64,000 bases of DNA from Dokdonella fugitiva (GTDB taxonomy: Bacteria > Pseudomonadota > Gammaproteobacteria > Xanthomonadales > Rhodanobacteraceae). This document shows positions 1-64,000 of the stretch, piece after piece. Where the stretch lies: NCBI RefSeq assembly GCF_014138265.1, contig NZ_JACGXL010000001.1:124001-188000 (forward strand), in the 5' to 3' direction. The notes under the pieces are model-generated. The model was not told the origin of the DNA. It searched no databases and saw only the letters and a list, made by a program, of their open reading frames with translations. The position numbers were made by a program, and so were the translations under genes. The stretch's first letter is position 1. Every line of letters begins with the position of its first letter.

Positions 1-47
1 GTGTTGCAAGCGACCCGACCGTTCGAACGAATCGACCTCCCGAGACG

Positions 48-725
48 ATGCCCCGCCAGACACCGCTGTTCGCCATCCTCCTTCTCGCCGCCTGTGCCAG
101 CGCGCACGCGGCCAATCCGCTCCGCTTCGTCAGCGAGACTTTCGGTGACTGGAAGGATCGCCTGTTCGGTACGCCGAAACAGCCGGTGCCCGAGGTCAAG
201 GCGTCCGCGAAGGGGCCGATCGCCCTGCCGCCCGGCACGCGCGTGAGCTTCGACATCGACGACGAGGCGCCCGAGAACGACTTCAGCAAGGGCAAGAGCC
301 GCTATCGCGTGATCGAGCTGCCGGAGGAACTCGAGCACGCGGCGGTGCGCGTGCAGGTGATCGCGCGGAAGAATCCGGCCGGTCACGGCAACGTCGTATT
401 CAAGCCGCTGCTGTACGTGATCGAGGGCGACGATTTCCGAGCACCGGTCGAGGTCAAGCCGCTGCACCTGGACATCCGCCCGTTCCGCAAGTCGCGCCTG
501 CTCGGCTGCGTGACGCTCGACAAGGTGCGGCGCATCGCGGTCGCGACCGCGCCCGACGCGGTCGGCAAGTCGTACGAGTCGGAAGTGCGCGAAGCGGTGA
601 AGGCCCCGACGCAGGGCGGCTTCTACTACACGACCGATGCGGTCAAGACGAAGCTGCCGTTCGCGGCGACCGGCGATCTCGTGCTCGAAGTCACGCGCGA
701 GGCGAAGGCGGGCGAGGGCTGCTGA
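48..725 (+). CDS. exported protein of unknown function
   Basis: I do not recognise a family for this 225-residue protein. Its N-terminus is a clear export signal: a short basic start, then a leucine/alanine-rich stretch. The run L-A-A-C at residues 13-16 fits a lipobox, so it may be a lipoprotein anchored at Cys16. Cleavage by signal peptidase I after AHA at residues 20-22 is the alternative. The mature part is polar with alternating hydrophobic residues and no transmembrane segment, which suggests a beta-rich periplasmic domain. It lies 210 bases upstream of kdsB, with a dispersed repeat between them, so co-transcription is uncertain. Confidence 0.75.
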   Translation: MPRQTPLFAILLLAACASAHAANPLRFVSETFGDWKDRLFGTPKQPVPEVKASAKGPIALPPGTRVSFDIDDEAPENDFSKGKSRYRVIELPEELEHAAVRVQVIARKNPAGHGNVVFKPLLYVIEGDDFRAPVEVKPLHLDIRPFRKSRLLGCVTLDKVRRIAVATAPDAVGKSYESEVREAVKAPTQGGFYYTTDAVKTKLPFAATGDLVLEVTREAKAGEGC

Positions 726-751
726 AGCGGCGCATGGCTGCGACCATGCGA

Positions 752-832
752 TGACGTCATTCCCGCGTCGCGGGAATCCATCTTCACATTCCTCGAAAGC
801 ACGATGGATGCCCGCTTGCACGGGCATGACGC
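752..832. repeat. dispersed double-hairpin repeat, CATTCCCG family, copy 1
   Basis: The gap between the exported protein and kdsB holds two short inverted repeats in tandem: gtcattcccgcg/cgcgggaatcca, then tggatgcccgc/gcacgggcatgac. The outer ends (gacgtcat and atgac) are also complementary, so the whole can fold into a two-armed structure. Related copies lie near 7031 and 54735. The layout is that of REP/BIME-type intergenic elements. Confidence 0.7.
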
Positions 833-934
833 CGGCATGGTGGCTGCCGGTCCCGCCGCGGACGCGGCACCGCGTGGTTGTCGACGCGCGCCACCGTCCG
901 CTAGGCTGCGGCGATCCTCACGACGCCTCGACCG

Positions 935-1705
935 ATGCCGACCGACGCTCCCTTCATCGTCGCGATCCCCGCCCGCTACGGCTCGACGCGCCTGCCGGGC
1001 AAGCCGCTGCTGCCGATCGCGGGCGAGCCGATGGTCGTGCACGTCGCGCGTCGCGCGCGCGCGGCCGGCGCGGCCGAGGTGGTCGTCGCGACCGACGACG
1101 CGCGCATCGAAGCCGCGCTCGCGCACAGCGGCGTGCGCGTCGCGATGACGCGCGCGGACCATGCCTCGGGCAGCGATCGGCTCGCCGAAGTCGCGACCAT
1201 GCTCGGCTGGCCCGACGACGCGATCGTCGTGAACCTGCAGGGCGACGAGCCGCTCGCGCCCGCGAGCGGGATACGCGCGGTCGCGCAGGCGCTGGTCGAG
1301 GACGATGCGCCGATGGCGACGCTCGCGACGCCGCTCGCCGGCAGCGAAGAACTGTTCGATCCGAACTGCGTCAAGCTCGTGCGCCGCGCCGACGGCCGCG
1401 CGCTGTATTTCAGCCGCGCGCCACTGCCGTGGCCGCGCGACGCGTTCGCGCAGCGTCGCGATGCATTGCCGGCCGGCGTGCCGTTCCTGCGCCACATCGG
1501 CATCTACGCCTATCGCGCCGGCTTCCTGCGCCGCTTCTCCACGCTTGCGCCGACGCCGCTCGAACGGTGCGAATCGCTCGAACAACTGCGCGCGCTCGAA
1601 CACGGCCACGCGATCGCGGTGCGCATCGCGCCGGAGCCGTTCCCGGCCGGCGTCGACACGCCCGAGGACCTCGCGCGCGTCGAGCGCCTGCTTGCTCGCG
1701 GCTGA
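935..1705 (+). CDS. kdsB: 3-deoxy-manno-octulosonate cytidylyltransferase
   Basis: Activates KDO with CTP to give CMP-KDO, the donor for the inner core of lipopolysaccharide; a cytoplasmic enzyme. The 256-residue length matches the KdsB family. The N-terminal nucleotide-binding signature [15 protein letters not shown] starts at residue 11, and the VNLQGDEPL motif lies near residues 98-106. A late [14 protein letters not shown] segment is typical of the family C-terminus. The ATG at 935 is the first in frame with homology running from the very start. It stands alone, with 138 bases before the next gene. Confidence 0.97.
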
Positions 1706-1843
1706 TGCGCCCGCACGGCGGCCTTTTTCGACCGGCGACCGGCCTGCGCGCGCTCTGCATCACTCGCCCGAGCGATTGATTATGTGGTCGCGTAGTGGCA
1801 TGTTTCCGGACGCTTCGCTGAGAGGGACTTCTGGCGCAAGTCG

Positions 1844-2314
1844 ATGGATACCAACGCGAGACAGCGGATTCTCTTCATCTGCATGGGCAACATCTGCCGT
1901 TCGCCGACGGCGGAGGGGATCGCGCGTGCCGAATTCGCGCGTGCCGGCCTCGACGTCGACGTCGATTCGGCCGGCACCGAGGACTACCACGTCGGTGAAC
2001 CGCCGGACGAGCGCGCGATCCGCGCCGCGGCCGCGTACGGCTACGACATCGCCGAACTGCGTGCGCGCCAGGTCACGAGCGCGGATTTCGAGCGCTTCGA
2101 CCTCGTGTTCGCGATGGACCGCATGAACCTGCGCGCGTTGCAGCGGTTCCATCGCGGCCTCGGTGTCGCGCCGACGCTGTTCCTCGGCGACACCGAACTG
2201 CCCGACCCGTACTACGGCAGCGCGCGCGACTTCGACCGTGTCGTCGAGCTGTCGCGCAAGGGTGTCGAAGGGTTGATCCGCCGGCTGCGATCACCGAAGG
2301 CGCGGCACGGCTGA
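1844..2314 (+). CDS. low-molecular-weight protein tyrosine phosphatase
   Basis: A 156-residue arsenate reductase-like phosphatase. The P-loop CMGNICRS puts the nucleophile at Cys13 and the phosphate-binding arginine at Arg19, and the general acid is probably the Asp of LPDPYYG near residue 121. All catalytic residues of the family are present, so it should be active on phosphotyrosine or small phosphate esters in the cytoplasm. No tyrosine kinase or capsule genes lie nearby, so its substrate is unknown. The next gene starts one base after its stop, so the two are almost certainly translationally coupled. Confidence 0.93.
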   Translation: MDTNARQRILFICMGNICRSPTAEGIARAEFARAGLDVDVDSAGTEDYHVGEPPDERAIRAAAAYGYDIAELRARQVTSADFERFDLVFAMDRMNLRALQRFHRGLGVAPTLFLGDTELPDPYYGSARDFDRVVELSRKGVEGLIRRLRSPKARHG

Positions 2315-2315
2315 C

Positions 2316-3743
2316 ATGAGCGAGCGCCGACCCGCAACGCCGCTGCCGGTCGATCTCGAGTGGGTCAACACCGCGACGCCGCCGCGCCTGGACACCTTGC
2401 GCGGGCGCGTCGTGCTGCTCTGGTTCTGGAGCTACGACAACGTCAACAGCTGGAACCTCGCGTCCGACCTGCGCCGGCTCGAGGAGCTGCATCACGACGG
2501 CCTCGTCGTGATCGGCGTGCACTGCCCGAAGTACCCGCACCAGCACGACGGCGACACGCTGCTGCGCGCGGTGAATCGCCATCGCCTGCGCCACCCGGTC
2601 GCGAACGACCATGGCTTCCGCGTCTGGCAGGACTATGCGATCGAAGCGTGGCCGAGCGTCGCGATCGTCGATGCGACGGGCCGGCTCGCCGCGGTGTACG
2701 CGGGCGAGGGCCGCCGCGCGGAGATCGAGGCGCATGTCGGCGCGCTGCTCGACGAAGCGGCCGCGCACGACCAGCGCGTGTACGAGCCGAGCGAAGCGGT
2801 CGCGCGCCCGGAAGCGAGCGGCGTGCTCGCGTTCCCGAGCGGTCTGCTCGTCGACGAACAACGCCTGTTCGTCGCCGATACCGGCCACGATCGCGTGCTC
2901 GAATGCAGCCACGACGGCCGCGTGCTGCGCGTGTTCGGCAGCGGCAACGCGGGCCATGCCGACGGTGTCCCTGCGCTCGCGTGCTTTCGCCAGCCGCACG
3001 GGCTCGCGCGCAAGGGCAACGCGTTGTACGTCGCCGACAGCGGCAACCACTGCGTGCGACGCGTCGATCTCGTCAGCGGCGAGGTCGACACCGCGCTCGG
3101 CACCGCGCGCGCGGGGCGCTCGCGCCCGCTCGCGGCGGAGGCGGCTTCGACCGCGCTGAACACGCCGCTCGGCCTCGCGGTGGTCGGCGACGACCTCTTC
3201 GTCGCCGTCGCCGGGCAGCACCAGGTCTGGCGCTTCGACCTCGCCACCGGGCTCGTTTCGGTGCTCGCCGGCACCGGCGACATGGGCCTCGCCGACGGCA
3301 GCGGCAACGAGGCCGCGTTCGCGCAGCCGAGCGGGCTCGCGGTGATCGGCCGCGAACTCGTCGTCGCCGACGCGGCATCGTCGGCGATCCGCGCGGTCGA
3401 CGTCGACAGCGGCCGCGTCGACACCGTGCTCGGCCACGGCCTGTACGCGTTCGGCGACGCGACCGGCGCGCGTGCGGAGGCGCGCCTGCAGAATCCGCTC
3501 GCGCTCGCGGCCGACCCGCGCGGCCTGCTCTACGTCGCCGACAGCTACAACGACGCGATCAGGCTGGTCAGCCGGCGCAGCGGCGAGACGCGGCCGTTGC
3601 GCATGGCGCATCCGCTGCGCGAGCCGCACGCGCTCGGCGTCGCGCGCAACACGCTGTGGATCGCCAATACGAACCAGCACGAGATCCTCGCGATCGACCT
3701 CGCCAACGGCGCGCTGCGCCGCGTGCCGGTCGGCGAGACCTGA
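2316..3743 (+). CDS. thioredoxin-fold/NHL-repeat protein, NHLRC2-like
   Basis: A 475-residue cytoplasmic protein without a signal peptide. The first ~150 residues have a thioredoxin-like fold: a VVLLWFWSYDNVNSWN segment where TlpA/NHLRC2 proteins carry their redox motif, followed by VVIGVHCPKYPHQ. The remainder is a run of NHL beta-propeller repeats, with recurring units of the type GLAV-x-L-x-VAD-x-x-x-x-x-I-x-x-V. The CxxC cysteines are missing from the expected place, replaced by SYDNVNS, so the domain is probably not a thiol oxidoreductase. Its start overlaps the upstream phosphatase operon context, with only one base between the genes. Confidence 0.88.
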   Translation: MSERRPATPLPVDLEWVNTATPPRLDTLRGRVVLLWFWSYDNVNSWNLASDLRRLEELHHDGLVVIGVHCPKYPHQHDGDTLLRAVNRHRLRHPVANDHGFRVWQDYAIEAWPSVAIVDATGRLAAVYAGEGRRAEIEAHVGALLDEAAAHDQRVYEPSEAVARPEASGVLAFPSGLLVDEQRLFVADTGHDRVLECSHDGRVLRVFGSGNAGHADGVPALACFRQPHGLARKGNALYVADSGNHCVRRVDLVSGEVDTALGTARAGRSRPLAAEAASTALNTPLGLAVVGDDLFVAVAGQHQVWRFDLATGLVSVLAGTGDMGLADGSGNEAAFAQPSGLAVIGRELVVADAASSAIRAVDVDSGRVDTVLGHGLYAFGDATGARAEARLQNPLALAADPRGLLYVADSYNDAIRLVSRRSGETRPLRMAHPLREPHALGVARNTLWIANTNQHEILAIDLANGALRRVPVGET

Positions 3744-3807
3744 GTCGGTCGTCGCCGATCGCGCGCGTGACGCCGACATTCGCGCGCGGGCGCAATACAC
3801 TCAGCGC

Positions 3808-5760
3808 ATGTCATCCGTTTCCGCTCCGCCGTTCGACGGCAAGGTCTTCGTCCGGACCCTGACCGGCGCGCCCGGCGTCTATCGCATGTTCGACGCCGAC
3901 GACGAGCTGCTCTACGTCGGCAAGGCCGGCAACCTCAAGAAGCGCGTCGGCAGCTACTTCCTCAAGCCGAAGATGGACCCGCGCATCGCCGCGATGGTCG
4001 GCCAGATCGCGCGCATGGAAACCACGGTCACGCGCACCGAGGCCGAGGCGCTGCTGCTCGAGGCGCAGCTGATCAAGAGCCTCAAGCCGCGCTACAACAT
4101 CGTGCTGCGCGACGACAAGAGCTACCCGTACATCCACTTGACCGCGGATCCGTCGCGCGCCGCGCTCGATCCGTCGGCGCCGCCGTCGGAGCGCTTCCCG
4201 CGGCTCGCGTTCCATCGCGGCGCACGCAGCGGCAAGGGCCGCTACTTCGGGCCGTTCCCGAGCGCGGGCGCGGTGCGCGAGAGCCTCGACCTCATCCAGA
4301 AGCTGTTCCGCATCCGCAACTGCGAGGACAGCTATTTCCGCAACCGCTCGCGGCCGTGCCTGCAGCACCAGATCGGCCGCTGCACGGCGCCGTGCGTCGG
4401 CCTCGTCGCGCCGGAGGACTACGCCGCCGACGTGCGCCACGCCGAGATGTTCCTCGACGGGCGCGCCGGCGCGGTCATGGACGAACTCGTCGCGACGATG
4501 GAGCGCTTGAGCGCCGACCTCGCGTTCGAGCGCGCCGCGGTCGTGCGCGACCAGATCGCCGCGGTCAAGCGCGTGCAGGCGCGCCACTACGTGCAGGGCG
4601 CGAGCGCGGACATGGACGTGATCGCCTGCGCGATCCGCGGCGGCATCGCCTGCGTGAGCGTGCTGTTCTTCCGCAACGGCGTCAGCCTCGGCTCGCGCGA
4701 CTTCTTCCCGCGCCTCGCCGGCGCCGCCGACGACGCGGCGATCCTCGGCTCGTTCATCGCGCAGTACTACCTCGAACGCCCGGTGCCGGCCGAACTGATC
4801 GTGAGCCACGCGCCCGAGGACGCCGGGCCACTCGCCGAGGCGCTCGCCGGCCACGCGGGCCACGCGGTCGAGATCAAGGCGAGCGTGCGCAGCGAACGCG
4901 CGCGCTTCCTCGACCTCGCGCGGCGCAACGCCGAAGCGGCGCTCGCGTCGCGCCTGGCGAGCCGGCAGACCTTGCTCAACCGCTTCGAGGCGCTGCGCGA
5001 CCTGCTCGAGCTCGACGAGACGCCGCAGCGCATCGAGTGCTTCGACATCAGCCACACGATGGGCGAGGCGACCGTCGCCTCGTGCGTCGTGTTCGGGCCG
5101 GAAGGGCCGGAAAAGTCGCAGTACCGCCGCTTCAACATCACCGGTATCACCCCGGGCGACGACTACGCCGCTATGCGTCAGGCACTGCAACGGCGCTTCC
5201 GGCGCGAATCGATCGCCGCGTCGGCCGCGCTCGCGCAGGAACCCGCCGCCGAGGGCGGGCAGGGCGCGCCGATCGCCACGGCGACGCCGGCGAAGCCGCC
5301 GCTGATGGCGCGCCTGCCCGACCTGCTGCTCATCGATGGCGGCAAGGGCCAGCTGCAGCAGGCGCTCGACGTGCTGAACGAACTCGGCCTCGAAGGCGTG
5401 CCGGTGGTCGGCGTCGCCAAGGGCGAGGCGCGCCGTTCGGGCGACGAAACCTTGATCGTCGGCCGTTCCGGCCGCACGCTGTTCCCAGGGCCGGAGTCGC
5501 CCGCCTCGCACCTCGTGCAGGCGGTGCGTGACGAGGCGCACCGGTTCGCGATCACGGGTCACCGCGGCCGGCGCGAGAAGGCGCGCGAAGCGAGTACGCT
5601 GGAGGAAATCGCCGGCGTCGGCGCGCGCCGGCGCGCGGCGCTGCTCAAGCACTTCGGTGGCCTCGGCGGCCTGTCGAAGGCCGGCGTCGAGGAACTCATG
5701 CAGGTCAGTGGGATCAGTAGACAGCTGGCCGAACGCATCTACGCGACCTTCCACGGATAA
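3808..5760 (+). CDS. uvrC: excinuclease ABC subunit C
   Basis: The incision subunit of nucleotide excision repair. With UvrB bound to damaged DNA it makes the 3-prime cut with its GIY-YIG domain and the 5-prime cut with its RNase H-like domain. The 650-residue protein begins with GVYRMFDADDELLYVGKA (GIY-YIG), then a cysteine cluster around CEDSYFRNRSRPCLQHQ, a UVR domain (AFERAAVVRDQI), the endonuclease core (ECFDISHTMGE, LLLIDGGKGQL) and two C-terminal helix-hairpin-helix motifs. A roughly 30-residue Ala/Pro-rich insertion precedes the LIDGG motif. The chosen ATG at 3808 puts GIY-YIG at the usual distance; the open frame extends further upstream without homology. pgsA follows after 16 bases. 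Confidence 0.97.
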   Translation: MSSVSAPPFDGKVFVRTLTGAPGVYRMFDADDELLYVGKAGNLKKRVGSYFLKPKMDPRIAAMVGQIARMETTVTRTEAEALLLEAQLIKSLKPRYNIVLRDDKSYPYIHLTADPSRAALDPSAPPSERFPRLAFHRGARSGKGRYFGPFPSAGAVRESLDLIQKLFRIRNCEDSYFRNRSRPCLQHQIGRCTAPCVGLVAPEDYAADVRHAEMFLDGRAGAVMDELVATMERLSADLAFERAAVVRDQIAAVKRVQARHYVQGASADMDVIACAIRGGIACVSVLFFRNGVSLGSRDFFPRLAGAADDAAILGSFIAQYYLERPVPAELIVSHAPEDAGPLAEALAGHAGHAVEIKASVRSERARFLDLARRNAEAALASRLASRQTLLNRFEALRDLLELDETPQRIECFDISHTMGEATVASCVVFGPEGPEKSQYRRFNITGITPGDDYAAMRQALQRRFRRESIAASAALAQEPAAEGGQGAPIATATPAKPPLMARLPDLLLIDGGKGQLQQALDVLNELGLEGVPVVGVAKGEARRSGDETLIVGRSGRTLFPGPESPASHLVQAVRDEAHRFAITGHRGRREKAREASTLEEIAGVGARRRAALLKHFGGLGGLSKAGVEELMQVSGISRQLAERIYATFHG

Positions 5761-5776
5761 GCGAACCGAACGACCG

Positions 5777-6337
5777 ATGTACATCACGATCCCGACCGCG
5801 CTGACCCTGTTCCGCATCCTGCTGCTGCCGGTGATGGTGATCGCGTTCTACGCGCCGTTCCGTGGCGCCAACGTCGCCGCCGCGCTGATCTTCATCGCCG
5901 CGGCGATCACCGACTGGCTCGACGGCTGGGTCGCGCGGCGCTGGAACATGGGCTCGGCGTTCGGAGCCTTCCTCGACCCGGTCGCCGACAAGCTGATGGT
6001 CGCGATCACGCTGTTCCTGCTCGTGCAGGAGAACCCGACGCCGCTGATGGCGGTCACGAGCGCGGTGATCGTCGGGCGCGAGATCAGCATCTCGGCGCTG
6101 CGCGAGTGGATGGCCGAGATCGGCGAGCGCGCGACCGTGCGCGTCGCCGCCGTCGGCAAGATCAAGACGCTCATGCAGATCGTCGCGATCGTCGTGCTTC
6201 TCTACCAGCACGACCTCGAAGGGCTGCGCCTGTTCCACGTCGGCGAAGCGCTGCTCGTGCTGGCGGCGGGGCTCACGATCTGGTCGGGCTTGCAGTACGT
6301 GCGCGCGGCGTGGCCGATCCTGCGTCAGCAGCGCTGA
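5777..6337 (+). CDS. pgsA: CDP-diacylglycerol--glycerol-3-phosphate 3-phosphatidyltransferase
   Basis: An integral inner-membrane enzyme that makes phosphatidylglycerol phosphate, the committed step to phosphatidylglycerol and cardiolipin. The 186-residue protein has four or five hydrophobic segments and the full CDP-alcohol phosphotransferase signature (DWLDGWVARR, a G eight residues on, then FLDPVADK). The start MYITIPTALTLFRI is typical of PgsA. It follows uvrC by 16 bases. The uvrC-pgsA-tRNA order is the same as in E. coli and many other gammaproteobacteria, which supports the assignment. Confidence 0.97.
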   Translation: MYITIPTALTLFRILLLPVMVIAFYAPFRGANVAAALIFIAAAITDWLDGWVARRWNMGSAFGAFLDPVADKLMVAITLFLLVQENPTPLMAVTSAVIVGREISISALREWMAEIGERATVRVAAVGKIKTLMQIVAIVVLLYQHDLEGLRLFHVGEALLVLAAGLTIWSGLQYVRAAWPILRQQR

Positions 6338-6415
6338 TTTGCGGGCTGTTCACGAGAAGTGCGGCCAGGATGGCCGCTCTCGCACGCGCGATCACGGATG
6401 ATCGCAAATCGAAGC

Positions 6416-6443
6416 TTGACACCCGCGCGCCAAACCGTATTAT
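6416..6443 (+). promoter_or_regulatory. sigma70 promoter for the tRNA cluster
   Basis: A consensus -35 box TTGACA (6416-6421) and a near-consensus -10 TATTAT (6438-6443) are separated by 16 bases. A GC-rich discriminator (gcgcgtccc) follows, of the type found at stringently controlled stable-RNA promoters. Transcription should start near 6450, a few bases before the tRNA-Gly 5-prime end. Confidence 0.85.
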
Positions 6444-6454
6444 GCGCGTCCCAC

Positions 6455-6530
<76 letters not shown>

Positions 6531-6540
6531 GATTCAGATG

Positions 6541-6569
6541 AAACCCCGGCACGCCGGGGTTTCGTTTTT
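6541..6569 (+). terminator. Rho-independent terminator after tRNA-Gly
   Basis: A strong hairpin, AAACCCCGGC/GCCGGGGTTT with a two-base loop, is followed by cgttttt. It lies 10 bases after the tRNA-Gly CCA end, so the tRNA-Cys gene probably has its own promoter or is reached by read-through. Confidence 0.9.
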
Positions 6570-6616
6570 CTGCCGGACGTCGCAAGATGCACGGCGCGAG
6601 TGATGCGTACCATCAC

Positions 6617-6690
6617 GGCTTGGTGGCAGAGTGGTCATGCAGCGGACTGCAAATCCGCGTACGCCGGTTCGATTCCGACCCAAGCCTCCA
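6617..6690 (+). tRNA. tRNA-Cys (GCA)
   Basis: A 74-base tRNA: acceptor GGCTTGG/CCAAGCC, short D-stem GCA/TGC, anticodon arm GCGGA/TCCGC with loop CTGCAAA, T-loop TTCGATT and encoded CCA. The T-stem GCCGG/CCGAC contains one C-A mismatch, which I have seen in other proteobacterial tRNA-Cys genes. It corresponds to E. coli cysT in the same position. Confidence 0.97.
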
Positions 6691-6722
6691 CTCGCATCGC
6701 GCCACGCGATGCCGGTGACGAA

Positions 6723-6748
6723 GAACCCGCAGCGATGCGGGTTTTTTT
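6723..6748 (+). terminator. Rho-independent terminator after tRNA-Cys
   Basis: The stem AACCCGCA/TGCGGGTT with a GCGA tetraloop runs directly into seven T residues. It lies 32 bases after the tRNA-Cys gene. Confidence 0.9.
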
Positions 6749-6861
6749 GTGCCCTGCGATCCGCGCAAGGAGCATCGGAGGTTGCCCGCGATGGCGTGGC
6801 GCGCCATCGTGCCGATGGCGCGCGCTCCGCGCGCACAGACGCTACCATCGCGTCGTACGCC

Positions 6862-6948
6862 GCCCGGATGGCGAAATCGGTAGCCGCAAGGGACTTAAAA
6901 TCCCTCGACCGCAAGGTCATCCCGGTTCGAGTCCGGGTCCGGGCACCA
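6862..6948 (+). tRNA. tRNA-Leu (TAA)
   Basis: An 87-base class II tRNA with acceptor GCCCGGA/TCCGGGC, anticodon stem GGGA/TCCC with loop CTTAAAA, the long variable arm expected of tRNA-Leu, T-loop TTCGAGT and encoded ACCA end. It reads UUA codons, which are rare in a genome of this GC content. It is the counterpart of E. coli leuZ. No T-rich terminator follows. Confidence 0.97.
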
Positions 6949-7030
6949 CTCGGTGCGCTCGCAACGCGAGCCGCCATTCGATTCGGCGGCGACGACGCTG
7001 CGCCGGACGGCCGGGTCGACGAAGTCCCGA

Positions 7031-7121
7031 GTCGTCATCCCGCACGAGCGGGATCCAAGGTTGACCTGATGCGATCGCTACCGATGCGGCGGGTTCCCGC
7101 TCGCAGTCGCGGGCGTGACGG
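7031..7121. repeat. dispersed double-hairpin repeat, CATTCCCG family, copy 2
   Basis: Two hairpins (gtcatcccgc/gcgggatcc and gggttcccgc/gcgggcgtgac) sit in tandem with complementary outer ends, gtcgtcat and gtgacggc. The layout matches the copies at 752 and 54735. It lies between the tRNA-Leu gene and the 3-prime end of the leftward regulator gene, so it may double as a terminator. Confidence 0.65.
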
Positions 7122-7144
7122 CTGGGTGTGCGTGCCCGTGCGGC

Positions 7145-7609
7145 TCAGCGCTTGCGCGAACCTTTCGCCGGCGCCTGCGCTTCTTCGAGGCGGCGCATCG
7201 CTTCCTTCTTGCCGATCGTGCGCAGCGCGGCGATCGCCGCGACCTGGTTCGCGCGCGGCACGGTCTTGCCGTGTTCCCAGTTGTAGACCGATTGCATGCT
7301 CGCGCCGAGCAGGGTTGCCAGCTGGTCGGCGGACAGGCCCAGTCGCGCGCGCAGCGACTTGAATCCCTTCGCCGAGAAGCGGTTCCTGACCTCGCCGTCG
7401 CCCTCGTCGGCAGCCGCTTCGGAAGTGCTCGAGGCGCGCCGGGAGAGCTGCTTGTTCTGTCGCTGCAGGTTCGCGATTTCGCGTTTGAGCGCGGCGATGT
7501 CGCGCCGATGCGCGGCGCTCGATTTGCGCAGCGTACCGATTTCACCGCGGATTTCCTTGCGCGCGAGTCGGGTGATTTCCGCTTTGAGGAACGTGGCGAT
7601 ATTGGGCAT
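7145..7609 (-). CDS. coiled-coil/XRE-type DNA-binding protein
   Basis: A 154-residue probable transcription regulator. Residues 1-65 are charged and heptad-like (IAALKREIANLQRQNKQL), consistent with a coiled-coil dimerisation region. Residues ~80-130 form a Cro/CI-type helix-turn-helix with the usual signature LSADQLATLLGASMQSVYNW. The C-terminus is basic (KGSRKR). A perfect 8-base inverted repeat lies just upstream of its start, so self-regulation is likely. It is transcribed away from the DUF1800 gene. Its target genes cannot be told from the sequence. Confidence 0.85.
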   Translation of the reverse strand: MPNIATFLKAEITRLARKEIRGEIGTLRKSSAAHRRDIAALKREIANLQRQNKQLSRRASSTSEAAADEGDGEVRNRFSAKGFKSLRARLGLSADQLATLLGASMQSVYNWEHGKTVPRANQVAAIAALRTIGKKEAMRRLEEAQAPAKGSRKR

Positions 7610-7631
7610 TTTGGAATCTCAGGGGAGGGAG

Positions 7632-7659
7632 CGTTGCGGCGGCTAGCATATCCGCAACG
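7632..7659. promoter_or_regulatory. candidate operator of the XRE-type regulator
   Basis: A perfect inverted repeat, CGTTGCGG/CCGCAACG with a 12-base spacer, lies 23-50 bases upstream of the regulator start. Its spacer contains, on the minus strand, TATGCT as a possible -10 box, so binding here would block the regulator's own promoter. Confidence 0.5.
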
Positions 7660-7861
7660 GGCTAAATCGCGAAAACGCGCGGGCGAGGCGGGGAAATCGC
7701 CGCCGGCCGCGGGCCGCGGAATCGGTGGTGGTCGGGCGGCGACCAGCGGACCGGCGCCCGGTCAACCCCCAGTACGGGCGGACACGACCGCATATCCGCT
7801 GAAAACGACCTGTGAGCGGGTCGACGTTCGCTTTGTGGCCTGACGCACCGTTCAGTTACGT

Positions 7862-7877
7862 GACTGTGGCTACAGTC
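7862..7877. promoter_or_regulatory. palindrome upstream of the DUF1800 gene
   Basis: GACTGT/ACAGTC with a 4-base spacer lies 54-69 bases before the DUF1800 start, in the 321-base intergenic region 7610-7930. It could be a regulator site or a simple hairpin in the leader. Apart from this and the repeat at 7632 I see nothing else in that gap. Confidence 0.35.
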
Positions 7878-7930
7878 GCGTCGGCCATCCGCGTCGGCGC
7901 TCGCGTGGAGCTGGGGAAGGGAGACAACAG

Positions 7931-9859
7931 ATGACGGTATCAAGGAACGTCCGCAGGCTCCTGTGCCTCGCGGTGATGCTCGTGTGCGCCGCATCCGGCG
8001 CGTCGGCGCTCGCGCAATCGCACAGACCCGACGCGATGCTCCACGACGGCTTCGACGGCGCCGCCGCCGGGCCGGCGAACGATGCCGACGCGTCGCGCTT
8101 CCTCGCGCAGGCGACATTCGGACCGACCGACGCCGACATCGCGCACCTGCGCGCGGTCGGCTACCAGGCCTGGCTGAACGAGCAGTTCGCCGCGCCGCAG
8201 AGCCTCGAGATGACCTACCTCGACTGGGTCGGCGACACGCTGCACGAGCAGGTCGGGCATCAGAACCGGCGCGAGGCGTGGTTCCTCGGCGCGCTTGGCG
8301 GACCGGATCCCGCCAACAACGCGCTGATCCACAGCGACCAGCTGCGCCAGCGCATCGCGTTCGCGCTGAGCGAGATCCTCGTCGTCTCGGACCAGAACGC
8401 GCAGCTCGCCGAGTTCCCGACGAGCATCGCGTACTACTACGACATCCTCGTGGCGAATGCGTTCGGCAACTACCGCACCCTGCTCGAGAAGGTGACGTTG
8501 AGCCCGGCGATGGGCACCTACCTCAACATGCGCGGCAACCAGCGTGCCGATCCTTCGCGCAACATCCATCCCGACGAGAACTACGCCCGCGAGATCAACC
8601 AGCTGTTCAGCGTCGGCCTGGTCATGCTGAAGGCCGACGGTACGCCGCAGCTCGACGGTGGTGGCCATCCGATCCCGACCTATTCGCAGGCGACGATCTC
8701 CGCGTTCGCGCACGTGTTCACCGGCTGGAACTGGTACGACTGCGACGACAACGGCTTCGACAACTTCACCGATTGCGGCCCCGACTACACCACCGGCGAG
8801 AACTGGCTGCACCCGATGGTGCCGTACGACCAGCCGAACCAGCCGAACAACGGCGATCCGAGCTACCACGACAACGGCACCGGTCCGAACGACCTGCATT
8901 CCAAGCAATTGCTCGCCTATCCCGGCGCGCAGGCCGGCGGCGTGCTCGCCGACGGCGGCAGCGCCGCGAGCGACCTGCAGTTCGCGCTCGACAACATCTA
9001 CGGCCATCCGAACGTCGGCCCGTTCATCGCGAAGCAGCTGATCCAGCGCCTCGTCACGAGCAATCCGAGCCCGGCCTACGTCAAGCGCGTCGCCGACGTG
9101 TTCAACGCGAACCGCGCGAGCCCGAACCAGTTGCGTGCAGTCGCGCAGGCGATCCTGCTCGATCCGGAAGCGCGCTACGGCCAGGCCTACAGCGACAAGT
9201 ACGGCAAGCTGCGCGAACCACTGCTCGCGCTGACGCATTTCTGGCGCGCGATGGACGCGCGCCACACCTGCGGCCGCGACTTCACCCAGGGCGGCCTGCA
9301 GAACCACTACGCGAACCAGCCGTACCGCTACGCGGGCTACGTGACCGGCTGGGGCACCGACGACGACCAGTACGGTTCGGGCATCGCGCAGGCGCCGATG
9401 AACGCGTTCTCGGTGTTCAACTTCTTCAAGCCGAGCTACCTGCCGCCGGGCGAGATGACCACGAACGGCCTGGTCGGGCCGGAATTCCAGCTGCAGACCG
9501 AGAGCGTCATCGCCAACACCGTGAACAGCGTCGAAGGACGCGCGTTCTACTTCGACGTCGCGCAGGTGTGCGACGCCGGCGACGACTTCGGCGAAGTCAA
9601 GGTCAACCACGCGAAGGATCTCGCGCTCGCGGGCAGCGGCAACGGCGGCGCGGCCGACCCGGCCGATCGCCTCGTCGACGCGTACAGCAAGCGCTTCATG
9701 TCCGGCCAGATGTCGCCGTTCATGCGCCAGACGCTGCTGGCGTACCTCAACCGCATCGATTCGAGCTGGACCGAAGGCGTGACCGACTGGCGGCTGTGGC
9801 GCATCCACACGGCGCTCTATCTCGTCTTCAATTCCCCTGAATACATGGTCCAGAAGTAG
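7931..9859 (+). CDS. exported DUF1800 family protein
   Basis: A 642-residue secreted protein, about the usual length for DUF1800. Residues 1-28 are a signal peptide ending ASALAQ. The family's start motif follows at ~residue 55 (RFLAQATFGPTDADI), then conserved helices (LRQRIAFALSEILVVSD, NYAREINQLFSVGL) and HPMV and FIAKQLIQRLVTSNP segments. The biochemical role of DUF1800 is unknown; such genes regularly pair with DUF1501 genes, as here with 8 bases between. The mature N-terminus carries MLHDGFDG, similar to the C-terminal tag of two other secreted proteins in this window. Confidence 0.92.
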   Translation: MTVSRNVRRLLCLAVMLVCAASGASALAQSHRPDAMLHDGFDGAAAGPANDADASRFLAQATFGPTDADIAHLRAVGYQAWLNEQFAAPQSLEMTYLDWVGDTLHEQVGHQNRREAWFLGALGGPDPANNALIHSDQLRQRIAFALSEILVVSDQNAQLAEFPTSIAYYYDILVANAFGNYRTLLEKVTLSPAMGTYLNMRGNQRADPSRNIHPDENYAREINQLFSVGLVMLKADGTPQLDGGGHPIPTYSQATISAFAHVFTGWNWYDCDDNGFDNFTDCGPDYTTGENWLHPMVPYDQPNQPNNGDPSYHDNGTGPNDLHSKQLLAYPGAQAGGVLADGGSAASDLQFALDNIYGHPNVGPFIAKQLIQRLVTSNPSPAYVKRVADVFNANRASPNQLRAVAQAILLDPEARYGQAYSDKYGKLREPLLALTHFWRAMDARHTCGRDFTQGGLQNHYANQPYRYAGYVTGWGTDDDQYGSGIAQAPMNAFSVFNFFKPSYLPPGEMTTNGLVGPEFQLQTESVIANTVNSVEGRAFYFDVAQVCDAGDDFGEVKVNHAKDLALAGSGNGGAADPADRLVDAYSKRFMSGQMSPFMRQTLLAYLNRIDSSWTEGVTDWRLWRIHTALYLVFNSPEYMVQK

Positions 9860-9867
9860 GAGCCGCC

Positions 9868-11301
9868 ATGCGTCCCGATCGTCGCAAGTTCATCCGGGAA
9901 ACGATCTGCGCCGCACTCGGCGGTGCCAGCGTGTACTCCGCGTTCGGCGGCATGAAGCTGCTGCAGGCCGCAGCACGCCACGACTACGGTTTCACCAACT
10001 ACAAGGCGCTCGTCTGCGTCTTCCTCTACGGCGGCAACGACAGTTTCAATACGATCGTGCCGATCTCCGGCGCCGCGCGCACGAACTACCAGCTCGTGCG
10101 GCCGAACCTCGCCTTGCCGACGGCCGGACTGCACGCGCTGAACGCGCCCGCGAGCGGCGCGGGCAGTCCTGGTGACGGCAGCAGCTATGGCTTGCATGCC
10201 TCGATGCCCGAGCTCGCCGCGCTGTTCAACGCGAACCATGCGGCGATCGTCGCCAATGTCGGCTCGCTCGTGCGTCCGACCACCAAGACGGAATACCAGG
10301 GCGGTTCGGCGGTATTGCCGCCGCAGTTGTTCTCGCACTCGGACCAGGCGGCTTACTGGCAGTCGTCGCCGCCGTCGAACGCACCGGTGACGGGGTGGGG
10401 CGGGCGCATCGCCGATCTCGTCGCGAGCGCGAATCCGCCCGACATCCCGATCCTCACCTCGCTCGGCGGCCAGGACGCGTTCGTGCGCGGCGAATCCGTC
10501 GCCGGTTACGTGATGAATTCGTATGGGCCCAACGTGATCGACTTCCCGTACGAGCTCAGCGGCGACGACGCACTGCGCAGCGCGTTCGACGCGTTGCACG
10601 CGCAGGGGCAGGCGAACGCGCTCGAGCGCACGTTCGGCAACGCGATGCGCCATTCGGTCGCGACCGCGACCTTGCTGCAGGCCACGCTGGGTGCCGCCGG
10701 CATGCCCAATTTCGACGGCTACTTCGCCGGCGCGGGCGAGATCGGCGAGCAGCTCGAGACCGTCGTCAAGCTGATCTGGGCGGCGAACAACAACGTGCCC
10801 GGCTACAGCGGCCTTTCGCGGCAGGTGTTCTTCGTCACCGGCGGCGGCTACGACACGCACAGCGACCAGCTCGCGACGCAAGGCGGCCTGCTGGTCGAGT
10901 TGTCGAAGGCGCTGTCGGGTTTCCACGCGGCGCTGACCTCGGTGAGCCTCGCCGATCGCGCGACCGCGTTCACTGCATCGGACTTCGGCCGCTCGCTGTC
11001 GAACAACGAGGACGGCAGCGACCATGGCTGGGCTTCGCACCAGTTCGTCGTCGGCGGCGCGGTGGCCGGCAAGAAGTTCTACGGCGACAACCTCGCGGGT
11101 ACCGGATCGGCGCAGATGCCGAGCCTCGCGCCGTCGGACCAGAATCCGAACGACGGCGGCTACGGCCAGATGATCCCGACGACGTCGGTCGAACAGTATT
11201 CGGCGACGCTCGCGAAATGGTTCGAACTGAGCGACAGCGACATCGACCTGATCCTGCCCAACCTCGGCAACTTCAACACGCGCTACCTCGGTTTCGTCTG
11301 A
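9868..11301 (+). CDS. exported DUF1501 family protein
   Basis: A 477-residue protein of the DUF1501 family, related to sulfatase/alkaline phosphatase-like folds. The N-terminus DRRKFIRETICAALGG has a twin-arginine pair followed by a weakly hydrophobic stretch, so Tat export is likely. Conserved family segments include CVFLYGGNDSFNTIVP (~residues 50-65), GGYDTHSDQ near 330 and TASDFGRSLSNNEDGSDHGW near 370, where the Asp and His residues could bind metal. It is co-transcribed with the DUF1800 gene 8 bases upstream. Function of the pair is not established. Confidence 0.92.
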   Translation: MRPDRRKFIRETICAALGGASVYSAFGGMKLLQAAARHDYGFTNYKALVCVFLYGGNDSFNTIVPISGAARTNYQLVRPNLALPTAGLHALNAPASGAGSPGDGSSYGLHASMPELAALFNANHAAIVANVGSLVRPTTKTEYQGGSAVLPPQLFSHSDQAAYWQSSPPSNAPVTGWGGRIADLVASANPPDIPILTSLGGQDAFVRGESVAGYVMNSYGPNVIDFPYELSGDDALRSAFDALHAQGQANALERTFGNAMRHSVATATLLQATLGAAGMPNFDGYFAGAGEIGEQLETVVKLIWAANNNVPGYSGLSRQVFFVTGGGYDTHSDQLATQGGLLVELSKALSGFHAALTSVSLADRATAFTASDFGRSLSNNEDGSDHGWASHQFVVGGAVAGKKFYGDNLAGTGSAQMPSLAPSDQNPNDGGYGQMIPTTSVEQYSATLAKWFELSDSDIDLILPNLGNFNTRYLGFV

Positions 11302-11320
11302 GTGGCGTGGCGGTCGAGCA

Positions 11321-11407
11321 GCCTGCAGGGAGCCACCCTGCAGGCGACCTGCGCCGCGACGGCGCCGGGCGCGTCGCGGTCGCGCACAGGGTGCGCTCCT
11401 GCAAGGT
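11321..11407. repeat. hairpin array between convergent genes
   Basis: Three inverted repeats follow one another between DUF1501 and the leftward DUF979 gene: GCCTGCAGGG/CCCTGCAGGC (11321-11345), CCGCGACG/CGTCGCGG (11354-11379) and GCGCAC/GTGCGC (11382-11396, followed by ctcctgcaagg). None has a T tract. They may act as bidirectional termination or mRNA-end structures. The last belongs to the same style as the tgtgcc/ggcaca hairpins at 45094 and 63023. Confidence 0.6.
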
Positions 11408-11429
11408 CGTGATCGCGGCGTGCGTTCGC

Positions 11430-12398
11430 CTAGAACGCGAGCAGCCACAGCAGCGCGACATTGACGACGAACAACACCAACGCGGTCGGCAGTTGCGCAC
11501 GGATCACCGCGTACTGGTCCGGCAGCTCGAGCAGCACGACCGGCACGATGTTGAAGTTCGCCGCCATCGGCGTCAGCAGGGTGCCGCAGTAGCCGGTGAG
11601 CATGCCGATCGAACCGAGCACGGCCGGATGCGCGCCGTGCCGCTGCACGAGCAACGGCAGGCCGATGCCGGCCATGAGCACGGGGAACGCGGCGAACGCG
11701 TTGCCCATGATCGCGGTGAACAGCACGATGCCGAATGCGAAGGCAAGCAGGCACGCGATGCGGCTGTCGATCGGGATCACCACCGCGACCAGCGCGGCGA
11801 TCGCATCGCCGACGCCGGTCGCCGCGAACACGCTGCCGAGCGTCGCGAGCAGCATCGGCAGCAGCGCGGCCCAGCCGAGCGTATCGAGCAGGCGATGGCC
11901 CTCGTGCAGGCCCGAGTCGATGCGTGCGCCGGTCACGCGCAGGGCGACCGCCAGGGCGACGACGCTGGCAATGCCGAGGGCGATCAACGTCGATTGCTTC
12001 GTGTCGACGAGCGCGCGCAGTGGCGCGGGTCCGTACTGGGTCGCGAGCGCGACGAGCAGCGTGACCAGCGGAATGAGCAGCGCGGGGCCGAACAGTCGGT
12101 TGCCGAGCCGGATTGCTTCGGCCTCGCGCGTGTTCGCGAGCGCGGCCTCGTCGCCGGACGGGCGTCGATCGCCGACGGCTGCCATCACGCCGAGCGCGAT
12201 CACGCCGATGCCCATCGCTTGCGCGGGCCAGTGCGTGCCGTGCCTGGCGGCGGCGAGGATCGCCTCGCCCGCGAGGAACGGCAGCGAGAGGATCGCCCAG
12301 AACGCGGACATCGCACGGCGGCGCGAGCGCAAGTCCAGGGCGGCGGCGAACAGCAGGAACGCGCCGATCAACAGGTAGACCGGCTCAAGCGTCAGCAT
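11430..12398 (-). CDS. DUF979 membrane protein, putative 5-oxoproline permease subunit
   Basis: A 322-residue integral membrane protein with about nine hydrophobic segments. It belongs to DUF979, which almost always occurs next to DUF969; together they look like the two halves of a permease. It is the last gene of the pxp operon, so uptake of 5-oxoproline or a related compound is the best inference. The start MLTLEPVYLLIG (ATG at 12398) matches the family N-terminus and overlaps the DUF969 stop by 14 bases; the frame is open further upstream but without family similarity. Confidence 0.85.
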   Translation of the reverse strand: MLTLEPVYLLIGAFLLFAAALDLRSRRRAMSAFWAILSLPFLAGEAILAAARHGTHWPAQAMGIGVIALGVMAAVGDRRPSGDEAALANTREAEAIRLGNRLFGPALLIPLVTLLVALATQYGPAPLRALVDTKQSTLIALGIASVVALAVALRVTGARIDSGLHEGHRLLDTLGWAALLPMLLATLGSVFAATGVGDAIAALVAVVIPIDSRIACLLAFAFGIVLFTAIMGNAFAAFPVLMAGIGLPLLVQRHGAHPAVLGSIGMLTGYCGTLLTPMAANFNIVPVVLLELPDQYAVIRAQLPTALVLFVVNVALLWLLAF

Positions 12399-13074
12399 CG
12401 CGCCTCCGTTCGGCGACGCGCCGCAGGCGGCGCTGGAACCAGGCGATGCGCATCGCATGGATGACGAACGCGGCGATCGCGGTGGGCAGTGCCCACAGTC
12501 CGATCGCCAACGGTTCGAGCGCGATCCCGTGCCCCGCGTAGAAACCCTGGATGAGCAGCACGCCGGCGAACGCGAGGAACACGTCTTCACCGAAGAAGCG
12601 GCCGATGTTGTCGGTCGCTGCGGCGAGCGCGCGCACGCGATCGCGCGTGGGCTCGTCGAGCGGCTCGTCCTGCGCGGCCGCGGCCTCGCTCATCGGCGCG
12701 AGCAGGGGCCGCACCGTCTGCGCGTGCCCGGCGAGATCGTAGAGCCCGAGCATCGACAGCAACTGGCGCAGGCCGAGATAGGCGACGAGCAGGCGCGCCA
12801 GCGTCAACGAGCGGAACCCGGCGATCCAGCCGCGCGCGCGCTCGCGCAGACCATGGCGTTCGAGCAGGCCGATGACCGGCAGCGTCAGCACGAACAACAG
12901 CAGGTTCCGGTTGTTCACGAACGCGGTGCCGAGCAGTTCGAGCAATTCGCCGGGCGGCTTGCCCGCGGCGATCCCGCTGACGACGCCGGCGACGACGACG
13001 ACGAGCGCCGGATTGCGGCGCAGCGCGAAGCCGAGCACGACGACGGCGACGCCGAGCAACGGCCAGTAGTTCAC
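12385..13074 (-). CDS. DUF969 membrane protein, putative 5-oxoproline permease subunit
   Basis: A 229-residue membrane protein with about five hydrophobic segments and a loop rich in charged residues around 120-150 (DNIGRFFGEDVFLAF). The family begins MNYWPL-x-GV, which sets the start at a GTG codon (13074) with no ATG in the vicinity. The open frame continues upstream through pxpA in another frame and is not coding there. It follows pxpA by 13 bases and overlaps DUF979. Confidence 0.85.
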   Translation of the reverse strand: MNYWPLLGVAVVVLGFALRRNPALVVVVAGVVSGIAAGKPPGELLELLGTAFVNNRNLLLFVLTLPVIGLLERHGLRERARGWIAGFRSLTLARLLVAYLGLRQLLSMLGLYDLAGHAQTVRPLLAPMSEAAAAQDEPLDEPTRDRVRALAAATDNIGRFFGEDVFLAFAGVLLIQGFYAGHGIALEPLAIGLWALPTAIAAFVIHAMRIAWFQRRLRRVAERRRDADA

Positions 13075-13087
13075 GAGGCGCGTCCGT

Positions 13088-13864
13088 TCATGCGATGCGC
13101 CCGCTCGCGGGGTTCGCGATCGCGATGCCGGCGCCGAGCAGGGCGGCGTGCAGGCGATGGGCGAACGTGCCGGCATCGGCGCGGTCGCCGTGCACGCAGA
13201 TCGTGTCGGCGCGCACGCACAAGGGAACGCCGCTGCGCGCGGTGATCGCTTCGCCGCGTGCGAGCGCGAGTGCCTGCGCGACGGCCGCGTCGACGTCATG
13301 GATGACCGCGTCCGCTTCGCGACGCGACACCAGCGAGCCGCCCGCCTCGTAGCGGCGATCGGCGAACGCCTCGTGCGCGACCGCGAGGCCGGCTCGCTCG
13401 CCCGCGCTCGGCAGCTCGCTGCCGGCCAGCCCGACGAGCCGCAGGGCTGGGTCGAACGCGTGCACGGCGCGCGCGATGGCGTCGGCGAGCGCGGCGTCGC
13501 GCGCGGCCATGTTGTAGAGCGCGCCGTGCGGCTTCACGTGAGCGAGTCGAGTGCCGGCCGCGCGCGCGAAAGCGGCGAGCGCGCCGACCTGGTACAGCGT
13601 CATCGCGTGCGCCTCGTCGGCCGACACGCGCATCTCGCGTCGGCCGAAGCCGGCGAGATCGGGCAGCGACACGTGCGCGCCGATCGCGACCTTCGCGCGC
13701 AACGCGAGCGCGACGGTGCGGCGCATCGTGTCGGGATCGCCCGCGTGGTAACCGCAGGCGATGTTGGCCGAGCTGATGTACGGCATCACGGCGTCGTCGT
13801 CGCCCATGCGCCAGGCGCCGAACGATTCGCCGAGGTCGCAGTTGAGGTCGATCGTGCGCTTCAT
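13088..13864 (-). CDS. pxpA: 5-oxoprolinase subunit A
   Basis: The LamB/YcsF-family subunit of the bacterial ATP-dependent 5-oxoprolinase PxpABC, which opens 5-oxo-L-proline to glutamate. The 258-residue protein has the family landmarks DLNCDLGESFG at residues 6-16, SANIACGYHAGDP near 33-45 and HVKPHGALYN near 120. The ATG at 13864 overlaps the pxpC stop in an ATGA arrangement. DUF969 follows after 13 bases. Confidence 0.96.
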   Translation of the reverse strand: MKRTIDLNCDLGESFGAWRMGDDDAVMPYISSANIACGYHAGDPDTMRRTVALALRAKVAIGAHVSLPDLAGFGRREMRVSADEAHAMTLYQVGALAAFARAAGTRLAHVKPHGALYNMAARDAALADAIARAVHAFDPALRLVGLAGSELPSAGERAGLAVAHEAFADRRYEAGGSLVSRREADAVIHDVDAAVAQALALARGEAITARSGVPLCVRADTICVHGDRADAGTFAHRLHAALLGAGIAIANPASGRIA

Positions 13865-14856
13865 CGTGCGATTCCGTCGAGCCGCGCGGCGATGTCCGCG
13901 CACAACCGGTCGAGTTGGTTCTCGCATGCAAGATAGCGCGTTTGCGCATCGTCGATGTCGATCGCCGCGAAGCGCACGGTGTCGCCGGGGCGTCGTTGCG
14001 CGAGGCGCGCGAGGTCGATCGCGGCGACCTGGCCGATGCGCGGATAGCCGCCGGTGGTCGGATGTTCGGCCATCAGCGCGATCGGCTGGCCGCCGGGCGG
14101 CAGCTGCAGGGTGCCTGCCGCGACTGGCTCGCTGACGAGCTCGAGCGCCTCGGCGAGCGCGAGGCGCGGCCCGTCGAGGCGCAGGCCGACGCGATTCGAA
14201 TCCGCAGCCACGCGGAACGGCTGCGCGTGCAGCGCGTCGCGCGAAGCGGCATCGAGCGCGACCGCGTGCCGCCCGGGCGCGAGCCGGATCGGTCGCGAGG
14301 GATCGGGATCGAACCACGGCCGCGGGTCGAGCGAGAACGTGCCGATCGCGTGGAGCGCAGCGCCGTCGCGCGGGTGGCCGCCGCTCGCGACTGGATCGGC
14401 GCGCGCGACGCCCAGCACGTCGCCGTCTCGCAGCGGCGCGCGACCGAGGCGCGCGTTGACGTCGGTCGACGCGCTGCCGAGCACGCGGGCTGCGTCGATG
14501 CCGCCCGCGATCGCGATGTAGGCCCATGCGCCGCGACGCGCGCGGCCGAAATCGAGCACCGTGCCTGCTGCGACGTGCACGGGCCGCCAGGCGGGCAGCG
14601 GCGCGGTGGCGGCGCGTGCATCGAACTCCGCGCCCGTCAGCGCGATCGTCGCGGTCTCGATGAAGCGCAGGCGCGGGCCGATCAGGCCGATCTCGAGCAC
14701 CGCATCGCCGGGCACGTTGCCGACGAGCGCGTTGGCGAGGCGCAGCGCAGGCGCATCCATCGGCCCCGCGCTGCCGACCCCGAGCGCGGCATGGCCGTGG
14801 CGACCGTGATCCTGCACGGTCGCCAGCAAACCCGCGCGCATCACTTCGACGCTCAT
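13861..14856 (-). CDS. pxpC: 5-oxoprolinase subunit C, biotin-dependent carboxyltransferase-like
   Basis: A 331-residue subunit (KipA/AHS2 domain) of the 5-oxoprolinase complex. The family N-terminus MSVEVMRAGLLATVQDHGRHG is recognisable, as are GPMDAPALRLANALVGN and the late TTGGYPRIGQVA segment. It is joined by ATGA overlaps to both pxpB upstream and pxpA downstream, so translation of the three subunits is coupled. Its length matches the family. Confidence 0.96.
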   Translation of the reverse strand: MSVEVMRAGLLATVQDHGRHGHAALGVGSAGPMDAPALRLANALVGNVPGDAVLEIGLIGPRLRFIETATIALTGAEFDARAATAPLPAWRPVHVAAGTVLDFGRARRGAWAYIAIAGGIDAARVLGSASTDVNARLGRAPLRDGDVLGVARADPVASGGHPRDGAALHAIGTFSLDPRPWFDPDPSRPIRLAPGRHAVALDAASRDALHAQPFRVAADSNRVGLRLDGPRLALAEALELVSEPVAAGTLQLPPGGQPIALMAEHPTTGGYPRIGQVAAIDLARLAQRRPGDTVRFAAIDIDDAQTRYLACENQLDRLCADIAARLDGIAR

Positions 14857-15584
14857 CGCGCAGCCTCGCGCTCGATCGCCTCGAAGGCCGCGGGCGTGAT
14901 CGCGCGGAAGCGCACGACGTCGCCGGGCGCGAGCAGGCAGGCGGGCTCGCGCAGCGGGTCGAACAGCACGAGTGGCGTGCGACCGATCAGCTGCCAGCCG
15001 CCCGGCAGCTCGGACGGATAGATGCCGGTCTGCGCGCCGCCGATCGCGACCGAGCCGCGCGGCACGCGCGTGCGCGGACGCGCGTGCCGTGGTGCGTGCA
15101 GCGCGGCGTCGAGGCCGAGCAGGTACGGGAAGCCCGGCGCGAAGCCGAGCATCGCGACGCGGTAGTCGCCGCATGCGTGGCGCGCGGCGACGCTGGCGGC
15201 GTCGAGTCCGAGCGTGGTCGCGAGCGCGTCGAGATCGGGACCGTGCTCGCCGCCGTAGCAGACCGGGACATCGACCGTGCGCGTCGAGGGCATTGGCGCA
15301 TCCACGGCCGTCGCGAGCGCGCCGCGCACTGCGTCGGCTAAGCGACGCCACGGCGCCGTGCCGCCTTCGTTCCAGGCGGCCGGCTCGTAGTGCAGCGCGA
15401 GGCTCGCGTAGGCGGGCACGATGTCGACGAGACCGGGCAGTGCGGCCGCGCGCAATGCGCCCACAGCGGCATGCACGCGCGCGTTCGAGGCGGCATCGAT
15501 GCGTTCGCCGAATCGCAGCAGCAGCGCGGACTCGCCGAGGGGTTCGACGTCGAACGCGGGCGGCTGCGCGCGCGGCGGCGTCAA
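14853..15584 (-). CDS. pxpB: 5-oxoprolinase subunit B
   Basis: The KipI/AHS1-domain subunit of 5-oxoprolinase, about 243 residues. Motifs include EPLGESALLLRFG near the N-terminus, LGFAPGFPYLLGL near residue 125 and IGGAQTGIYPSELPGGW near 165. No ATG lies near the required start. A TTG at 15584 overlaps the HIT gene stop (TTGA), giving a protein that starts about 13 residues before the conserved region, so TTG is the likely start. The reading frame is open further upstream through the HIT gene, where it is not coding. Confidence 0.92.
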   Translation of the reverse strand: MTPPRAQPPAFDVEPLGESALLLRFGERIDAASNARVHAAVGALRAAALPGLVDIVPAYASLALHYEPAAWNEGGTAPWRRLADAVRGALATAVDAPMPSTRTVDVPVCYGGEHGPDLDALATTLGLDAASVAARHACGDYRVAMLGFAPGFPYLLGLDAALHAPRHARPRTRVPRGSVAIGGAQTGIYPSELPGGWQLIGRTPLVLFDPLREPACLLAPGDVVRFRAITPAAFEAIEREAAR

Positions 15585-15997
15585 GCGAGCAGCGCGCCCA
15601 GCGCTTCGCGCCATGCGCCGACGCGTTCGGCCAGCGCGGCGGGTTCGTGGCGCTCGGCGGCGCCGCGTCCCCACACCGGTTGCGGCCACGCGGCGTCGGT
15701 CGTGTAGCGCGCGATCACGTGCACGTGCAGTTGCGGCACGACGTTGCCGAGCGCGGCGATGTTCGTCTTGTCTGGGCGCAGCAGCGACTCGAACGCGCGG
15801 CCGACGGCGTCGAGCTCGCCGAGCAGGGTCGCGCGGTCCGCCGCGTCGAGGTCGAACAGTTCGCGTGCGCCGGCGATGCGCGGTACGAGGATCAGCCAGG
15901 GGAAGCGCGCGTCGTCCATGAGCAGCACGCGCGACAGCGGCGCGTCGCCGATCGGATGGGTGTCGGCGGCGAGGCGTGGATCGAGCGTGAAACTCAT
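15581..15997 (-). CDS. HIT domain protein
   Basis: A 138-residue histidine-triad nucleotide hydrolase-like protein. The motif is QLHVHVIAR near residues 88-96, with Gln where classical HIT proteins have the first His of H-x-H-x-H; this variant is frequent in proteobacteria. The following WPQPVWG segment is also typical of that subgroup. It overlaps the dienelactone hydrolase gene before it (ATGA) and pxpB after it, so it is part of the pxp operon, though no direct link to 5-oxoproline metabolism is known to me. Confidence 0.9.
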   Translation of the reverse strand: MSFTLDPRLAADTHPIGDAPLSRVLLMDDARFPWLILVPRIAGARELFDLDAADRATLLGELDAVGRAFESLLRPDKTNIAALGNVVPQLHVHVIARYTTDAAWPQPVWGRGAAERHEPAALAERVGAWREALGALLA

Positions 15998-16668
15998 GCG
16001 CGCCCCGCGAGCTGGCGATCGAAGAACGCGAGCGTTCGCTCGAGCGCGAGCGTGGCGCTCGGCGCGTCGTATGCGCGCGGGTCGACCGTGCGGTCGAACG
16101 CGTGGCCGGTCGGGTAGGTGTATACCTCGGCGTCCGGCCAGGCGACGCGATGGCGTTCGATCGTCTCGGCCGTGATCGACGCGTCGCGTTCACCGAAATG
16201 GAACATCACGGGCGCACGGAGCGTCGAGTCGAAATAGTTCACGTTGCGCGCGCCGTAGTAGCTGACCGCAGGCATCGCGAGGCGCTGCGCCGCGAGCAGC
16301 GCGACCGTGCCGCCCCAGCAGTAGCCGACGCAGCCGATGCGGCCGGCCGACGCGATCGCCTCGGCCGCGCTCGCGACGTCTTCGACGGCGAGGTCGAGGC
16401 CGACTTCGCCGACGAGCTCGCGGCCGCGCCGGTAGCCTTCCTCGTCGTAACCGAGTTCGACGCCGGCCTCGACGTGGTCGAAGAACGCGGGCGCGATCGC
16501 GACGTAGCCGTGCGCGGCGAAGCGGTCGACCACTGCGCGCACGTAGGCATTGACGCCGAAGATCTCCTGCGCGACGACGAGGCCGCCCTTCGGCGTGCCC
16601 TCGGGTCGGGCCAGGTAGGCGCCGATGCATTGCATGCGCGAGGTGTTGAGCTGGATCGATTGGCCCAT
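15994..16668 (-). CDS. dienelactone hydrolase family protein
   Basis: A 224-residue cytoplasmic alpha/beta hydrolase. The nucleophile is the cysteine of GYCWGG near residue 118; Asp and His partners are in FGERDASI and TGHAFD. The cysteine nucleophile and the length match dienelactone hydrolases. It is the first gene of the leftward seven-gene operon and overlaps the HIT gene by 4 bases. The promoter should lie in 16669-16744. Its substrate is not known; the operon context suggests a role around cyclic or lactam-like compounds, which is inference. Confidence 0.92.
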   Translation of the reverse strand: MGQSIQLNTSRMQCIGAYLARPEGTPKGGLVVAQEIFGVNAYVRAVVDRFAAHGYVAIAPAFFDHVEAGVELGYDEEGYRRGRELVGEVGLDLAVEDVASAAEAIASAGRIGCVGYCWGGTVALLAAQRLAMPAVSYYGARNVNYFDSTLRAPVMFHFGERDASITAETIERHRVAWPDAEVYTYPTGHAFDRTVDPRAYDAPSATLALERTLAFFDRQLAGRA

Positions 16669-16744
16669 GCGATGGCTCCGCGTGCGGAAAGACGCTACGT
16701 TATTTCGATCCGCGGTGCGTGTACAACCGGCGGCGTGCGCGTGT

Positions 16745-18862
16745 TCAGGCCGCGTAACGGTGCACGCGGTTGCGGCCGTCGTGCTTGGCGGCGTAGAGCG
16801 CGCGATCGGCCGCTTCGAGCAGGGCGGCGACGTCGCTGTCGTTGCCGGTGTCGCAGAGGAACGCGATGCCGATGCTCACGGTCGCGATCCCGCGCAGTTC
16901 CGGCATGAGCCAGGCGAGCTGGCCGGCGACGTGGGTGCGCATGCGTTCGGCCGCGGCCATGACGTCCGCCGGCGTGCGCGCGCGGATCGCGGCGATGAAT
17001 TCCTCGCCGCCGAAGCGGCCGAGCAGGTCGCCTTCGTCGAGGCAGTCGCGCATCGCGTGCGCGCCGATCGTCAGCGCGCGATCGCCGAGCAGGTGCCCGC
17101 GCAGGTCGTTGATCTGCTTGAAGTGGTCGAAGTCGACCAGCAGCACGGCGAACTCGTCGCCGGCGGCGCGCGACTCGCGCAGCGCGCGTTCGATCCGCTC
17201 GAGCACGTCGCGGCGGTTCGACACGCCGGTGAGCCAGTCGGTGGTCGCCGCCTGGTAAAGCTCGGCGGCCTGCTGCTCGAGCCGCGTGTTCGCCTCGCCG
17301 AGCGCGGCGCGCTGCCGCTCGATCTCGACGCTGCGCAGCTCGAGCGCGCGGTTGAGCCGGCGCACGCCGCGATAGCGCCAGATCAGCGCGAGCAGGGCGA
17401 GCGCGAGGCCGGCGAGTGCGATCGCGCCGAAGCGGCGCTGTACCGCCTGCGCCTGCAGGCGAGCGGATTGCAGTTCGTTGTCCTTGGCGAGCATGGCGAG
17501 GCGTTGGTCGGCGTCCGAGCGCGCGTGGCGCACCTCGAGCGCCGAGAGTTGCCGGCTTGCGCGGATGCCGATCAGTTCCTCGCGCGCGGCCGCCGATTTG
17601 TGCGCGTAGCGCAGCGCTTCGGCGTCGTCGTGCTCGGCACGCGCGAGCTGCTCGCGCAGCGTGTACGCCTGCGCGAGCTGCGGTCGCAAGCGGGTCGCCT
17701 CAAGGCCGGCGATCGCCTCGTCGATGAGGCCGCGCGCGCGCAGGTATTCGCGCTGGGAGAGCGCGATCTCGGTCTGGTGCAGCAGCGAACGCGCGACCAG
17801 TTCACGCTGGCCGAGTTCGCGGCCGATCGAGAGCGCGCGATCGAAGTGCTCGACCGCGGCGACGGTCTGCTTCGCGCCGAGCAGCGCGCGCCCGAGTTCG
17901 AGGTGCTCGAAGCCCTGGTGCGGCCGGTCGCCGAGCGCGGTATCGATCGCGAGCGCTTCCTCGGCCGCCTTGCGCGCGCCGGCGTAGTCCTCGATGTCGT
18001 TGAGCAGGCTCGAATACGCGCCGGTCACCGAGGAATACATCGACGGCACGCCGCTGCGGATCGCCGCCTCGGTCGCGCGTTCGAAATATGCGCGCGATGC
18101 CGCGGTGTCCTCGATTTCGCGGTAGAGCAGGGCCAGGTTGCGATAGACGTTGGACAGGCGATCGCCCGAGCGCTCGCGTTCGGCGACGGACTCGAGCTGC
18201 GCGTCGAGTGCCTGCGCGAAATCGCCGCGGTCGCGCCAGATCGTGCCGAGGTCGGACAGCGCGCGCATCGCGCCGATGCCGTTGCCTGCGGACTTGAACA
18301 GGTCGAGCGAACGCTGCTGGTGCGCGACCGCTTCGTCGAGGCGGCCGCTGCGGCGCTCGAGCACGCCGAGCGCGTTCTCCGCCTGCGCCTCGGCGCTGAC
18401 GTCGCCGTGGCGGTGCGCGAGTACGCGCAGGCGATCGGCGAGTTCGCGCGAGCGTTCGTAGTCGCCGAGCGCGAGCGAGCTCTGCGCGACGAGCGTGGTC
18501 AGCATGATCGTCGCCGCGATGTCGCCGCGTTGCTGCGCGGCCGGCAGCGCGCGCGTCCAGAGGCGGTTGGCGACGTCGGGAAGATCGAGCGCCGAACAGA
18601 TGTCGCCGGCGGTCGCGAGCAGCTGTTGGCGCGCCCACGGGCCGCCGATCGCATCGGCGAGTCGCACGGTGGTGTCGTCGGCGAGCGTGGCGTCGACGGC
18701 CGCGGCGATCTGCCGGCTGCCGGTGACGACGCGCGCGAGTGGATATTCCTCCGCCACGCTGGTCGCCGTCGCGACGGCAGACAGGGCGATGAGCAGTGCG
18801 CGGACGGGCGAGCGCGCCCGCCGCCATGGGCGGTCGGGAGGCAACGGGTTCCCCGGGTGCAT
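16745..18862 (-). CDS. TPR-containing membrane diguanylate cyclase
   Basis: A 705-residue sensor that should make cyclic di-GMP. An N-terminal signal/anchor is followed by a long periplasmic region of TPR-like helices (ANRLWTRALPAAQQRGDIAA, ALGVLERRSGRLDEAVAHQQ), a transmembrane segment near residue 490 (IALAGLALALLALIWRYRG), a short coiled coil and a C-terminal GGDEF domain with DWLTGVSNRR and an intact GGEEF active site near 640. The RxxD inhibitory site is absent: DEGD stands in its place, so product feedback inhibition is unlikely. It is transcribed divergently from rimO, with 230 bases between. Confidence 0.93.
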   Translation of the reverse strand: MHPGNPLPPDRPWRRARSPVRALLIALSAVATATSVAEEYPLARVVTGSRQIAAAVDATLADDTTVRLADAIGGPWARQQLLATAGDICSALDLPDVANRLWTRALPAAQQRGDIAATIMLTTLVAQSSLALGDYERSRELADRLRVLAHRHGDVSAEAQAENALGVLERRSGRLDEAVAHQQRSLDLFKSAGNGIGAMRALSDLGTIWRDRGDFAQALDAQLESVAERERSGDRLSNVYRNLALLYREIEDTAASRAYFERATEAAIRSGVPSMYSSVTGAYSSLLNDIEDYAGARKAAEEALAIDTALGDRPHQGFEHLELGRALLGAKQTVAAVEHFDRALSIGRELGQRELVARSLLHQTEIALSQREYLRARGLIDEAIAGLEATRLRPQLAQAYTLREQLARAEHDDAEALRYAHKSAAAREELIGIRASRQLSALEVRHARSDADQRLAMLAKDNELQSARLQAQAVQRRFGAIALAGLALALLALIWRYRGVRRLNRALELRSVEIERQRAALGEANTRLEQQAAELYQAATTDWLTGVSNRRDVLERIERALRESRAAGDEFAVLLVDFDHFKQINDLRGHLLGDRALTIGAHAMRDCLDEGDLLGRFGGEEFIAAIRARTPADVMAAAERMRTHVAGQLAWLMPELRGIATVSIGIAFLCDTGNDSDVAALLEAADRALYAAKHDGRNRVHRYAA

Positions 18863-19092
18863 CGCGCAACTCTCTCCGGTCGTCCAAACCGGGCCGGCGC
18901 AGGTTCCCCCTTCGCGGCCGCGGCGTCATCTTACAGAGCGCCCACGGGAAAAGTCCGGTGTGCGGCTGCAAAAGCAGCAAAACTTGTGTTTCGCGGTCGC
19001 CCCTGGCTGTCGCGGCCGCTCCATGCGAGGCGATCCGCCGCGGCCCGCGGCGCGGCTGGTAGACTATCCGGCTGCCATCCGCCGGGTTTTCC

Positions 19093-20412
19093 ATGTCACG
19101 CCGCAATCCCAAGGTCGGCTTCGTCAGCCTCGGCTGCCCGAAAGCCCTCGTCGACTCCGAGCGCATCCTCACCCAGCTGCGCGTCGAGGGTTACGACATC
19201 GTGCCGAGCTACGATGCGGCCGACGTCGTCGTGGTCAACACCTGCGGTTTCATCGACGCGGCCGTGACCGAATCGCTCGATGCGATCGGCGAGGCGCTCG
19301 AGGAGAACGGCAAGGTCATCGTCACCGGGTGCCTCGGCAAGCGCGCCGAGGTGATCCGCGAGGCGCACCCAGGCGTGCTGTCGATCTCCGGTCCGCAGGA
19401 CTACGCGAGCGTGATGAGCGCGGTGCACGCGGCGCTGCCGCCGAAGCACGATCCGTTCCTCGATCTCGTGCCGCCGCAAGGCGTGAAGCTCACACCCAAA
19501 CACTACGCGTACCTCAAGATTTCCGAAGGCTGCAACCACCGCTGCACGTTCTGCATCATCCCGTCGATGCGCGGCGACCTCGTGTCGCGGCCGGTCGACG
19601 AAGTGCTCGTCGAAGCGGAGAAGCTCGTCAAGGGCGGCGTCAAGGAACTGCTCGTCGTGTCGCAGGACACGAGCGCCTACGGCGTCGACCTGCAGTACGC
19701 CGAGCGCGAGTGGCGCGGCAAGGCGCATGCGACGCGCATGACCGGTCTGTGCGAGGGGCTCGCCGAGCTAGGCGCGTGGACGCGCCTGCACTACGTTTAT
19801 CCGTATCCGCACGTCGACGACGTGATCCCGCTGATGGCGGACGGTCGCATCCTGCCGTACCTCGACATCCCGTTTCAGCACGCGAGCCCGCGCATCCTCA
19901 AGCTCATGAAGCGGCCGGGCGCGGTCGACAAGGTGCTCGCGCGCGTGCAGGCGTGGCGCAAGGCATGCCCGGATCTCACGTTGCGCAGCACCTTCATCGT
20001 CGGCTTCCCCGGCGAGACGGAAGCGGAATTCGAGGAACTGCTCGACTTCCTGCGCGAAGCGCAGCTCGATCGCGTCGGCGCGTTCGCCTATTCGCCGGTC
20101 GACGGCGCCAAGGCGAACGAGCTGCCCGATCCCGTGCCCGAGGAGATCAAGGAGGAACGCCTCGAGCGCTTCATGGAAGTGCAGGCGGAGATTTCCGCCG
20201 CACGCCTCGCACGCAAGATCGGCACGCGCCAGCAGGTGATCGTCGACGAAGTGGACGAGGACGGCGCGATCGCGCGCTCGAAGGCGGACGCACCGGAGAT
20301 CGACGGCATCGTGCGCATCGACGACGGCCAGGCGCTCAAGCCCGGCCAGTTCGTCGAGGTGGAGATCATCCACACGGACGAGCACGACCTGATCGGCCGC
20401 CTCGCGGCCTGA
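19093..20412 (+). CDS. rimO: ribosomal protein S12 methylthiotransferase
   Basis: A radical-SAM enzyme that adds a methylthio group to the conserved aspartate of ribosomal protein S12. The 439-residue protein has the three N-terminal cysteines for the auxiliary cluster (Cys15, Cys51, Cys80), the radical-SAM motif CNHRCTFC (Cys147, 151, 154) and a C-terminal TRAM domain. RimO-specific features such as [16 protein letters not shown] and [15 protein letters not shown] are present. The ATG at 19093 starts directly before the MTTase domain. It appears to be monocistronic. The 300 bases after it hold no gene I can support. Confidence 0.97.
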
Positions 20413-20712
20413 TCGCGTGGCCGGCTGGCAGTCGGTCGCGCGCCCTGCCGCGCACCCTGCGTATCCGGATCGGTGACCGGCAGCCTGCTGCTCGGAGTCC
20501 GCCATGCACGCGCCTCGTGCACGCGTATCGTCGCGTGAGCACGTGCCTTCGTCGTGGCTCCGGCCACGGCCAGTGATTCCGCGCGCGGCGGCGTACGGCG
20601 GATCGGGCGAGGTGACTCGCGAGGTCGCCGGGTGGATGCGGGCGCCGGCGGCAATCATGCCGAGCGGATGGCGCCGGCACGCTACGATGCGCGTTGCGAA
20701 GGAGGGCAGGGC

Positions 20713-21489
20713 ATGCAGCGCAGGATCGGATCGATGTTCGCCGCGGCTGGCCTGCTCGCGGTCGCGACGACGCTCGTGCACGCGGACGACGACGTGCCCG
20801 CATTCGACCGGCCCGGCCTCGCATTCGCGACGGCGACGCTGCCGCACGCGTCGTGCGCGTGGGAGCAAGGCCTGTTCGACGCCGACACCGACCGCGTCGC
20901 GCGCGTGCGCACGACCGACGTCGTCGCCGACAGCCTGCTCCATTGCGGCGTCGCCGACGGCGTCGAACTGCAGCTCGGCGCCGACAGCTGGGGACGCGTC
21001 GACGTGCGCGGCCCGGGCGTGTCGACGAGTGCGAGCGGCGGCGGCGATGCACGGATCGGTGTGAAGGTCGCGCCGTGGAATTCGGAGGCATTCTCGCTCG
21101 CCGTGCTCGCGACGGCCGGTGTCCCGACCGGTCGCGCGCCGATCGGTGGCGGTGGCCATGCGCGCGATCTCGGCGTTTCGATGGCGTGGCCCGCAGGCGA
21201 CGACCGCAGCATGACGCTCTACGCGGACCGGCACTGGGGACGCGACGGCAACGGCGCGCTCGTCGCGCTCGCCTACGGATTCCCGCTGCGCGATCGCCTC
21301 GCCGGCTACGTCGAGGGCGGTGTCGGCTCGGGTGCGTCGCATGCGCGCGAGGCCGGCGGTGGCCTCAGCTGGATGGCGACGCCTCGCGTGCAGTTCGACG
21401 CGTCGTTCCTGCGCGCGCTCGATCGCGCGACGACCGACTGGCAGGCCGGCATCGGCGTTTCGATCCTGTTCGCGCCGGCCCCCTCGTGA
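20713..21489 (+). CDS. putative outer-membrane beta-barrel (transporter family) protein
   Basis: A 258-residue exported protein. The signal peptide covers residues 1-26 (FAAAGLLAVATTLVHA), and the mature part alternates polar and hydrophobic residues with many glycines, ending in a strand-like GIGVSILFAPAPS. This resembles the small outer-membrane proteins annotated as transporter or MetA-pathway proteins. The exact substrate is unknown. The ATG at 20713 is preceded by ggagggcag; the frame is open further upstream but lacks a signal peptide there. The next gene starts within its stop codon (GTGA). Confidence 0.75.
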   Translation: MQRRIGSMFAAAGLLAVATTLVHADDDVPAFDRPGLAFATATLPHASCAWEQGLFDADTDRVARVRTTDVVADSLLHCGVADGVELQLGADSWGRVDVRGPGVSTSASGGGDARIGVKVAPWNSEAFSLAVLATAGVPTGRAPIGGGGHARDLGVSMAWPAGDDRSMTLYADRHWGRDGNGALVALAYGFPLRDRLAGYVEGGVGSGASHAREAGGGLSWMATPRVQFDASFLRALDRATTDWQAGIGVSILFAPAPS

Positions 21490-22334
21490 ACGCGGCGATC
21501 GGCCTCGCGCCTTCGTTCGCCTGCGCGAGCGCCCCGCGCGCGCATCCGCTGCTGAGCGCATGGCTCGACCCGGCGTCGCCGTTGCCGGGGCTCGACGAGC
21601 TCGAGGCGCGTCGCTTGCGTGCGCAGCACGACGACGGCATCGCGCGCCCCGCATTCCGCGCGCAGACGCGCGCGCTGCTCGACGACGGGCTGCACTACGA
21701 GACGCGCATCGCCGCGCACCACGTGCTCGCGACGCGCGAACACGACGCGCACGATGCGTTCAATGCATTGGTCTGGCTGCGCCATCCGCAGCTCAAGTGG
21801 GCGCTCAATGCGCGTCAGGCGGCCGACGTCGCGCGCATCGGCGCGAAGCAGCGTACGCGCGGGCAATGCGCGCTGACCCACTTCGACGAGGCCGGCGCGA
21901 TCGCCTGGCTCGCGGCGCCGCGGTTGCTCGCGGCGTGGGACGCGCACGACTGGGCGAGCCTCTTCGTCGCGGAGCGCGATGCGTGGGGCCCGGCGATCGC
22001 GGTCACCGTGTTCGGCCATGCGCTGCTCGAGCATGTCTGGAACGGCCACGACCTGCCGGTCGCGAAGTGCCTCGTCGTCGAGGTGGCCGCCGACGCGCTC
22101 GGCGACGTCGGCGAAGCCGCCATCCTCGCGCGTCGACCGCGCGCGGAAGCCGGAATATCCGCGGCGATCCGCGCCGGTACCGTGCTCGCGGATCCGCAGG
22201 AGCTCCGCCCGCTGCCGCTCGCCGGCATCCGCGGCTGGCACGCGGGCGCGACGGCCGGATTCGTCGCGCAGGCATCGTGTTTCCGGCCTTTGCGCGAGGG
22301 TCGGCGCTACCCGCCGCCGTGGCGGCTCGCGTGA
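21486..22334 (+). CDS. DUF3025 family protein
   Basis: A 282-residue cytoplasmic protein. The family hallmark HDAFNALVWLRHPQLKWALN lies near residues 85-105, and the YETRIAAHHVLATRE segment precedes it; together they identify DUF3025, which has no known function. The start is a GTG (21486) that overlaps the TGA of the beta-barrel gene, so it depends on translation of that gene. The next gene, an ABC ATPase, begins 194 bases on and is probably a separate unit. Confidence 0.85.
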   Translation: MNAAIGLAPSFACASAPRAHPLLSAWLDPASPLPGLDELEARRLRAQHDDGIARPAFRAQTRALLDDGLHYETRIAAHHVLATREHDAHDAFNALVWLRHPQLKWALNARQAADVARIGAKQRTRGQCALTHFDEAGAIAWLAAPRLLAAWDAHDWASLFVAERDAWGPAIAVTVFGHALLEHVWNGHDLPVAKCLVVEVAADALGDVGEAAILARRPRAEAGISAAIRAGTVLADPQELRPLPLAGIRGWHAGATAGFVAQASCFRPLREGRRYPPPWRLA

Positions 22335-22528
22335 CGCGCGGGAACTTTCGTCGGCCTTTGCGGTATCTTTCCGCGCGCCCCGCGTCCAGGGTCGCTGCGA
22401 TGCCGGCGGGCACGGCCCGCTCGCGACGTCGTCGGCCGACGCGGTGCGCCACATCCATCTGGGGTAGTCGCCCGCGCGGCTTTCGCGTGCGCGGGCTGCC
22501 ATGTCCGTTAACAGGTGCAGCGAAGACG

Positions 22529-23466
<938 letters not shown>

Positions 23467-23470
<4 letters not shown>

Positions 23471-24201
23471 GCGGCACCATGACGATCTTCCGACGCGAAC
23501 TGCGCAGCTACTTCTCGACCCCGGTCGCCTACGTCTTCATCGTGATCTTCCTGCTGCTGTCGGGCGCGTTCACGTTCTACCTCGGCAACTTCTACGAACG
23601 CGGCCAGGCCGACCTGCAGGCGTTCTTCACGTTCCATCCTTGGCTATACCTGTTCCTTGTTCCCGCGGTATCGATGCGCCTGTGGGCCGAGGAGCGCAAG
23701 ACCGGCACGATCGAGCTGCTGCTGACGCTGCCGATCACCATGTGGCAGGCGGTGTTCGGCAAGTTCCTCGCCGCCTGGGCGTTCATCGCGATCGCGCTCG
23801 CGCTGACGTTCCCGATCTGGCTCACCGTGAACTACCTCGGCAGCCCCGACAACGGCGTGATCTTCGCGAGCTACCTCGGTTCGCTGCTCATGGCGGGCGC
23901 GTTCCTCGCGATCGGCTCGTGCCTCTCGGCGTCGACGCGCAACCAGGTCGTCGCGTTCATCCTGACCGTGGTCATCTGCTTCCTGCTGCTGCTCGCCGGC
24001 TACCCGCTCGTGCTCGACGCGATCCGCGCGATCGCCGGGCAGGGCGTCGCCGACGCGATTTCGGGCCTGAGCTTCCTGACCCACTTCGCGTCGATCAGCA
24101 AGGGCGTGATCGACCTGCGCGACCTCGTCTATTTCGTCCTGATGATCGGCGTCTGGCTGTACGCGACGGCAGTCGTCATCGACATGAAGAAAGCGGCCTG
24201 A
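23467..24201 (+). CDS. ABC transporter permease, GldF-like
   Basis: A 244-residue membrane subunit with six hydrophobic segments. The N-terminus IFRRELRSYFSTPVAYVFI and the early RLWAEERKTGTIELLLTLPI segment are characteristic of the ABC-2 permeases of the GldF/NosY group. It overlaps the ATPase gene by 4 bases and is followed 14 bases later, after a good aggaggg ribosome site, by the GldG-like gene. What the system moves is unknown. Confidence 0.94.
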
Positions 24202-24215
24202 GGAGGGATCCGAGC

Positions 24216-26096
24216 ATGCAACTCAATCGCAAGGCCCTTTCGGGTACCGCACTGGCCGTGCTCGCCGCGCTGTTCGTCGCGGTCATGCTGCTGGTCAACG
24301 TCGTGTTCCGCGGCGCGCGCGCCGACCTCACGCAGAACCACCTGTACACGCTTTCCGACGGCACCAGGAACATCCTGAAGTCGATCGACGAGCCGATCGA
24401 CCTCTACCTGTTCTTCTCCGACAAGGCGAGCGAGGGCATCCCGCAGTTGCGCAGCTACTTCACGACCGTGCGCGAAATGCTGCAGGAGATGGCCGCGCGT
24501 TCCGGCGGCAAGCTGCGACTGCAGGTGATCGACCCGCTGCCGTTCTCCGAGGACGAGGATCGCGCGGCGAGCCTCGGCCTCCAGGCCGTGCCGGTGTCGG
24601 CTTCGGGCGACAAGGTGTTCCTCGGCATCGCCGGCACCAACTCGACCAACGGCCACGCCTCGATCCCGTTCCTGCAGCCGGACAAGGAAGCGTTCCTCGA
24701 GTACGACGTCGCCAAGCTCATCCACGACCTCGAGACGCCGAAGAAGCCGGTCGTCGGCCTGCTGTCGGGGCTGCCGATCGCGGCCGGCTTCGATCCGCAG
24801 ACGCAGCAGATGCGCCAGCCGTGGGCGATCTACCAGCAGTGGACGCAACTGTTCGACGTCAAGCCGGTCGACGCGGCGAGCCTCAAGGCGATCGACAAGG
24901 ACATGGACGTGCTCATCGTCGTGCAGCCGAAGAACCTGTCCGACGACGCGCAGTACGCGATCGACCAGTTCGTGCTGCGCGGCGGCCACCTGCTCGTGTT
25001 CGTCGACCCGAGCGCCGAGCTCGACGACAGCGGCGCCGATCCGTCCAACCCGATGGCCGGCATGATGGCCGACAAGTCGTCCGACCTGCCGAAGCTGTTC
25101 AAGGCGTGGGGCGTCGAATACGACGCGCACAAGGTCGTGCTCGATCGGGCGCGCGGCCTGCCGATCCAGACCGGCGAAGGCACGGCGCCGGTGCGCCATC
25201 CGGGCATCCTCGGCCTGACCCAGGCCGACCTCAACCACGACGACGTGCTGACCGCGAACCTCGACAGCATCAACGTGTCGACCGCCGGTTCGTTCGACCT
25301 CGCCAAGGACGCCAAGGACGAGAAGCTCGTGCCGTTGCTGCAGACGACCTCCGACGCGATGAGCGTGCCGTCGGACCGCCTGCGCATGCTCGGCGATCCG
25401 TCTTCGCTGTTGCAGGGTTACAAGGCCGCCGGCACACCGTTCGTGATCGCGGCGCGCCTGTCCGGCACGTTCAAGACCGCGTTCCCCGAGCGCAACGACG
25501 CCGGCGCGCTCAAGCAGTCGAAGGACGCGAACGGGCAGATCGTGCTCGTCGCCGACACCGACCTGCTCAGCGACCGCATGTGGGTGCAGGTGCGTCCGTT
25601 CCTGGGCCAGCAGATCATGAATCCGTTCGCCAACAACGGCGACTTCGCGGTCAATGCGCTCGACAACATGGCCGGCTCGAGCGACCTCATCTCGATTCGC
25701 GGTCGCGCGACCTCGCAGCGCCCATTCACGACGGTCGAGGCGATCAAGCGCAACGCCGACGAGCGATTCCGCGCCAAGGAGCAGGACCTGCAGCGCGAGC
25801 TGTCGGAGACCGAGCGCAAGCTCACCGAGCTGCAGAGCGCGAAGAGCCAGGACCAGGCGCAGATCCTCTCGACCGAGCAGAAGGCCGAGCTCGAGAAGTT
25901 CCTCGACCGCAAGCTCGAGATCCGCAAGGAGCTGCGCCAGGTGCGGCGCCAGCTCGACGCCGAAATCGAGTCGCTCGGCACGCGGCTGAAGCTCGTCAAC
26001 ATCGTGCTGATGCCGTTGCTCGTCACGCTCGCCGCACTCGCGTTCGCGTGGTGGCGCATGCAGCGTCGTCGCGCCGCCCAGGGAGCCCACGCATGA
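24216..26096 (+). CDS. GldG-like ABC system auxiliary protein
   Basis: A 626-residue inner-membrane protein. An N-terminal transmembrane helix (residues 10-30, ALAVLAALFVAVMLLVNVVF) is followed by a large periplasmic region with LTQNHLYTLSDGTRNIL and DPLPFSEDEDRA motifs of the GldG/ABC_transp_aux family, then a long charged coiled coil (~residues 510-590) and a second transmembrane helix near the C-terminus (LVNIVLMPLLVTLAALAFAW). In Bacteroidetes relatives take part in gliding; here, without other gliding genes, the role is unknown. It overlaps the DUF4340 gene by 4 bases. Confidence 0.92.
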   Translation: MQLNRKALSGTALAVLAALFVAVMLLVNVVFRGARADLTQNHLYTLSDGTRNILKSIDEPIDLYLFFSDKASEGIPQLRSYFTTVREMLQEMAARSGGKLRLQVIDPLPFSEDEDRAASLGLQAVPVSASGDKVFLGIAGTNSTNGHASIPFLQPDKEAFLEYDVAKLIHDLETPKKPVVGLLSGLPIAAGFDPQTQQMRQPWAIYQQWTQLFDVKPVDAASLKAIDKDMDVLIVVQPKNLSDDAQYAIDQFVLRGGHLLVFVDPSAELDDSGADPSNPMAGMMADKSSDLPKLFKAWGVEYDAHKVVLDRARGLPIQTGEGTAPVRHPGILGLTQADLNHDDVLTANLDSINVSTAGSFDLAKDAKDEKLVPLLQTTSDAMSVPSDRLRMLGDPSSLLQGYKAAGTPFVIAARLSGTFKTAFPERNDAGALKQSKDANGQIVLVADTDLLSDRMWVQVRPFLGQQIMNPFANNGDFAVNALDNMAGSSDLISIRGRATSQRPFTTVEAIKRNADERFRAKEQDLQRELSETERKLTELQSAKSQDQAQILSTEQKAELEKFLDRKLEIRKELRQVRRQLDAEIESLGTRLKLVNIVLMPLLVTLAALAFAWWRMQRRRAAQGAHA

Positions 26097-27334
26097 ACCA
26101 GAAGACCCTGATCGGCCTCGGCGTGGCCGCGCTCGTCGCGATCGGCGCCGCGGTCGCGTTGAACCATTCGAACCGGCCGCAGAGCGGGCAGGCGGAGGCT
26201 TCGGCCTACCTCGTGCCGGAACTGCGCGACCACGTCAACGACGTCGCCAAGGTCGTCGTCACCGGCGCCGACAGCAAGGTCGTCGCGACGCTCGAGCGTG
26301 GCGCGAACGGCTGGACGCTCGCGGAGAAGGGCGGCTACCCGGCCGACACCGGCAAGCTGCGCGCGTTCCTGCTCAAGCTCGCCGACGCCAGGCGCGTCGA
26401 GCAGAAGACCTCGAACAAGGACAAGTACGCGCTGCTCGGCGTCGAGGACGTCGCCGCGAAGGACGCGAAGGGCCTGCAGGTCGAACTCGACGGCCTCGCC
26501 AAGCCGCTCGTACTCGTCGTCGGCAACGCCGATCCGCGCGGCGGCACCTACGTGCGCGTCGCCGGGCAGCCCGAGAGCTGGCTCGTGTCGACGTCGCTCG
26601 CGGTCGACAAGAACGGCGCGGACTGGTTGCGCAAGGACCTCGCCGACATCGCGGCGACGCGCATCGCCGCGGTCGCGATCACGCATGCGGACGGCAGCAA
26701 GGTCGCGATCGCGAAGAATGCCGAGGGCGATGCGAACTACGTGCTCGCCGACGTGCCGAAGGGCCGCGAGGCGGGCTCGGAGTTCGCGATCAACGGCCTC
26801 GCTGCCGCGCTCGCGGGCCTGCGCTTCGACGACGTCGTCGCGGCGAAGGACGCGATGCCGCCGGAGCAGGCGTTGAAGGCGCGCTACGCGACGTTCGACG
26901 GCATCGTCGTCGACGTCACGGCGTGGGAGAAGGACGGCAAGAGCTACGCGCAGTTTGCCGCCTCGCTCGACGCCGCGCAGGCGGACAAGGGCATCGCGGC
27001 GGAGCAGGCGAAGGCCAAGGCCGACTACGACGCCGAGAGCGCGGCGGCCGACGCGACGAAGAAGGAAGGCAAGGCCGACGCGGCGGTCACGCCCGTCAAG
27101 CCGGCGTCGATCGACGACGCGGCGAAGGACCGCGAGACGCGCCTGGCCGCGTTGAACAAGGACGTCGCCGACCTCGGCACGCGCTTCTCCGGCTGGACCT
27201 ACGTGCTGCCCGCGTACAAGTACGCGAACATCAACAAGTCGATGTCCGACCTGCTCAAGCCGCTCGACGACAAGAAGGCGGCACCGGCGGCGAAGCCGCC
27301 CGCGAAACCGGCGAAAGTCGGCGCGGCGCACTGA
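26093..27334 (+). CDS. DUF4340 domain protein
   Basis: A 413-residue protein with an N-terminal membrane anchor (residues 4-22) and a periplasmic region of the DUF4340 type, in which a repeated unit VTGADSKVVATLERGANGW / ITHADGSKVAIAKNAEGD occurs twice. A charged helical segment rich in Ala, Lys and Asp (residues ~290-370) and a Lys/Pro/Ala tail follow. DUF4340 genes are habitual companions of GldG-like genes. The ATG overlaps the GldG stop (ATGA). A perfect palindrome follows its stop codon. Confidence 0.9.
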   Translation: MNQKTLIGLGVAALVAIGAAVALNHSNRPQSGQAEASAYLVPELRDHVNDVAKVVVTGADSKVVATLERGANGWTLAEKGGYPADTGKLRAFLLKLADARRVEQKTSNKDKYALLGVEDVAAKDAKGLQVELDGLAKPLVLVVGNADPRGGTYVRVAGQPESWLVSTSLAVDKNGADWLRKDLADIAATRIAAVAITHADGSKVAIAKNAEGDANYVLADVPKGREAGSEFAINGLAAALAGLRFDDVVAAKDAMPPEQALKARYATFDGIVVDVTAWEKDGKSYAQFAASLDAAQADKGIAAEQAKAKADYDAESAAADATKKEGKADAAVTPVKPASIDDAAKDRETRLAALNKDVADLGTRFSGWTYVLPAYKYANINKSMSDLLKPLDDKKAAPAAKPPAKPAKVGAAH

Positions 27335-27340
27335 GCGCAC

Positions 27341-27362
27341 GGCTCCGGCCTCGGCCGGAGCC
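27341..27362 (+). terminator. hairpin after the Gld-type operon
   Basis: GGCTCCGGCC/GGCCGGAGCC is a perfect 10-base stem with a 2-base loop just after the DUF4340 stop. There is no T tract, so it may be an mRNA-stabilising structure rather than an intrinsic terminator. The next gene begins 11 bases after it. Confidence 0.55.
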
Positions 27363-27372
27363 AGCCGCCGCG

Positions 27373-27753
27373 ATGACGAACAACCTCGCACGCCTCTCGG
27401 TCGGCGCCGGCGCGATCGCCGGCGCCGTGGCCGTCGCGCTCGGCGCATTCGGTGCGCATGCGCTGCGCAGCGTGCTCGATGCTGCGGCGCTCTCGACCTG
27501 GCACACCGCCGTCGAATACCAGTTCTGGCACGCGCTCGCGCTGCTCGCGACGGGCGTACTCGCGCGCGATCGCGAGGATCGCCCGCTGCGCTTCGCGGCG
27601 TTCGCGTTCGCCGCGGGCATCGTCGTGTTCTGCGCGAGCCTCTACGCGCTCGCGCTCGGCGCGCCGCGCTGGATAGGCGCGATCACGCCGATCGGCGGCG
27701 TCGCCTTCATCGCCGGTTGGCTCGCGCTCGCCGTGCACGCACGGCGCCCGTAG
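27373..27753 (+). CDS. DUF423 small membrane protein (YgdD family)
   Basis: A 126-residue inner-membrane protein with four hydrophobic helices. The motifs ALGAFGAHAL, WHTAVEYQFWHALALL and ITPIGGVAFIAGW are those of the DUF423 family (YgdD in E. coli), whose function is not established. It lies 39 bases after the Gld-type operon and could be read from it if the intervening hairpin does not terminate. Confidence 0.92.
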   Translation: MTNNLARLSVGAGAIAGAVAVALGAFGAHALRSVLDAAALSTWHTAVEYQFWHALALLATGVLARDREDRPLRFAAFAFAAGIVVFCASLYALALGAPRWIGAITPIGGVAFIAGWLALAVHARRP

Positions 27754-27820
27754 GCTCGGCCGGCGCCGCTCGCGATCGCGATGCTGCGCCGGCCAGCGCA
27801 GTGCGCGTCCGACCTACCTG

Positions 27821-28462
27821 TTACTCGTAGATGCGTCCGGCCCAAAGGAAAACCGCGAATTGCCGCCATGGGTTTTCGCGCTGGAGGCTTTGCTGCTCGC
27901 CGAAAGCGGAGTCATTCGCCCACGCGCAGGCCGCTTCGAGGAAATCCGCGATGCTTTGATTCGCCCACTCTCCCGCGAAGCCATCGACGGTGGGCGCGAG
28001 CGAATCAGCTAGTCGACGGTCCGCCACCAACGCTTCCACGAAACGCACGAACGAGGACGCGTCCGAAACCGAATCGAGGTTCGCGCTATTCGATACCTTG
28101 CCAATGGTCGAGGCGTGGCGATGTCTCGTCGCGACATGCTCGCCGGGTTCATGCCGGCGGTCTCCACCGCGCAAGTACCCGATATGTGCGAGTCCAGACA
28201 ATCGATCGGGGCAGGGTGTGGACTCATGTTGCTCGTCGAGGGTCCAGTCGTCTGGGAAATCTCCGAGCACCATGCCGGCGACACACGAACAACTTTCGCG
28301 GCTCGTTGCCGAAGGCATTCCGTCAAATTCGAAACGGACCCGTACCACGCGCAGGGTCGCATCGGCTTCGATGGATGCCTGGCGAAGGTCGGCGCAAATT
28401 TCTCCCAACAGCGCGCGCTGAAGGGAGAGCAGCAAGCTCGAACGATCCGGTGGGATGCGCAT
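27821..28462 (-). CDS. two-domain protein, immunity-like N-terminus and DUF7660-like C-terminus
   Basis: A 213-residue protein, visibly lower in GC than its neighbours, which points to recent acquisition. The first ~100 residues (LLLSLQRALLGEICADLRQA, then FEFDG and SRESCSCVAGMVLGDFPDDW) resemble a family of small proteins that I recall from immunity-gene arrays; I could not verify this. The last ~85 residues (FVRFVEALVADRR, WANQSIADFLEAACAWA, WRQFAVFLWAGRIYE) have the spacing of DUF7660. It starts 7 bases after the VanY stop, so the two are probably co-transcribed. The immunity role is inference. Confidence 0.7.
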   Translation of the reverse strand: MRIPPDRSSLLLSLQRALLGEICADLRQASIEADATLRVVRVRFEFDGMPSATSRESCSCVAGMVLGDFPDDWTLDEQHESTPCPDRLSGLAHIGYLRGGDRRHEPGEHVATRHRHASTIGKVSNSANLDSVSDASSFVRFVEALVADRRLADSLAPTVDGFAGEWANQSIADFLEAACAWANDSAFGEQQSLQRENPWRQFAVFLWAGRIYE

Positions 28463-28469
28463 TGGAGAA

Positions 28470-29063
28470 TCAGACCATGCCCGATTCGGCGCCGCGGTGG
28501 CGATGCCAGCACCAGTGCCACGGCTCGTACGCGATGCGGTGCGGGTTGTCGCGCGGGTAGGACAGCGCGAAACCGAAGCGCGCCGCGTTCGCGACGAGCC
28601 AGGCGAACGCGGACGAATGCTCGAATTCCTCCTCGAGCGCGGCGAAGCCGGGCGTGGTGAGATCGACCGCGCGCCCGCTGTGGTGCTCGCTGTAGCCGGG
28701 TGCAGCGCTCACGCGCAGGATCTCCTCCATCGACTGGCCGCGTTCGAGTTTGCGCTTGAGGATGCCGAGCTGGTACTCGGCCGAACGGAATGCCGACACG
28801 AGCTGCAGTTCGATCGCATCGGCCGCGGCCGCGGCGTGCAGGCGCGCGTAGGCGCGCGCGGCGCGCGGTGCGAGCCACTGCCGGCGCTGGTGGATGTCTT
28901 CGCCGATGCACGCGAGTTCGCGTGGTTCGCGCACGGGGACGAGACGTCGCACGCGGCCGTAGTCGCGTGGCACGCCGAGCGCATGGGCCTCGGCGACGAG
29001 TACACGCCGCTGCGCGTCGTCGCAGCGCGCGGGAGCCGTGCCGGCGTCGGCGTGCGTCGTCAT
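28470..29063 (-). CDS. VanY-type D-alanyl-D-alanine carboxypeptidase family protein
   Basis: A 197-residue peptidase of the M15 family, which cuts the terminal D-Ala or the cross-bridge of peptidoglycan. The zinc site is complete: SEHHSGRAVD at residues 125-134 (His127, Asp134) and EPWHW at 180-184 (Glu180, His183). There is no signal peptide from the ATG at 29063; the first 60 residues are charged and helical. An inner-membrane or outer-membrane crossing would therefore need another route, or the start is upstream. It sits between a DUF3887 protein gene (10 bases upstream) and the immunity-like gene. Confidence 0.88.
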   Translation of the reverse strand: MTTHADAGTAPARCDDAQRRVLVAEAHALGVPRDYGRVRRLVPVREPRELACIGEDIHQRRQWLAPRAARAYARLHAAAAADAIELQLVSAFRSAEYQLGILKRKLERGQSMEEILRVSAAPGYSEHHSGRAVDLTTPGFAALEEEFEHSSAFAWLVANAARFGFALSYPRDNPHRIAYEPWHWCWHRHRGAESGMV

Positions 29064-29073
29064 GAGCGTGCGC

Positions 29074-29814
29074 TCAGAGCGGTTTCAGGTAGAACCCGGC
29101 GATGCGACCATCGCTGCCGCAGGCGATCTGCGCGTAGAGATTGGCCTTGTCGAAGATCAATGGGACCGTGATCGCGATGTAGCCGTCGCCCTTCATCGGG
29201 TGCGCCTGTCCGCGCGCCTGCAGGCGGCCGAACTGGCCGAGTGATTCCCACGCCTGCTGGAACTTCGGCGCCGGCAACGCGGTGCGCATCTTGGCGTCGA
29301 AGTCGCGTGTCGCGGTCGCGTAGTCGGCCTTCTGCGCGGCGTCGAGCAGGGACGTCGCGCGCGCCTCGCAAGCCGCGGCGATGCTCTTGTCGGTCGCGCT
29401 CGGCGGTGGCTCGGGTGCGAGCGGCGACGGCCGTTCGGCCATCGGCGCATCCGTCGCCGCAGGGGCGGGTGCCGCTTGCGGCGCCGCGTTCGCGGCCGGC
29501 TCGGCGCCCTTCTCGGCGGGGGCGGGCGTTGGCGCAGCCGCCGCGGTGGCGGCATCCGCGGGTGTCGCCTCGGAGGCCTGCCCCGCAGGCGGAGTTTCCG
29601 CCGCCGGCGCCGCCACGCCGGGATCGGCCAGCGGTTCGGTCGGCTTGCCGTCCTTCGCGCGCGCCATCGCATCGACGTCGATCTCCTGCGAAGCCGCCGC
29701 CGGCGTCGTCGCGTCCTGCGTGGCAGGCGGCGCATGTTTCTTCTTTGGCGCCGCCTGCGCGGACAGGCAGGCGAGCAGGGCGAAGGCGAGCGGTGCGAGC
29801 GATCGTTTCGACAT
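29074..29814 (-). CDS. exported protein with Pro/Ala-rich linker and DUF3887-like domain
   Basis: A 246-residue secreted protein. The signal peptide ends after LSAQA (residue ~21). Residues 22-140 are a low-complexity linker of Ala, Pro, Glu and Thr, probably spanning the cell wall or periplasm. The last ~100 residues (FDAKMRTALPAPKFQQAWES, LGQFGRLQARG, YAQIACGSDGRIAGFYLKPL) match the DUF3887 pattern of a small NTF2-like fold. It is the first gene of a leftward three-gene unit with the VanY-type protein and the immunity-like protein. Confidence 0.82.
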   Translation of the reverse strand: MSKRSLAPLAFALLACLSAQAAPKKKHAPPATQDATTPAAASQEIDVDAMARAKDGKPTEPLADPGVAAPAAETPPAGQASEATPADAATAAAAPTPAPAEKGAEPAANAAPQAAPAPAATDAPMAERPSPLAPEPPPSATDKSIAAACEARATSLLDAAQKADYATATRDFDAKMRTALPAPKFQQAWESLGQFGRLQARGQAHPMKGDGYIAITVPLIFDKANLYAQIACGSDGRIAGFYLKPL

Positions 29815-29903
29815 GAACGGGTCTCCAGCGGATGGCGCACGCTACCATGCGGGCCTGTATCGCGGCTGAGCCGCGCCGCGGTCCGCGGCCGCGGCGAGGC
29901 GCG

Positions 29904-30092
29904 TCACGACGCGTCGTCGGCGATCGCGCGCGGTTTGGTCGCGGGCTTCAGGCGCCCCGCTTCGCGCAAGGCTTCGCGCAGCACGTATTCGATCTGCGCG
30001 TTGAGCGAACGCAGGTCGTCGTTGGCCCAGCGCTGCATCGCGTCGAGCACGGGCGACGCGATGCGCAGCGGATATGCCTTCTTCTCGCTCAT
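29904..30092 (-). CDS. Arc-type ribbon-helix-helix protein
   Basis: A 62-residue probable repressor. The segment KAYPLRIASPVLDAMQRWAN is the ribbon and first helix of an Arc-like domain, and SLNAQIEYVLREAL is the second helix. The start at 30092 has a strong GGAGGT site; a longer frame reading begins upstream but lacks one. The partner gene upstream, also leftward, encodes an SPFH protein, whose promoter has a palindrome that this protein may bind. It may be translated from the same mRNA, 82 bases after the SPFH stop. Confidence 0.85.
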   Translation of the reverse strand: MSEKKAYPLRIASPVLDAMQRWANDDLRSLNAQIEYVLREALREAGRLKPATKPRAIADDAS

Positions 30093-30174
30093 GCGCCACC
30101 TCCGCACGCGTGCGACGAGCCGATGCGCGGGGTGGAGGACATGCTCCTGTCGGCGGCGGCGACGGACGGCATCG

Positions 30175-31053
30175 TCAGCCCGTGTAGAGCGTTCCGGTGT
30201 TGACGACCGGCTGCGTGCCGCGTTCGCCGCACAGCACGACGAGCAGGTTGCTGACCATCGCCGCGCGGCGTTCGTTGTCGAGTTCGACGACGCCGCGCTT
30301 GCCGAGTTCGGCGAGTGCCATCTCGACCATGCTCACCGCGCCTTCGACGATGCGTCCGCGCGCGGCGACGATCGCCCCGGCCTGCTGGCGCTGCAGCATC
30401 GCCTGGGCGATCTCCTGCGCGTAGGCGAGGTGGCTGATACGCGCCTCGACGACGTCGACGCCGGCCTTGCCGAGGCGCTGGTGGATCTCGCGGCGCAGGT
30501 GCGTGTTGACCTCGTCGCCGTGGCTGCGCAGCGACGGCGCATCGCCGTCGTGCGCGTCGTAGGGGTAGCTCTGCGCCATCTGGCGCAGGGCGGATTCGCT
30601 CTGGATCTGCACGAAGTTCTCGTAGTCGTCGACGCAAAACACGGCTTCGGCGGTGTCGACGACCTGCCAGACGACGACCGCAGCGATCTCGATCGGATTG
30701 CCGTCCGCATCGTTGACCTTGAGCCGGCCCGACTCGAAGTTGCGCACGCGCAGGCTCACCGCGCGTTTGGAATAGAACGGGTTGGTCCAGCGCAGGCCTT
30801 CGTCGCGCACGGTGCCGGCGTAGTGACCGAACAGCTGCAGCACCTGGCCCTGGTTCGGCTGCACCTGGAAGAAGCCCGCGGTCGCGAACAGCAGCGCGGC
30901 CATCGCGAGCGCCGCCGGCACGATGATCGACAGCAAGGCGGACGGATGCGCGTCGATGCCGAGGACCGTCGACGCGACCGTCGACGGTATGGCGACGACG
31001 AGGAACAGCACGACCGGAATGCCGGCGAGCGAGAAAGCATTGCGTTCGTTCAT
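30175..31053 (-). CDS. SPFH/Band 7 domain membrane protein
   Basis: A 292-residue membrane-scaffold protein. Two hydrophobic segments (residues ~8-27 and ~38-60) precede the Band 7 domain, which shows [40 protein letters not shown] and a C-terminal coiled part ([20 protein letters not shown]). SPFH proteins of this layout form large membrane-bound rings and influence protease or lipid-domain organisation; the substrate is unknown here. The ATG at 31053 follows a gggag site. The frame opens further upstream but no homology extends there. Confidence 0.92.
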
Positions 31054-31079
31054 GACTCGATCTCCCGATGCCTGGTCGT

Positions 31080-31107
31080 ATGATATCAATTTAATATCAC
31101 TTTGCAA
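31080..31107 (-). promoter_or_regulatory. promoter and palindromic operator of the SPFH-Arc unit
   Basis: Reading leftward, a -35 TTGCAA (31102-31107) and a -10 TATCAT (31080-31085) are 16 bases apart. The inverted repeat TGATAT-N7-ATATCA (31081-31099) overlaps the -10 box and fills most of the spacer, so a repressor bound there would block transcription. The site is strikingly AT-rich in this genome. The Arc-like protein encoded downstream is the natural candidate to bind it. Confidence 0.6.
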
Positions 31108-31167
31108 TATGGCCTGGAACGCCCGCTGTGCTAGGCTGTTTTTTGCGCACTTCGGGAGGGAGACGCC

Positions 31168-32844
31168 ATGGAACGCAACGCCGGCCGCCTCGGCCTGCTG
31201 CTCGCTTTCGCCGCGGGGGCCGCGCATGCCGCGCCCGCGCATTACGTCGTGTTCACGCGCGACGCTGCCGGCGTGGTCGAGCCGGTCTTCTACGCGCAGG
31301 TCGAACTCGCCGGCAGCGGCGACGAGGCCCGCACGTTCGATGCCGCCCATGGCGAACGCGTGGCCTGGCATGCCGTGAAGGGCGGCGCGGACCTGGGCGA
31401 GCGCAGCGTCGCGATCCCGGACCTGCGCGGCGAGTTCGCGCGCGATCCGAACCGCGGCGACGGCACGATCGTTTCGACGCGCCCGCGCGCGGCCACGCGC
31501 AGTTTCGTGTTGCGCGTCCCGTTAGGGTCGGCCGACGCGGTCGAATTCGCCGGCGCGGCAGCCGTGCAGCGCTTCGACCTCGCCGCGCTCGCCGCGCGTT
31601 CGGGCGAGCTGCGGCTCGCCGCGCGCGTGCCGCAAGTACAGATCGACCGCTTGCAGGGCGGCGGCAGCCCGGCCAACCGCGTCGACATGCTCGTCGTCGG
31701 CGACGGCTACACCAACGCGCAGCATTCGCTGTTCGATGCTGACGCGGCGATCCTGCACGACGCGTTCTTCGGTCTCACGCCGTACAAGGAATACCAGAGC
31801 TTCGTGAACTGGACGACCGCGTTCATCGCCTCGAACCAGTCCGGCGCGGACCACCCTGCGTACCAGGCCGGCTGCACGCAGGCGACCTGCTGCTCCGATC
31901 CGGACGCGATCGGCGACGTGCATGCTGGCCAGTTCGTCGATACCGCGTTCGACGCGACGTTCTGCGCCTACAACATCCAGCGCCTGCTCGTCGTCGACGA
32001 CGCTTCCGTGCTCGCCGCGGCCGCCGCGTATCCGGACTGGGACAAGATCGTCGTCGTCGTCAACGACGACACCTACGGCGGTTCCGGCGGCTCGCTCTCG
32101 GTCACCTCGACGCATGCGCAGGCGCCGCAGATCGTGCTGCACGAATACGGCCACAGCTTCACCGGGCTTGCCGACGAGTACAGTTCGCCGTACCCGGGTT
32201 TCCCTCCGTGCAGCGATACCGGCGGCACGCCGTGCGAACCCAACGTGACGAACCAGACCATCGCCGCGCAGGTGAAGTGGAACAGTTGGTTCACGCCCGG
32301 CAATCCGATCCCGACGCCGTCGGGAACATCGGGCGTCGGCCTGTTCCAGGGCGCGCGCTATCTCACGACGGGGATGTACCGGCCGGTCGACACGCAGTGC
32401 CTCATGCAGTTCCTCGGCGTGCCGTTCTGCCCGGTCTGCCGGCAGGAATACGTGCGCACGCTCTACCGCGGCGGCTGGGGCGCACCGGCAGCGGGCATCG
32501 ACCTCGTCGAGCCCGGCAGCGAATCGCCCGCGACTGCCGTGCCCGTGCAGTACGTGCCCGGCTCGAACCAGGCGTTCGGCGTGTCGCTGCTGCTGCCGAC
32601 GATCGGCGCGCTCGACGTGCACTGGTACCTCGACGGCAATCCGATCGGCGGCGCGACCTCGGCGACCTACGTGTTCAACCAGGCGGCGTCGACGCCGTCG
32701 TCGCACACGCTGCAGGTGCGCGTGAAGGACACGACCAACCTCGTCGCCGCGGCGATGGCGGGCAGCCTGCTCGATCACCAGCGCAGCTGGACGATCCAGG
32801 TCGGCGGCGACGTTATCTTCCGCAACGGCTTCGACGGCCCGTAA
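31168..32844 (+). CDS. secreted M64-family metallopeptidase
   Basis: A 558-residue exported zinc peptidase of the IgA peptidase M64 family. The signal peptide ends near AAHA (residue 22). A beta-rich N-terminal domain of ~170 residues is followed by the catalytic domain ([12 protein letters not shown], then [14 protein letters not shown] with zinc ligands His325 and His329 and the catalytic Glu326). A C-terminal immunoglobulin-like segment ends with IFRNGFDGP, also found at the end of the heparinase-like protein at 58253. It is transcribed divergently from the SPFH gene and convergently with the dehydrogenase gene downstream. Confidence 0.92.
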
Positions 32845-32887
32845 CGATCCGCTGCCGCGCGCCGACCATCGGCGAGGCGTCGGGGCA

Positions 32888-33745
32888 CTATCGGAAGGCG
32901 TGGATCACGCCGGCCATGTCGAGATCGCCGAAGCCGTCGTCGTGCGCGCGCCGGTACAGCGTCGCGCAGGCGCGGATCAGCGGCGCATCCGCGCCGGCGC
33001 CGTCCGCCTGCGCGAGGACGAGGTCGGCGATCGTCGCGACGTCGCGCACGGCCGCCTGCGGCGCGAACTCCGCACGTACGAGCTTGTCGAGCTTGATGCG
33101 CGAGACCTCGCTCGCCATCGGACCGGCGTCGAGGACGTCGCGCAAGAGCGCGATGTCGACGCCGCCGGAACGCGCGGCATGCACGGTTTCGGCGAGCGCG
33201 GTGACCATCGCGATGAGGTAGTGGTTGACCGCGAGCTTCATGCGCAGCGCGCCCGGCACCGCGCCGCAGCGGAACGTGCGCCGGCACAGCGGCGCGAGCA
33301 GCGGCAGCACCGCGTCGACCGCGTCGTCGCTGCCGGAAACCATGCCGATGAGTTCGCCGCGTTCGGCCTGCACGCGCGAGCCGGACACGGGCGCTTCGAC
33401 GTAGCGTGCGCCGCACGCCTCGAGATCGCGCGCGAGTGCCGCCGAGTACGCCGGCGACGTGGTGCCCAGGTGCACGAGCGTGCGTCCGGCGACGCGCGCA
33501 CCGAACGCGTGCGTGCGACGGCCGAGCACGGCGTCGAGGGCGGCTTCGTCGAACAGCATGAGCAAGACGGTCTGCGCATCGCGGCACAATGCATCGATCG
33601 ATTCCGCGCGGTGCGCGCCGAGTCCGAGCAGCGGCGCGCAGCGCTCCGCGGTGCGGTTCCACAACCAAAGAGGACAGCCCGCGCGCAGCAGGTTCGTGGC
33701 CATCGGCAGGCCCATCGTGCCGAGGCCGACGAAGCCGACGTTCAT
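32888..33745 (-). CDS. NAD(P)-dependent beta-hydroxyacid dehydrogenase
   Basis: A 285-residue enzyme of the 3-hydroxyisobutyrate dehydrogenase/tartronate semialdehyde reductase family. The Rossmann motif is GFVGLGTMGLPMA at residues 4-16, the substrate site EAPVSGSRVQAERGEL lies near 115-130, and the catalytic lysine is in MKLAVNHYL near residue 167. All key residues are present. The exact substrate is unclear. It overlaps the dienelactone hydrolase gene upstream by 4 bases (ATGA), which ties the two in one operon, under the divergent GlxA-like regulator. Confidence 0.93.
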   Translation of the reverse strand: MNVGFVGLGTMGLPMATNLLRAGCPLWLWNRTAERCAPLLGLGAHRAESIDALCRDAQTVLLMLFDEAALDAVLGRRTHAFGARVAGRTLVHLGTTSPAYSAALARDLEACGARYVEAPVSGSRVQAERGELIGMVSGSDDAVDAVLPLLAPLCRRTFRCGAVPGALRMKLAVNHYLIAMVTALAETVHAARSGGVDIALLRDVLDAGPMASEVSRIKLDKLVRAEFAPQAAVRDVATIADLVLAQADGAGADAPLIRACATLYRRAHDDGFGDLDMAGVIHAFR

Positions 33746-34587
33746 ATGACCGTCTCCGCCGCGAACGGCGCGGGCGCCCACAGACGTTCGCGCAGGAATG
33801 CGATCACGTCGGCGAATGCGCGCCGCGTCGGCGAACCGTCGACGTCGACGAGGTGCGCGGTGAACACGCTGTGCGGACCGCCGACGACCTCGGCGAAGAA
33901 CGGCGGCGGGTCGCCTCGTGCGGCCGCGTCGGGCAGCACGCGCGCGACGAAGCGCGGGCCGAGCGCGGATGCGTAGGCGGCGAACCGCTCGGCGCGGCAA
34001 CGCCGATCGCCTTCGAAGCGGTAGGCGAGGACCTCGAGGTTCTCGCGCTCGAGCCGTGCACGGACGTCGCGCAGTTCCTCGGCGTCGCTCTCGATCGCCG
34101 CGGGGTCGTCGAGCGGCAGCGAAGGCTGTGCCAACACCGGCGCGAGCACCGCCGGTTCGATCATCATCGCGAGCGCGAAGTTGCCGGTGAAGCACATGCC
34201 CACCGCGCCGACGCCGGCGCCACCGCATTCGCGGTGGGCGAAGCGTGCGAGTGCACGCAGCCATCGCGTGACCGGGCTCGAACCGCGCCCGGCGAGCGCG
34301 TGGAACTCGGCGCTGATGCACGCGCGACGCAACACGGCCAGACCGTCTTCGGCGCGCGGATAGGCGCCGTCGCGGCCGAACAGCGACGGCATGTAGACGG
34401 TGAAGCCGGCCTGGCGCACCCAGCGCGCGAAACGCGCGACGTCGGGACTGATGCCGGGCATCTCCGCCATCACGATCACGCCTGGCCCCTGGCCGGATGC
34501 GTACACACGGCGTGCGACGCCGTCGAGTTCGATCGACCGCGCGTCGAAATCGTCGAGCGGGTCGTCTTCGCGGTCGGCTGTGCTCAT
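33742..34587 (-). CDS. dienelactone hydrolase family protein
   Basis: A 281-residue alpha/beta hydrolase. The nucleophile is the cysteine of VGMCFTGN near residue 139, with a His in GGPHSVFT near 246. It starts 90 bases from the divergent regulator gene. With the dehydrogenase downstream it forms a two-gene unit, so a short catabolic path (lactone opening, then alcohol oxidation) is a reasonable inference. The frame is open upstream through the regulator but is not coding there. Confidence 0.88.
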   Translation of the reverse strand: MSTADREDDPLDDFDARSIELDGVARRVYASGQGPGVIVMAEMPGISPDVARFARWVRQAGFTVYMPSLFGRDGAYPRAEDGLAVLRRACISAEFHALAGRGSSPVTRWLRALARFAHRECGGAGVGAVGMCFTGNFALAMMIEPAVLAPVLAQPSLPLDDPAAIESDAEELRDVRARLERENLEVLAYRFEGDRRCRAERFAAYASALGPRFVARVLPDAAARGDPPPFFAEVVGGPHSVFTAHLVDVDGSPTRRAFADVIAFLRERLWAPAPFAAETVI

Positions 34588-34644
34588 CGCGGGCTCCGGG
34601 ACGTGAGAGGTCCATTTGAGCCGCGCGCGGCACTGCGTGGTAGT

Positions 34645-34677
34645 GTCGGAAAAGACATCTTCCGGGCTGATTCCGAC
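34645..34677. promoter_or_regulatory. inverted repeats in the divergent promoter of the GlxA-like regulator
   Basis: GTCGGAA (34645-34651) and TTCCGAC (34671-34677) form an inverted pair ending at the regulator start codon, and a nested CGGAA/TTCCG pair lies between. The sites are placed so that a regulator bound here could control both its own gene and the hydrolase/dehydrogenase unit. Confidence 0.4.
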
Positions 34678-35688
34678 ATGAAGGATTTCGAGCTGCTGCT
34701 GCTCGACGGCACCAATCCGAGCGGCGTCTCGATGACGCGCGACATCCTCGCCGCCGCGGCGCTGCTCGCCGCGCGCAATGGCGAGGCGGCGCCGAGCTGG
34801 GGCCTGCACTCGGTCGCGGGCGGCCGCGTGGAACTGCAGGGCGGGATCGCCGCGGCGACGACGCGGCTGCCGGCGCGGCGCAAGCCCGCGCGCTCGGTGC
34901 TGCTCGTGCCGGGCATCTGGGTCGCGGACGCGCGCGAGCTGCGTACACGCCTCGACGCCGACGACTGCCGCCAGGCGGTCCGCCACATCGCCGCGCACGT
35001 CGCCGGCGGCGGGCAGGTGGCCGCGTCGTGTTCGGCCGTGTTCCTGTTGCAGGCGGCCGGCGTACTCGCGGGCCGCCACGCGACGACGACGTGGTGGCTC
35101 GCGCCCGAGCTCGCGCGGATCGCCGCGGACGTGCGCGTGGAGGCGAATCGCATCCTCTGCATCGACGGCCCCGTGCTCACGGCCGGCGCCGCGTTCGCGC
35201 AGTCGGATCTCGTGCTGCACCTGTTGCGCGCGCGCTTCGGCGCACGCATCGCCGACGGCGTGTCGCGCGTGCTGTTGCTGCACGAACGCGGGCAGCAGGC
35301 GCAGTTCGTCGTGCCGGCGATGCTCGCGAGCGGCGACGCACTGGTCGCGCGGCTGACCCGGCGCGTCGAGACCGCGTTGCCGGACGTGCCGTCGGTGGCC
35401 GAACTCGCGGGCGAGCTGTGCGTGTCCGAGCGCACGCTCGGGCGGCGCGTGCGCCATGCGACGGGCATGGGCACGATCGCGCTGATCCGCAGCATCCGCC
35501 TGCACCGCGCGCGCAGCCTGCTGCAGAACAGCCGTCTCAGCATCGAGCGCGTCGCTGCGGCGGTCGGCTACCAGGACGCGACCGCGCTGCGTCGCCTCAT
35601 GCGCAAGGCCGCGGGCACGACGCCGGCGGGAATGCGCGCGACGGTCGCGGTCGCGGCGCCGCGGCGGCGCGAGCGCGGGCGTGCGTAG
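34678..35688 (+). CDS. GlxA-type AraC-family regulator
   Basis: A 336-residue transcription regulator. Residues 1-170 form a DJ-1/PfpI-like domain (ELLLLDGTN, LLVPGIWVAD, AASCSAVFLLQAAG with a nucleophile-elbow-type Cys). Residues ~235-325 carry two helix-turn-helix motifs of the AraC type (VAELAGELCVSERTLGRRVR, IERVAAAVGYQDATALRRLM). It is divergent from the dienelactone hydrolase-dehydrogenase pair and is probably their regulator. The ATG at 34678 directly follows the inverted repeat. Confidence 0.93.
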   Translation: MKDFELLLLDGTNPSGVSMTRDILAAAALLAARNGEAAPSWGLHSVAGGRVELQGGIAAATTRLPARRKPARSVLLVPGIWVADARELRTRLDADDCRQAVRHIAAHVAGGGQVAASCSAVFLLQAAGVLAGRHATTTWWLAPELARIAADVRVEANRILCIDGPVLTAGAAFAQSDLVLHLLRARFGARIADGVSRVLLLHERGQQAQFVVPAMLASGDALVARLTRRVETALPDVPSVAELAGELCVSERTLGRRVRHATGMGTIALIRSIRLHRARSLLQNSRLSIERVAAAVGYQDATALRRLMRKAAGTTPAGMRATVAVAAPRRRERGRA

Positions 35689-37128
35689 CTACGGTGTCGT
35701 CGACTGCGCCTCGCGCAGTTCGATGCGGCCGAGAAGGTCGAGGCCGGCGTAGAAGCGCCACGGGTCGCCGTCGCCGATGCCGAGCGCGATGTGGCCCGCG
35801 TCGAAGCCGGGCAGCGCCGCGTCGAAGCTCTGCCAGCGACCGTCGACCCACGCCTGCGCCCAGGCGTGCGGCACGAAGACCTGGTCCTTGCCGGCGAAGC
35901 CGGGTGCGTAGGCGAGGCCGTCGACGACGCGCGTCGCGATGCCGAGCGCGCGGCCGAGCGCGGCGACGAGCAGCGCATGCTCGGTGCAATCGCCCTCGGG
36001 CTTGCGCGCGACCTCGAGTGCGGACGCGTAGCCGACGTCGAGCGTCTTGCTGCGGATGTAGCCGCGCACGAACGTTTCGACGCGGCGCATGCGCTCGAGC
36101 GGCGTCGCGGCGTCGCCGGCGGCCTGTTTGGCGAGGCGGACGATCTCCGGCGCCTCGCTCTGCAGCCAGTCGTTCGGCTTGTAGTCGGATGGATCGGGCT
36201 TCTCGCCCTTGCGCACGCGCGCATCGCGATGGATCGTGACGACGCGCTCGCCGCCACGCGCGACGACGCTCTGTTCGTCCGTGTCGGGCAGCGCGAGCGC
36301 CGATTCGTTGCGTGGCGACGCCAGCGTGTAGCGCATCGTGCCGGCGAGCTCTTCGATGCGCAGCGCGCGCGGCGACGGCATCAGCGTGCGCGAGAACACG
36401 TCGCTGCCCTGGTTCGGCGCGGTCGCGCAGGCGCGGTCGCAGGCGAGCAGGACGAGGTCGACGCCCATCATCGGCAGGGTGAGCTTGTGCACGGTCTGGT
36501 CGGCGTCGATCCATGCGCGCGTCTTCATCGGCGCTCCCGGGAACGCGAGTACCTGGTCGACCGGATGCAGGTCGAGTGCGCCGCCGGGCAGGTCGACGCG
36601 CTCGGGTGCGGCGACGGTGCTGGTGATCTCGGCTGCATCGAGGCTCGACGGCTGGAACGCGAGCGCACGGTAGCGCGTGCCCACGGCGAGCCCGGCACGC
36701 ACGCCGGCGAGGCGCAGGCCCTCCGGCAGCAGCGCGTGTGCGGGCCAAGGCATCTTGCGGTGCTGCGTCGCGCCGCCGGTGGTCGTGTCGAGGTCGATCG
36801 AACCGTCGCGCACGCGCCCGTCGATGCGCGTTTCGCTGCCGGACAGGCGCGACGTGCTCGCGAACGCGAGCGGCGCGCCGTCGACCGTCTCGGTCGCGCT
36901 CTCGCTGCTGCCGAGCGCGACCTTGACACCGGCGCGCTCGAGTTCGATCTCGAGCGTCTGCGTCGTGTGCACCTCGCGCCCGCGCACCTCGCGTTTCGCT
37001 TCGAACGAACCGATCTTGCGGCCGTCGAGCAGCACGGTGAACCACTGGTCCTCGGGTGGTGCGGCGCTCGCGGCGAGCGGCAGCGCGGCGATGAACAGGG
37101 CGAGCAAGGGCGGCAGCGAGCGACGCAT
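35689..37128 (-). CDS. exported transglutaminase-like protein
   Basis: A 479-residue protein with a signal peptide ([22 protein letters not shown], start at 37128; longer upstream frames have no export signal). The C-terminal ~150 residues form a transglutaminase/protease-like core: the Cys in [14 protein letters not shown], the His in [13 protein letters not shown] and the Asp in SFDAALPG. The N-terminal ~300 residues are beta-rich without a family I can name. It probably acts in the periplasm. It is divergent from purT, and its stop lies directly against the stop of the regulator gene (convergent, no gap). Confidence 0.85.
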
Positions 37129-37279
37129 CGGCGAATCCGGCAGGGGCAGGCGCCTAGTGTGCCCGAACCGGGCGCGCCGCATCGGGCGCACGGCGACGGA
37201 TCCGCGCACGCGCGACGCCGGGATGGACTTGTGCGGCCCTTTCCCTAGAATCTGCGCGCCCGCCGTCGCGAACCTCCGC

Positions 37280-38461
37280 ATGAAGCCCTTCGGTACACCG
37301 TACACCGACACTGCCATCCGCGTTCTCCTGCTCGGCTCGGGCGAACTCGGCAAGGAAGTCGCGATCGAACTGCAGCGTTTCGCGGTCGAGGTGATCGCGG
37401 TCGACCGCTACGCGAACGCACCCGCGATGCAGGTCGCGCACCGCTCGCACGTGATCGACATGCTCGACGGCGCCGAGCTGCGCCGCGTGATCGAACTCGA
37501 ACGGCCCGACCTCGTCGTGCCCGAGATCGAGGCGATCCACACGCCGACCCTGGTCGAACTGGAACAGGCTGGGCTGCGCGTGATCCCGACCGCGCGCGCG
37601 GCATGGCTGACCATGGACCGCGAAGGCATCCGCCGCCTCGCCGCCGAGGAACTCGGCCTGCCGACGTCGCGCTACCGCTTCGTCGACACGCTCGAGGAAT
37701 ATCGAGCCGCAGTCGCGGCGATCGGCCTGCCGTTCGTGATCAAGCCGGTCATGAGCAGTTCGGGCAAGGGACAGAGCACGGTACGCGGCGAGGCCGAGGT
37801 CGACGCCGCGTGGGACTACGCGCAGTCGGGCGGTCGCGCCGGCAAGGGACGCTGCATCGTCGAAGGCTTCGTCGATTTCGACTACGAGATCACCCAGCTC
37901 ACCGTGCGCCATGCGGGCGGAACGAGTTTCTGCGCGCCGATCGGCCATCGCCAGGAGCACGGCGACTATCGCGAGTCGTGGCAACCGCAGCCGATGAGCA
38001 CGAAGGCGCTCGTCGAGGCGCAGCGGCAGGCTGCCGCGATCACGGGCGCGCTCGGCGGTTACGGCGTGTTCGGCGTCGAGTTCTTCGTCAAGGGCGACGA
38101 CGTGATCTTCTCCGAGGTCAGTCCACGGCCGCACGACACCGGGCTCGTCACCCTCATTTCACAGGACCTGTCCGAATTCGCGCTGCACGCGCGCGCGATC
38201 CTCGGCCTGCCGGTGCCTGCGATCCGCCAACTCGGGCCGTCGGCCTCGTGCGCGGTGCTGTGCAGCGGCGACGGCGACCGGCCGCGCTACCACGGCGTCG
38301 CCGAGGCGCTCGCCGAGTCCGACACGATGCTGCGCCTGTTCGGCAAGCCACAGGTGCGCGGCCAGCGACGCATGGCGGTCACGCTCGCGCGCGACGTCGA
38401 CGTCGATGCCGCCGTCGCCAAGGCCGTGCGTGCCGCTTCGCACCTGCATGTCGAACCCTGA
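37280..38461 (+). CDS. purT: formate-dependent phosphoribosylglycinamide formyltransferase
   Basis: The alternative third step of purine synthesis: formate, ATP and GAR give formyl-GAR. The 393-residue ATP-grasp protein has [18 protein letters not shown] at residues 16-33, [14 protein letters not shown] near 153-166 and [24 protein letters not shown] near 260-285. Length and motifs match PurT throughout. It is divergent from the transglutaminase-like gene by 151 bases. The small gene after it begins 63 bases later. Confidence 0.97.
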
Positions 38462-38524
38462 ATCTGACTCCCGCCCGCGGGCAGAGCCGCGCGGCGGCGA
38501 GTCCCGCCATCATCCGGACCGCCC

Positions 38525-38791
38525 ATGACCGACCCGAAGAACTACGCGGTATTCCTCTACCCGCAGGCGATCGAAGCGCTCGGCGAGCCGATCAAGCCGT
38601 ACTTGCGCGATGCCCCCGGTGGCGCGCACATCGTCTGCAGCGAGATCGACGCCTCGGGCGCGCTGTTCGAGATGACGCTCGCCGGCAAGGGGCCGAACGG
38701 CGAATCGCTCGAACTCGAGATCATGGTGCCGTCGTCGATGGTCAAGCTCGTCATGTCGATGCACGGCGAGCACGAGATCGGCTTCGTCTGA
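38525..38791 (+). CDS. small conserved protein of unknown function
   Basis: An 88-residue cytoplasmic protein without recognised domain. It has no signal peptide, a regular codon usage, and a mixed alpha/beta composition (YAVFLYPQAIEALGEPIKPY, ELEIMVPSSMVKLVMSMHG). I recall similar short proteins in other Xanthomonadales. It lies 63 bases after purT and converges on bpt with only 19 bases between. Confidence 0.75.
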   Translation: MTDPKNYAVFLYPQAIEALGEPIKPYLRDAPGGAHIVCSEIDASGALFEMTLAGKGPNGESLELEIMVPSSMVKLVMSMHGEHEIGFV

Positions 38792-38810
38792 AGCGGGTGG
38801 CGGCTGCGCC

Positions 38811-39512
38811 TCAGAGATCGGTCCAGATTCCTTCGCGCAGCACTTCGAGCGGGCGGTAACGCGCCTTGTAGTGCATCTTCGGATGGTCTTCGATCCAGAA
38901 GCCGAGGTAGACGTGCGGCAACCCTTGTTCGCGCGCCATCTCGAGCTGGGTGAGGATCGCGAACGTACCGAGGCTGCGTGACTCGCACTCCGGATCGAAG
39001 AACGTGTAGACCGCGGAAAGGCCGGCAGCGCAGAAGTCGGTGACCGCGATGCCGACGAGACGTTCACGTTCGCGCAGTTCGATGAAGCGGGTAGGGCTCC
39101 AAGCGGTGTAGAGGAAGCGCGCGAAGTCCTCCGGGCGCGCGTCGTCCATCCCGCCGTCGGGATGGCGCGCGCGCAGGTAGCGCCGATACAGCGTGAAGTA
39201 TTCGTCGGTGTAGTTGGCCGGCATCACGCGCACGGCGAGGTCCGCATTGCGTGCGAGGCAACGCCGCTGCGACCGGTCCGCGCGGAAGCGCTCGACCGGC
39301 ACGCGGCAGGCGACGCAGGCGCGGCAGCCGTTGCACTGCGGGTGGTAGACGTGCCCCCCCGCGCGGCGATAGCCGCGCTGCACCGCGATGTCGTAGATCT
39401 GCGGCAGCTGCGGCGCGCTCGGGTCGATGACGATGTTCTGCGCGGTGCGCGAGGCGAAATAGCCGCACGGGTGCGGCAGGGTCTGGAACAGGCGGACGAC
39501 GTCCGAACGCAT
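38811..39512 (-). CDS. bpt: aspartate/glutamate leucyltransferase (arginyltransferase family)
   Basis: Transfers leucine from Leu-tRNA to N-terminal Asp or Glu of proteins, marking them for ClpAPS degradation in the N-degron pathway. The 233-residue protein has CGYFASRTAQNIVIDPSAP near the N-terminus, the cysteine cluster HPQCNGCRACVACRVPV near residue 60 and GFWIEDHPKMHYKARYRPLE near the C-terminus, all diagnostic of Bpt. It is the only gene of its unit, with a GC-rich hairpin in the 116 bases before it. Confidence 0.95.
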   Translation of the reverse strand: MRSDVVRLFQTLPHPCGYFASRTAQNIVIDPSAPQLPQIYDIAVQRGYRRAGGHVYHPQCNGCRACVACRVPVERFRADRSQRRCLARNADLAVRVMPANYTDEYFTLYRRYLRARHPDGGMDDARPEDFARFLYTAWSPTRFIELRERERLVGIAVTDFCAAGLSAVYTFFDPECESRSLGTFAILTQLEMAREQGLPHVYLGFWIEDHPKMHYKARYRPLEVLREGIWTDL

Positions 39513-39573
39513 GGGCTCATTCTAGCCCGTTCGGGGCGGCGTGCCTGTTGCGGCGCGAGCGCGCCGGCCGGTC

Positions 39574-39599
39574 GCCCCGCCGTTGGGGAATGGCGGGGC
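39574..39599. terminator. GC hairpin between DUF2007 and bpt genes
   Basis: GCCCCGCC/GGCGGGGC with a 10-base loop lies after the DUF2007 stop and before bpt, both leftward. It lacks a T tract on either strand. It may end the DUF2007 transcript. Confidence 0.45.
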
Positions 39600-39628
39600 G
39601 CACCGCCCGCCGCCGGGCCCGGCAGCGA

Positions 39629-40015
39629 TCAGTGGCGCAGCACGCTCAGCGCGATCAGCACCGACACGCCGGCGATCAGCGCGAGCACGACGAGCTTGAT
39701 GCGCAGCGAGGCGCGATTGTGCTGGGTCGGGCTGCCGACACCGCGGGCCGCGGCGAGTTCGTCGGCGAAGCGCGTCGCCGGTTCGAGCCCGGCGTCGCGC
39801 AGCACCTTGCGCGCGAGCGTCTGGTCTTCCGAACGCACGACCGACACCTGCGGCCAGTTGTCGCGGTCGGCCTTGGCGGTGTAGCTGAAGCGCTTCCAGT
39901 CCGCGCCCTGGTAGGCGCGACGGTTCGCGATCGTCGTCTTGATGCCGTGCTCGGCCATCAGCGCGACGACGCGCTCGATGTTTTCCATCCGCGGTGACGT
40001 GTAGATCTGGCGCAT
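39629..40015 (-). CDS. DUF2007-type membrane protein, 'pathogenicity-like'
   Basis: A 128-residue protein. Residues 1-85 resemble the DUF2007/putative signal-transducing domain (RQIYTSPRMENIERVVALM, HGIKTTIANRR, VSVVRSEDQTLARKVL). The final ~25 residues form one transmembrane helix (IKLVVLALIAGVSVLIALSVL). Orthologues in Xanthomonas were annotated 'pathogenicity-like protein', a name that I would not take as a function. It starts 49 bases after tesB ends and may be co-transcribed with it. Confidence 0.85.
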   Translation of the reverse strand: MRQIYTSPRMENIERVVALMAEHGIKTTIANRRAYQGADWKRFSYTAKADRDNWPQVSVVRSEDQTLARKVLRDAGLEPATRFADELAAARGVGSPTQHNRASLRIKLVVLALIAGVSVLIALSVLRH

Positions 40016-40064
40016 GGTCCGATTCTAGTGGGTTCGGGAAAGCCGGCGTGAATGGCGGGGCCGG

Positions 40065-40934
40065 TCAACCCTCGCTGCGCATGCGCACGAGGCCTTCCTG
40101 CGCGGTCGAGGCGACGAGCCGGCCGTCCTCGCTGTAGATCATGCCGCGCGCGAGGCCGCGCCCGCCCTGAGCGGTCGGGCTGTCGCACGAGTAGAGCAGC
40201 CATTCGTCGGCGCGGAACGGGCGGTGGAACCACATCGCGTGGTCGAGGCTCGCGACCTGCACGTTGCGCTGCAGGAACGAGATGCCGTGCGGGAACATCG
40301 TCGTGCCGATCAGGTGGAAGTCCGACGAATACGCGAGCAGCGCGCGATGCAGCGGCGGGCTCGCCTCGGGCACGCGCCCGGTCAGGCGGAACCAGACCTG
40401 CTGGAACGGCGGGCGCTTCGGCGGGTTGAGCTCGTCGCGCGGATAGACGTGGCGGAATTCGTACGGGCCGGAGCGGCCGAACCAGCGCTGCAGCTTCGGC
40501 GGCAGCTTGGCGAGTTCCTCCGGTGGCAGCGGTTCGACCGGTTCGAGGTCGTCCGGCTTGGGCACGGCCGGCATCGGCAGCTGGTGCTCGACGCCGTATT
40601 CCTCGGTCTGGAACGAAGCCGAGAAGTTGAAGATCGGCTGGCCGTGCTGGATCGCGGTCACGCGGCGCACCGAGAAGCTGCCGCCGTCGCGCGTGCGCTC
40701 GACGTTGTAGACGATCGGGTGCTCGATGTCCCCCGCGCGCAGGAAGTACGCGTGCAGCGAATGCGCGTTGCGGTCGGCGTCGACGGTCTGCTGCGCGGCG
40801 GAGAGCGCCTGCCCGAGCACCTGGCCGCCGAACACGTAGCGCGTGCCGATGTCGCGGCTTTCGCCGCGGAACAGGTTGTCCTCGAGGCGCTCGAGCTGGA
40901 GCAGGGAGAGCAGTTCTTCGACGGCGGACGTCAT
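40065..40934 (-). CDS. tesB: acyl-CoA thioesterase II
   Basis: Hydrolyses medium- and long-chain acyl-CoA in the cytoplasm. The 289-residue length is that of TesB, and the double hotdog fold is evident: RYVFGGQVLGQALSAAQQTV near residue 32, LHAYFLRAGD near 59 and in the second half LDHAMWFHRPFRADEWLLY and GLARGMIYSEDGRLVAS. The catalytic Asp, Thr/Ser and Gln of TesB map to the second domain. The amidase gene upstream ends 36 bases before its start. Confidence 0.95.
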   Translation of the reverse strand: MTSAVEELLSLLQLERLEDNLFRGESRDIGTRYVFGGQVLGQALSAAQQTVDADRNAHSLHAYFLRAGDIEHPIVYNVERTRDGGSFSVRRVTAIQHGQPIFNFSASFQTEEYGVEHQLPMPAVPKPDDLEPVEPLPPEELAKLPPKLQRWFGRSGPYEFRHVYPRDELNPPKRPPFQQVWFRLTGRVPEASPPLHRALLAYSSDFHLIGTTMFPHGISFLQRNVQVASLDHAMWFHRPFRADEWLLYSCDSPTAQGGRGLARGMIYSEDGRLVASTAQEGLVRMRSEG

Positions 40935-40970
40935 ACGTTCCGGAGCGACGGCAGGGCGGCGAAGTATAGG

Positions 40971-41567
40971 TCAGGGTACGGTGGGGGTGGCGTTCAACCG
41001 TTCGAGGCCGCTCGACGGCACGATCTCGTTCCACGGGAACAGCGGCCCCGGGTCCTGGCGCCGGCGCAGCAGGACCGAGGGGTCGTCCTTGGCAGGTTCC
41101 AGGCGGCGGTCGAGATCCTCGTGGCCGGCGATCCAGCGCAGGTTCGCGTGGTCGTTGCGCAGCTGCGCGAGCAGGGTGCGCAGCGAGGCGATCTGTTCGG
41201 CCGTGTACGGCACCGTGAACGCCTGGTGGCGGCTGTCGCCCCAGTCGGGATAGCGGCCGATGTTGACGAGCTCGATGCCGATCGAGCGCGGGTTGTAGCC
41301 GTAGGTGTGGTTGGCGACGCGCGTGTCGGCGACGAAGCGGTACACCTTGCCGGCGAGGTCGATGTAGTAGTGGCCGCTGTTGCCGGTCTGCGTGCCGGCG
41401 TAGTGGATGCGCTCGCCGAACTCGCGCGCCATCGCCATGTCGGGCAGTTCGGTGCAGTGGATCACCACGAGGTCGATCGCCGACGACGGCCGTGCGGCGA
41501 GGCGCTCCTCGTACGGCAGCGGCCAGTCTTCGATCGCGAGCGGCGGCGTGGACAGGACAGGAGGCAT
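40971..41567 (-). CDS. N-acetylmuramoyl-L-alanine amidase, AmpD-like
   Basis: A 198-residue type 2 amidase. The zinc ligands should be the His of VVIHCTEL (~residue 36), the His of WIAGHEDLD (~residue 146) and an Asp further on (RRRQDPGPLF). A conserved catalytic-site Tyr/His region is in SGHYYIDLAGKVYRFV. There is no signal peptide, so it is probably a cytoplasmic amidase that trims recycled muropeptides. It is leftward, with tesB 36 bases after it. Confidence 0.88.
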   Translation of the reverse strand: MPPVLSTPPLAIEDWPLPYEERLAARPSSAIDLVVIHCTELPDMAMAREFGERIHYAGTQTGNSGHYYIDLAGKVYRFVADTRVANHTYGYNPRSIGIELVNIGRYPDWGDSRHQAFTVPYTAEQIASLRTLLAQLRNDHANLRWIAGHEDLDRRLEPAKDDPSVLLRRRQDPGPLFPWNEIVPSSGLERLNATPTVP

Positions 41568-41646
41568 CGCGCTGGAACCGGCGGCGGGAAGGGCGCAATG
41601 CTAGCATCGCGCCCCCCGCCGTTCCGGCGTATCGCGGCGAACGTCC

Positions 41647-42159
41647 ATGCCAGGCACGGTCATCCTCTCGCACGGCCTCGAAAGCGGCCCCCAGGCGACC
41701 AAGGTCAGCGCGCTCGCGACCGTGTGCGACGCGCTCGGCTGGGCGAGCGTGCGGCCCGACTATCGCGACCTCGACGCGAGCCGCGATCCGCGCGCGATCG
41801 ACGCGCGCATCGCGCGTGGCCTCGAGCAGGCGCCGGGCGAGGGTCGTGTCGTGTTCGCGGGTTCGAGCATGGGTGCGTTCACCTCGGGCCTGGCGTCGCT
41901 GCGGCGCGCGAGCGCCGGGCTGTTCCTGCTCGCGCTGCCGACCGCGATCCCCGGTTACGAGCACGCGTTCGACGCGGCCGACGTGCCGACCGCGCTCGTG
42001 CACGGCTGGCACGACGAGATCTGCCCGGTCGGCGCGGTGATCGACTTCGCCCGCGCGCGCAGCGCGACGCTGCACCTCGTGCGCGACGACCATCGCCTCG
42101 GCGCGCACGTCGACTGGTGTGCCGCGGTGTTCCGCGATTTCCTGGTCGGCCTCGGCTGA
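41647..42159 (+). CDS. YqiA-like alpha/beta hydrolase
   Basis: A 170-residue esterase-like protein. The nucleophile is the Ser of GSSMGA near residue 75; an Asp in GWHDEICP near 120 and a His in DDHRLGAH near 150 complete a triad. Short length and N-terminal ILSHGLESGPQATKV fit the YqiA/UPF0227 type. The next gene's ATG overlaps its stop (TGATG), so it is coupled to rlmKL. Confidence 0.87.
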   Translation: MPGTVILSHGLESGPQATKVSALATVCDALGWASVRPDYRDLDASRDPRAIDARIARGLEQAPGEGRVVFAGSSMGAFTSGLASLRRASAGLFLLALPTAIPGYEHAFDAADVPTALVHGWHDEICPVGAVIDFARARSATLHLVRDDHRLGAHVDWCAAVFRDFLVGLG

Positions 42160-44351
42160 TGGCGACGCTGTTCGCGACCTGCCCGAAGGGGCTCGAATAC
42201 CTGCTGCGCGACGAACTGCGCGCACTCGGCGCGGACGACGCGCGCGAGGCGCTCGCGGGCGTGCATTTTTCCGGCCCGCTCGAGCTCGCCTACCGCGCCT
42301 GCCTGTGGTCGCGCCTCGCCAGTCGCGTGCTGCTGCAACTCGCGGAATTCGACGCACCGGACGCCGACGCGTTGTACGCCGGCGCGCAGGCGATCGACTG
42401 GTCGCGGCATCTCGCACCGGGCGGTACGTTCGCGATCGACGCGGTCGGCGGCGGCGGCGCGCTGCGCCATACGCAGTTCATCGCGCTGCGCACAAAGGAT
42501 GCGATCGTCGACCAGTTCCGCGAACGCAGCGGCGAGCGCCCCGACGTCGACGTCGAGCGCCCGTCGATCCGCATCAACGTGCGCGTGCACAAGGGCCGCG
42601 CGAGCGTCGCGCTCGATCTCGCCGGCCAGCCGCTGCACCGGCGCGGCTGGCGCCAGGGTACGGGCGAGGCGCCGCTCAAGGAAAACCTCGCCTGCGCGAT
42701 GCTCATGCGCGCAGGCTGGCCGGCGATCGCCGCCGACGGCGGCGCGCTCGTCGACCCGATGTGCGGCGCGGGCACCTTGCTCGTCGAAGGCGCGCTGATG
42801 GCCGCCGACGTCGCGCCGGGCCTGCGTCGCGACTACTGGGGATTCCTCGGCTGGCGTGGCCACGACGCGCCGGCGTGGCAGGCGTTGCTCGACGAGGCGC
42901 AGGTGCGCGCGACCACCGGCCTGCGCGCGCTGCAGCCGGTGTATTTCGGCTACGACCACGACGCCGACGTGCTGCAGGAAGCCAAGCGCAATGCGCAGGC
43001 GGCCGGCGTCGCCGGTTTCATCCATCTCGCGCGGCAGTCGGCCGAGCACCTGCGTCGCCCTGCCGGCGTCGAGCGCCCGGGCCTGGTGATCTCCAATCCG
43101 CCGTACGGCGAACGCCTCGGCGAGCGGGCCGCCCTCGGCACCGTGTATCGCGCCTTCGGCGCGCGCCTGCGCGAGGAGTTCATCGGCTGGCGCGCTGCGG
43201 TGATCGTCGCCGACGACGAGCTCGGCCATGCGCTCGGCCTGCGTGCGGACAAGCGCTACGTGCTCTACAACGGCGCACTCGAGTGCCGCCTGCTCACGTT
43301 CGATCTTGCCGAAGCGGCGCCGCGCGAACGCGTGGAGCGGCCGCTGTCGGAGGGCGCGCAGGCGGTCGCGAACCGCATCGGCAAGAACGTGCGCCACCTG
43401 CGCAAGCGGCTCGAGCGCGAAGGCGTTTCGTGCTGGCGCGCGTACGACGCCGACATCCCCGAGTACGCGGCCGCGATCGACGTCTACCGCGCGATCGGAG
43501 CCGACGACGAACGCACGCGCGGCGAGCCGTTCCCGCAGACGTGGTTGCACGTGCAGGAATACGCACCGCCGCGCGACATTCCCGAGCACGTCGCGCGCGA
43601 TCGACTGCGCGACCTCGTGCACGCGGCGGGACATGCGCTCGAGGTGCCGCGCGAACGCATCGCGCTGAAGACGCGCTACAAGGCGAAGGGCGGCTCCAAG
43701 TACGGCCGCTTCGACCAGCGCGGCGAGTTCCTCGTGGTGGAGGAGGGGGGCCTGAAGTTCCGCGTGAACCTGTTCGACTACCTCGACACCGGGCTGTTCC
43801 TCGACCACCGGCCGATGCGCCTGCGCCTGCGCGAACTCGCGCGCGGGCGGCATGTGCTCAACCTGTTCTGCTACACGGCGACGGCGAGCGTGCACGCGGC
43901 CGCCGGCGGCGCGGCGTCGACGACGAGCGTCGACCTGTCGGCGACGTACCTCGAATGGGCCGCGCGCAATTTCACGCTGAACGGGCACACGGGATCGCGC
44001 CACCAGCTCGTGCAGGCGGACGTGCTCGCCTGGCTGCGCCACGACCGCGGCCGCTACGACCTCGTGTTCGTCGATCCGCCGACGTTCTCCAATTCCAAGC
44101 GCGCCGACGATTTCGACGTGCAGCGCGACCACGCCGAACTGCTGCGCCTCGTCGGCGAGCGGCTCGCGCCGGACGGGCTTATCGTGTTCTCGAACAACCT
44201 GCGCCGCTTCACCCTCGATGCGTCGCTCGCGGAGCGGTTCGAGGTGCGCGACATCACGCCGTCGACGATCCCGTTCGACTTCACCCGCAACGCGCGGATC
44301 CACGTTTGTTACGAACTGCGACAGCGCTCCGCGCGGCCAGCGAATTCTTAA
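42159..44351 (+). CDS. rlmL: bifunctional 23S rRNA methyltransferase RlmKL
   Basis: Methylates G2445 (RlmL half) and G2069 (RlmK half) of 23S rRNA. The 730-residue protein has an N-terminal THUMP domain, the RlmL Rossmann core with DPMCGAGTLLVEGAL (~residue 205) and NPPYGERLG (~residue 312), and the RlmK core with DYLDTGLFLDHRP and VDPPTFSNSKR (~residue 640). Both halves look intact, and the length equals that of gammaproteobacterial RlmKL. It overlaps the YqiA-like gene by one base. Confidence 0.96.
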   Translation: MATLFATCPKGLEYLLRDELRALGADDAREALAGVHFSGPLELAYRACLWSRLASRVLLQLAEFDAPDADALYAGAQAIDWSRHLAPGGTFAIDAVGGGGALRHTQFIALRTKDAIVDQFRERSGERPDVDVERPSIRINVRVHKGRASVALDLAGQPLHRRGWRQGTGEAPLKENLACAMLMRAGWPAIAADGGALVDPMCGAGTLLVEGALMAADVAPGLRRDYWGFLGWRGHDAPAWQALLDEAQVRATTGLRALQPVYFGYDHDADVLQEAKRNAQAAGVAGFIHLARQSAEHLRRPAGVERPGLVISNPPYGERLGERAALGTVYRAFGARLREEFIGWRAAVIVADDELGHALGLRADKRYVLYNGALECRLLTFDLAEAAPRERVERPLSEGAQAVANRIGKNVRHLRKRLEREGVSCWRAYDADIPEYAAAIDVYRAIGADDERTRGEPFPQTWLHVQEYAPPRDIPEHVARDRLRDLVHAAGHALEVPRERIALKTRYKAKGGSKYGRFDQRGEFLVVEEGGLKFRVNLFDYLDTGLFLDHRPMRLRLRELARGRHVLNLFCYTATASVHAAAGGAASTTSVDLSATYLEWAARNFTLNGHTGSRHQLVQADVLAWLRHDRGRYDLVFVDPPTFSNSKRADDFDVQRDHAELLRLVGERLAPDGLIVFSNNLRRFTLDASLAERFEVRDITPSTIPFDFTRNARIHVCYELRQRSARPANS

Positions 44352-44428
44352 CGCGGGGTGGAGTAATTTCAGGACCGATTCAGGGGGTGGGCCGCAGCAT
44401 GCGTCCCATACCTGAGGAGGGTGTGGAG

Positions 44429-44884
44429 ATGCGCAAGTCCATTCGTTCGTTCGTCATGGGTGTCCTGGTCGCCGTGGGTGTGGCGCTGGCGCCGTCGGCG
44501 TTCGCTCGCAGCCACTGGAACGTCGGCATCGGCATCGGCCTGCCGGGTATCAGCATCGGCTACTCCGACTGCCGCCACTGCGGTCGCGGCTGGGGCGGCA
44601 ACTACTATTACGGCGGCGGCTACTACGGCGGCTACAGCTCGTACTACGCACCGGCGTACTACGGCCCGGCCTATTACAGCCCTTCGTACTATGACGCCGG
44701 TTACTACGGTCCGTCGTACTACTACCCGAGCTACGGCGTGCGCTACTACGACCGTCCGTCGCACCGTTACTACGGCAATGGCTATCGCGACCACGGCTAT
44801 CGTGACGGTGGCTACCGCCACCACGACCACGGCGACTACGGTCACCGTGCTTCCTACTACGATCGAGACGGCTATCGTCATTGA
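44429..44884 (+). CDS. exported tyrosine/glycine/histidine-rich protein
   Basis: A 151-residue protein. Residues 1-27 are a signal peptide ending PSAFA. The rest is low-complexity: repeated YY-pairs with Gly, Ser and Pro (such as YYAPAYYGPAYYSPSYYDAG), then a His/Arg/Asp-rich tail. Two cysteines occur in DCRHCGRG. No enzyme fold is evident; such proteins can form films, bind metal or bind heme, but I do not assign a role. A gaggaggg site sits 8 bases before the ATG. A strong intrinsic terminator follows. Confidence 0.85.
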   Translation: MRKSIRSFVMGVLVAVGVALAPSAFARSHWNVGIGIGLPGISIGYSDCRHCGRGWGGNYYYGGGYYGGYSSYYAPAYYGPAYYSPSYYDAGYYGPSYYYPSYGVRYYDRPSHRYYGNGYRDHGYRDGGYRHHDHGDYGHRASYYDRDGYRH

Positions 44885-44951
44885 CGCCTAGTCACGATCA
44901 CCAGTCAGCGTCGGCGGCCACCCCTCCCCCTTCCTGCCGCCGGCGTCTCCG

Positions 44952-44996
44952 CCCCGCGACGATTTCCCCTGATCGTCGCGGGGTTTCTTCTTTTTT
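44952..44996 (+). terminator. Rho-independent terminator after the Tyr-rich gene
   Basis: The 12-base stem CCCCGCGACGAT/ATCGTCGCGGGG encloses an 8-base loop and is followed by tttcttctttttt. It is the strongest intrinsic terminator in the window and lies 67 bases after the stop. Confidence 0.93.
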
Positions 44997-45093
44997 GATC
45001 CCGAAAACGCGGCCGTCCCGGCCTTGTTTCGTGTCGCCGAGTCCGGAGTGAATCCGGACTCGGCTCCGTCGTCCGAGCTCGCGCTCGAACGAC

Positions 45094-45217
45094 GGGCGGC
45101 ACATCCCTGTGCCGCAGCAGCCGCTGCGGCCGATGCGCTCCTGAGTGCTCGCGAAAACGCGGCCGGGCGGCACATCCCTGTGCCGTAGCAGCCGCTGCGG
45201 CCGATGCGCTCCTGAGT
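45094..45217. repeat. tandem pair of 53-base hairpin repeats
   Basis: Two copies of a 53-base unit (45094-45146 and 45165-45217) differ at a single position (c/t at unit position 22) and are separated by 18 bases. Each starts with CGGCACA-TCCC-TGTGCCG, a perfect stem with a four-base loop, followed by a smaller gcagc/gctgc stem and ending in gcgctcctgagt. The 451-base gap 44885-45335 holds nothing else but the terminator before it. Confidence 0.85.
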
Positions 45218-45335
45218 TCGCCGCCGGTCGGACTTCCGGTTTGCCGTGCAGCGGGTTCGTCGCGCGACTTTCGGCCTGTCCGTCCGGCGCGGTCGGCAGG
45301 TTATGATTGGCCGACATATGGCCGACGAAGCGTGC

Positions 45336-45944
45336 ATGAGCGAGCAGAGCAGACGAACCGGAATGCCGGCGCAACGGCAGGTTCCGGGCGCATGGACGTT
45401 CTTTCGCCAGTGGCTGCGCAATCCGCGCGCGATGGCCGCGCTGTCGCCGTCGGGTCGCCAGTTGACCCAGGCGATGATCGCCCAGCTGCCGGCGGGTACG
45501 CAGCGCGTGGTCGAACTCGGCGCAGGCACGGGCGTGTTCACGCGAGCGCTGCTCGCGCAGGGCATCCGTGCGCGCGACCTCCTCGTGGTCGAACTCAACG
45601 AAGAGCTCCACGGCCTGCTGCAGGCGGAGTTCCCCGAGGCACGTGTCGTGCACGGCAACGCCTGCGACCTCGCGGCGATCGCCGCGCGCACGGGGTTCGA
45701 AGGCGCCGACGCGGCAATCAGCGGGCTCGGTTTCCTGGCGATGCCGCGCGAGGTGCAGAAGGGCATCCTGTCCGCGGTGTTCTCGGTGCTCGGGCCGGGG
45801 CGGCCGCTGATCCAGTTCACCTACGGCCCCGCGGGCCCGATTCCGCGCGACCTGCTCGACGAGCTCGGCCTGTCGGTCCGCCGCGGCGGCATCGCGCCGA
45901 TCAACCTGCCGCCTGCATTCGTGTTCGTCTACACGCGCGACTGA
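45336..45944 (+). CDS. SAM-dependent methyltransferase, phospholipid N-methyltransferase-like
   Basis: About 202 residues, class I methyltransferase. The SAM-binding motif VVELGAGTGVFTRALL lies near residues 60-75 (counting from the start at 45336), and the N-terminus FFRQWLRNPRAMAALSPSG together with the C-terminal NLPPAFVFVYTR resembles the PmtA-like group. Several ATG codons (45303, 45318, 45336) are in frame, and none has a good ribosome site; TATGAT at 45301 may be a -10 box, favouring the later starts. Substrate is unproven. Confidence 0.85.
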   Translation: MSEQSRRTGMPAQRQVPGAWTFFRQWLRNPRAMAALSPSGRQLTQAMIAQLPAGTQRVVELGAGTGVFTRALLAQGIRARDLLVVELNEELHGLLQAEFPEARVVHGNACDLAAIAARTGFEGADAAISGLGFLAMPREVQKGILSAVFSVLGPGRPLIQFTYGPAGPIPRDLLDELGLSVRRGGIAPINLPPAFVFVYTRD

Positions 45945-46005
45945 GGTGGCACGACGACGGCGCGCGCGTCGTGCGCCGCCATTTCGCAACGACGCTCGCG
46001 GTATC

Positions 46006-47319
46006 ATGGTTGCCCCAGACTTGCGAGGCCGCGCCGTGGGCGAATCGTCGATTCCCGATTGGATGAAGCAATGGCAGGCGCTGTCGCAGCAGTCCGTCAA
46101 TGCCTGGACCGAGGTCGCGCGTGACGCGATGAACCAGGCCGGCAAGGGGCGCGTCGACGGCTTCGAGCAGTGGTCGCGTTCGTTCGCGGCGGGACCGGGC
46201 ACGGGCGGGCAGGCACAGACGATCGAGCGGCTCGTCGACGGTGCGAAGAACTACGTCGCGTTCATGCAGTCGCTGATCGCCGCCGCTGGCGCGAACGCAC
46301 CGAACGGCGTGCCGTCGTGGGGCGACGCGTTGCGCCAGGCCTTCACGATGCCGGGCGGTCCCGCGCTGTTCGAGCATCCGCTCACGCGGCTCTGGAAGGA
46401 GCACGCGACGGCCGGCAATGCGCAGGCCGCGTTCGGCAAGCTGTTCGGCGCGATGCCGGGCGCCGGCAATCCGGTCGACGAGGTGAAGGCGTGGCTGCAG
46501 CTGCCCGCGTTCGGCTACCTGCGCGAGCACCAGGAACACCAGCAGAAGAGCGCGGTCGCCTGGGTCGAATACCAGGAACAGCTCGTGCGCTACAACGCGA
46601 AGATGCTCGAGGCCGCGCGCCGCGGGTTCGAATTGTTCGAAGGCAAGCTGACCGAGCGCGAACAGCCGGGGCGGCAGATCGAGTCGCTGCGCGCGCTGTA
46701 CGACCTCTGGGTCGACGCGGCCGAGGAAGGTTACGCCGAGATCGCGCTGTCGCAGGAATTCCGCGAAATCTACGGCGAGCTCACCAACGCGCAGATGCGC
46801 CTGCGTTCGCAGATCCACCAGGAGATCGAGCGCCTCAGCGTCGACCTCGGCATGCCGACGCGCAGCGAACTCAACAACATCGGTGAACGCCTGCAGGCGC
46901 TGCGGCGCGAGGTGCGCGCGCAGCGCGGCGGCGACGCGCTCATCGACGAGATCGCGGCGTTGCGCGGCGAACTCGACGAACTGAAGGCGGCCGTCGGCGG
47001 TGCCCGCAGGGCCAGCCGCGAAGCGCCGGCGAAGGCGGTCGTCGCCGAGGCGGCCGTGGCGCCGCCCGCGCGCAAGGCTGCTCGCAAGCCGGAAGGCAAG
47101 AGCGAGGCGGTCGCGCCGACGCCGGTGAAGGCGAAGGCACCCAAGCGTCACGCGCGCAAGGCGCGCGCAGAGCGCGCGGTGGCCGCGGTTGCACCGGGCA
47201 ACTTCGCATCGCGCATCGCGAAGTTCGCCGATGCTTCGCTCGGTTCGCGCGGCACGCGCAAGGCGGACGCATCCGGCAAGGCTGAAAAGCCCGGCAAGGC
47301 CGACAAGAAGAAGCGCTGA
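46006..47319 (+). CDS. phaE: class III poly-hydroxyalkanoate synthase subunit PhaE with extended basic tail
   Basis: The non-catalytic subunit of class III PHA synthase, needed for activity and granule size control. The family pattern is seen in DWMKQWQALSQQSVNAWTE, in the central FEHPLTRLWKEHA and in LREHQEHQQKSAVAWVEYQE plus ALYDLWVDAAEEGYAE. At 437 residues it is longer than the usual ~360. The extra ~95 residues are Lys/Ala/Pro-rich, like histone H1 or the tail of PhaF. ATG at 46006 is assumed; a GTG at 46036 is possible. phaC follows after 14 bases. Confidence 0.92.
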   Translation: MVAPDLRGRAVGESSIPDWMKQWQALSQQSVNAWTEVARDAMNQAGKGRVDGFEQWSRSFAAGPGTGGQAQTIERLVDGAKNYVAFMQSLIAAAGANAPNGVPSWGDALRQAFTMPGGPALFEHPLTRLWKEHATAGNAQAAFGKLFGAMPGAGNPVDEVKAWLQLPAFGYLREHQEHQQKSAVAWVEYQEQLVRYNAKMLEAARRGFELFEGKLTEREQPGRQIESLRALYDLWVDAAEEGYAEIALSQEFREIYGELTNAQMRLRSQIHQEIERLSVDLGMPTRSELNNIGERLQALRREVRAQRGGDALIDEIAALRGELDELKAAVGGARRASREAPAKAVVAEAAVAPPARKAARKPEGKSEAVAPTPVKAKAPKRHARKARAERAVAAVAPGNFASRIAKFADASLGSRGTRKADASGKAEKPGKADKKKR

Positions 47320-47333
47320 AACGAGGAAGCGAC

Positions 47334-48401
47334 ATGGGCCCGATCAAGATCGAACCGACCAAGGCGCTCGACGAGGCGCTGACCACCCAACGCAAGCTCG
47401 CCGCGGCGATCGACACGCTGCGCAAGGTCGACGACGTCGACTTCGGCGTGACCAGCAAGGAAGCGATCTACCGCGAGGACAAACTCGTCGTCTATCGCTT
47501 CCGCGGCGACCGTCCGCCGACCGCGAAGGTGCCTATCCTCATCGTCTACGCGCTGGTCAACCGGCCTTACATGGTCGACCTGCAGGACGACCGCTCGCTC
47601 GTGAAGAACCTGCTCGCGAAGGGCGAGGACGTGTACCTCATCGACTGGGGTTACCCCGACCTCGCCGATCGCTGGCTCACGCTCGACGACTACATCAACG
47701 GCTACATCGCACGCTCCGTCGACGCGGTCGCGCGCCACGCGCGCGTGCGCAAGGTGAACCTGCTCGGCATCTGCCAGGGCGGCGCGTTCTCGCTGTGCTT
47801 CGCCGCGATGCACCCCCACAAGGTGCAGAACCTCATCACGATGGTCACGCCGGTCGACTTCCAGACGCCGGAGAACATGTTGTCGAACTGGGTGCAGAAC
47901 CTCGATGTCGACCTCTTCGTCGACACGCTCGGCAACGTGCCCGCCGACCTCATGAACCTCTGCTACCTCATGCTCAAGCCGGTGCGGCTGAACCAGCAGA
48001 AGTACATCGGCCTCGTCGACATCCTCGACGACAAGGCCGAGATGGAGAACTTCCTGCGCATGGAGAAGTGGATCTTCGACTCGCCCGACCAGGCCGGCGA
48101 GGCGTTCCGCCAGTTCATCAAGGATTTCTACCAGGGCAACAAGCTGGTCAAGGGCGGCCTGAAGATCGGCGAACGCGAAGTGAGCCTCGGCAACGTGACG
48201 ATGCCCGTGCTCAACGTGTTCGCCGAACAGGACCACCTCGTGCCGCCGTCCGCCTCGCGCGTGCTCGGCGAGCACGTCGGCACCGACGACTACACGCAGA
48301 TCGCGTTCCGCGGCGGCCACATCGGCATCTACGTGTCGGGCCGCGCGCAGCGCGAGGTGCCGTCGGCGATCCACGACTGGCTCGCCGCGCGCAGTCGCTG
48401 A
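47334..48401 (+). CDS. phaC: class III poly(R)-hydroxyalkanoate synthase subunit PhaC
   Basis: The catalytic subunit that polymerises (R)-3-hydroxyacyl-CoA on the granule surface. The 355-residue size is that of class III PhaC. The lipase-like box GICQGG puts the nucleophile at Cys147; Asp300 (EQDHLVPP) and His329 (GGHIGIY) complete the triad, each exactly two residues before the positions known in Allochromatium PhaC (149, 302, 331). It follows phaE by 14 bases; the two form one operon. Confidence 0.97.
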   Translation: MGPIKIEPTKALDEALTTQRKLAAAIDTLRKVDDVDFGVTSKEAIYREDKLVVYRFRGDRPPTAKVPILIVYALVNRPYMVDLQDDRSLVKNLLAKGEDVYLIDWGYPDLADRWLTLDDYINGYIARSVDAVARHARVRKVNLLGICQGGAFSLCFAAMHPHKVQNLITMVTPVDFQTPENMLSNWVQNLDVDLFVDTLGNVPADLMNLCYLMLKPVRLNQQKYIGLVDILDDKAEMENFLRMEKWIFDSPDQAGEAFRQFIKDFYQGNKLVKGGLKIGEREVSLGNVTMPVLNVFAEQDHLVPPSASRVLGEHVGTDDYTQIAFRGGHIGIYVSGRAQREVPSAIHDWLAARSR

Positions 48402-48500
48402 GGAGGCGCCCCGGGGAAGCAGGCTTTTCGGCGTGAAACCACGCCGAAAGCCCGTTTGCGGCATGCTGTCGGCCCTTTCGAGCCGCCGCGCGAGTCCGCC

Positions 48501-48830
48501 ATGAGCGACGTCCTGTTCAACCTGTACGGTCTCACGATCACGCCGTGGAAACTGGTCGGCCTGCTCGGCACGTTCCTGTTCACCGCACGCTGGTTCGTGC
48601 AGTTCTACGCGACGAAGAAGTCCAGGCGCGTGGTCATGCCGATGTCGTTCTGGTACCTGTCGATCGTCGGCAGCGTGATGACGCTCGCGTACTTCATCTG
48701 GGGCAAGAACGATTCGGTCGGCATCCTGCAGAACGCGTTCCCGATGTTCGTGTCGGTCTACAACGTCTACGTGCACGTGCGCCACCACGAACCGGAAGTC
48801 GTGAGCCCCGGCGGATCCGAAGAGACCTGA
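48501..48830 (+). CDS. lipid-A-disaccharide synthase N-terminal-like (LAB_N) membrane protein
   Basis: A 109-residue membrane protein with three hydrophobic helices. The motifs LLGTFLFTARWFVQFYATKK and VMPMSFWYLSIVGSVMTLAYFIW are those of the LAB_N family, usually found as a separate small protein next to lipid A or glycosyltransferase genes. No such genes are adjacent here. Function is uncertain. It starts 99 bases after phaC. Confidence 0.87.
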   Translation: MSDVLFNLYGLTITPWKLVGLLGTFLFTARWFVQFYATKKSRRVVMPMSFWYLSIVGSVMTLAYFIWGKNDSVGILQNAFPMFVSVYNVYVHVRHHEPEVVSPGGSEET

Positions 48831-48848
48831 TCGGCGCGGCACTGCCGA

Positions 48849-48921
48849 TGTGGGAGCGGCGGAAGCCGCGATGCTCTTCGCCATGGATAGATAAAGCGTC
48901 GCGGCTTCCGCCGCTCCCACA
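48849..48921. repeat. perfect 23-base inverted repeat, GTGGGAGC family, copy 1
   Basis: The arms at 48849-48871 and 48899-48921 (starting tgtgggagcggcggaagccg) are perfect complements over 23 bases with a 27-base spacer. It lies between the LAB_N gene and the convergent metH. A related copy in inverted order is at 63178-63254, and this arm sequence is common in Xanthomonadales and Pseudomonas intergenic regions. Confidence 0.85.
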
Positions 48922-49013
48922 GGGGGGGCTTCTCTCGCCATCCGTACCGGTGCGCGGTAGGGCGGTACGCGCGAAGCGCGTGCCGCCGCTGCCACGCGAC
49001 GTGGCGCGTGCAA

Positions 49014-51707
<2,694 letters not shown>

Positions 51708-51766
51708 CGTGATCGCAGTCTTTCCGTGTGGCCGTCGTGGCATGCGGGCGACGCGCGCCCGTCGGC

Positions 51767-52858
51767 TCAGGCGGCGGCGTCGAGGGTGGAACGCAGCGCG
51801 CGCGGCGCGACGCCGGCGACCGCGTGCGCGATCGCCTCGATGTGCGCCGGCGTCGTGCCGCAGCAGCCGCCGACGAGGTTGAGCAGGCCGCTGCGCGCGA
51901 ACTCGCCGATCAGCGTGGCCATGTCCGCGGGCGTCTCGTCGTACTCGCCGAACGCGTTCGGCAGGCCCGCGTTGGGGTGCGCGCTCACCTGGCAGTCGGC
52001 GACCTGCGACAGCACGTCGACGTACTGGCGCAGTTCCTTCGCACCGAGCGCGCAGTTGAGGCCGACCGACAGCGGCCGCGCGTGCGCGACCGATGCGTAG
52101 AACGCTTCAGCGGTCTGTCCCGACAGCGTGCGACCGGACAGGTCGGTGATCGTGCCCGAGATCATCACCGGCAGGCGCCCGCCGCGTGCGTCGAATTCCT
52201 CCTCGATCGCGAACAGCGCGGCCTTCGCATTGAGCGTGTCGAAGATCGTCTCGACCATGAGCGTGTCAGCGCCACCGTCGATGAGGCCGCGCGTCGCTTC
52301 GCGATAGGCGAGGCGCAGTTCCTCGAAGCTCGTGTTGCGGAAGCCGGGATCGTTGACGTCCGGGCTGATCGAAGCGGTGCGGCTGGTCGGGCCGAGCACG
52401 CCGATGACGAAGCGCGGGCGCGACCGATCCTTCGCCTCGACCGCGTCGCAGCACGTGCGTGCGAGGCGCGCGCCTTCGCGGTTGAGTTCGTACACGATGT
52501 GTTCGAGGTGATAGTCGGCCTGGCTGACCGAGGTCGCGTTGAACGTGTTCGTCTCGACCAGGTCCGCGCCGGCGTCAAGGTAGGCCGTGTGGATCGCGCC
52601 GATCACGTCCGGACGCGTGAGCACGAGCAGGTCGTTGTTGCCCTTGAGGTCGTGGCCCGGCTGGAGCGCGGGATCGCGTCCTGGTTCGTGCTGCGAATCG
52701 AAGCCGTGCACGAAGCGCGTGCCGCGATAGTCGGCCTCGTCGAGCCGGTAGCCTTGCACCATCGTGCCCATCGCGCCGTCGATGACGAGGATGCGCCGCG
52801 CGAGCGCGTCTTCGAGCGCGCGCACGCGCGCGGGATTGAGATAGGGAAGATGGCTCAT
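51767..52858 (-). CDS. metH: methionine synthase, homocysteine-binding part
   Basis: A 363-residue homocysteine S-methyltransferase domain that supplies the N-terminal quarter of MetH as a separate protein. Key features are [15 protein letters not shown] near residue 23, [16 protein letters not shown], and the zinc cysteines in GLNCALG and [10 protein letters not shown]. It ends where the linker to the folate domain would be. A split MetH is usual in Xanthomonadaceae. Its start overlaps the stop of the ArsR-methyltransferase gene (ATGA), so all three genes are one operon. Confidence 0.95.
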
Positions 52859-53781
52859 GGCTTCCTCGCGAGCAGGCTCATGACTTCGAAATGCGGCGGT
52901 CGGCGTTCGCGCGTGAGGCGTTCGCAGGCGAGCACCTCGAGGCCGGCCGTGCGCGCGAAGCCGGCCAGGTCGTCGGTCGCGAAACCGAGGTTGCGGTGCT
53001 CGAACGGCTCGACCGCGGTGCGGTGCGCGTGGCGACCGAGCGTCGCGGCGAGCAGGCGGCCACCCTTGCGCAGCACGCGTGCGGCTTCGGCGACGACCTG
53101 CGCCGGGCGCTCGCTGTAGGTGAGCGCATGCATGAGCAGCACGAGGTCGAAGCGTTCGGCCGGGAAGTCGAGCGCGTGCATGTCGCCGATGCGGACATCG
53201 ACGTTCGCGCAGCCCTTCAGGCGCTGGCGCGCTGCCTCGACCACGCGCGGGCCGGCGTCGACGCAGACGATCGAGCGTGCGCGCGGCGCGAGCAGTTCGG
53301 CGAGCACGCCGTCGCCGGACGCGACGTCGAGCACGTCGCCGGTCTCGACGAGCTGGGTCATGCCGCGCGCGAGCGTCTCCCAGGTGCGACCCGGGGAATA
53401 GTGGCGCTCCATGTCGCCGGCGACGCTGTCGGCCCAGCCTTCGGCGCGCGCGCGCTTGGCGAGCACGCCGGGCAGGCGGCGTTCGTCGTCGCGCAGCAGC
53501 GCGTCGTCGACGTTGTCCTTGAGCGCACGCAGCAGCGCGCCCTCGCGCACGTCGAGCTCGCCGTTGTAGCGGTAGTACGACGACACGCCTGCACGGCGGT
53601 CGCGCACGAGATCGGCTTCCTTGAGCTTGGCGAGGTGGGTCGAAACGCGTGGCTGCGCCAGCCGCAGCACGGCGGACAGTTCGGCCACGGTGAGTTCCTC
53701 GCGTTCGAGCAGGGCGAGCAGGCGGACCCGGGTCGGGTCGGACAGCAGCCGCAGCAACGCCGAGGTGGCGGCCAGATCCAC
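52855..53781 (-). CDS. ArsR-family regulator fused to a SAM-dependent methyltransferase
   Basis: A 308-residue fusion. Residues 1-90 are an ArsR winged helix ([42 protein letters not shown]). Residues ~140-308 are a class I methyltransferase ([38 protein letters not shown]). It has no cysteine metal site like that of ArsR. It begins the metH operon and overlaps the metH first gene by 4 bases, so it probably senses S-adenosylmethionine or a related ligand and controls methionine synthesis; this is inference. Confidence 0.92.
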
Positions 53782-53789
53782 GATTTATC

Positions 53790-53808
53790 CTTTCATCTTG
53801 ATTGAAAG
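53790..53808. promoter_or_regulatory. palindrome upstream of the ArsR-metH operon
   Basis: CTTTCA-TCTTGAT-TGAAAG is a perfect 6-base inverted repeat directly before the ArsR-methyltransferase start (9 bases away). It sits where a self-repressing ArsR protein would bind. It is AT-rich compared with its surroundings. Confidence 0.5.
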
Positions 53809-53892
53809 ATGGAAGCGGCTAGCGTAGCGGTTGGGGCACGCAGCGTCAATGGAGAGCGGCGCGCCGGGCGGCCGCGCGGTTATGCTTCGCGG

Positions 53893-54696
53893 ATGCCTTT
53901 CCGTGATCGTGCGAGGCGTTTCGCCCTCGCGTTGCATGCCTGCTGCGGCGTCGCCTTCGCCGTCCACGCCCCCCGAGCGGTTGCGCTCGAAGATGCCGAG
54001 CTCGGCAAGTACTGGAGCGCGGACGCCTCGCGCGTGCCGTACCGCGCCGTGGTCACGGACGGTCGCCGCGACGGCGAGAAGCTGCCGCTGGTCGTGTTCC
54101 TGCACGGCGACTGGCAGGACGGCACCGACAACGAATCGCAGCTCGCCGGCGATGGCAACGGTTCGTTCGAGCTCGTCGACGCGGCGCGCGAAGGCGGCAT
54201 CCCGCTCGTCTACGTCGCGCCGCAGACGACCGGAGCGTACTGGCCGCCCGCGCGCGTCGCTGCGGTCGTGCGCGACGCGTTGCAGCGCTGGCCGATCGAT
54301 CCGCGCCGGGTCTACCTCACCGGCATTTCCGACGGCGGCACCGGCGTCTGGGACGCGCTCAAGACCTGGCCGCGCTGCTTCGCCGCCGGCGTACCGATGT
54401 CGGGCATGACCGAACTCGCCGGGCTCGGCCCGATCCGCGACGTGCCGCAGTGGGTGTTCCACGGCAGCGACGACGACGACACCGACGTCGAGAAGGGATA
54501 CGACGGCGCGATGGTCGGTTCGCGCGCGGTCGTGCGCGCGCTGCGCGCGATGGGTGGCCGGCCGCGCTACACCGAATACGCGGGCGAGAAGCACGTGATC
54601 TGGGCGCGCGCCTACGCCGAGGACGCGCTGCTGCCGTGGATCCTCGACCAGAAGCTGCCCGGCAAACCCTGCGATTTCGCGGCCCCCGCCCGTTGA
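53893..54696 (+). CDS. exported PHB-depolymerase/esterase-like hydrolase
   Basis: A 267-residue alpha/beta hydrolase with a signal peptide of about 30 residues ending in ...APRAVA from the ATG at 53893; longer upstream frames lack the signal. The oxyanion-hole region is VVFLHGDWQDG, the nucleophile the Ser of TGISDGGTG near residue 140, and His is in GEKHVIW. It resembles LpqC/feruloyl-esterase-like prolyl oligopeptidase relatives. The phaC genes are 5 kb away, but no link is shown. It is divergent from the ArsR operon. Confidence 0.85.
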   Translation: MPFRDRARRFALALHACCGVAFAVHAPRAVALEDAELGKYWSADASRVPYRAVVTDGRRDGEKLPLVVFLHGDWQDGTDNESQLAGDGNGSFELVDAAREGGIPLVYVAPQTTGAYWPPARVAAVVRDALQRWPIDPRRVYLTGISDGGTGVWDALKTWPRCFAAGVPMSGMTELAGLGPIRDVPQWVFHGSDDDDTDVEKGYDGAMVGSRAVVRALRAMGGRPRYTEYAGEKHVIWARAYAEDALLPWILDQKLPGKPCDFAAPAR

Positions 54697-54734
54697 CGCG
54701 GTGGACCCGCTAAAATCCCGTCCCTGACCTTTCG

Positions 54735-54838
54735 CGTCGTCATTCCCGTGCAGGCGGGAATCCATTCGCTCGGACCGGCCAGCGTCGATCCTTGCGAAAG
54801 CCGGCCCCGTGGATTCCCGCGTGCGCGGGACTGACGTC
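54735..54838. repeat. dispersed double-hairpin repeat, CATTCCCG family, copy 3
   Basis: gtcgtcattcccg/cgggaatcca is followed by ggattcccgc/gcgggactgacg. The copy lies in the leader of the acyl-CoA dehydrogenase gene and ends 36 bases before its ATG, so it may influence transcription or translation there. See the copies at 752 and 7031. Confidence 0.7.
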
Positions 54839-54874
54839 CCGATGCCTCATTCGATCGTTTTCCGAGGAGTTTCC

Positions 54875-56035
<1,161 letters not shown>

Positions 56036-56046
56036 GCCGCGGACGG

Positions 56047-56847
56047 ATGGCCGCGCCGACGTCCGTGGCGACGCCCGGTCCGCGGCCGTTGCCGCTCGCC
56101 GGCGTCGTCATCACGCGCAACGAGGCCGACCGCATCGCGCGGTGCGTGCGCTCGCTCGCCGAGGTGTGCGCCGAAGTGTGGGTGCTCGATTCCGGTTCGA
56201 CCGATGCGACAGCGGAGCTCGCGCGCGCCGCGGGTGCGCAGGTGCGCGAGCAGGCCTGGCTCGGCTTCGCCGCGCAGAAGAACGCGGCGATCGCACTCGC
56301 GACGCAGCCGTGGGTGATCCTGCTCGACGCCGACGAATGGCTCGCTGATGGTGCCGCGGAACGCCTGCGCGCGCTGTTCGCGGGCGAGGTCGAGCGCGCC
56401 GACGTGTGGGAATTGCGCCGGCGCACGCACTACCTCGGTGCCGTGCTGCATTTCGGCGGCTGGGGCAACGAGAAGGTGAAGCGCCTGTTCCGCAACGACC
56501 TGCGCTTCAAGCCGGGCCACGTGCACGAGAAGATGGACGTCGGCGGCCGCCGCGTGCGCACCAGCGGCGTGCGCATGGAGCACGACACCGCGCGCAGCGG
56601 CGCGGAATACCGCGCCAAGCTCGATCGCTACGCGCGCCTGTTCGCCGAACAGGCGCACGCGCAAGGACGCCGCGCGTCGCCGCTCGCGCCGGGCCTGCAC
56701 GCAGCCGCCTATCTCCTGAAGACCGTGCTGCTGCGCGGCGGGTTCCTCGACGGTCCGGGTGCGTGGCGCTATCACGCAGAACACGTGCGCTACGTGCGGG
56801 CCAAGTACCGCTACCTACGCGCACTCGGAAGCGCAGCGGCGCGCTGA
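56047..56847 (+). CDS. glycosyltransferase family 2, lipopolysaccharide core type
   Basis: A 266-residue cytoplasmic enzyme resembling WaaE/KdtX. The GT-A core shows VVITRNEADRIARCVRSL, LDSGSTDATAELA and the metal site LLDADEWLADG near residue 95. The later RRRTHYLGAVLHFGGWGNEKVKRLFR and HEKMDV segments are typical of the WaaE group, which adds a sugar to the LPS core. It lies 11 bases after the acyl-CoA dehydrogenase gene. No other LPS genes are adjacent. Confidence 0.9.
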   Translation: MAAPTSVATPGPRPLPLAGVVITRNEADRIARCVRSLAEVCAEVWVLDSGSTDATAELARAAGAQVREQAWLGFAAQKNAAIALATQPWVILLDADEWLADGAAERLRALFAGEVERADVWELRRRTHYLGAVLHFGGWGNEKVKRLFRNDLRFKPGHVHEKMDVGGRRVRTSGVRMEHDTARSGAEYRAKLDRYARLFAEQAHAQGRRASPLAPGLHAAAYLLKTVLLRGGFLDGPGAWRYHAEHVRYVRAKYRYLRALGSAAAR

Positions 56848-57352
56848 AGCCGCCAGCGCGCGGATATCGGGCATCGAGCGCGCGACTCGATGCGCGAGTC
56901 GCCGCGATTCAAGCGCCACTGCCGTCGCATGACGCGCGAGTGCGGTCGTTCGCGCCGCGAGTACCAACGCATCGGACGCCAGTAGCCGCGCCTCGGGTGC
57001 GAATGCGGCCGACTCGCGCGCCAGCGCCCGGGTGTCGCGCGCGAGTGGTCTTCACTGGCGCTCGAGTGCGGCCGCGTGGCGTGCCGATGCGCCGTGCTGG
57101 CGGTCGACAGCGGCGGATTCGCGGCCCGGTCGGCGCGATCGACCGCTCGGGCGGCACGGGCGATCGCCGACGGAGGCGCGCCGGCAGTCCATCAGCGCCC
57201 GGTCGCCCGACGGGGAAAATACCGGTTCGCCGAGGCTTCGACGCCTCGCGTTCGAGCGGCAAGCATTGGGCAGCGAGTCCGCGGGCGACACGGGCGGGCT
57301 CGCAAGGCTCATGTGGGACGCCTGTCGCCTCGCGACTCCGGCGGCTCGCGCG
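56848..57352. other. 505-base gap without a recognisable gene
   Basis: Between the two convergent glycosyltransferases I find no gene, no tRNA and no clear repeat. The GC is high and the open frames present are short and without homology. It could be a decayed gene or a spacer; nothing decides which. Confidence 0.5.
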
Positions 57353-58195
57353 TCAGTCGGCCCGATTGGTTTCCTGCAGGTGCGTGTCGATGCCGTACGG
57401 CGTCCACGCGGCGCGGTCGCGGCGCGTTTCGGCACGGATGCGGTCGTTCTTCTCGCGCATCTCCGGTTTCATGTAGCCGCGCTTGTGTTCGAGGTGCACG
57501 CAGATCGCCGAATAGCGGATCGTCTTGCCGCGGATGCCGAGGTGGTTGAGGCGCTCGCCGAGCTCGAGGTCCTGGCCGCCGTACTGCATGCGCTCGTCCC
57601 AGCCGTTCACGCGCACGACGTCGTCCTTCCACGCCGACGCGTTGTGGCCGTGCAGGCGCGGCTTCACCGGCGTGATCGCGTCGAACAGGCGGCGCTGCCA
57701 TTCGCGCTTCACGCGCAGCTTGAGCGTATGGCGTTCGAGGCCGTTGGCGGCGAGCCAGGCGTAGTCGGTCGCGCGGCCTTCGAGGATGTCCTCGCGCGTG
57801 ATCCGCTGCGACAGTTCCAGCGGAAGCTTGCAGTAGCCGCCCGTGAGGTAACGACCGCGTTCGCGCAGGGCGAGGTGGCGCGCGACGAAGTCCGCGCGCG
57901 GGATGCAGTCGCCGTCGGTGAAGATGAGGTAGTCGGATTCGGCGAGCAGGATGCCGCGGTTCATGCCCTTGCACTTCTGGTAGCCCTCGTCGGGCTGCCA
58001 GAAATGGCGCAGGCGGTAGGGCATCTGCGGGCGCAGCGCGTCGATGCGCGCGCGCGTGTCTTCGCGCGAGCCGTCGTCGACGACGATGACCTCGAACGCG
58101 CGATGCGTCTGCGTCGCGTAGCCCCACAGCACCCACTCGAGCCATTGCGGCTCGTTGTAGGTCGCGAACATCACGGTCACGTCGGGCGCCGCCAT
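57353..58195 (-). CDS. glycosyltransferase family 2 with galactosyltransferase-like C-terminus
   Basis: A 280-residue enzyme. The N-terminal GT-A core is VTVMFATYNEPQWLEWVLWG and VIVVDDGSREDT, with the metal-binding DGDCIPR near residue 95. The region GWDERMQYGGQDLELGERL near 200 matches the C-terminal galactosyltransferase segment that holds the catalytic base. It likely makes a cell-surface glycan. The heparinase-like gene lies 57 bases upstream on the same strand. Confidence 0.9.
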   Translation of the reverse strand: MAAPDVTVMFATYNEPQWLEWVLWGYATQTHRAFEVIVVDDGSREDTRARIDALRPQMPYRLRHFWQPDEGYQKCKGMNRGILLAESDYLIFTDGDCIPRADFVARHLALRERGRYLTGGYCKLPLELSQRITREDILEGRATDYAWLAANGLERHTLKLRVKREWQRRLFDAITPVKPRLHGHNASAWKDDVVRVNGWDERMQYGGQDLELGERLNHLGIRGKTIRYSAICVHLEHKRGYMKPEMREKNDRIRAETRRDRAAWTPYGIDTHLQETNRAD

Positions 58196-58252
58196 CGCAT
58201 TTCCGTCTCGGGATCCGGGGCGGAATTTTACGGCATGCGGCGCCGGAGCGCG

Positions 58253-59965
58253 TCAATCGAAGCCGTTGGCGAAGATCGTGTCGGTCGTGCTCAGCTCGAC
58301 CATGTAACCGGTGGTGCCACCGTGCACGTCGAGGCGCCAGCCCGAGTTGAAGGTCTCGTTCTCGTCGCTCTGCGTGGTCCAGTCGAGCGTGCTGAGGGTC
58401 GCGTTCGCGGGCGAGATCACGCGGATCTTCAGCGGCCCCGCCGTCGCGACGAGGCCGTTGACGACCGGCTGCACGGGCGTGTTGACCTGGAACGTCGCGG
58501 TCGTGCCGGCGCCGAGCGTGAACGCGTCGGTGACGGTGAGCGTGCGCGCGGCGAAGTCGATCGTGCGATGCCACGCGCCGACGGCGGCGTCGCCGTCGTA
58601 GGCGGGCGTGAGGTCGGCGACCGCGTGCACCGCGCCGCCGGCGCCGGGCGTGACGGTCATCGTCGAGGTCGTGCCTTCGCGTTGCGGCACGGTCGCGCCG
58701 TCGTGGTCGAAGCGCACGACGTTGTTGGTGTCCGTGCCTTGCTGGATGCCGCTGTGCGTCCACATGTTCTCGGTCGCGGCGAGCCAGTCGCCTTCGAACA
58801 AGGTGAACGCGCCCTGGTCCTGGTGCGCGTGGCTCTGCACGTACGGCCCGGCCGAGAACGCGAGCCACATCGCGCCGGTGTCCCAGCCGGTGCGCGCGAA
58901 CAGCTGGCCGGTGCCGGTCGCGTGGTAGACGAGTTGCGCGGGCGGCGTGCCGGCGGGGCCTGCGGGCAGCAGGTTGTGCCGGTAATTGAAGCCGCTTTCC
59001 ATGTCCTGGTCGGAAATGGTGTGCAGCCACCACGAGGCGTTCGCCTGCGCGGTCGCGTCGTTCGACACGCGGCGCGCTTCGAGCACGAGGTGGCGGTGGT
59101 AGTCGTAGATCACCGGTTCCGACACGCGTGCCTGGTCGCCGATCGGCGCGACGCGGTCGCGCGTCGGCACGGTCGAGTGCAGCCACCACGCGATGCTGTC
59201 GGTCACGTGCGCGTTGGCGTTGCCGATGTCGCTGCCGGTCGAGTCGTGCCAGACGCGGTAGAGCATGAACAAGGTGCCGTGCGAGAGGCCGTAGGCGGTG
59301 CCTTCCTCGCTGCCGCCGCCGGGAATCGTCGCGGTGTAGGCGAGCTGTTCCGGCCAGCGCACGTTCTGCAGCAGGTCCTTCCAGGTCGTGCTGTTCGAGG
59401 CGAGTCCCCAGTACATCGTCGCGCGCAGGAAGCTGTAGTGGTAGTTGTTGGCCGGATCGTCGACACCCCAGCCCGGCCACGCGTGCGGATGGCCGCCCCA
59501 TTGCGCCTGGTCGTGGTGCCAGACGTTCCAGACGGCCTGTTCGGCGTAGTTGCCCCAGCGCGTGCGCTGCGCGGGCGTCACGTGGCCCGCGCACCAGTCG
59601 TAGGTGAGCGCGAGGTCCTCGATCATCGGCCCGACTTCGAGGTACTGGTCGCCCGCGATGTCGGGCGCGTCGCCGCCCGCGATCGCGGCTTCCGCCGCGG
59701 CGACCTGCGCCTCGACCGTCTGCACCGCGAGCGTCGCGTACTGCGCCTGCGCGGTGAGCTTGTACATGTAGGCGGCATCGGCTGCGGAGAAGCCGTAGCC
59801 GGGATTGCCCGCGACGGCATCGTCGACGAAGCCCTTGAAGCGCTGGTATTCGACCGACTGCAGATCAACGAACGAGAGGTCGACGACGATCGCCGCGTGC
59901 GCGTTGCCCGCGAGCAAAGCCGTAGCGAGCGCGACGCCGCGCCAGCGATGGAATCCTTTCATCAT
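58253..59965 (-). CDS. secreted heparinase II/III-like protein
   Basis: A 570-residue exported protein. Residues 1-24 are a signal peptide; the gggagg site fits the ATG at 59965. An N-terminal alpha/alpha barrel (TYDWCAGHVTPAQRTRWGNY, VDDPANNYHYSFLRATMYWG) is followed by the heparinase II/III-like beta domain with QSHAHQDQGAFTLFEGDWLAA and a C-terminal beta-sandwich. The His/Asp pair in SHAHQDQ is the expected catalytic/metal site. The last residues are IFANGFD, the same tag as in the M64 peptidase. It probably cleaves a polyuronide. Confidence 0.87.
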   Translation of the reverse strand: MMKGFHRWRGVALATALLAGNAHAAIVVDLSFVDLQSVEYQRFKGFVDDAVAGNPGYGFSAADAAYMYKLTAQAQYATLAVQTVEAQVAAAEAAIAGGDAPDIAGDQYLEVGPMIEDLALTYDWCAGHVTPAQRTRWGNYAEQAVWNVWHHDQAQWGGHPHAWPGWGVDDPANNYHYSFLRATMYWGLASNSTTWKDLLQNVRWPEQLAYTATIPGGGSEEGTAYGLSHGTLFMLYRVWHDSTGSDIGNANAHVTDSIAWWLHSTVPTRDRVAPIGDQARVSEPVIYDYHRHLVLEARRVSNDATAQANASWWLHTISDQDMESGFNYRHNLLPAGPAGTPPAQLVYHATGTGQLFARTGWDTGAMWLAFSAGPYVQSHAHQDQGAFTLFEGDWLAATENMWTHSGIQQGTDTNNVVRFDHDGATVPQREGTTSTMTVTPGAGGAVHAVADLTPAYDGDAAVGAWHRTIDFAARTLTVTDAFTLGAGTTATFQVNTPVQPVVNGLVATAGPLKIRVISPANATLSTLDWTTQSDENETFNSGWRLDVHGGTTGYMVELSTTDTIFANGFD

Positions 59966-60043
59966 GCACGCCTCCCCGTTGCGATGCGGGCGCATCCTAC
60001 GCCGAGGAACGACGGAGTGTTGCGAATTGCGACACGCAGGGAT

Positions 60044-60394
60044 TCAGAGCGATCGCCCGTCGAAGTGATGTACGGGAATCTTCGACAGATCCAGGCCCTC
60101 GATGCAGCGCAGGTTGATCGCGGCCATCGGCTGGCCCTCGCGATTCGTCGCCTCGGCATAGGGGTGGATGCCGCACTCGGGGCAGAAGCGGTGCCGGATC
60201 GCGTGCTTGTTGAACACGTACGTCTTCGCGGCGTCTTCGGGCGTCCTGAGTTTCAGGTTCGCGCGCGGAACGAACCAGAGCAGCGACGCCTTGCGCGCGC
60301 AGATGGAACAGTTGCAGGCGAGCCCGCCGTCGATTTCGCCTTCGACATCGAAGGACACGTTTCCGCAGTGGCAGCTTCCGGTGTAGATGGTCAT
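60044..60394 (-). CDS. GFA family zinc protein
   Basis: A 116-residue protein of the glutathione-dependent formaldehyde-activating (GFA/CENP-V) family. Zinc cysteines are in GSCHCGNVSF, CNCSICARK and FCPECGIHPY, exactly as expected, and the length is complete. Such proteins bind zinc; most do not act on formaldehyde. It is leftward and has no evident partner. Confidence 0.95.
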   Translation of the reverse strand: MTIYTGSCHCGNVSFDVEGEIDGGLACNCSICARKASLLWFVPRANLKLRTPEDAAKTYVFNKHAIRHRFCPECGIHPYAEATNREGQPMAAINLRCIEGLDLSKIPVHHFDGRSL

Positions 60395-60524
60395 GGTCCC
60401 AGTCCGTTCGTCGGCGGCGCGAATGCGTTGCCCGTGGAGTCAATCTACCCCGCGCGCATCCGCAGGGGGAGTAACAAGCTCGTCGCGATGCGATTCGATC
60501 TTGGCAGGGAGCCCGGGAGCCGGA

Positions 60525-60698
60525 TCAGGCGACCTGCTCGCGATGGAGTTCGTGTTGCCCGCGCGTCGAGTGCGCGGCCTTAGGCAGCTGCGACGCCCTG
60601 CGGAACTGGAGATAGGAACGGCTCATACCCTGCACGACGTGACGGGTGATCGACAACCAGCCGAGCGGGGCGAGGAAGGCGCGATATACGACGAACTG
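60525..60698 (-). other. in-frame continuation after the small ORF, possible pseudogene part
   Basis: Reading leftward, the frame of the small ORF at 60699 continues without a stop from 60698 to a TGA at 60525-60527 after a single TAG. The predicted peptide (YRAFLAPLGWLSITRHVVQG, SYLQFRRASQLPKAAH) has a protein-like composition. It may be a second small gene or the tail of one gene broken by a stop. The gap 60395-60698 otherwise holds nothing I can support. Confidence 0.35.
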
Positions 60699-61019
60699 CT
60701 AGTCGCGTGTCGACAAATGCGGTCCGCGGTCGATCTCCGCATACCGCTGCAATGCGATTTCGAGCGCCTTGGCCGCGATGCCCCGCGCAGTATCCACCGG
60801 CAACGAGAACACGGCGAGATAGCCCATCCGCATGAACGAGCACAACTGATGGCCGCGATCGCATTCGGCGACGCAGTTCTCCATCATGATCGGCAAGCGC
60901 TCGTGGTAGTCGTGAACCGAAAAGGCCAGCGACTGCACCTGCTGCAGGATCGACGGGAAGGAGTCGGGAAACTCCCGACCCGCGGCGGGCTTTGACAGGC
61001 GGTCGTCAAGCAGCGCCAT
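60699..61019 (-). CDS. small hypothetical protein
   Basis: I do not recognise this 106-residue protein. It has three cysteines (NCVAEC, LCSFM), no signal peptide and lower GC than neighbours. The start codon has a weak ribosome site. It lies 42 bases after the CmoB-like methyltransferase gene and might be read with it. It could be a real gene or the first part of an interrupted one; see the continuation after its stop. Confidence 0.5.
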   Translation of the reverse strand: MALLDDRLSKPAAGREFPDSFPSILQQVQSLAFSVHDYHERLPIMMENCVAECDRGHQLCSFMRMGYLAVFSLPVDTARGIAAKALEIALQRYAEIDRGPHLSTRD

Positions 61020-61061
61020 GGGAAGGGATCCGATGTGCCGCTCGAGGCGGCGCCGTCGTCG

Positions 61062-61817
61062 TCAGTCGACGTAACCCGCCACCATCACGCGCTTGCCGTG
61101 GCGCAGCTGCTCGTACGCGTCTTCCGGCGGCGGCACGAGTTCGACGCGGCTGAAGCCGACCTTGCGCATGATCCAGAACAGCGCTTCGAGGCTCGGCACG
61201 AGGCAGATGCCGGTCGTGCTCGCTTCGGGGCCGTGCGTGTCGTCGGTTTCGTCGATGATGCCGAACGAGCCCTTGAGCGGGCGCACGAAGCGGTAGCTGC
61301 CGTAGTCGACCATGCCGCTCATGCCCGGCACGACCTGCGTCTCGACCACGCACATGTGGCGCGTCAGCGCGCGCGCCTGGCGCAACGCGCCGATCGGGTT
61401 CTCGAGGTGGTAGATGAGGCCGAGCATGAGCACGAGGTCGAACTGGCCGAGGCCGCGCTGGTCGAGCACGTGCACGTCCGACTGCAGCACCGACAGCTTC
61501 GACAGGCCGAGCGCGTCGCGGATCGTATTCGTGTCGGCGACGTGTTCGGCGCGTGCATCGACCGCGACGACGCGGTCGGCGCCCCATTCGAGCAGCTTGG
61601 TCGAGAACCAGCCCTGGTGGCAGGCGATGTCGACCGCATCGTGACCCGCGAGCGAGGCGCCGAAGCGCTCGCCGACGACCCGTCGCAGCATCTCCAGGCG
61701 GCTCTCGTGGATCTGGTCGAGCGCGCCGTCGTCGTAGGTGTCGGTGACGCGCCCGCTCGGCAGCGTGAAGCGGTAGAACCAGGTCTTGTCGAGGATGCGT
61801 TGTTCGTCGGCGCTCAT
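61062..61817 (-). CDS. SAM-dependent methyltransferase, CmoB/DUF1698-like
   Basis: A 251-residue methyltransferase. The SAM-binding glycine-rich motif is VDIACHQGWFSTKLLEWGAD near residue 60. LMLGLIYHLENPIGALRQA and the later RFVRPLKGSFGI are characteristic of the DUF1698/CmoB-like group, which includes the tRNA uridine carboxymethyltransferase CmoB. It is shorter than E. coli CmoB (~320), so the true substrate is not certain. Confidence 0.85.
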   Translation of the reverse strand: MSADEQRILDKTWFYRFTLPSGRVTDTYDDGALDQIHESRLEMLRRVVGERFGASLAGHDAVDIACHQGWFSTKLLEWGADRVVAVDARAEHVADTNTIRDALGLSKLSVLQSDVHVLDQRGLGQFDLVLMLGLIYHLENPIGALRQARALTRHMCVVETQVVPGMSGMVDYGSYRFVRPLKGSFGIIDETDDTHGPEASTTGICLVPSLEALFWIMRKVGFSRVELVPPPEDAYEQLRHGKRVMVAGYVD

Positions 61818-61902
61818 GGCGGCAGGGTCGCGGAAAAGAACGCGATTCTAGCAGGCCGGGGGCAACGGTCCGTCGCGGCGGTCGCCGCGCGCGACGGCCG
61901 CG

Positions 61903-62688
61903 TCACTGCGCCGGTTGCAGTTGCGCCGGCCGGGGCTTCAGGCCCATCGCCTTGCGATAGCGCGCGTAGAGCGCTTGCACCTTGGCGACGTACTCCCGCG
62001 TTTCGACGTACGGCGGCACGCCGGCGTACTGCGTGACTGCGCCGATGCCCGCGTTGTACGCGGCCGCGACGAGGGTCAGGTCGCCTTCGTAGCGGTTCTG
62101 CAGCGCGCGCAGGTGGCGTGCACCGGCGAGGATCGACTCGCTCGCCGACAGGGGGTCCTTCACGCCGTAGTCGCCGATCACGTCGGGCATCAGCTGCATC
62201 ACGCCGCGTGCGCCCTTGTCCGACACCGCCTGCGGATCGTAGTAGCTCTCCGCGTGCGCGATCGCGCGCAACCAGGCTTCCTCGACCCCGGTCTTCTTCG
62301 CCGCGCTGCGGAACTCGCGCGGGAATGCATCCATGCGCGGCGCGCCGACCTCGCCGAGGCCCGCGTGCGCAGGCGAACCCGCCGGCGTCGCGACGGTGAA
62401 CGCGAGCACCGGCGTCGAGCCGGGCAAGTTGCGCGTGCTGTAGACGGTGCGACCGTCCTGCTCGCGCTGGTAGAGCGTGCCGTGGAATACGCCCATCTGC
62501 CCCCACAGGTTCGGCAGCGCGGCTGCGTCGTCGTCGAGCTCCTTCGCGAAGCATTGCGAACCCGGCTCGGGTGCGGTCGCGAGGCTCACGGTGCCGTCGC
62601 GGATGCAGCGGTAGACGGTGCGTGCGCTCGCGTGTGCGATCGGGAGCAGGGCGATGGCGAGCGCGATGAGGGGGCGCGAGGGGCTCAT
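61903..62688 (-). CDS. exported lytic transglycosylase
   Basis: A 261-residue secreted enzyme. The signal peptide ends after ASA (residue ~22); a DUF4124-like segment (VYRCIRDGTVSLATAPEPGS) precedes the SLT domain with its catalytic Glu in IAHAESYYDPQAVSDKGARG and the downstream GVMQLMPDVI and LVAAAYNAGIGAV motifs. It cleaves the MurNAc-GlcNAc bond of peptidoglycan. It is leftward, with 85 bases before the CmoB-like gene. Confidence 0.94.
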   Translation of the reverse strand: MSPSRPLIALAIALLPIAHASARTVYRCIRDGTVSLATAPEPGSQCFAKELDDDAAALPNLWGQMGVFHGTLYQREQDGRTVYSTRNLPGSTPVLAFTVATPAGSPAHAGLGEVGAPRMDAFPREFRSAAKKTGVEEAWLRAIAHAESYYDPQAVSDKGARGVMQLMPDVIGDYGVKDPLSASESILAGARHLRALQNRYEGDLTLVAAAYNAGIGAVTQYAGVPPYVETREYVAKVQALYARYRKAMGLKPRPAQLQPAQ

Positions 62689-63022
62689 TCGGGGCGATTG
62701 TAGGGGGAAGGGGTGAATGATCGCGGTATCGGGGGCTTTTTCGCTTGCGGGAGAAGGTAGGGTGAGGGCGCTTGTGCGGTGCGCTTATCGTTGATGTTGT
62801 TCTTTAGAACGGCAACGCAGAGCTTCCTTCGCGAAAACCGACCCGCGTCCCTGCGTGTTCGTCCCGCATCCCTGCGGGCCGGTCACTTTCTCTTGCTTGC
62901 CCAAGAGAAAGTAACCAAAGAGAAGGGCACCCCTGCAGCGGCGCCCTCCGGGCATCCTGCCCTACGGGTGCGTGAACGGCAGCCGGGGTTCGCCGACGGC
63001 GCTTCCTGCGCCGACGGCGAAC

Positions 63023-63044
63023 GCGCGCACATCCCTGTGCGCGC
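63023..63044. repeat. GCGCGCACA/TGTGCGCGC hairpin
   Basis: A perfect 9-base stem with a TCCC loop. Its core, cacatccctgtg, is the same as in the tandem repeats at 45094 and 45165, which links these elements as one family. Confidence 0.75.
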
Positions 63045-63177
63045 CCCCGCGGGCTGATCGGACCGCCGTTCACCGCCGCTGAAGGGGCCCGAAGAGCGGC
63101 GCGCTCCTGCGCGCAGAAGCCGAAGCGAGAGCACAGCGATGCGGGCGCATCGTCTCGGTGCTGGCGCTCGAAGAGCA

Positions 63178-63254
63178 TCGCGACTTCCGTCGCTCCCACA
63201 CCAGCGCGCACGCGCGTCGTCATCGCTTTCTTGTGGGGGCGGCGGAAACCGCGA
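63178..63254. repeat. GTGGGAGC family, copy 2, inverted order
   Basis: The 23-base arms of the element at 48849 occur here as tcgcgacttccgtcgctccc (63178-63200) and tgtgggggcggcggaaaccg (63232-63254), that is with the opposite ends facing inward. By eye four of 23 positions differ between arms. Confidence 0.75.
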
Positions 63255-63697
63255 CGCATCTCCTTGATGCTGCGATGTCCTGCCGCTCTTGCTTCTGCGC
63301 GCAGGAGCGCGCTGCTTTTTATCCGGGTCCCCGTGCGGCCCGGCGAGCGGGCGGAGGAAAAGCCCGCAGGGGCGCGCGCAGGAAGCGCGCGCGTTCGTTG
63401 CCGGTACATGGATGTACCGTCAACGAACCCCGCAGCCCGCTCGCGCAGTCAGCGGGCAAGGAAGCCCGCTGACCGGGCCGCCCGGGGTGCCCTTCTCTTT
63501 GGTTACTTTCTCTTGGGCAAGCAAGAGAAAGTAACCCGCTCGCAGGGATGCGAGCGGAAAACGCAGGGATGCGGGTCGGTTATCGCGAAAGAAGAGAAGC
63601 GTCGCGCGCCGTCGTTCAAGAAGAACGACGGACACCACGCGCCAGAAGGGCTCCCGCAAGCGGGAGAGGGGAAATGAGCGCGAAGCGCCAATCGCGC

Positions 63698-64000
63698 TCA
63701 AAGGGTCAACGACAGAAAAAACGTCACATCCTGCGCATGTTTCGCGATCGCGTCCTCCACGAGGCCCGCGCGCAGCGTCCACCCGGCCTTCGCGTGCCAC
63801 GCGGACGAGAGCGCGAGCGTCGCGGCATCGTCGAGCAGCGGGATCGCGCTGTCGTAGAGCGCGCCGTGCCATTGCAGCTGTGCGGCGACGTCCCAGCCGG
63901 GACGCAGCACGTAGCCGAACGTCGCGTCGGCGAACGGGACGACGTCGTTCGCGCGGTTGGGCAGCAGCTCGGTGTCGCCGCGGCGCATCGCGCCGGCGCG
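63698..64000 (-). CDS. DUF3187-like outer-membrane protein, 3-prime part
   Basis: The last ~100 residues of a leftward gene that runs off the window end. The segment FADATFGYVLRPGWDVAAQL, then QWHGALYDSAIPLLDDAA and GLVEDAIAKHAQDVTFFLSL, with alternating hydrophobic residues and a terminal aromatic/leucine-rich strand, fits the C-terminal strands of a beta-barrel, most like DUF3187. A Met at 63988 is internal to the family. The 5-prime part is not in this window. Confidence 0.7.
   Translation of the reverse strand, partial: RAGAMRRGDTELLPNRANDVVPFADATFGYVLRPGWDVAAQLQWHGALYDSAIPLLDDAATLALSSAWHAKAGWTLRAGLVEDAIAKHAQDVTFFLSLTL

Follow-up and report, generated by a model that had tools for sequence, protein, structure and literature searches.

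The window, by which we mean the whole 64-kb stretch of DNA that was analysed, raises the question of why a heparinase-like protein and an M64 peptidase should end in almost the same residues. The initial annotation had read IFANGFD at the end of the former and IFRNGFDGP at the end of the latter, and both ends were present as it described them. The heparinase-like protein, encoded at window:58253-59995 on the minus strand, ends in ...STTDTIFANGFD*, with the seven codons of the tag core at 58276-58256 and the stop codon at 58255-58253; in the M64 peptidase (window:31168-32844, plus strand) the motif starts at 32815. A loosened pattern run over all six frames of the 64-kb window produced two matches only, both C-terminal. 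The features of the two genes are as follows.

58256..58282, minus strand: C-terminal tag DTIFANGFD of the heparinase-like exported protein, stop codon at 58253-58255
58253..59995, minus strand: gene of the tagged heparinase-like protein, without a Pfam match, with seven relatives
59894..59995, minus strand: signal-peptide features MMKGFHRWRGVALATALLAGNAHA at the heparinase-like N-terminus, crude test positive, cleavage site placed by eye
32809..32835, plus strand: C-terminal tag DVIFRNGFD of the M64 peptidase, followed by GP and the stop codon
31168..32844, plus strand: gene of the tagged M64 (IgA-peptidase family) exported peptidase, with a Pfam match
31168..31230, plus strand: signal-peptide features at the M64 peptidase N-terminus, crude test positive, cleavage site placed by eye

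The M64 peptidase matched Pfam PF09471 (3.7e-39), which upheld its name; the name ‘heparinase-like’ is tentative because Pfam gave nothing for that protein at E 0.001 and its NCBIfam matches to heparin lyases were weak (E 0.03). Seven relatives of the heparinase-like protein, from Dokdonella and others, were found at 53-84% identity, the named relative of highest identity being that of Dokdonella fugitiva (84%). All keep the tag, with changes: orthologues L031-L036 carry IFADGFD, IFANGFEA, IFANGFD, IFANGFDA, IFAHGFE and LFKNGFD, and the L037 orthologue carries VFLDGFETGGVHAWTEAAP. Elsewhere in the window, three consecutive tRNA genes at 6455-6945 (plus strand) were the sole Rfam matches.

We then consider the window's own genome (G000, 4.77 Mb), where the pattern [IV]Fx[ND/SG]GF[DE] gave 131 matches compared to one for the reversed control. 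Sixty-one stretches of this genome, the window included, were read and held 101 matches, one of which extended past the end of its stretch and was excluded. Of the remaining 100, 89 lay within 20 residues of the stop codon, four lay at 21-60 residues and seven deeper inside, contrary to the expectation that a motif without function would be no commoner at C-termini. The tag was followed by 0-4 residues in 75 of the 89 C-terminal cases and by 17 at most. These 89 cases yielded a nine-residue consensus, D-x-[IV]-F-x-[DN]-G-F-[DE], with Asp at position -2 in 75, Ile in 79 or Val in 10, Ala at x in 38, Asp in 57 or Asn in 25, and Asp (58) or Glu (31) as the last residue. The IFxNGFE/D motif of the initial annotation is real, but it is longer (D-x precedes IF) and looser ([ND] and [DE], with R or S for G in some genera). 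Two of the 11 non-terminal cases have the tag at the mature N-terminus, directly behind the signal peptide:

L044, minus strand: N-terminal tag carrier, 511-aa ORF
L062, plus strand: N-terminal tag carrier, 465-aa ORF

The N-terminal tag of L044 is kept in three orthologues (L243-L245; 76-81% identity), in which the signal peptides differ and the mature N-terminus reads D-x-IFADGFEF in all. Several other internal tags precede further domains.

The third positions of the Gly codon of the tag vary among the 89 cases, and the 27 bases 3' of the stop codon hold no shared sequence, from which we conclude that the protein is under selection here. The last Phe codon, though, is always TTC (89 of 89), and synonymous variation thus does not extend to every site of the tag. 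This constancy is one of few observations on the side of a tag without function, which would be either a strand shared through a common domain or a repetitive DNA element supplying gene ends. The long tag form of Acidobacteriota, described below, also resembles the opening strand of some beta-sandwich domains, and DGFESG occurs internally in two other Acidobacteriota proteins (L130, L131). On the other hand, variation is seen in the Gly codon and at position 3, and the sequence after the stop codon is not shared, on which ground a DNA repeat at gene ends was rejected; the carriers fall into 47 BLAST clusters; and the tag is kept, with changes, in seven relatives as distant as 53% identity. A domain strand, an alternative that the initial annotation had allowed, was rejected because the structure model of the heparinase-like protein places the tag (residues 572-580) in a disordered stretch past the last strand, although this model is mediocre (eight sequences, mean pLDDT 59.5) and its evidence weak. 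We consider a functionless motif hardly credible, and we are highly confident that the tag is a real, protein-level tag of the sorting type.

The clustering of the carriers was performed on the 89 tagged proteins after removal of the first 30 and last 25 residues, and the largest of the 47 clusters had 13 members. Family counts for 83 scanned carriers, covering the first 25 entries of each list, were led by choice-of-anchor Q (12) and beta helices (8), with DUF5122/delta-60 repeats (5) and FG-GAP (4) next; there were one or two carriers each of the subtilase, carboxypeptidase, phospholipase C and M64 families. A signal peptide followed by at most one further TM segment was predicted in 48 of 68 tagged genes compared to 59 of 249 untagged genes of the same stretches, using a crude predictor with one rule for the start codon; the 68 are those of the 89 C-terminal tag ORFs that passed the gene filter (21 failed), and 20 of them had no predicted signal peptide. 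A permissive version that tried every start gave 54/68 and 110/249, and the lowest hydrophobicity threshold gave 50/68 and 104/249. Raising the threshold first shrank and finally abolished the contrast, which was gone at the highest setting (9/68 tagged, 39/249 untagged). By this crude predictor, Sec/Tat signal peptides are enriched in the carriers and not universal. The tag thus occurs on about a hundred largely unrelated exported proteins of G000, usually C-terminally and only rarely at the start of the mature protein. The proposal of the initial annotation that the shared end is a functional tag of the sorting type is well supported by these clusters and by the signal-peptide enrichment.

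The tagged proteins include a family that is exported folded, and for that reason we picked type II secretion (T2SS) as the candidate partner: one of the 83 carriers is a phosphocholine phospholipase C, a kind of protein exported folded by Tat. Secretin (GspD) genes were searched for with TIGR02517 across 62 genomes. Of 29 tagged genomes of the order, 27 had two GspD above the cut-off, the others being G373 with one and G496 with one plus fragments. The 25 untagged genomes had one GspD in 19 cases, two in four (G394, G408, G421, G439) and none in two. In a tree of 59 GspD, on which 24 of the 29 tagged genomes were placed, clade A held all 24 together with G394, G421 and G439, and clade B comprised 31 rows. 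The second GspD of G408, a genome without tags, joined clade A on a long branch. A gspC with an aligning PDZ region adjoined the clade-A gspD in 27 of 27 loci, as judged by BLAST and alignment.

The system of clade A, here T2SS-A, was represented in G000 by gspC, gspD, gspE and gspF, with the GspC-A gene at C7:86809-87696 followed by gspD, gspE, one further gene and gspF. The gene between gspE and gspF (L158:12686-14122, minus strand) encodes a 478-residue protein with an export-like N-terminus that had neither a Pfam nor an NCBIfam match. GspC-A itself matched PF11356 (2.5e-22) and, narrowly, PDZ_2 (27.4, cut-off 27); the NCBIfam GspC models fell below their cut-offs (TIGR01713, 99.1 against 101.6; NF041515, 106 against 150). 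Its structure model shows a TM helix, an HR domain and a PDZ domain, the architecture of a PDZ-type GspC, and the gene adjoins gspD. The GspC-A profile matched OutC at 6.7e-39, and the PDZ domains of EpsC and PulC were matched by fold (PDB). In the clade-B operon of G000, the protein encoded where gspC would be expected had no Pfam match. An excerpt of PMC11981180 describes XpsC as having a single helix instead of the PDZ fold, and we read the clade-B protein as a GspC of this Xps kind. Clade B also holds the single GspD of G165, G416, G435 and G474 (f2, taken to be Xanthomonadaceae), which makes the Xps and Xcs systems of Xanthomonas likely counterparts; these four genomes and G408 have no tags.

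The tag is patchily distributed. In the class sample, each of 273 genomes other than G000 had 0-4 matches. In the family sample (117 genomes) the tag was common in genera g1, g226, g236, g238 and part of g230, with 0-3 matches elsewhere, and in the order sample (151 genomes) it was common in families f173, f174, f175, f176, f179 (except G405, with none), f181 and f182, less frequent in f178 and f180, and at 0-1 in f177. Family f2, which we infer to be Xanthomonadaceae (f1 being Rhodanobacteraceae), had 0-1 matches in 23 of 24 genomes, the exception being G466 with 33. The tag is therefore spread over the order, but it is near zero in most genera of the window's own family and in those 23 f2 genomes. 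Most matches outside G000 were counted by pattern rather than read individually; of 29 loci read in eight other genomes, 27 had the tag within 22 residues of the stop codon.

Genomes of g255 (f180) carry T2SS-A with 0-3 canonical tag matches, and because they seemed tagless we searched for a variant. Reading 400 kb of G439 by eye, we found that four of 99 signal-peptide-like ORFs end in IFxxRF[DE]-type tails (LFQDRFE.., IFHDRFEQ, IFGSRFD and IFRSRFE..), three of them within one 20 kb stretch. The variant, [IL]Fx[DS]RF[DE], has Arg in place of Gly, as in stretches L236 and L238 of G439. Apart from the four read in G439 the variant was counted by a pattern with Arg (or Ser) for Gly, which gave 7-60 matches in 14 of 15 g255 genomes and 0-1 in controls. 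Matches with Ser for Gly were also seen in other families, such as f174 and f179.

Across the 151 genomes of the order, with at least eight canonical or variant matches and a GspC cut-off of 1e-30 (both thresholds set after the tables had been seen), tag and GspC-A agreed in 139: 74 genomes had both and 65 neither, compared to three with the tag only (G430, G443, G488) and nine with GspC-A and few tag matches (G394, G403, G444, G459, G465, G495 and the incomplete genomes G436, G452 and G454). Canonical matches alone, at a threshold of at least five, gave 62 with both, five with the tag only, 21 with GspC only and 63 with neither, and 16 of the 21 belong to f180. These genomes are related, so Fisher values overstate the association. 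In the family sample, GspC-A (E<1e-30) was present in 26 of 28 genomes with at least eight tags, the two exceptions being assemblies of 680 and 770 contigs, compared to six of 89 others. The six (G298, G316, G329, G357, G370, G381) all belong to g247 and gave weaker matches; the g247 GspC is diverged yet matches the PDZ-type profile (E 1e-34 to 1e-46), these genomes have 0-1 canonical tags, and a further tag variant may exist there. Within g230, three genomes had both the tag and GspC-A and four had neither. On the GspD-B tree of 31 genomes, where gain and loss look alike, T2SS-A changes four times and the tag five, giving four independent pairs in the same direction (three and a tie in some pairings; p 0.125-0.25). 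The presence of the tag thus follows the presence of T2SS-A across the order, a relationship that is correlational only. The initial annotation had named no partner for the tag, and these results point to this second system.

We lean towards the proposal, with slightly more belief than doubt, that the tag is a short linear signal addressing proteins to T2SS-A as a dedicated second type II system. The cargo would leave the cytoplasm by Sec or Tat and fold in the periplasm, the exposed tag would dock on T2SS-A, and the folded protein would then be moved across the outer membrane by this system. Perhaps the tag is read by the PDZ domain of GspC, a part of the proposal that we hold less firmly; as a guess at the contact, the tag could be held as an added beta strand anchored by the side chains of its two Phe residues. 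PDZ domains generally bind a C-terminus that is free, and the tails of 0-17 residues and the N-terminal position of some tags are at odds with such a ligand. More speculatively, and with doubt outweighing belief, this might be a portable linear code for the whole T2SS class, in which the PDZ domain of GspC would need no more than nine residues, placed at either terminus of a folded protein, for recognition, and the code would change along with its reader (Gly to Arg in g255).

Excerpts of PMC7949064 and PMC12369372 treat T2SS signals as structural or composite, and the latter reports PDZ-dependent secretion of one substrate in Vibrio. The systems that they describe, OutC-PelI and EpsC-VesB, likewise have recognition by the PDZ region of a GspC with HR and PDZ domains, and an exposed nine-residue loop of PelI contacts both GspC and GspD; those signals are composite and substrate-specific, whereas here one linear motif stands on about 100 proteins. 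No linear universal or conserved T2SS signal is known according to excerpts of PMC12369372 and PMC11981180, and we found no description of the tag in open-licence PMC papers. How T2SS chooses its folded cargo is an old question, and an address tag, if real, would be a label of a kind long thought nonexistent. Occurring on about a hundred proteins, with natural variants and absences, it would make cargo choice directly testable; the secretomes of a large bacterial group would become readable from sequence, and a small portable tag would be available for the export of folded proteins. The type IX secretion C-terminal domain likewise gives many cargoes one C-terminal address for an outer-membrane exporter, except that it is a folded domain of about 70-100 residues, from Bacteroidota, and the tag is nine residues.

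PDZ proteases read C-terminal aromatic motifs, and the GspC-A profile also matches the PDZ domains of DegP/DegQ; it could accordingly be imagined that a periplasmic protease of the DegP, DegS or Prc kind recognises the tag through its PDZ domain as a quality-control mark. PDZ-only matches are also frequent in tagless genomes, which leaves the patchy tag unexplained by such a mark, and in our judgement it would be odd for a degradation mark to be retained on about 100 proteins. We regard this explanation as very improbable.

What stands in place of the tag in a relative that lacks it also speaks for the address signal for T2SS-A. Genome G281, of which 800 kb was read, is congeneric with the tagged G348, G361 and G373 and has neither the tag nor T2SS-A. 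For 11 of the 89 tagged proteins, BLAST (E<=1e-10) found homologues in G281, mostly over part of the length and at 27-58% identity; their best hits fall on six ORFs, four of which lie in one stretch and one of which (L279) looks like a spurious frame. All six lack the tag at their end, and three have IPTL-CTERM-like tails. TIGR04174 matched two of these three tails, one above its cut-off and one just below. The tag therefore occupies the place of another lineage's sorting signal, with the reservation that these are homologues rather than established orthologues. The tails of L248 and L256 are IPTL-CTERM-like, and for these NCBIfam also gives midcut-by-XrtH. A regular expression for IPTL-like tails gave one match in 800 kb of G281 and none in 756 kb of G000 or 400 kb of G439, but it missed two of the three observed tails, so its zeros say little.

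PEP-CTERM, IPTL-CTERM, GlyGly-CTERM and MYXO-CTERM are likewise short ends on dozens of unrelated exported proteins in scattered genomes, and the tag shares with PEP-, IPTL- and GlyGly-CTERM the habit of marking many such proteins per genome. In these three, a signature motif is followed by a TM helix and then by basic residues at the C-terminus. The tag differs from all four in having neither TM helix nor basic cluster and in its variable tail (0-17 residues without TM in 89 cases); it also occurs at the N-terminus and implies no sortase. NCBIfam had no match to three real long tag tails and two approximate short ones, and no NCBIfam model was found for the tag.

These comparisons bear on the maturation signal that the initial annotation had entertained, one cut or re-joined by a sortase-like or rhomboid-like enzyme. 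A tag standing where some homologues have IPTL-CTERM would suit such a signal, and there are other short C-terminal signals with a similar habit that undergo processing, according to an excerpt of PMC3237569. In the tails read, neither a TM segment nor a basic cluster lies behind the motif, and tail length varies. The two G000 proteins tagged at the mature N-terminus, one with three orthologues alike, speak against a C-terminal maturation signal, and a sortase substrate was rejected on the same ground. Maturation is in our view improbable.

A stronger competitor, still an unlikely one, is surface retention: the carriers would leave through T2SS-A, or by some other route, for reasons unrelated to the tag, which would then bind a receptor on the cell surface or matrix. 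The choice-of-anchor families among the carriers and the IPTL-CTERM-like ends of some homologues in the tagless relative are consistent with retention, and a tag that is not strictly terminal is what would be expected of a ligand. Retention would also fit the tagged Acidobacteriota that lack GspC-A. No receptor candidate is known from the families searched (GspD and GspC), and retention alone leaves the joint change of tag and T2SS-A on the tree unexplained.

Two Acidobacteriota carry a long form of the tag, FxDGFE[ST]G, in number; it had 38 matches in G515, 88 in G532 and 0-2 in each of the other genomes of a sample of 149. The loci are:

L098, L113, L119, L125, L133, L134, L141-L148 and L150-L157: long-form tag loci of G515 and G532

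In the loci read, the proteins end in [ILV]FxDGFE[ST]GxxxxW(SxxxP) or close to it, with 7, 8, 11 or 12 residues behind the core. No full-length GspC-A was found in G515 or G532, and one secretin locus read in G532 was a type IV pilus cluster (pilMNOPQ). Either another reader serves the long form in Acidobacteriota, or T2SS-A is not the reader. Ends of the two genomes resemble [ILV]FxDGFESGDTSxW(SxxxP), and a lone C-terminal case was observed in a third genome (L138, G525).
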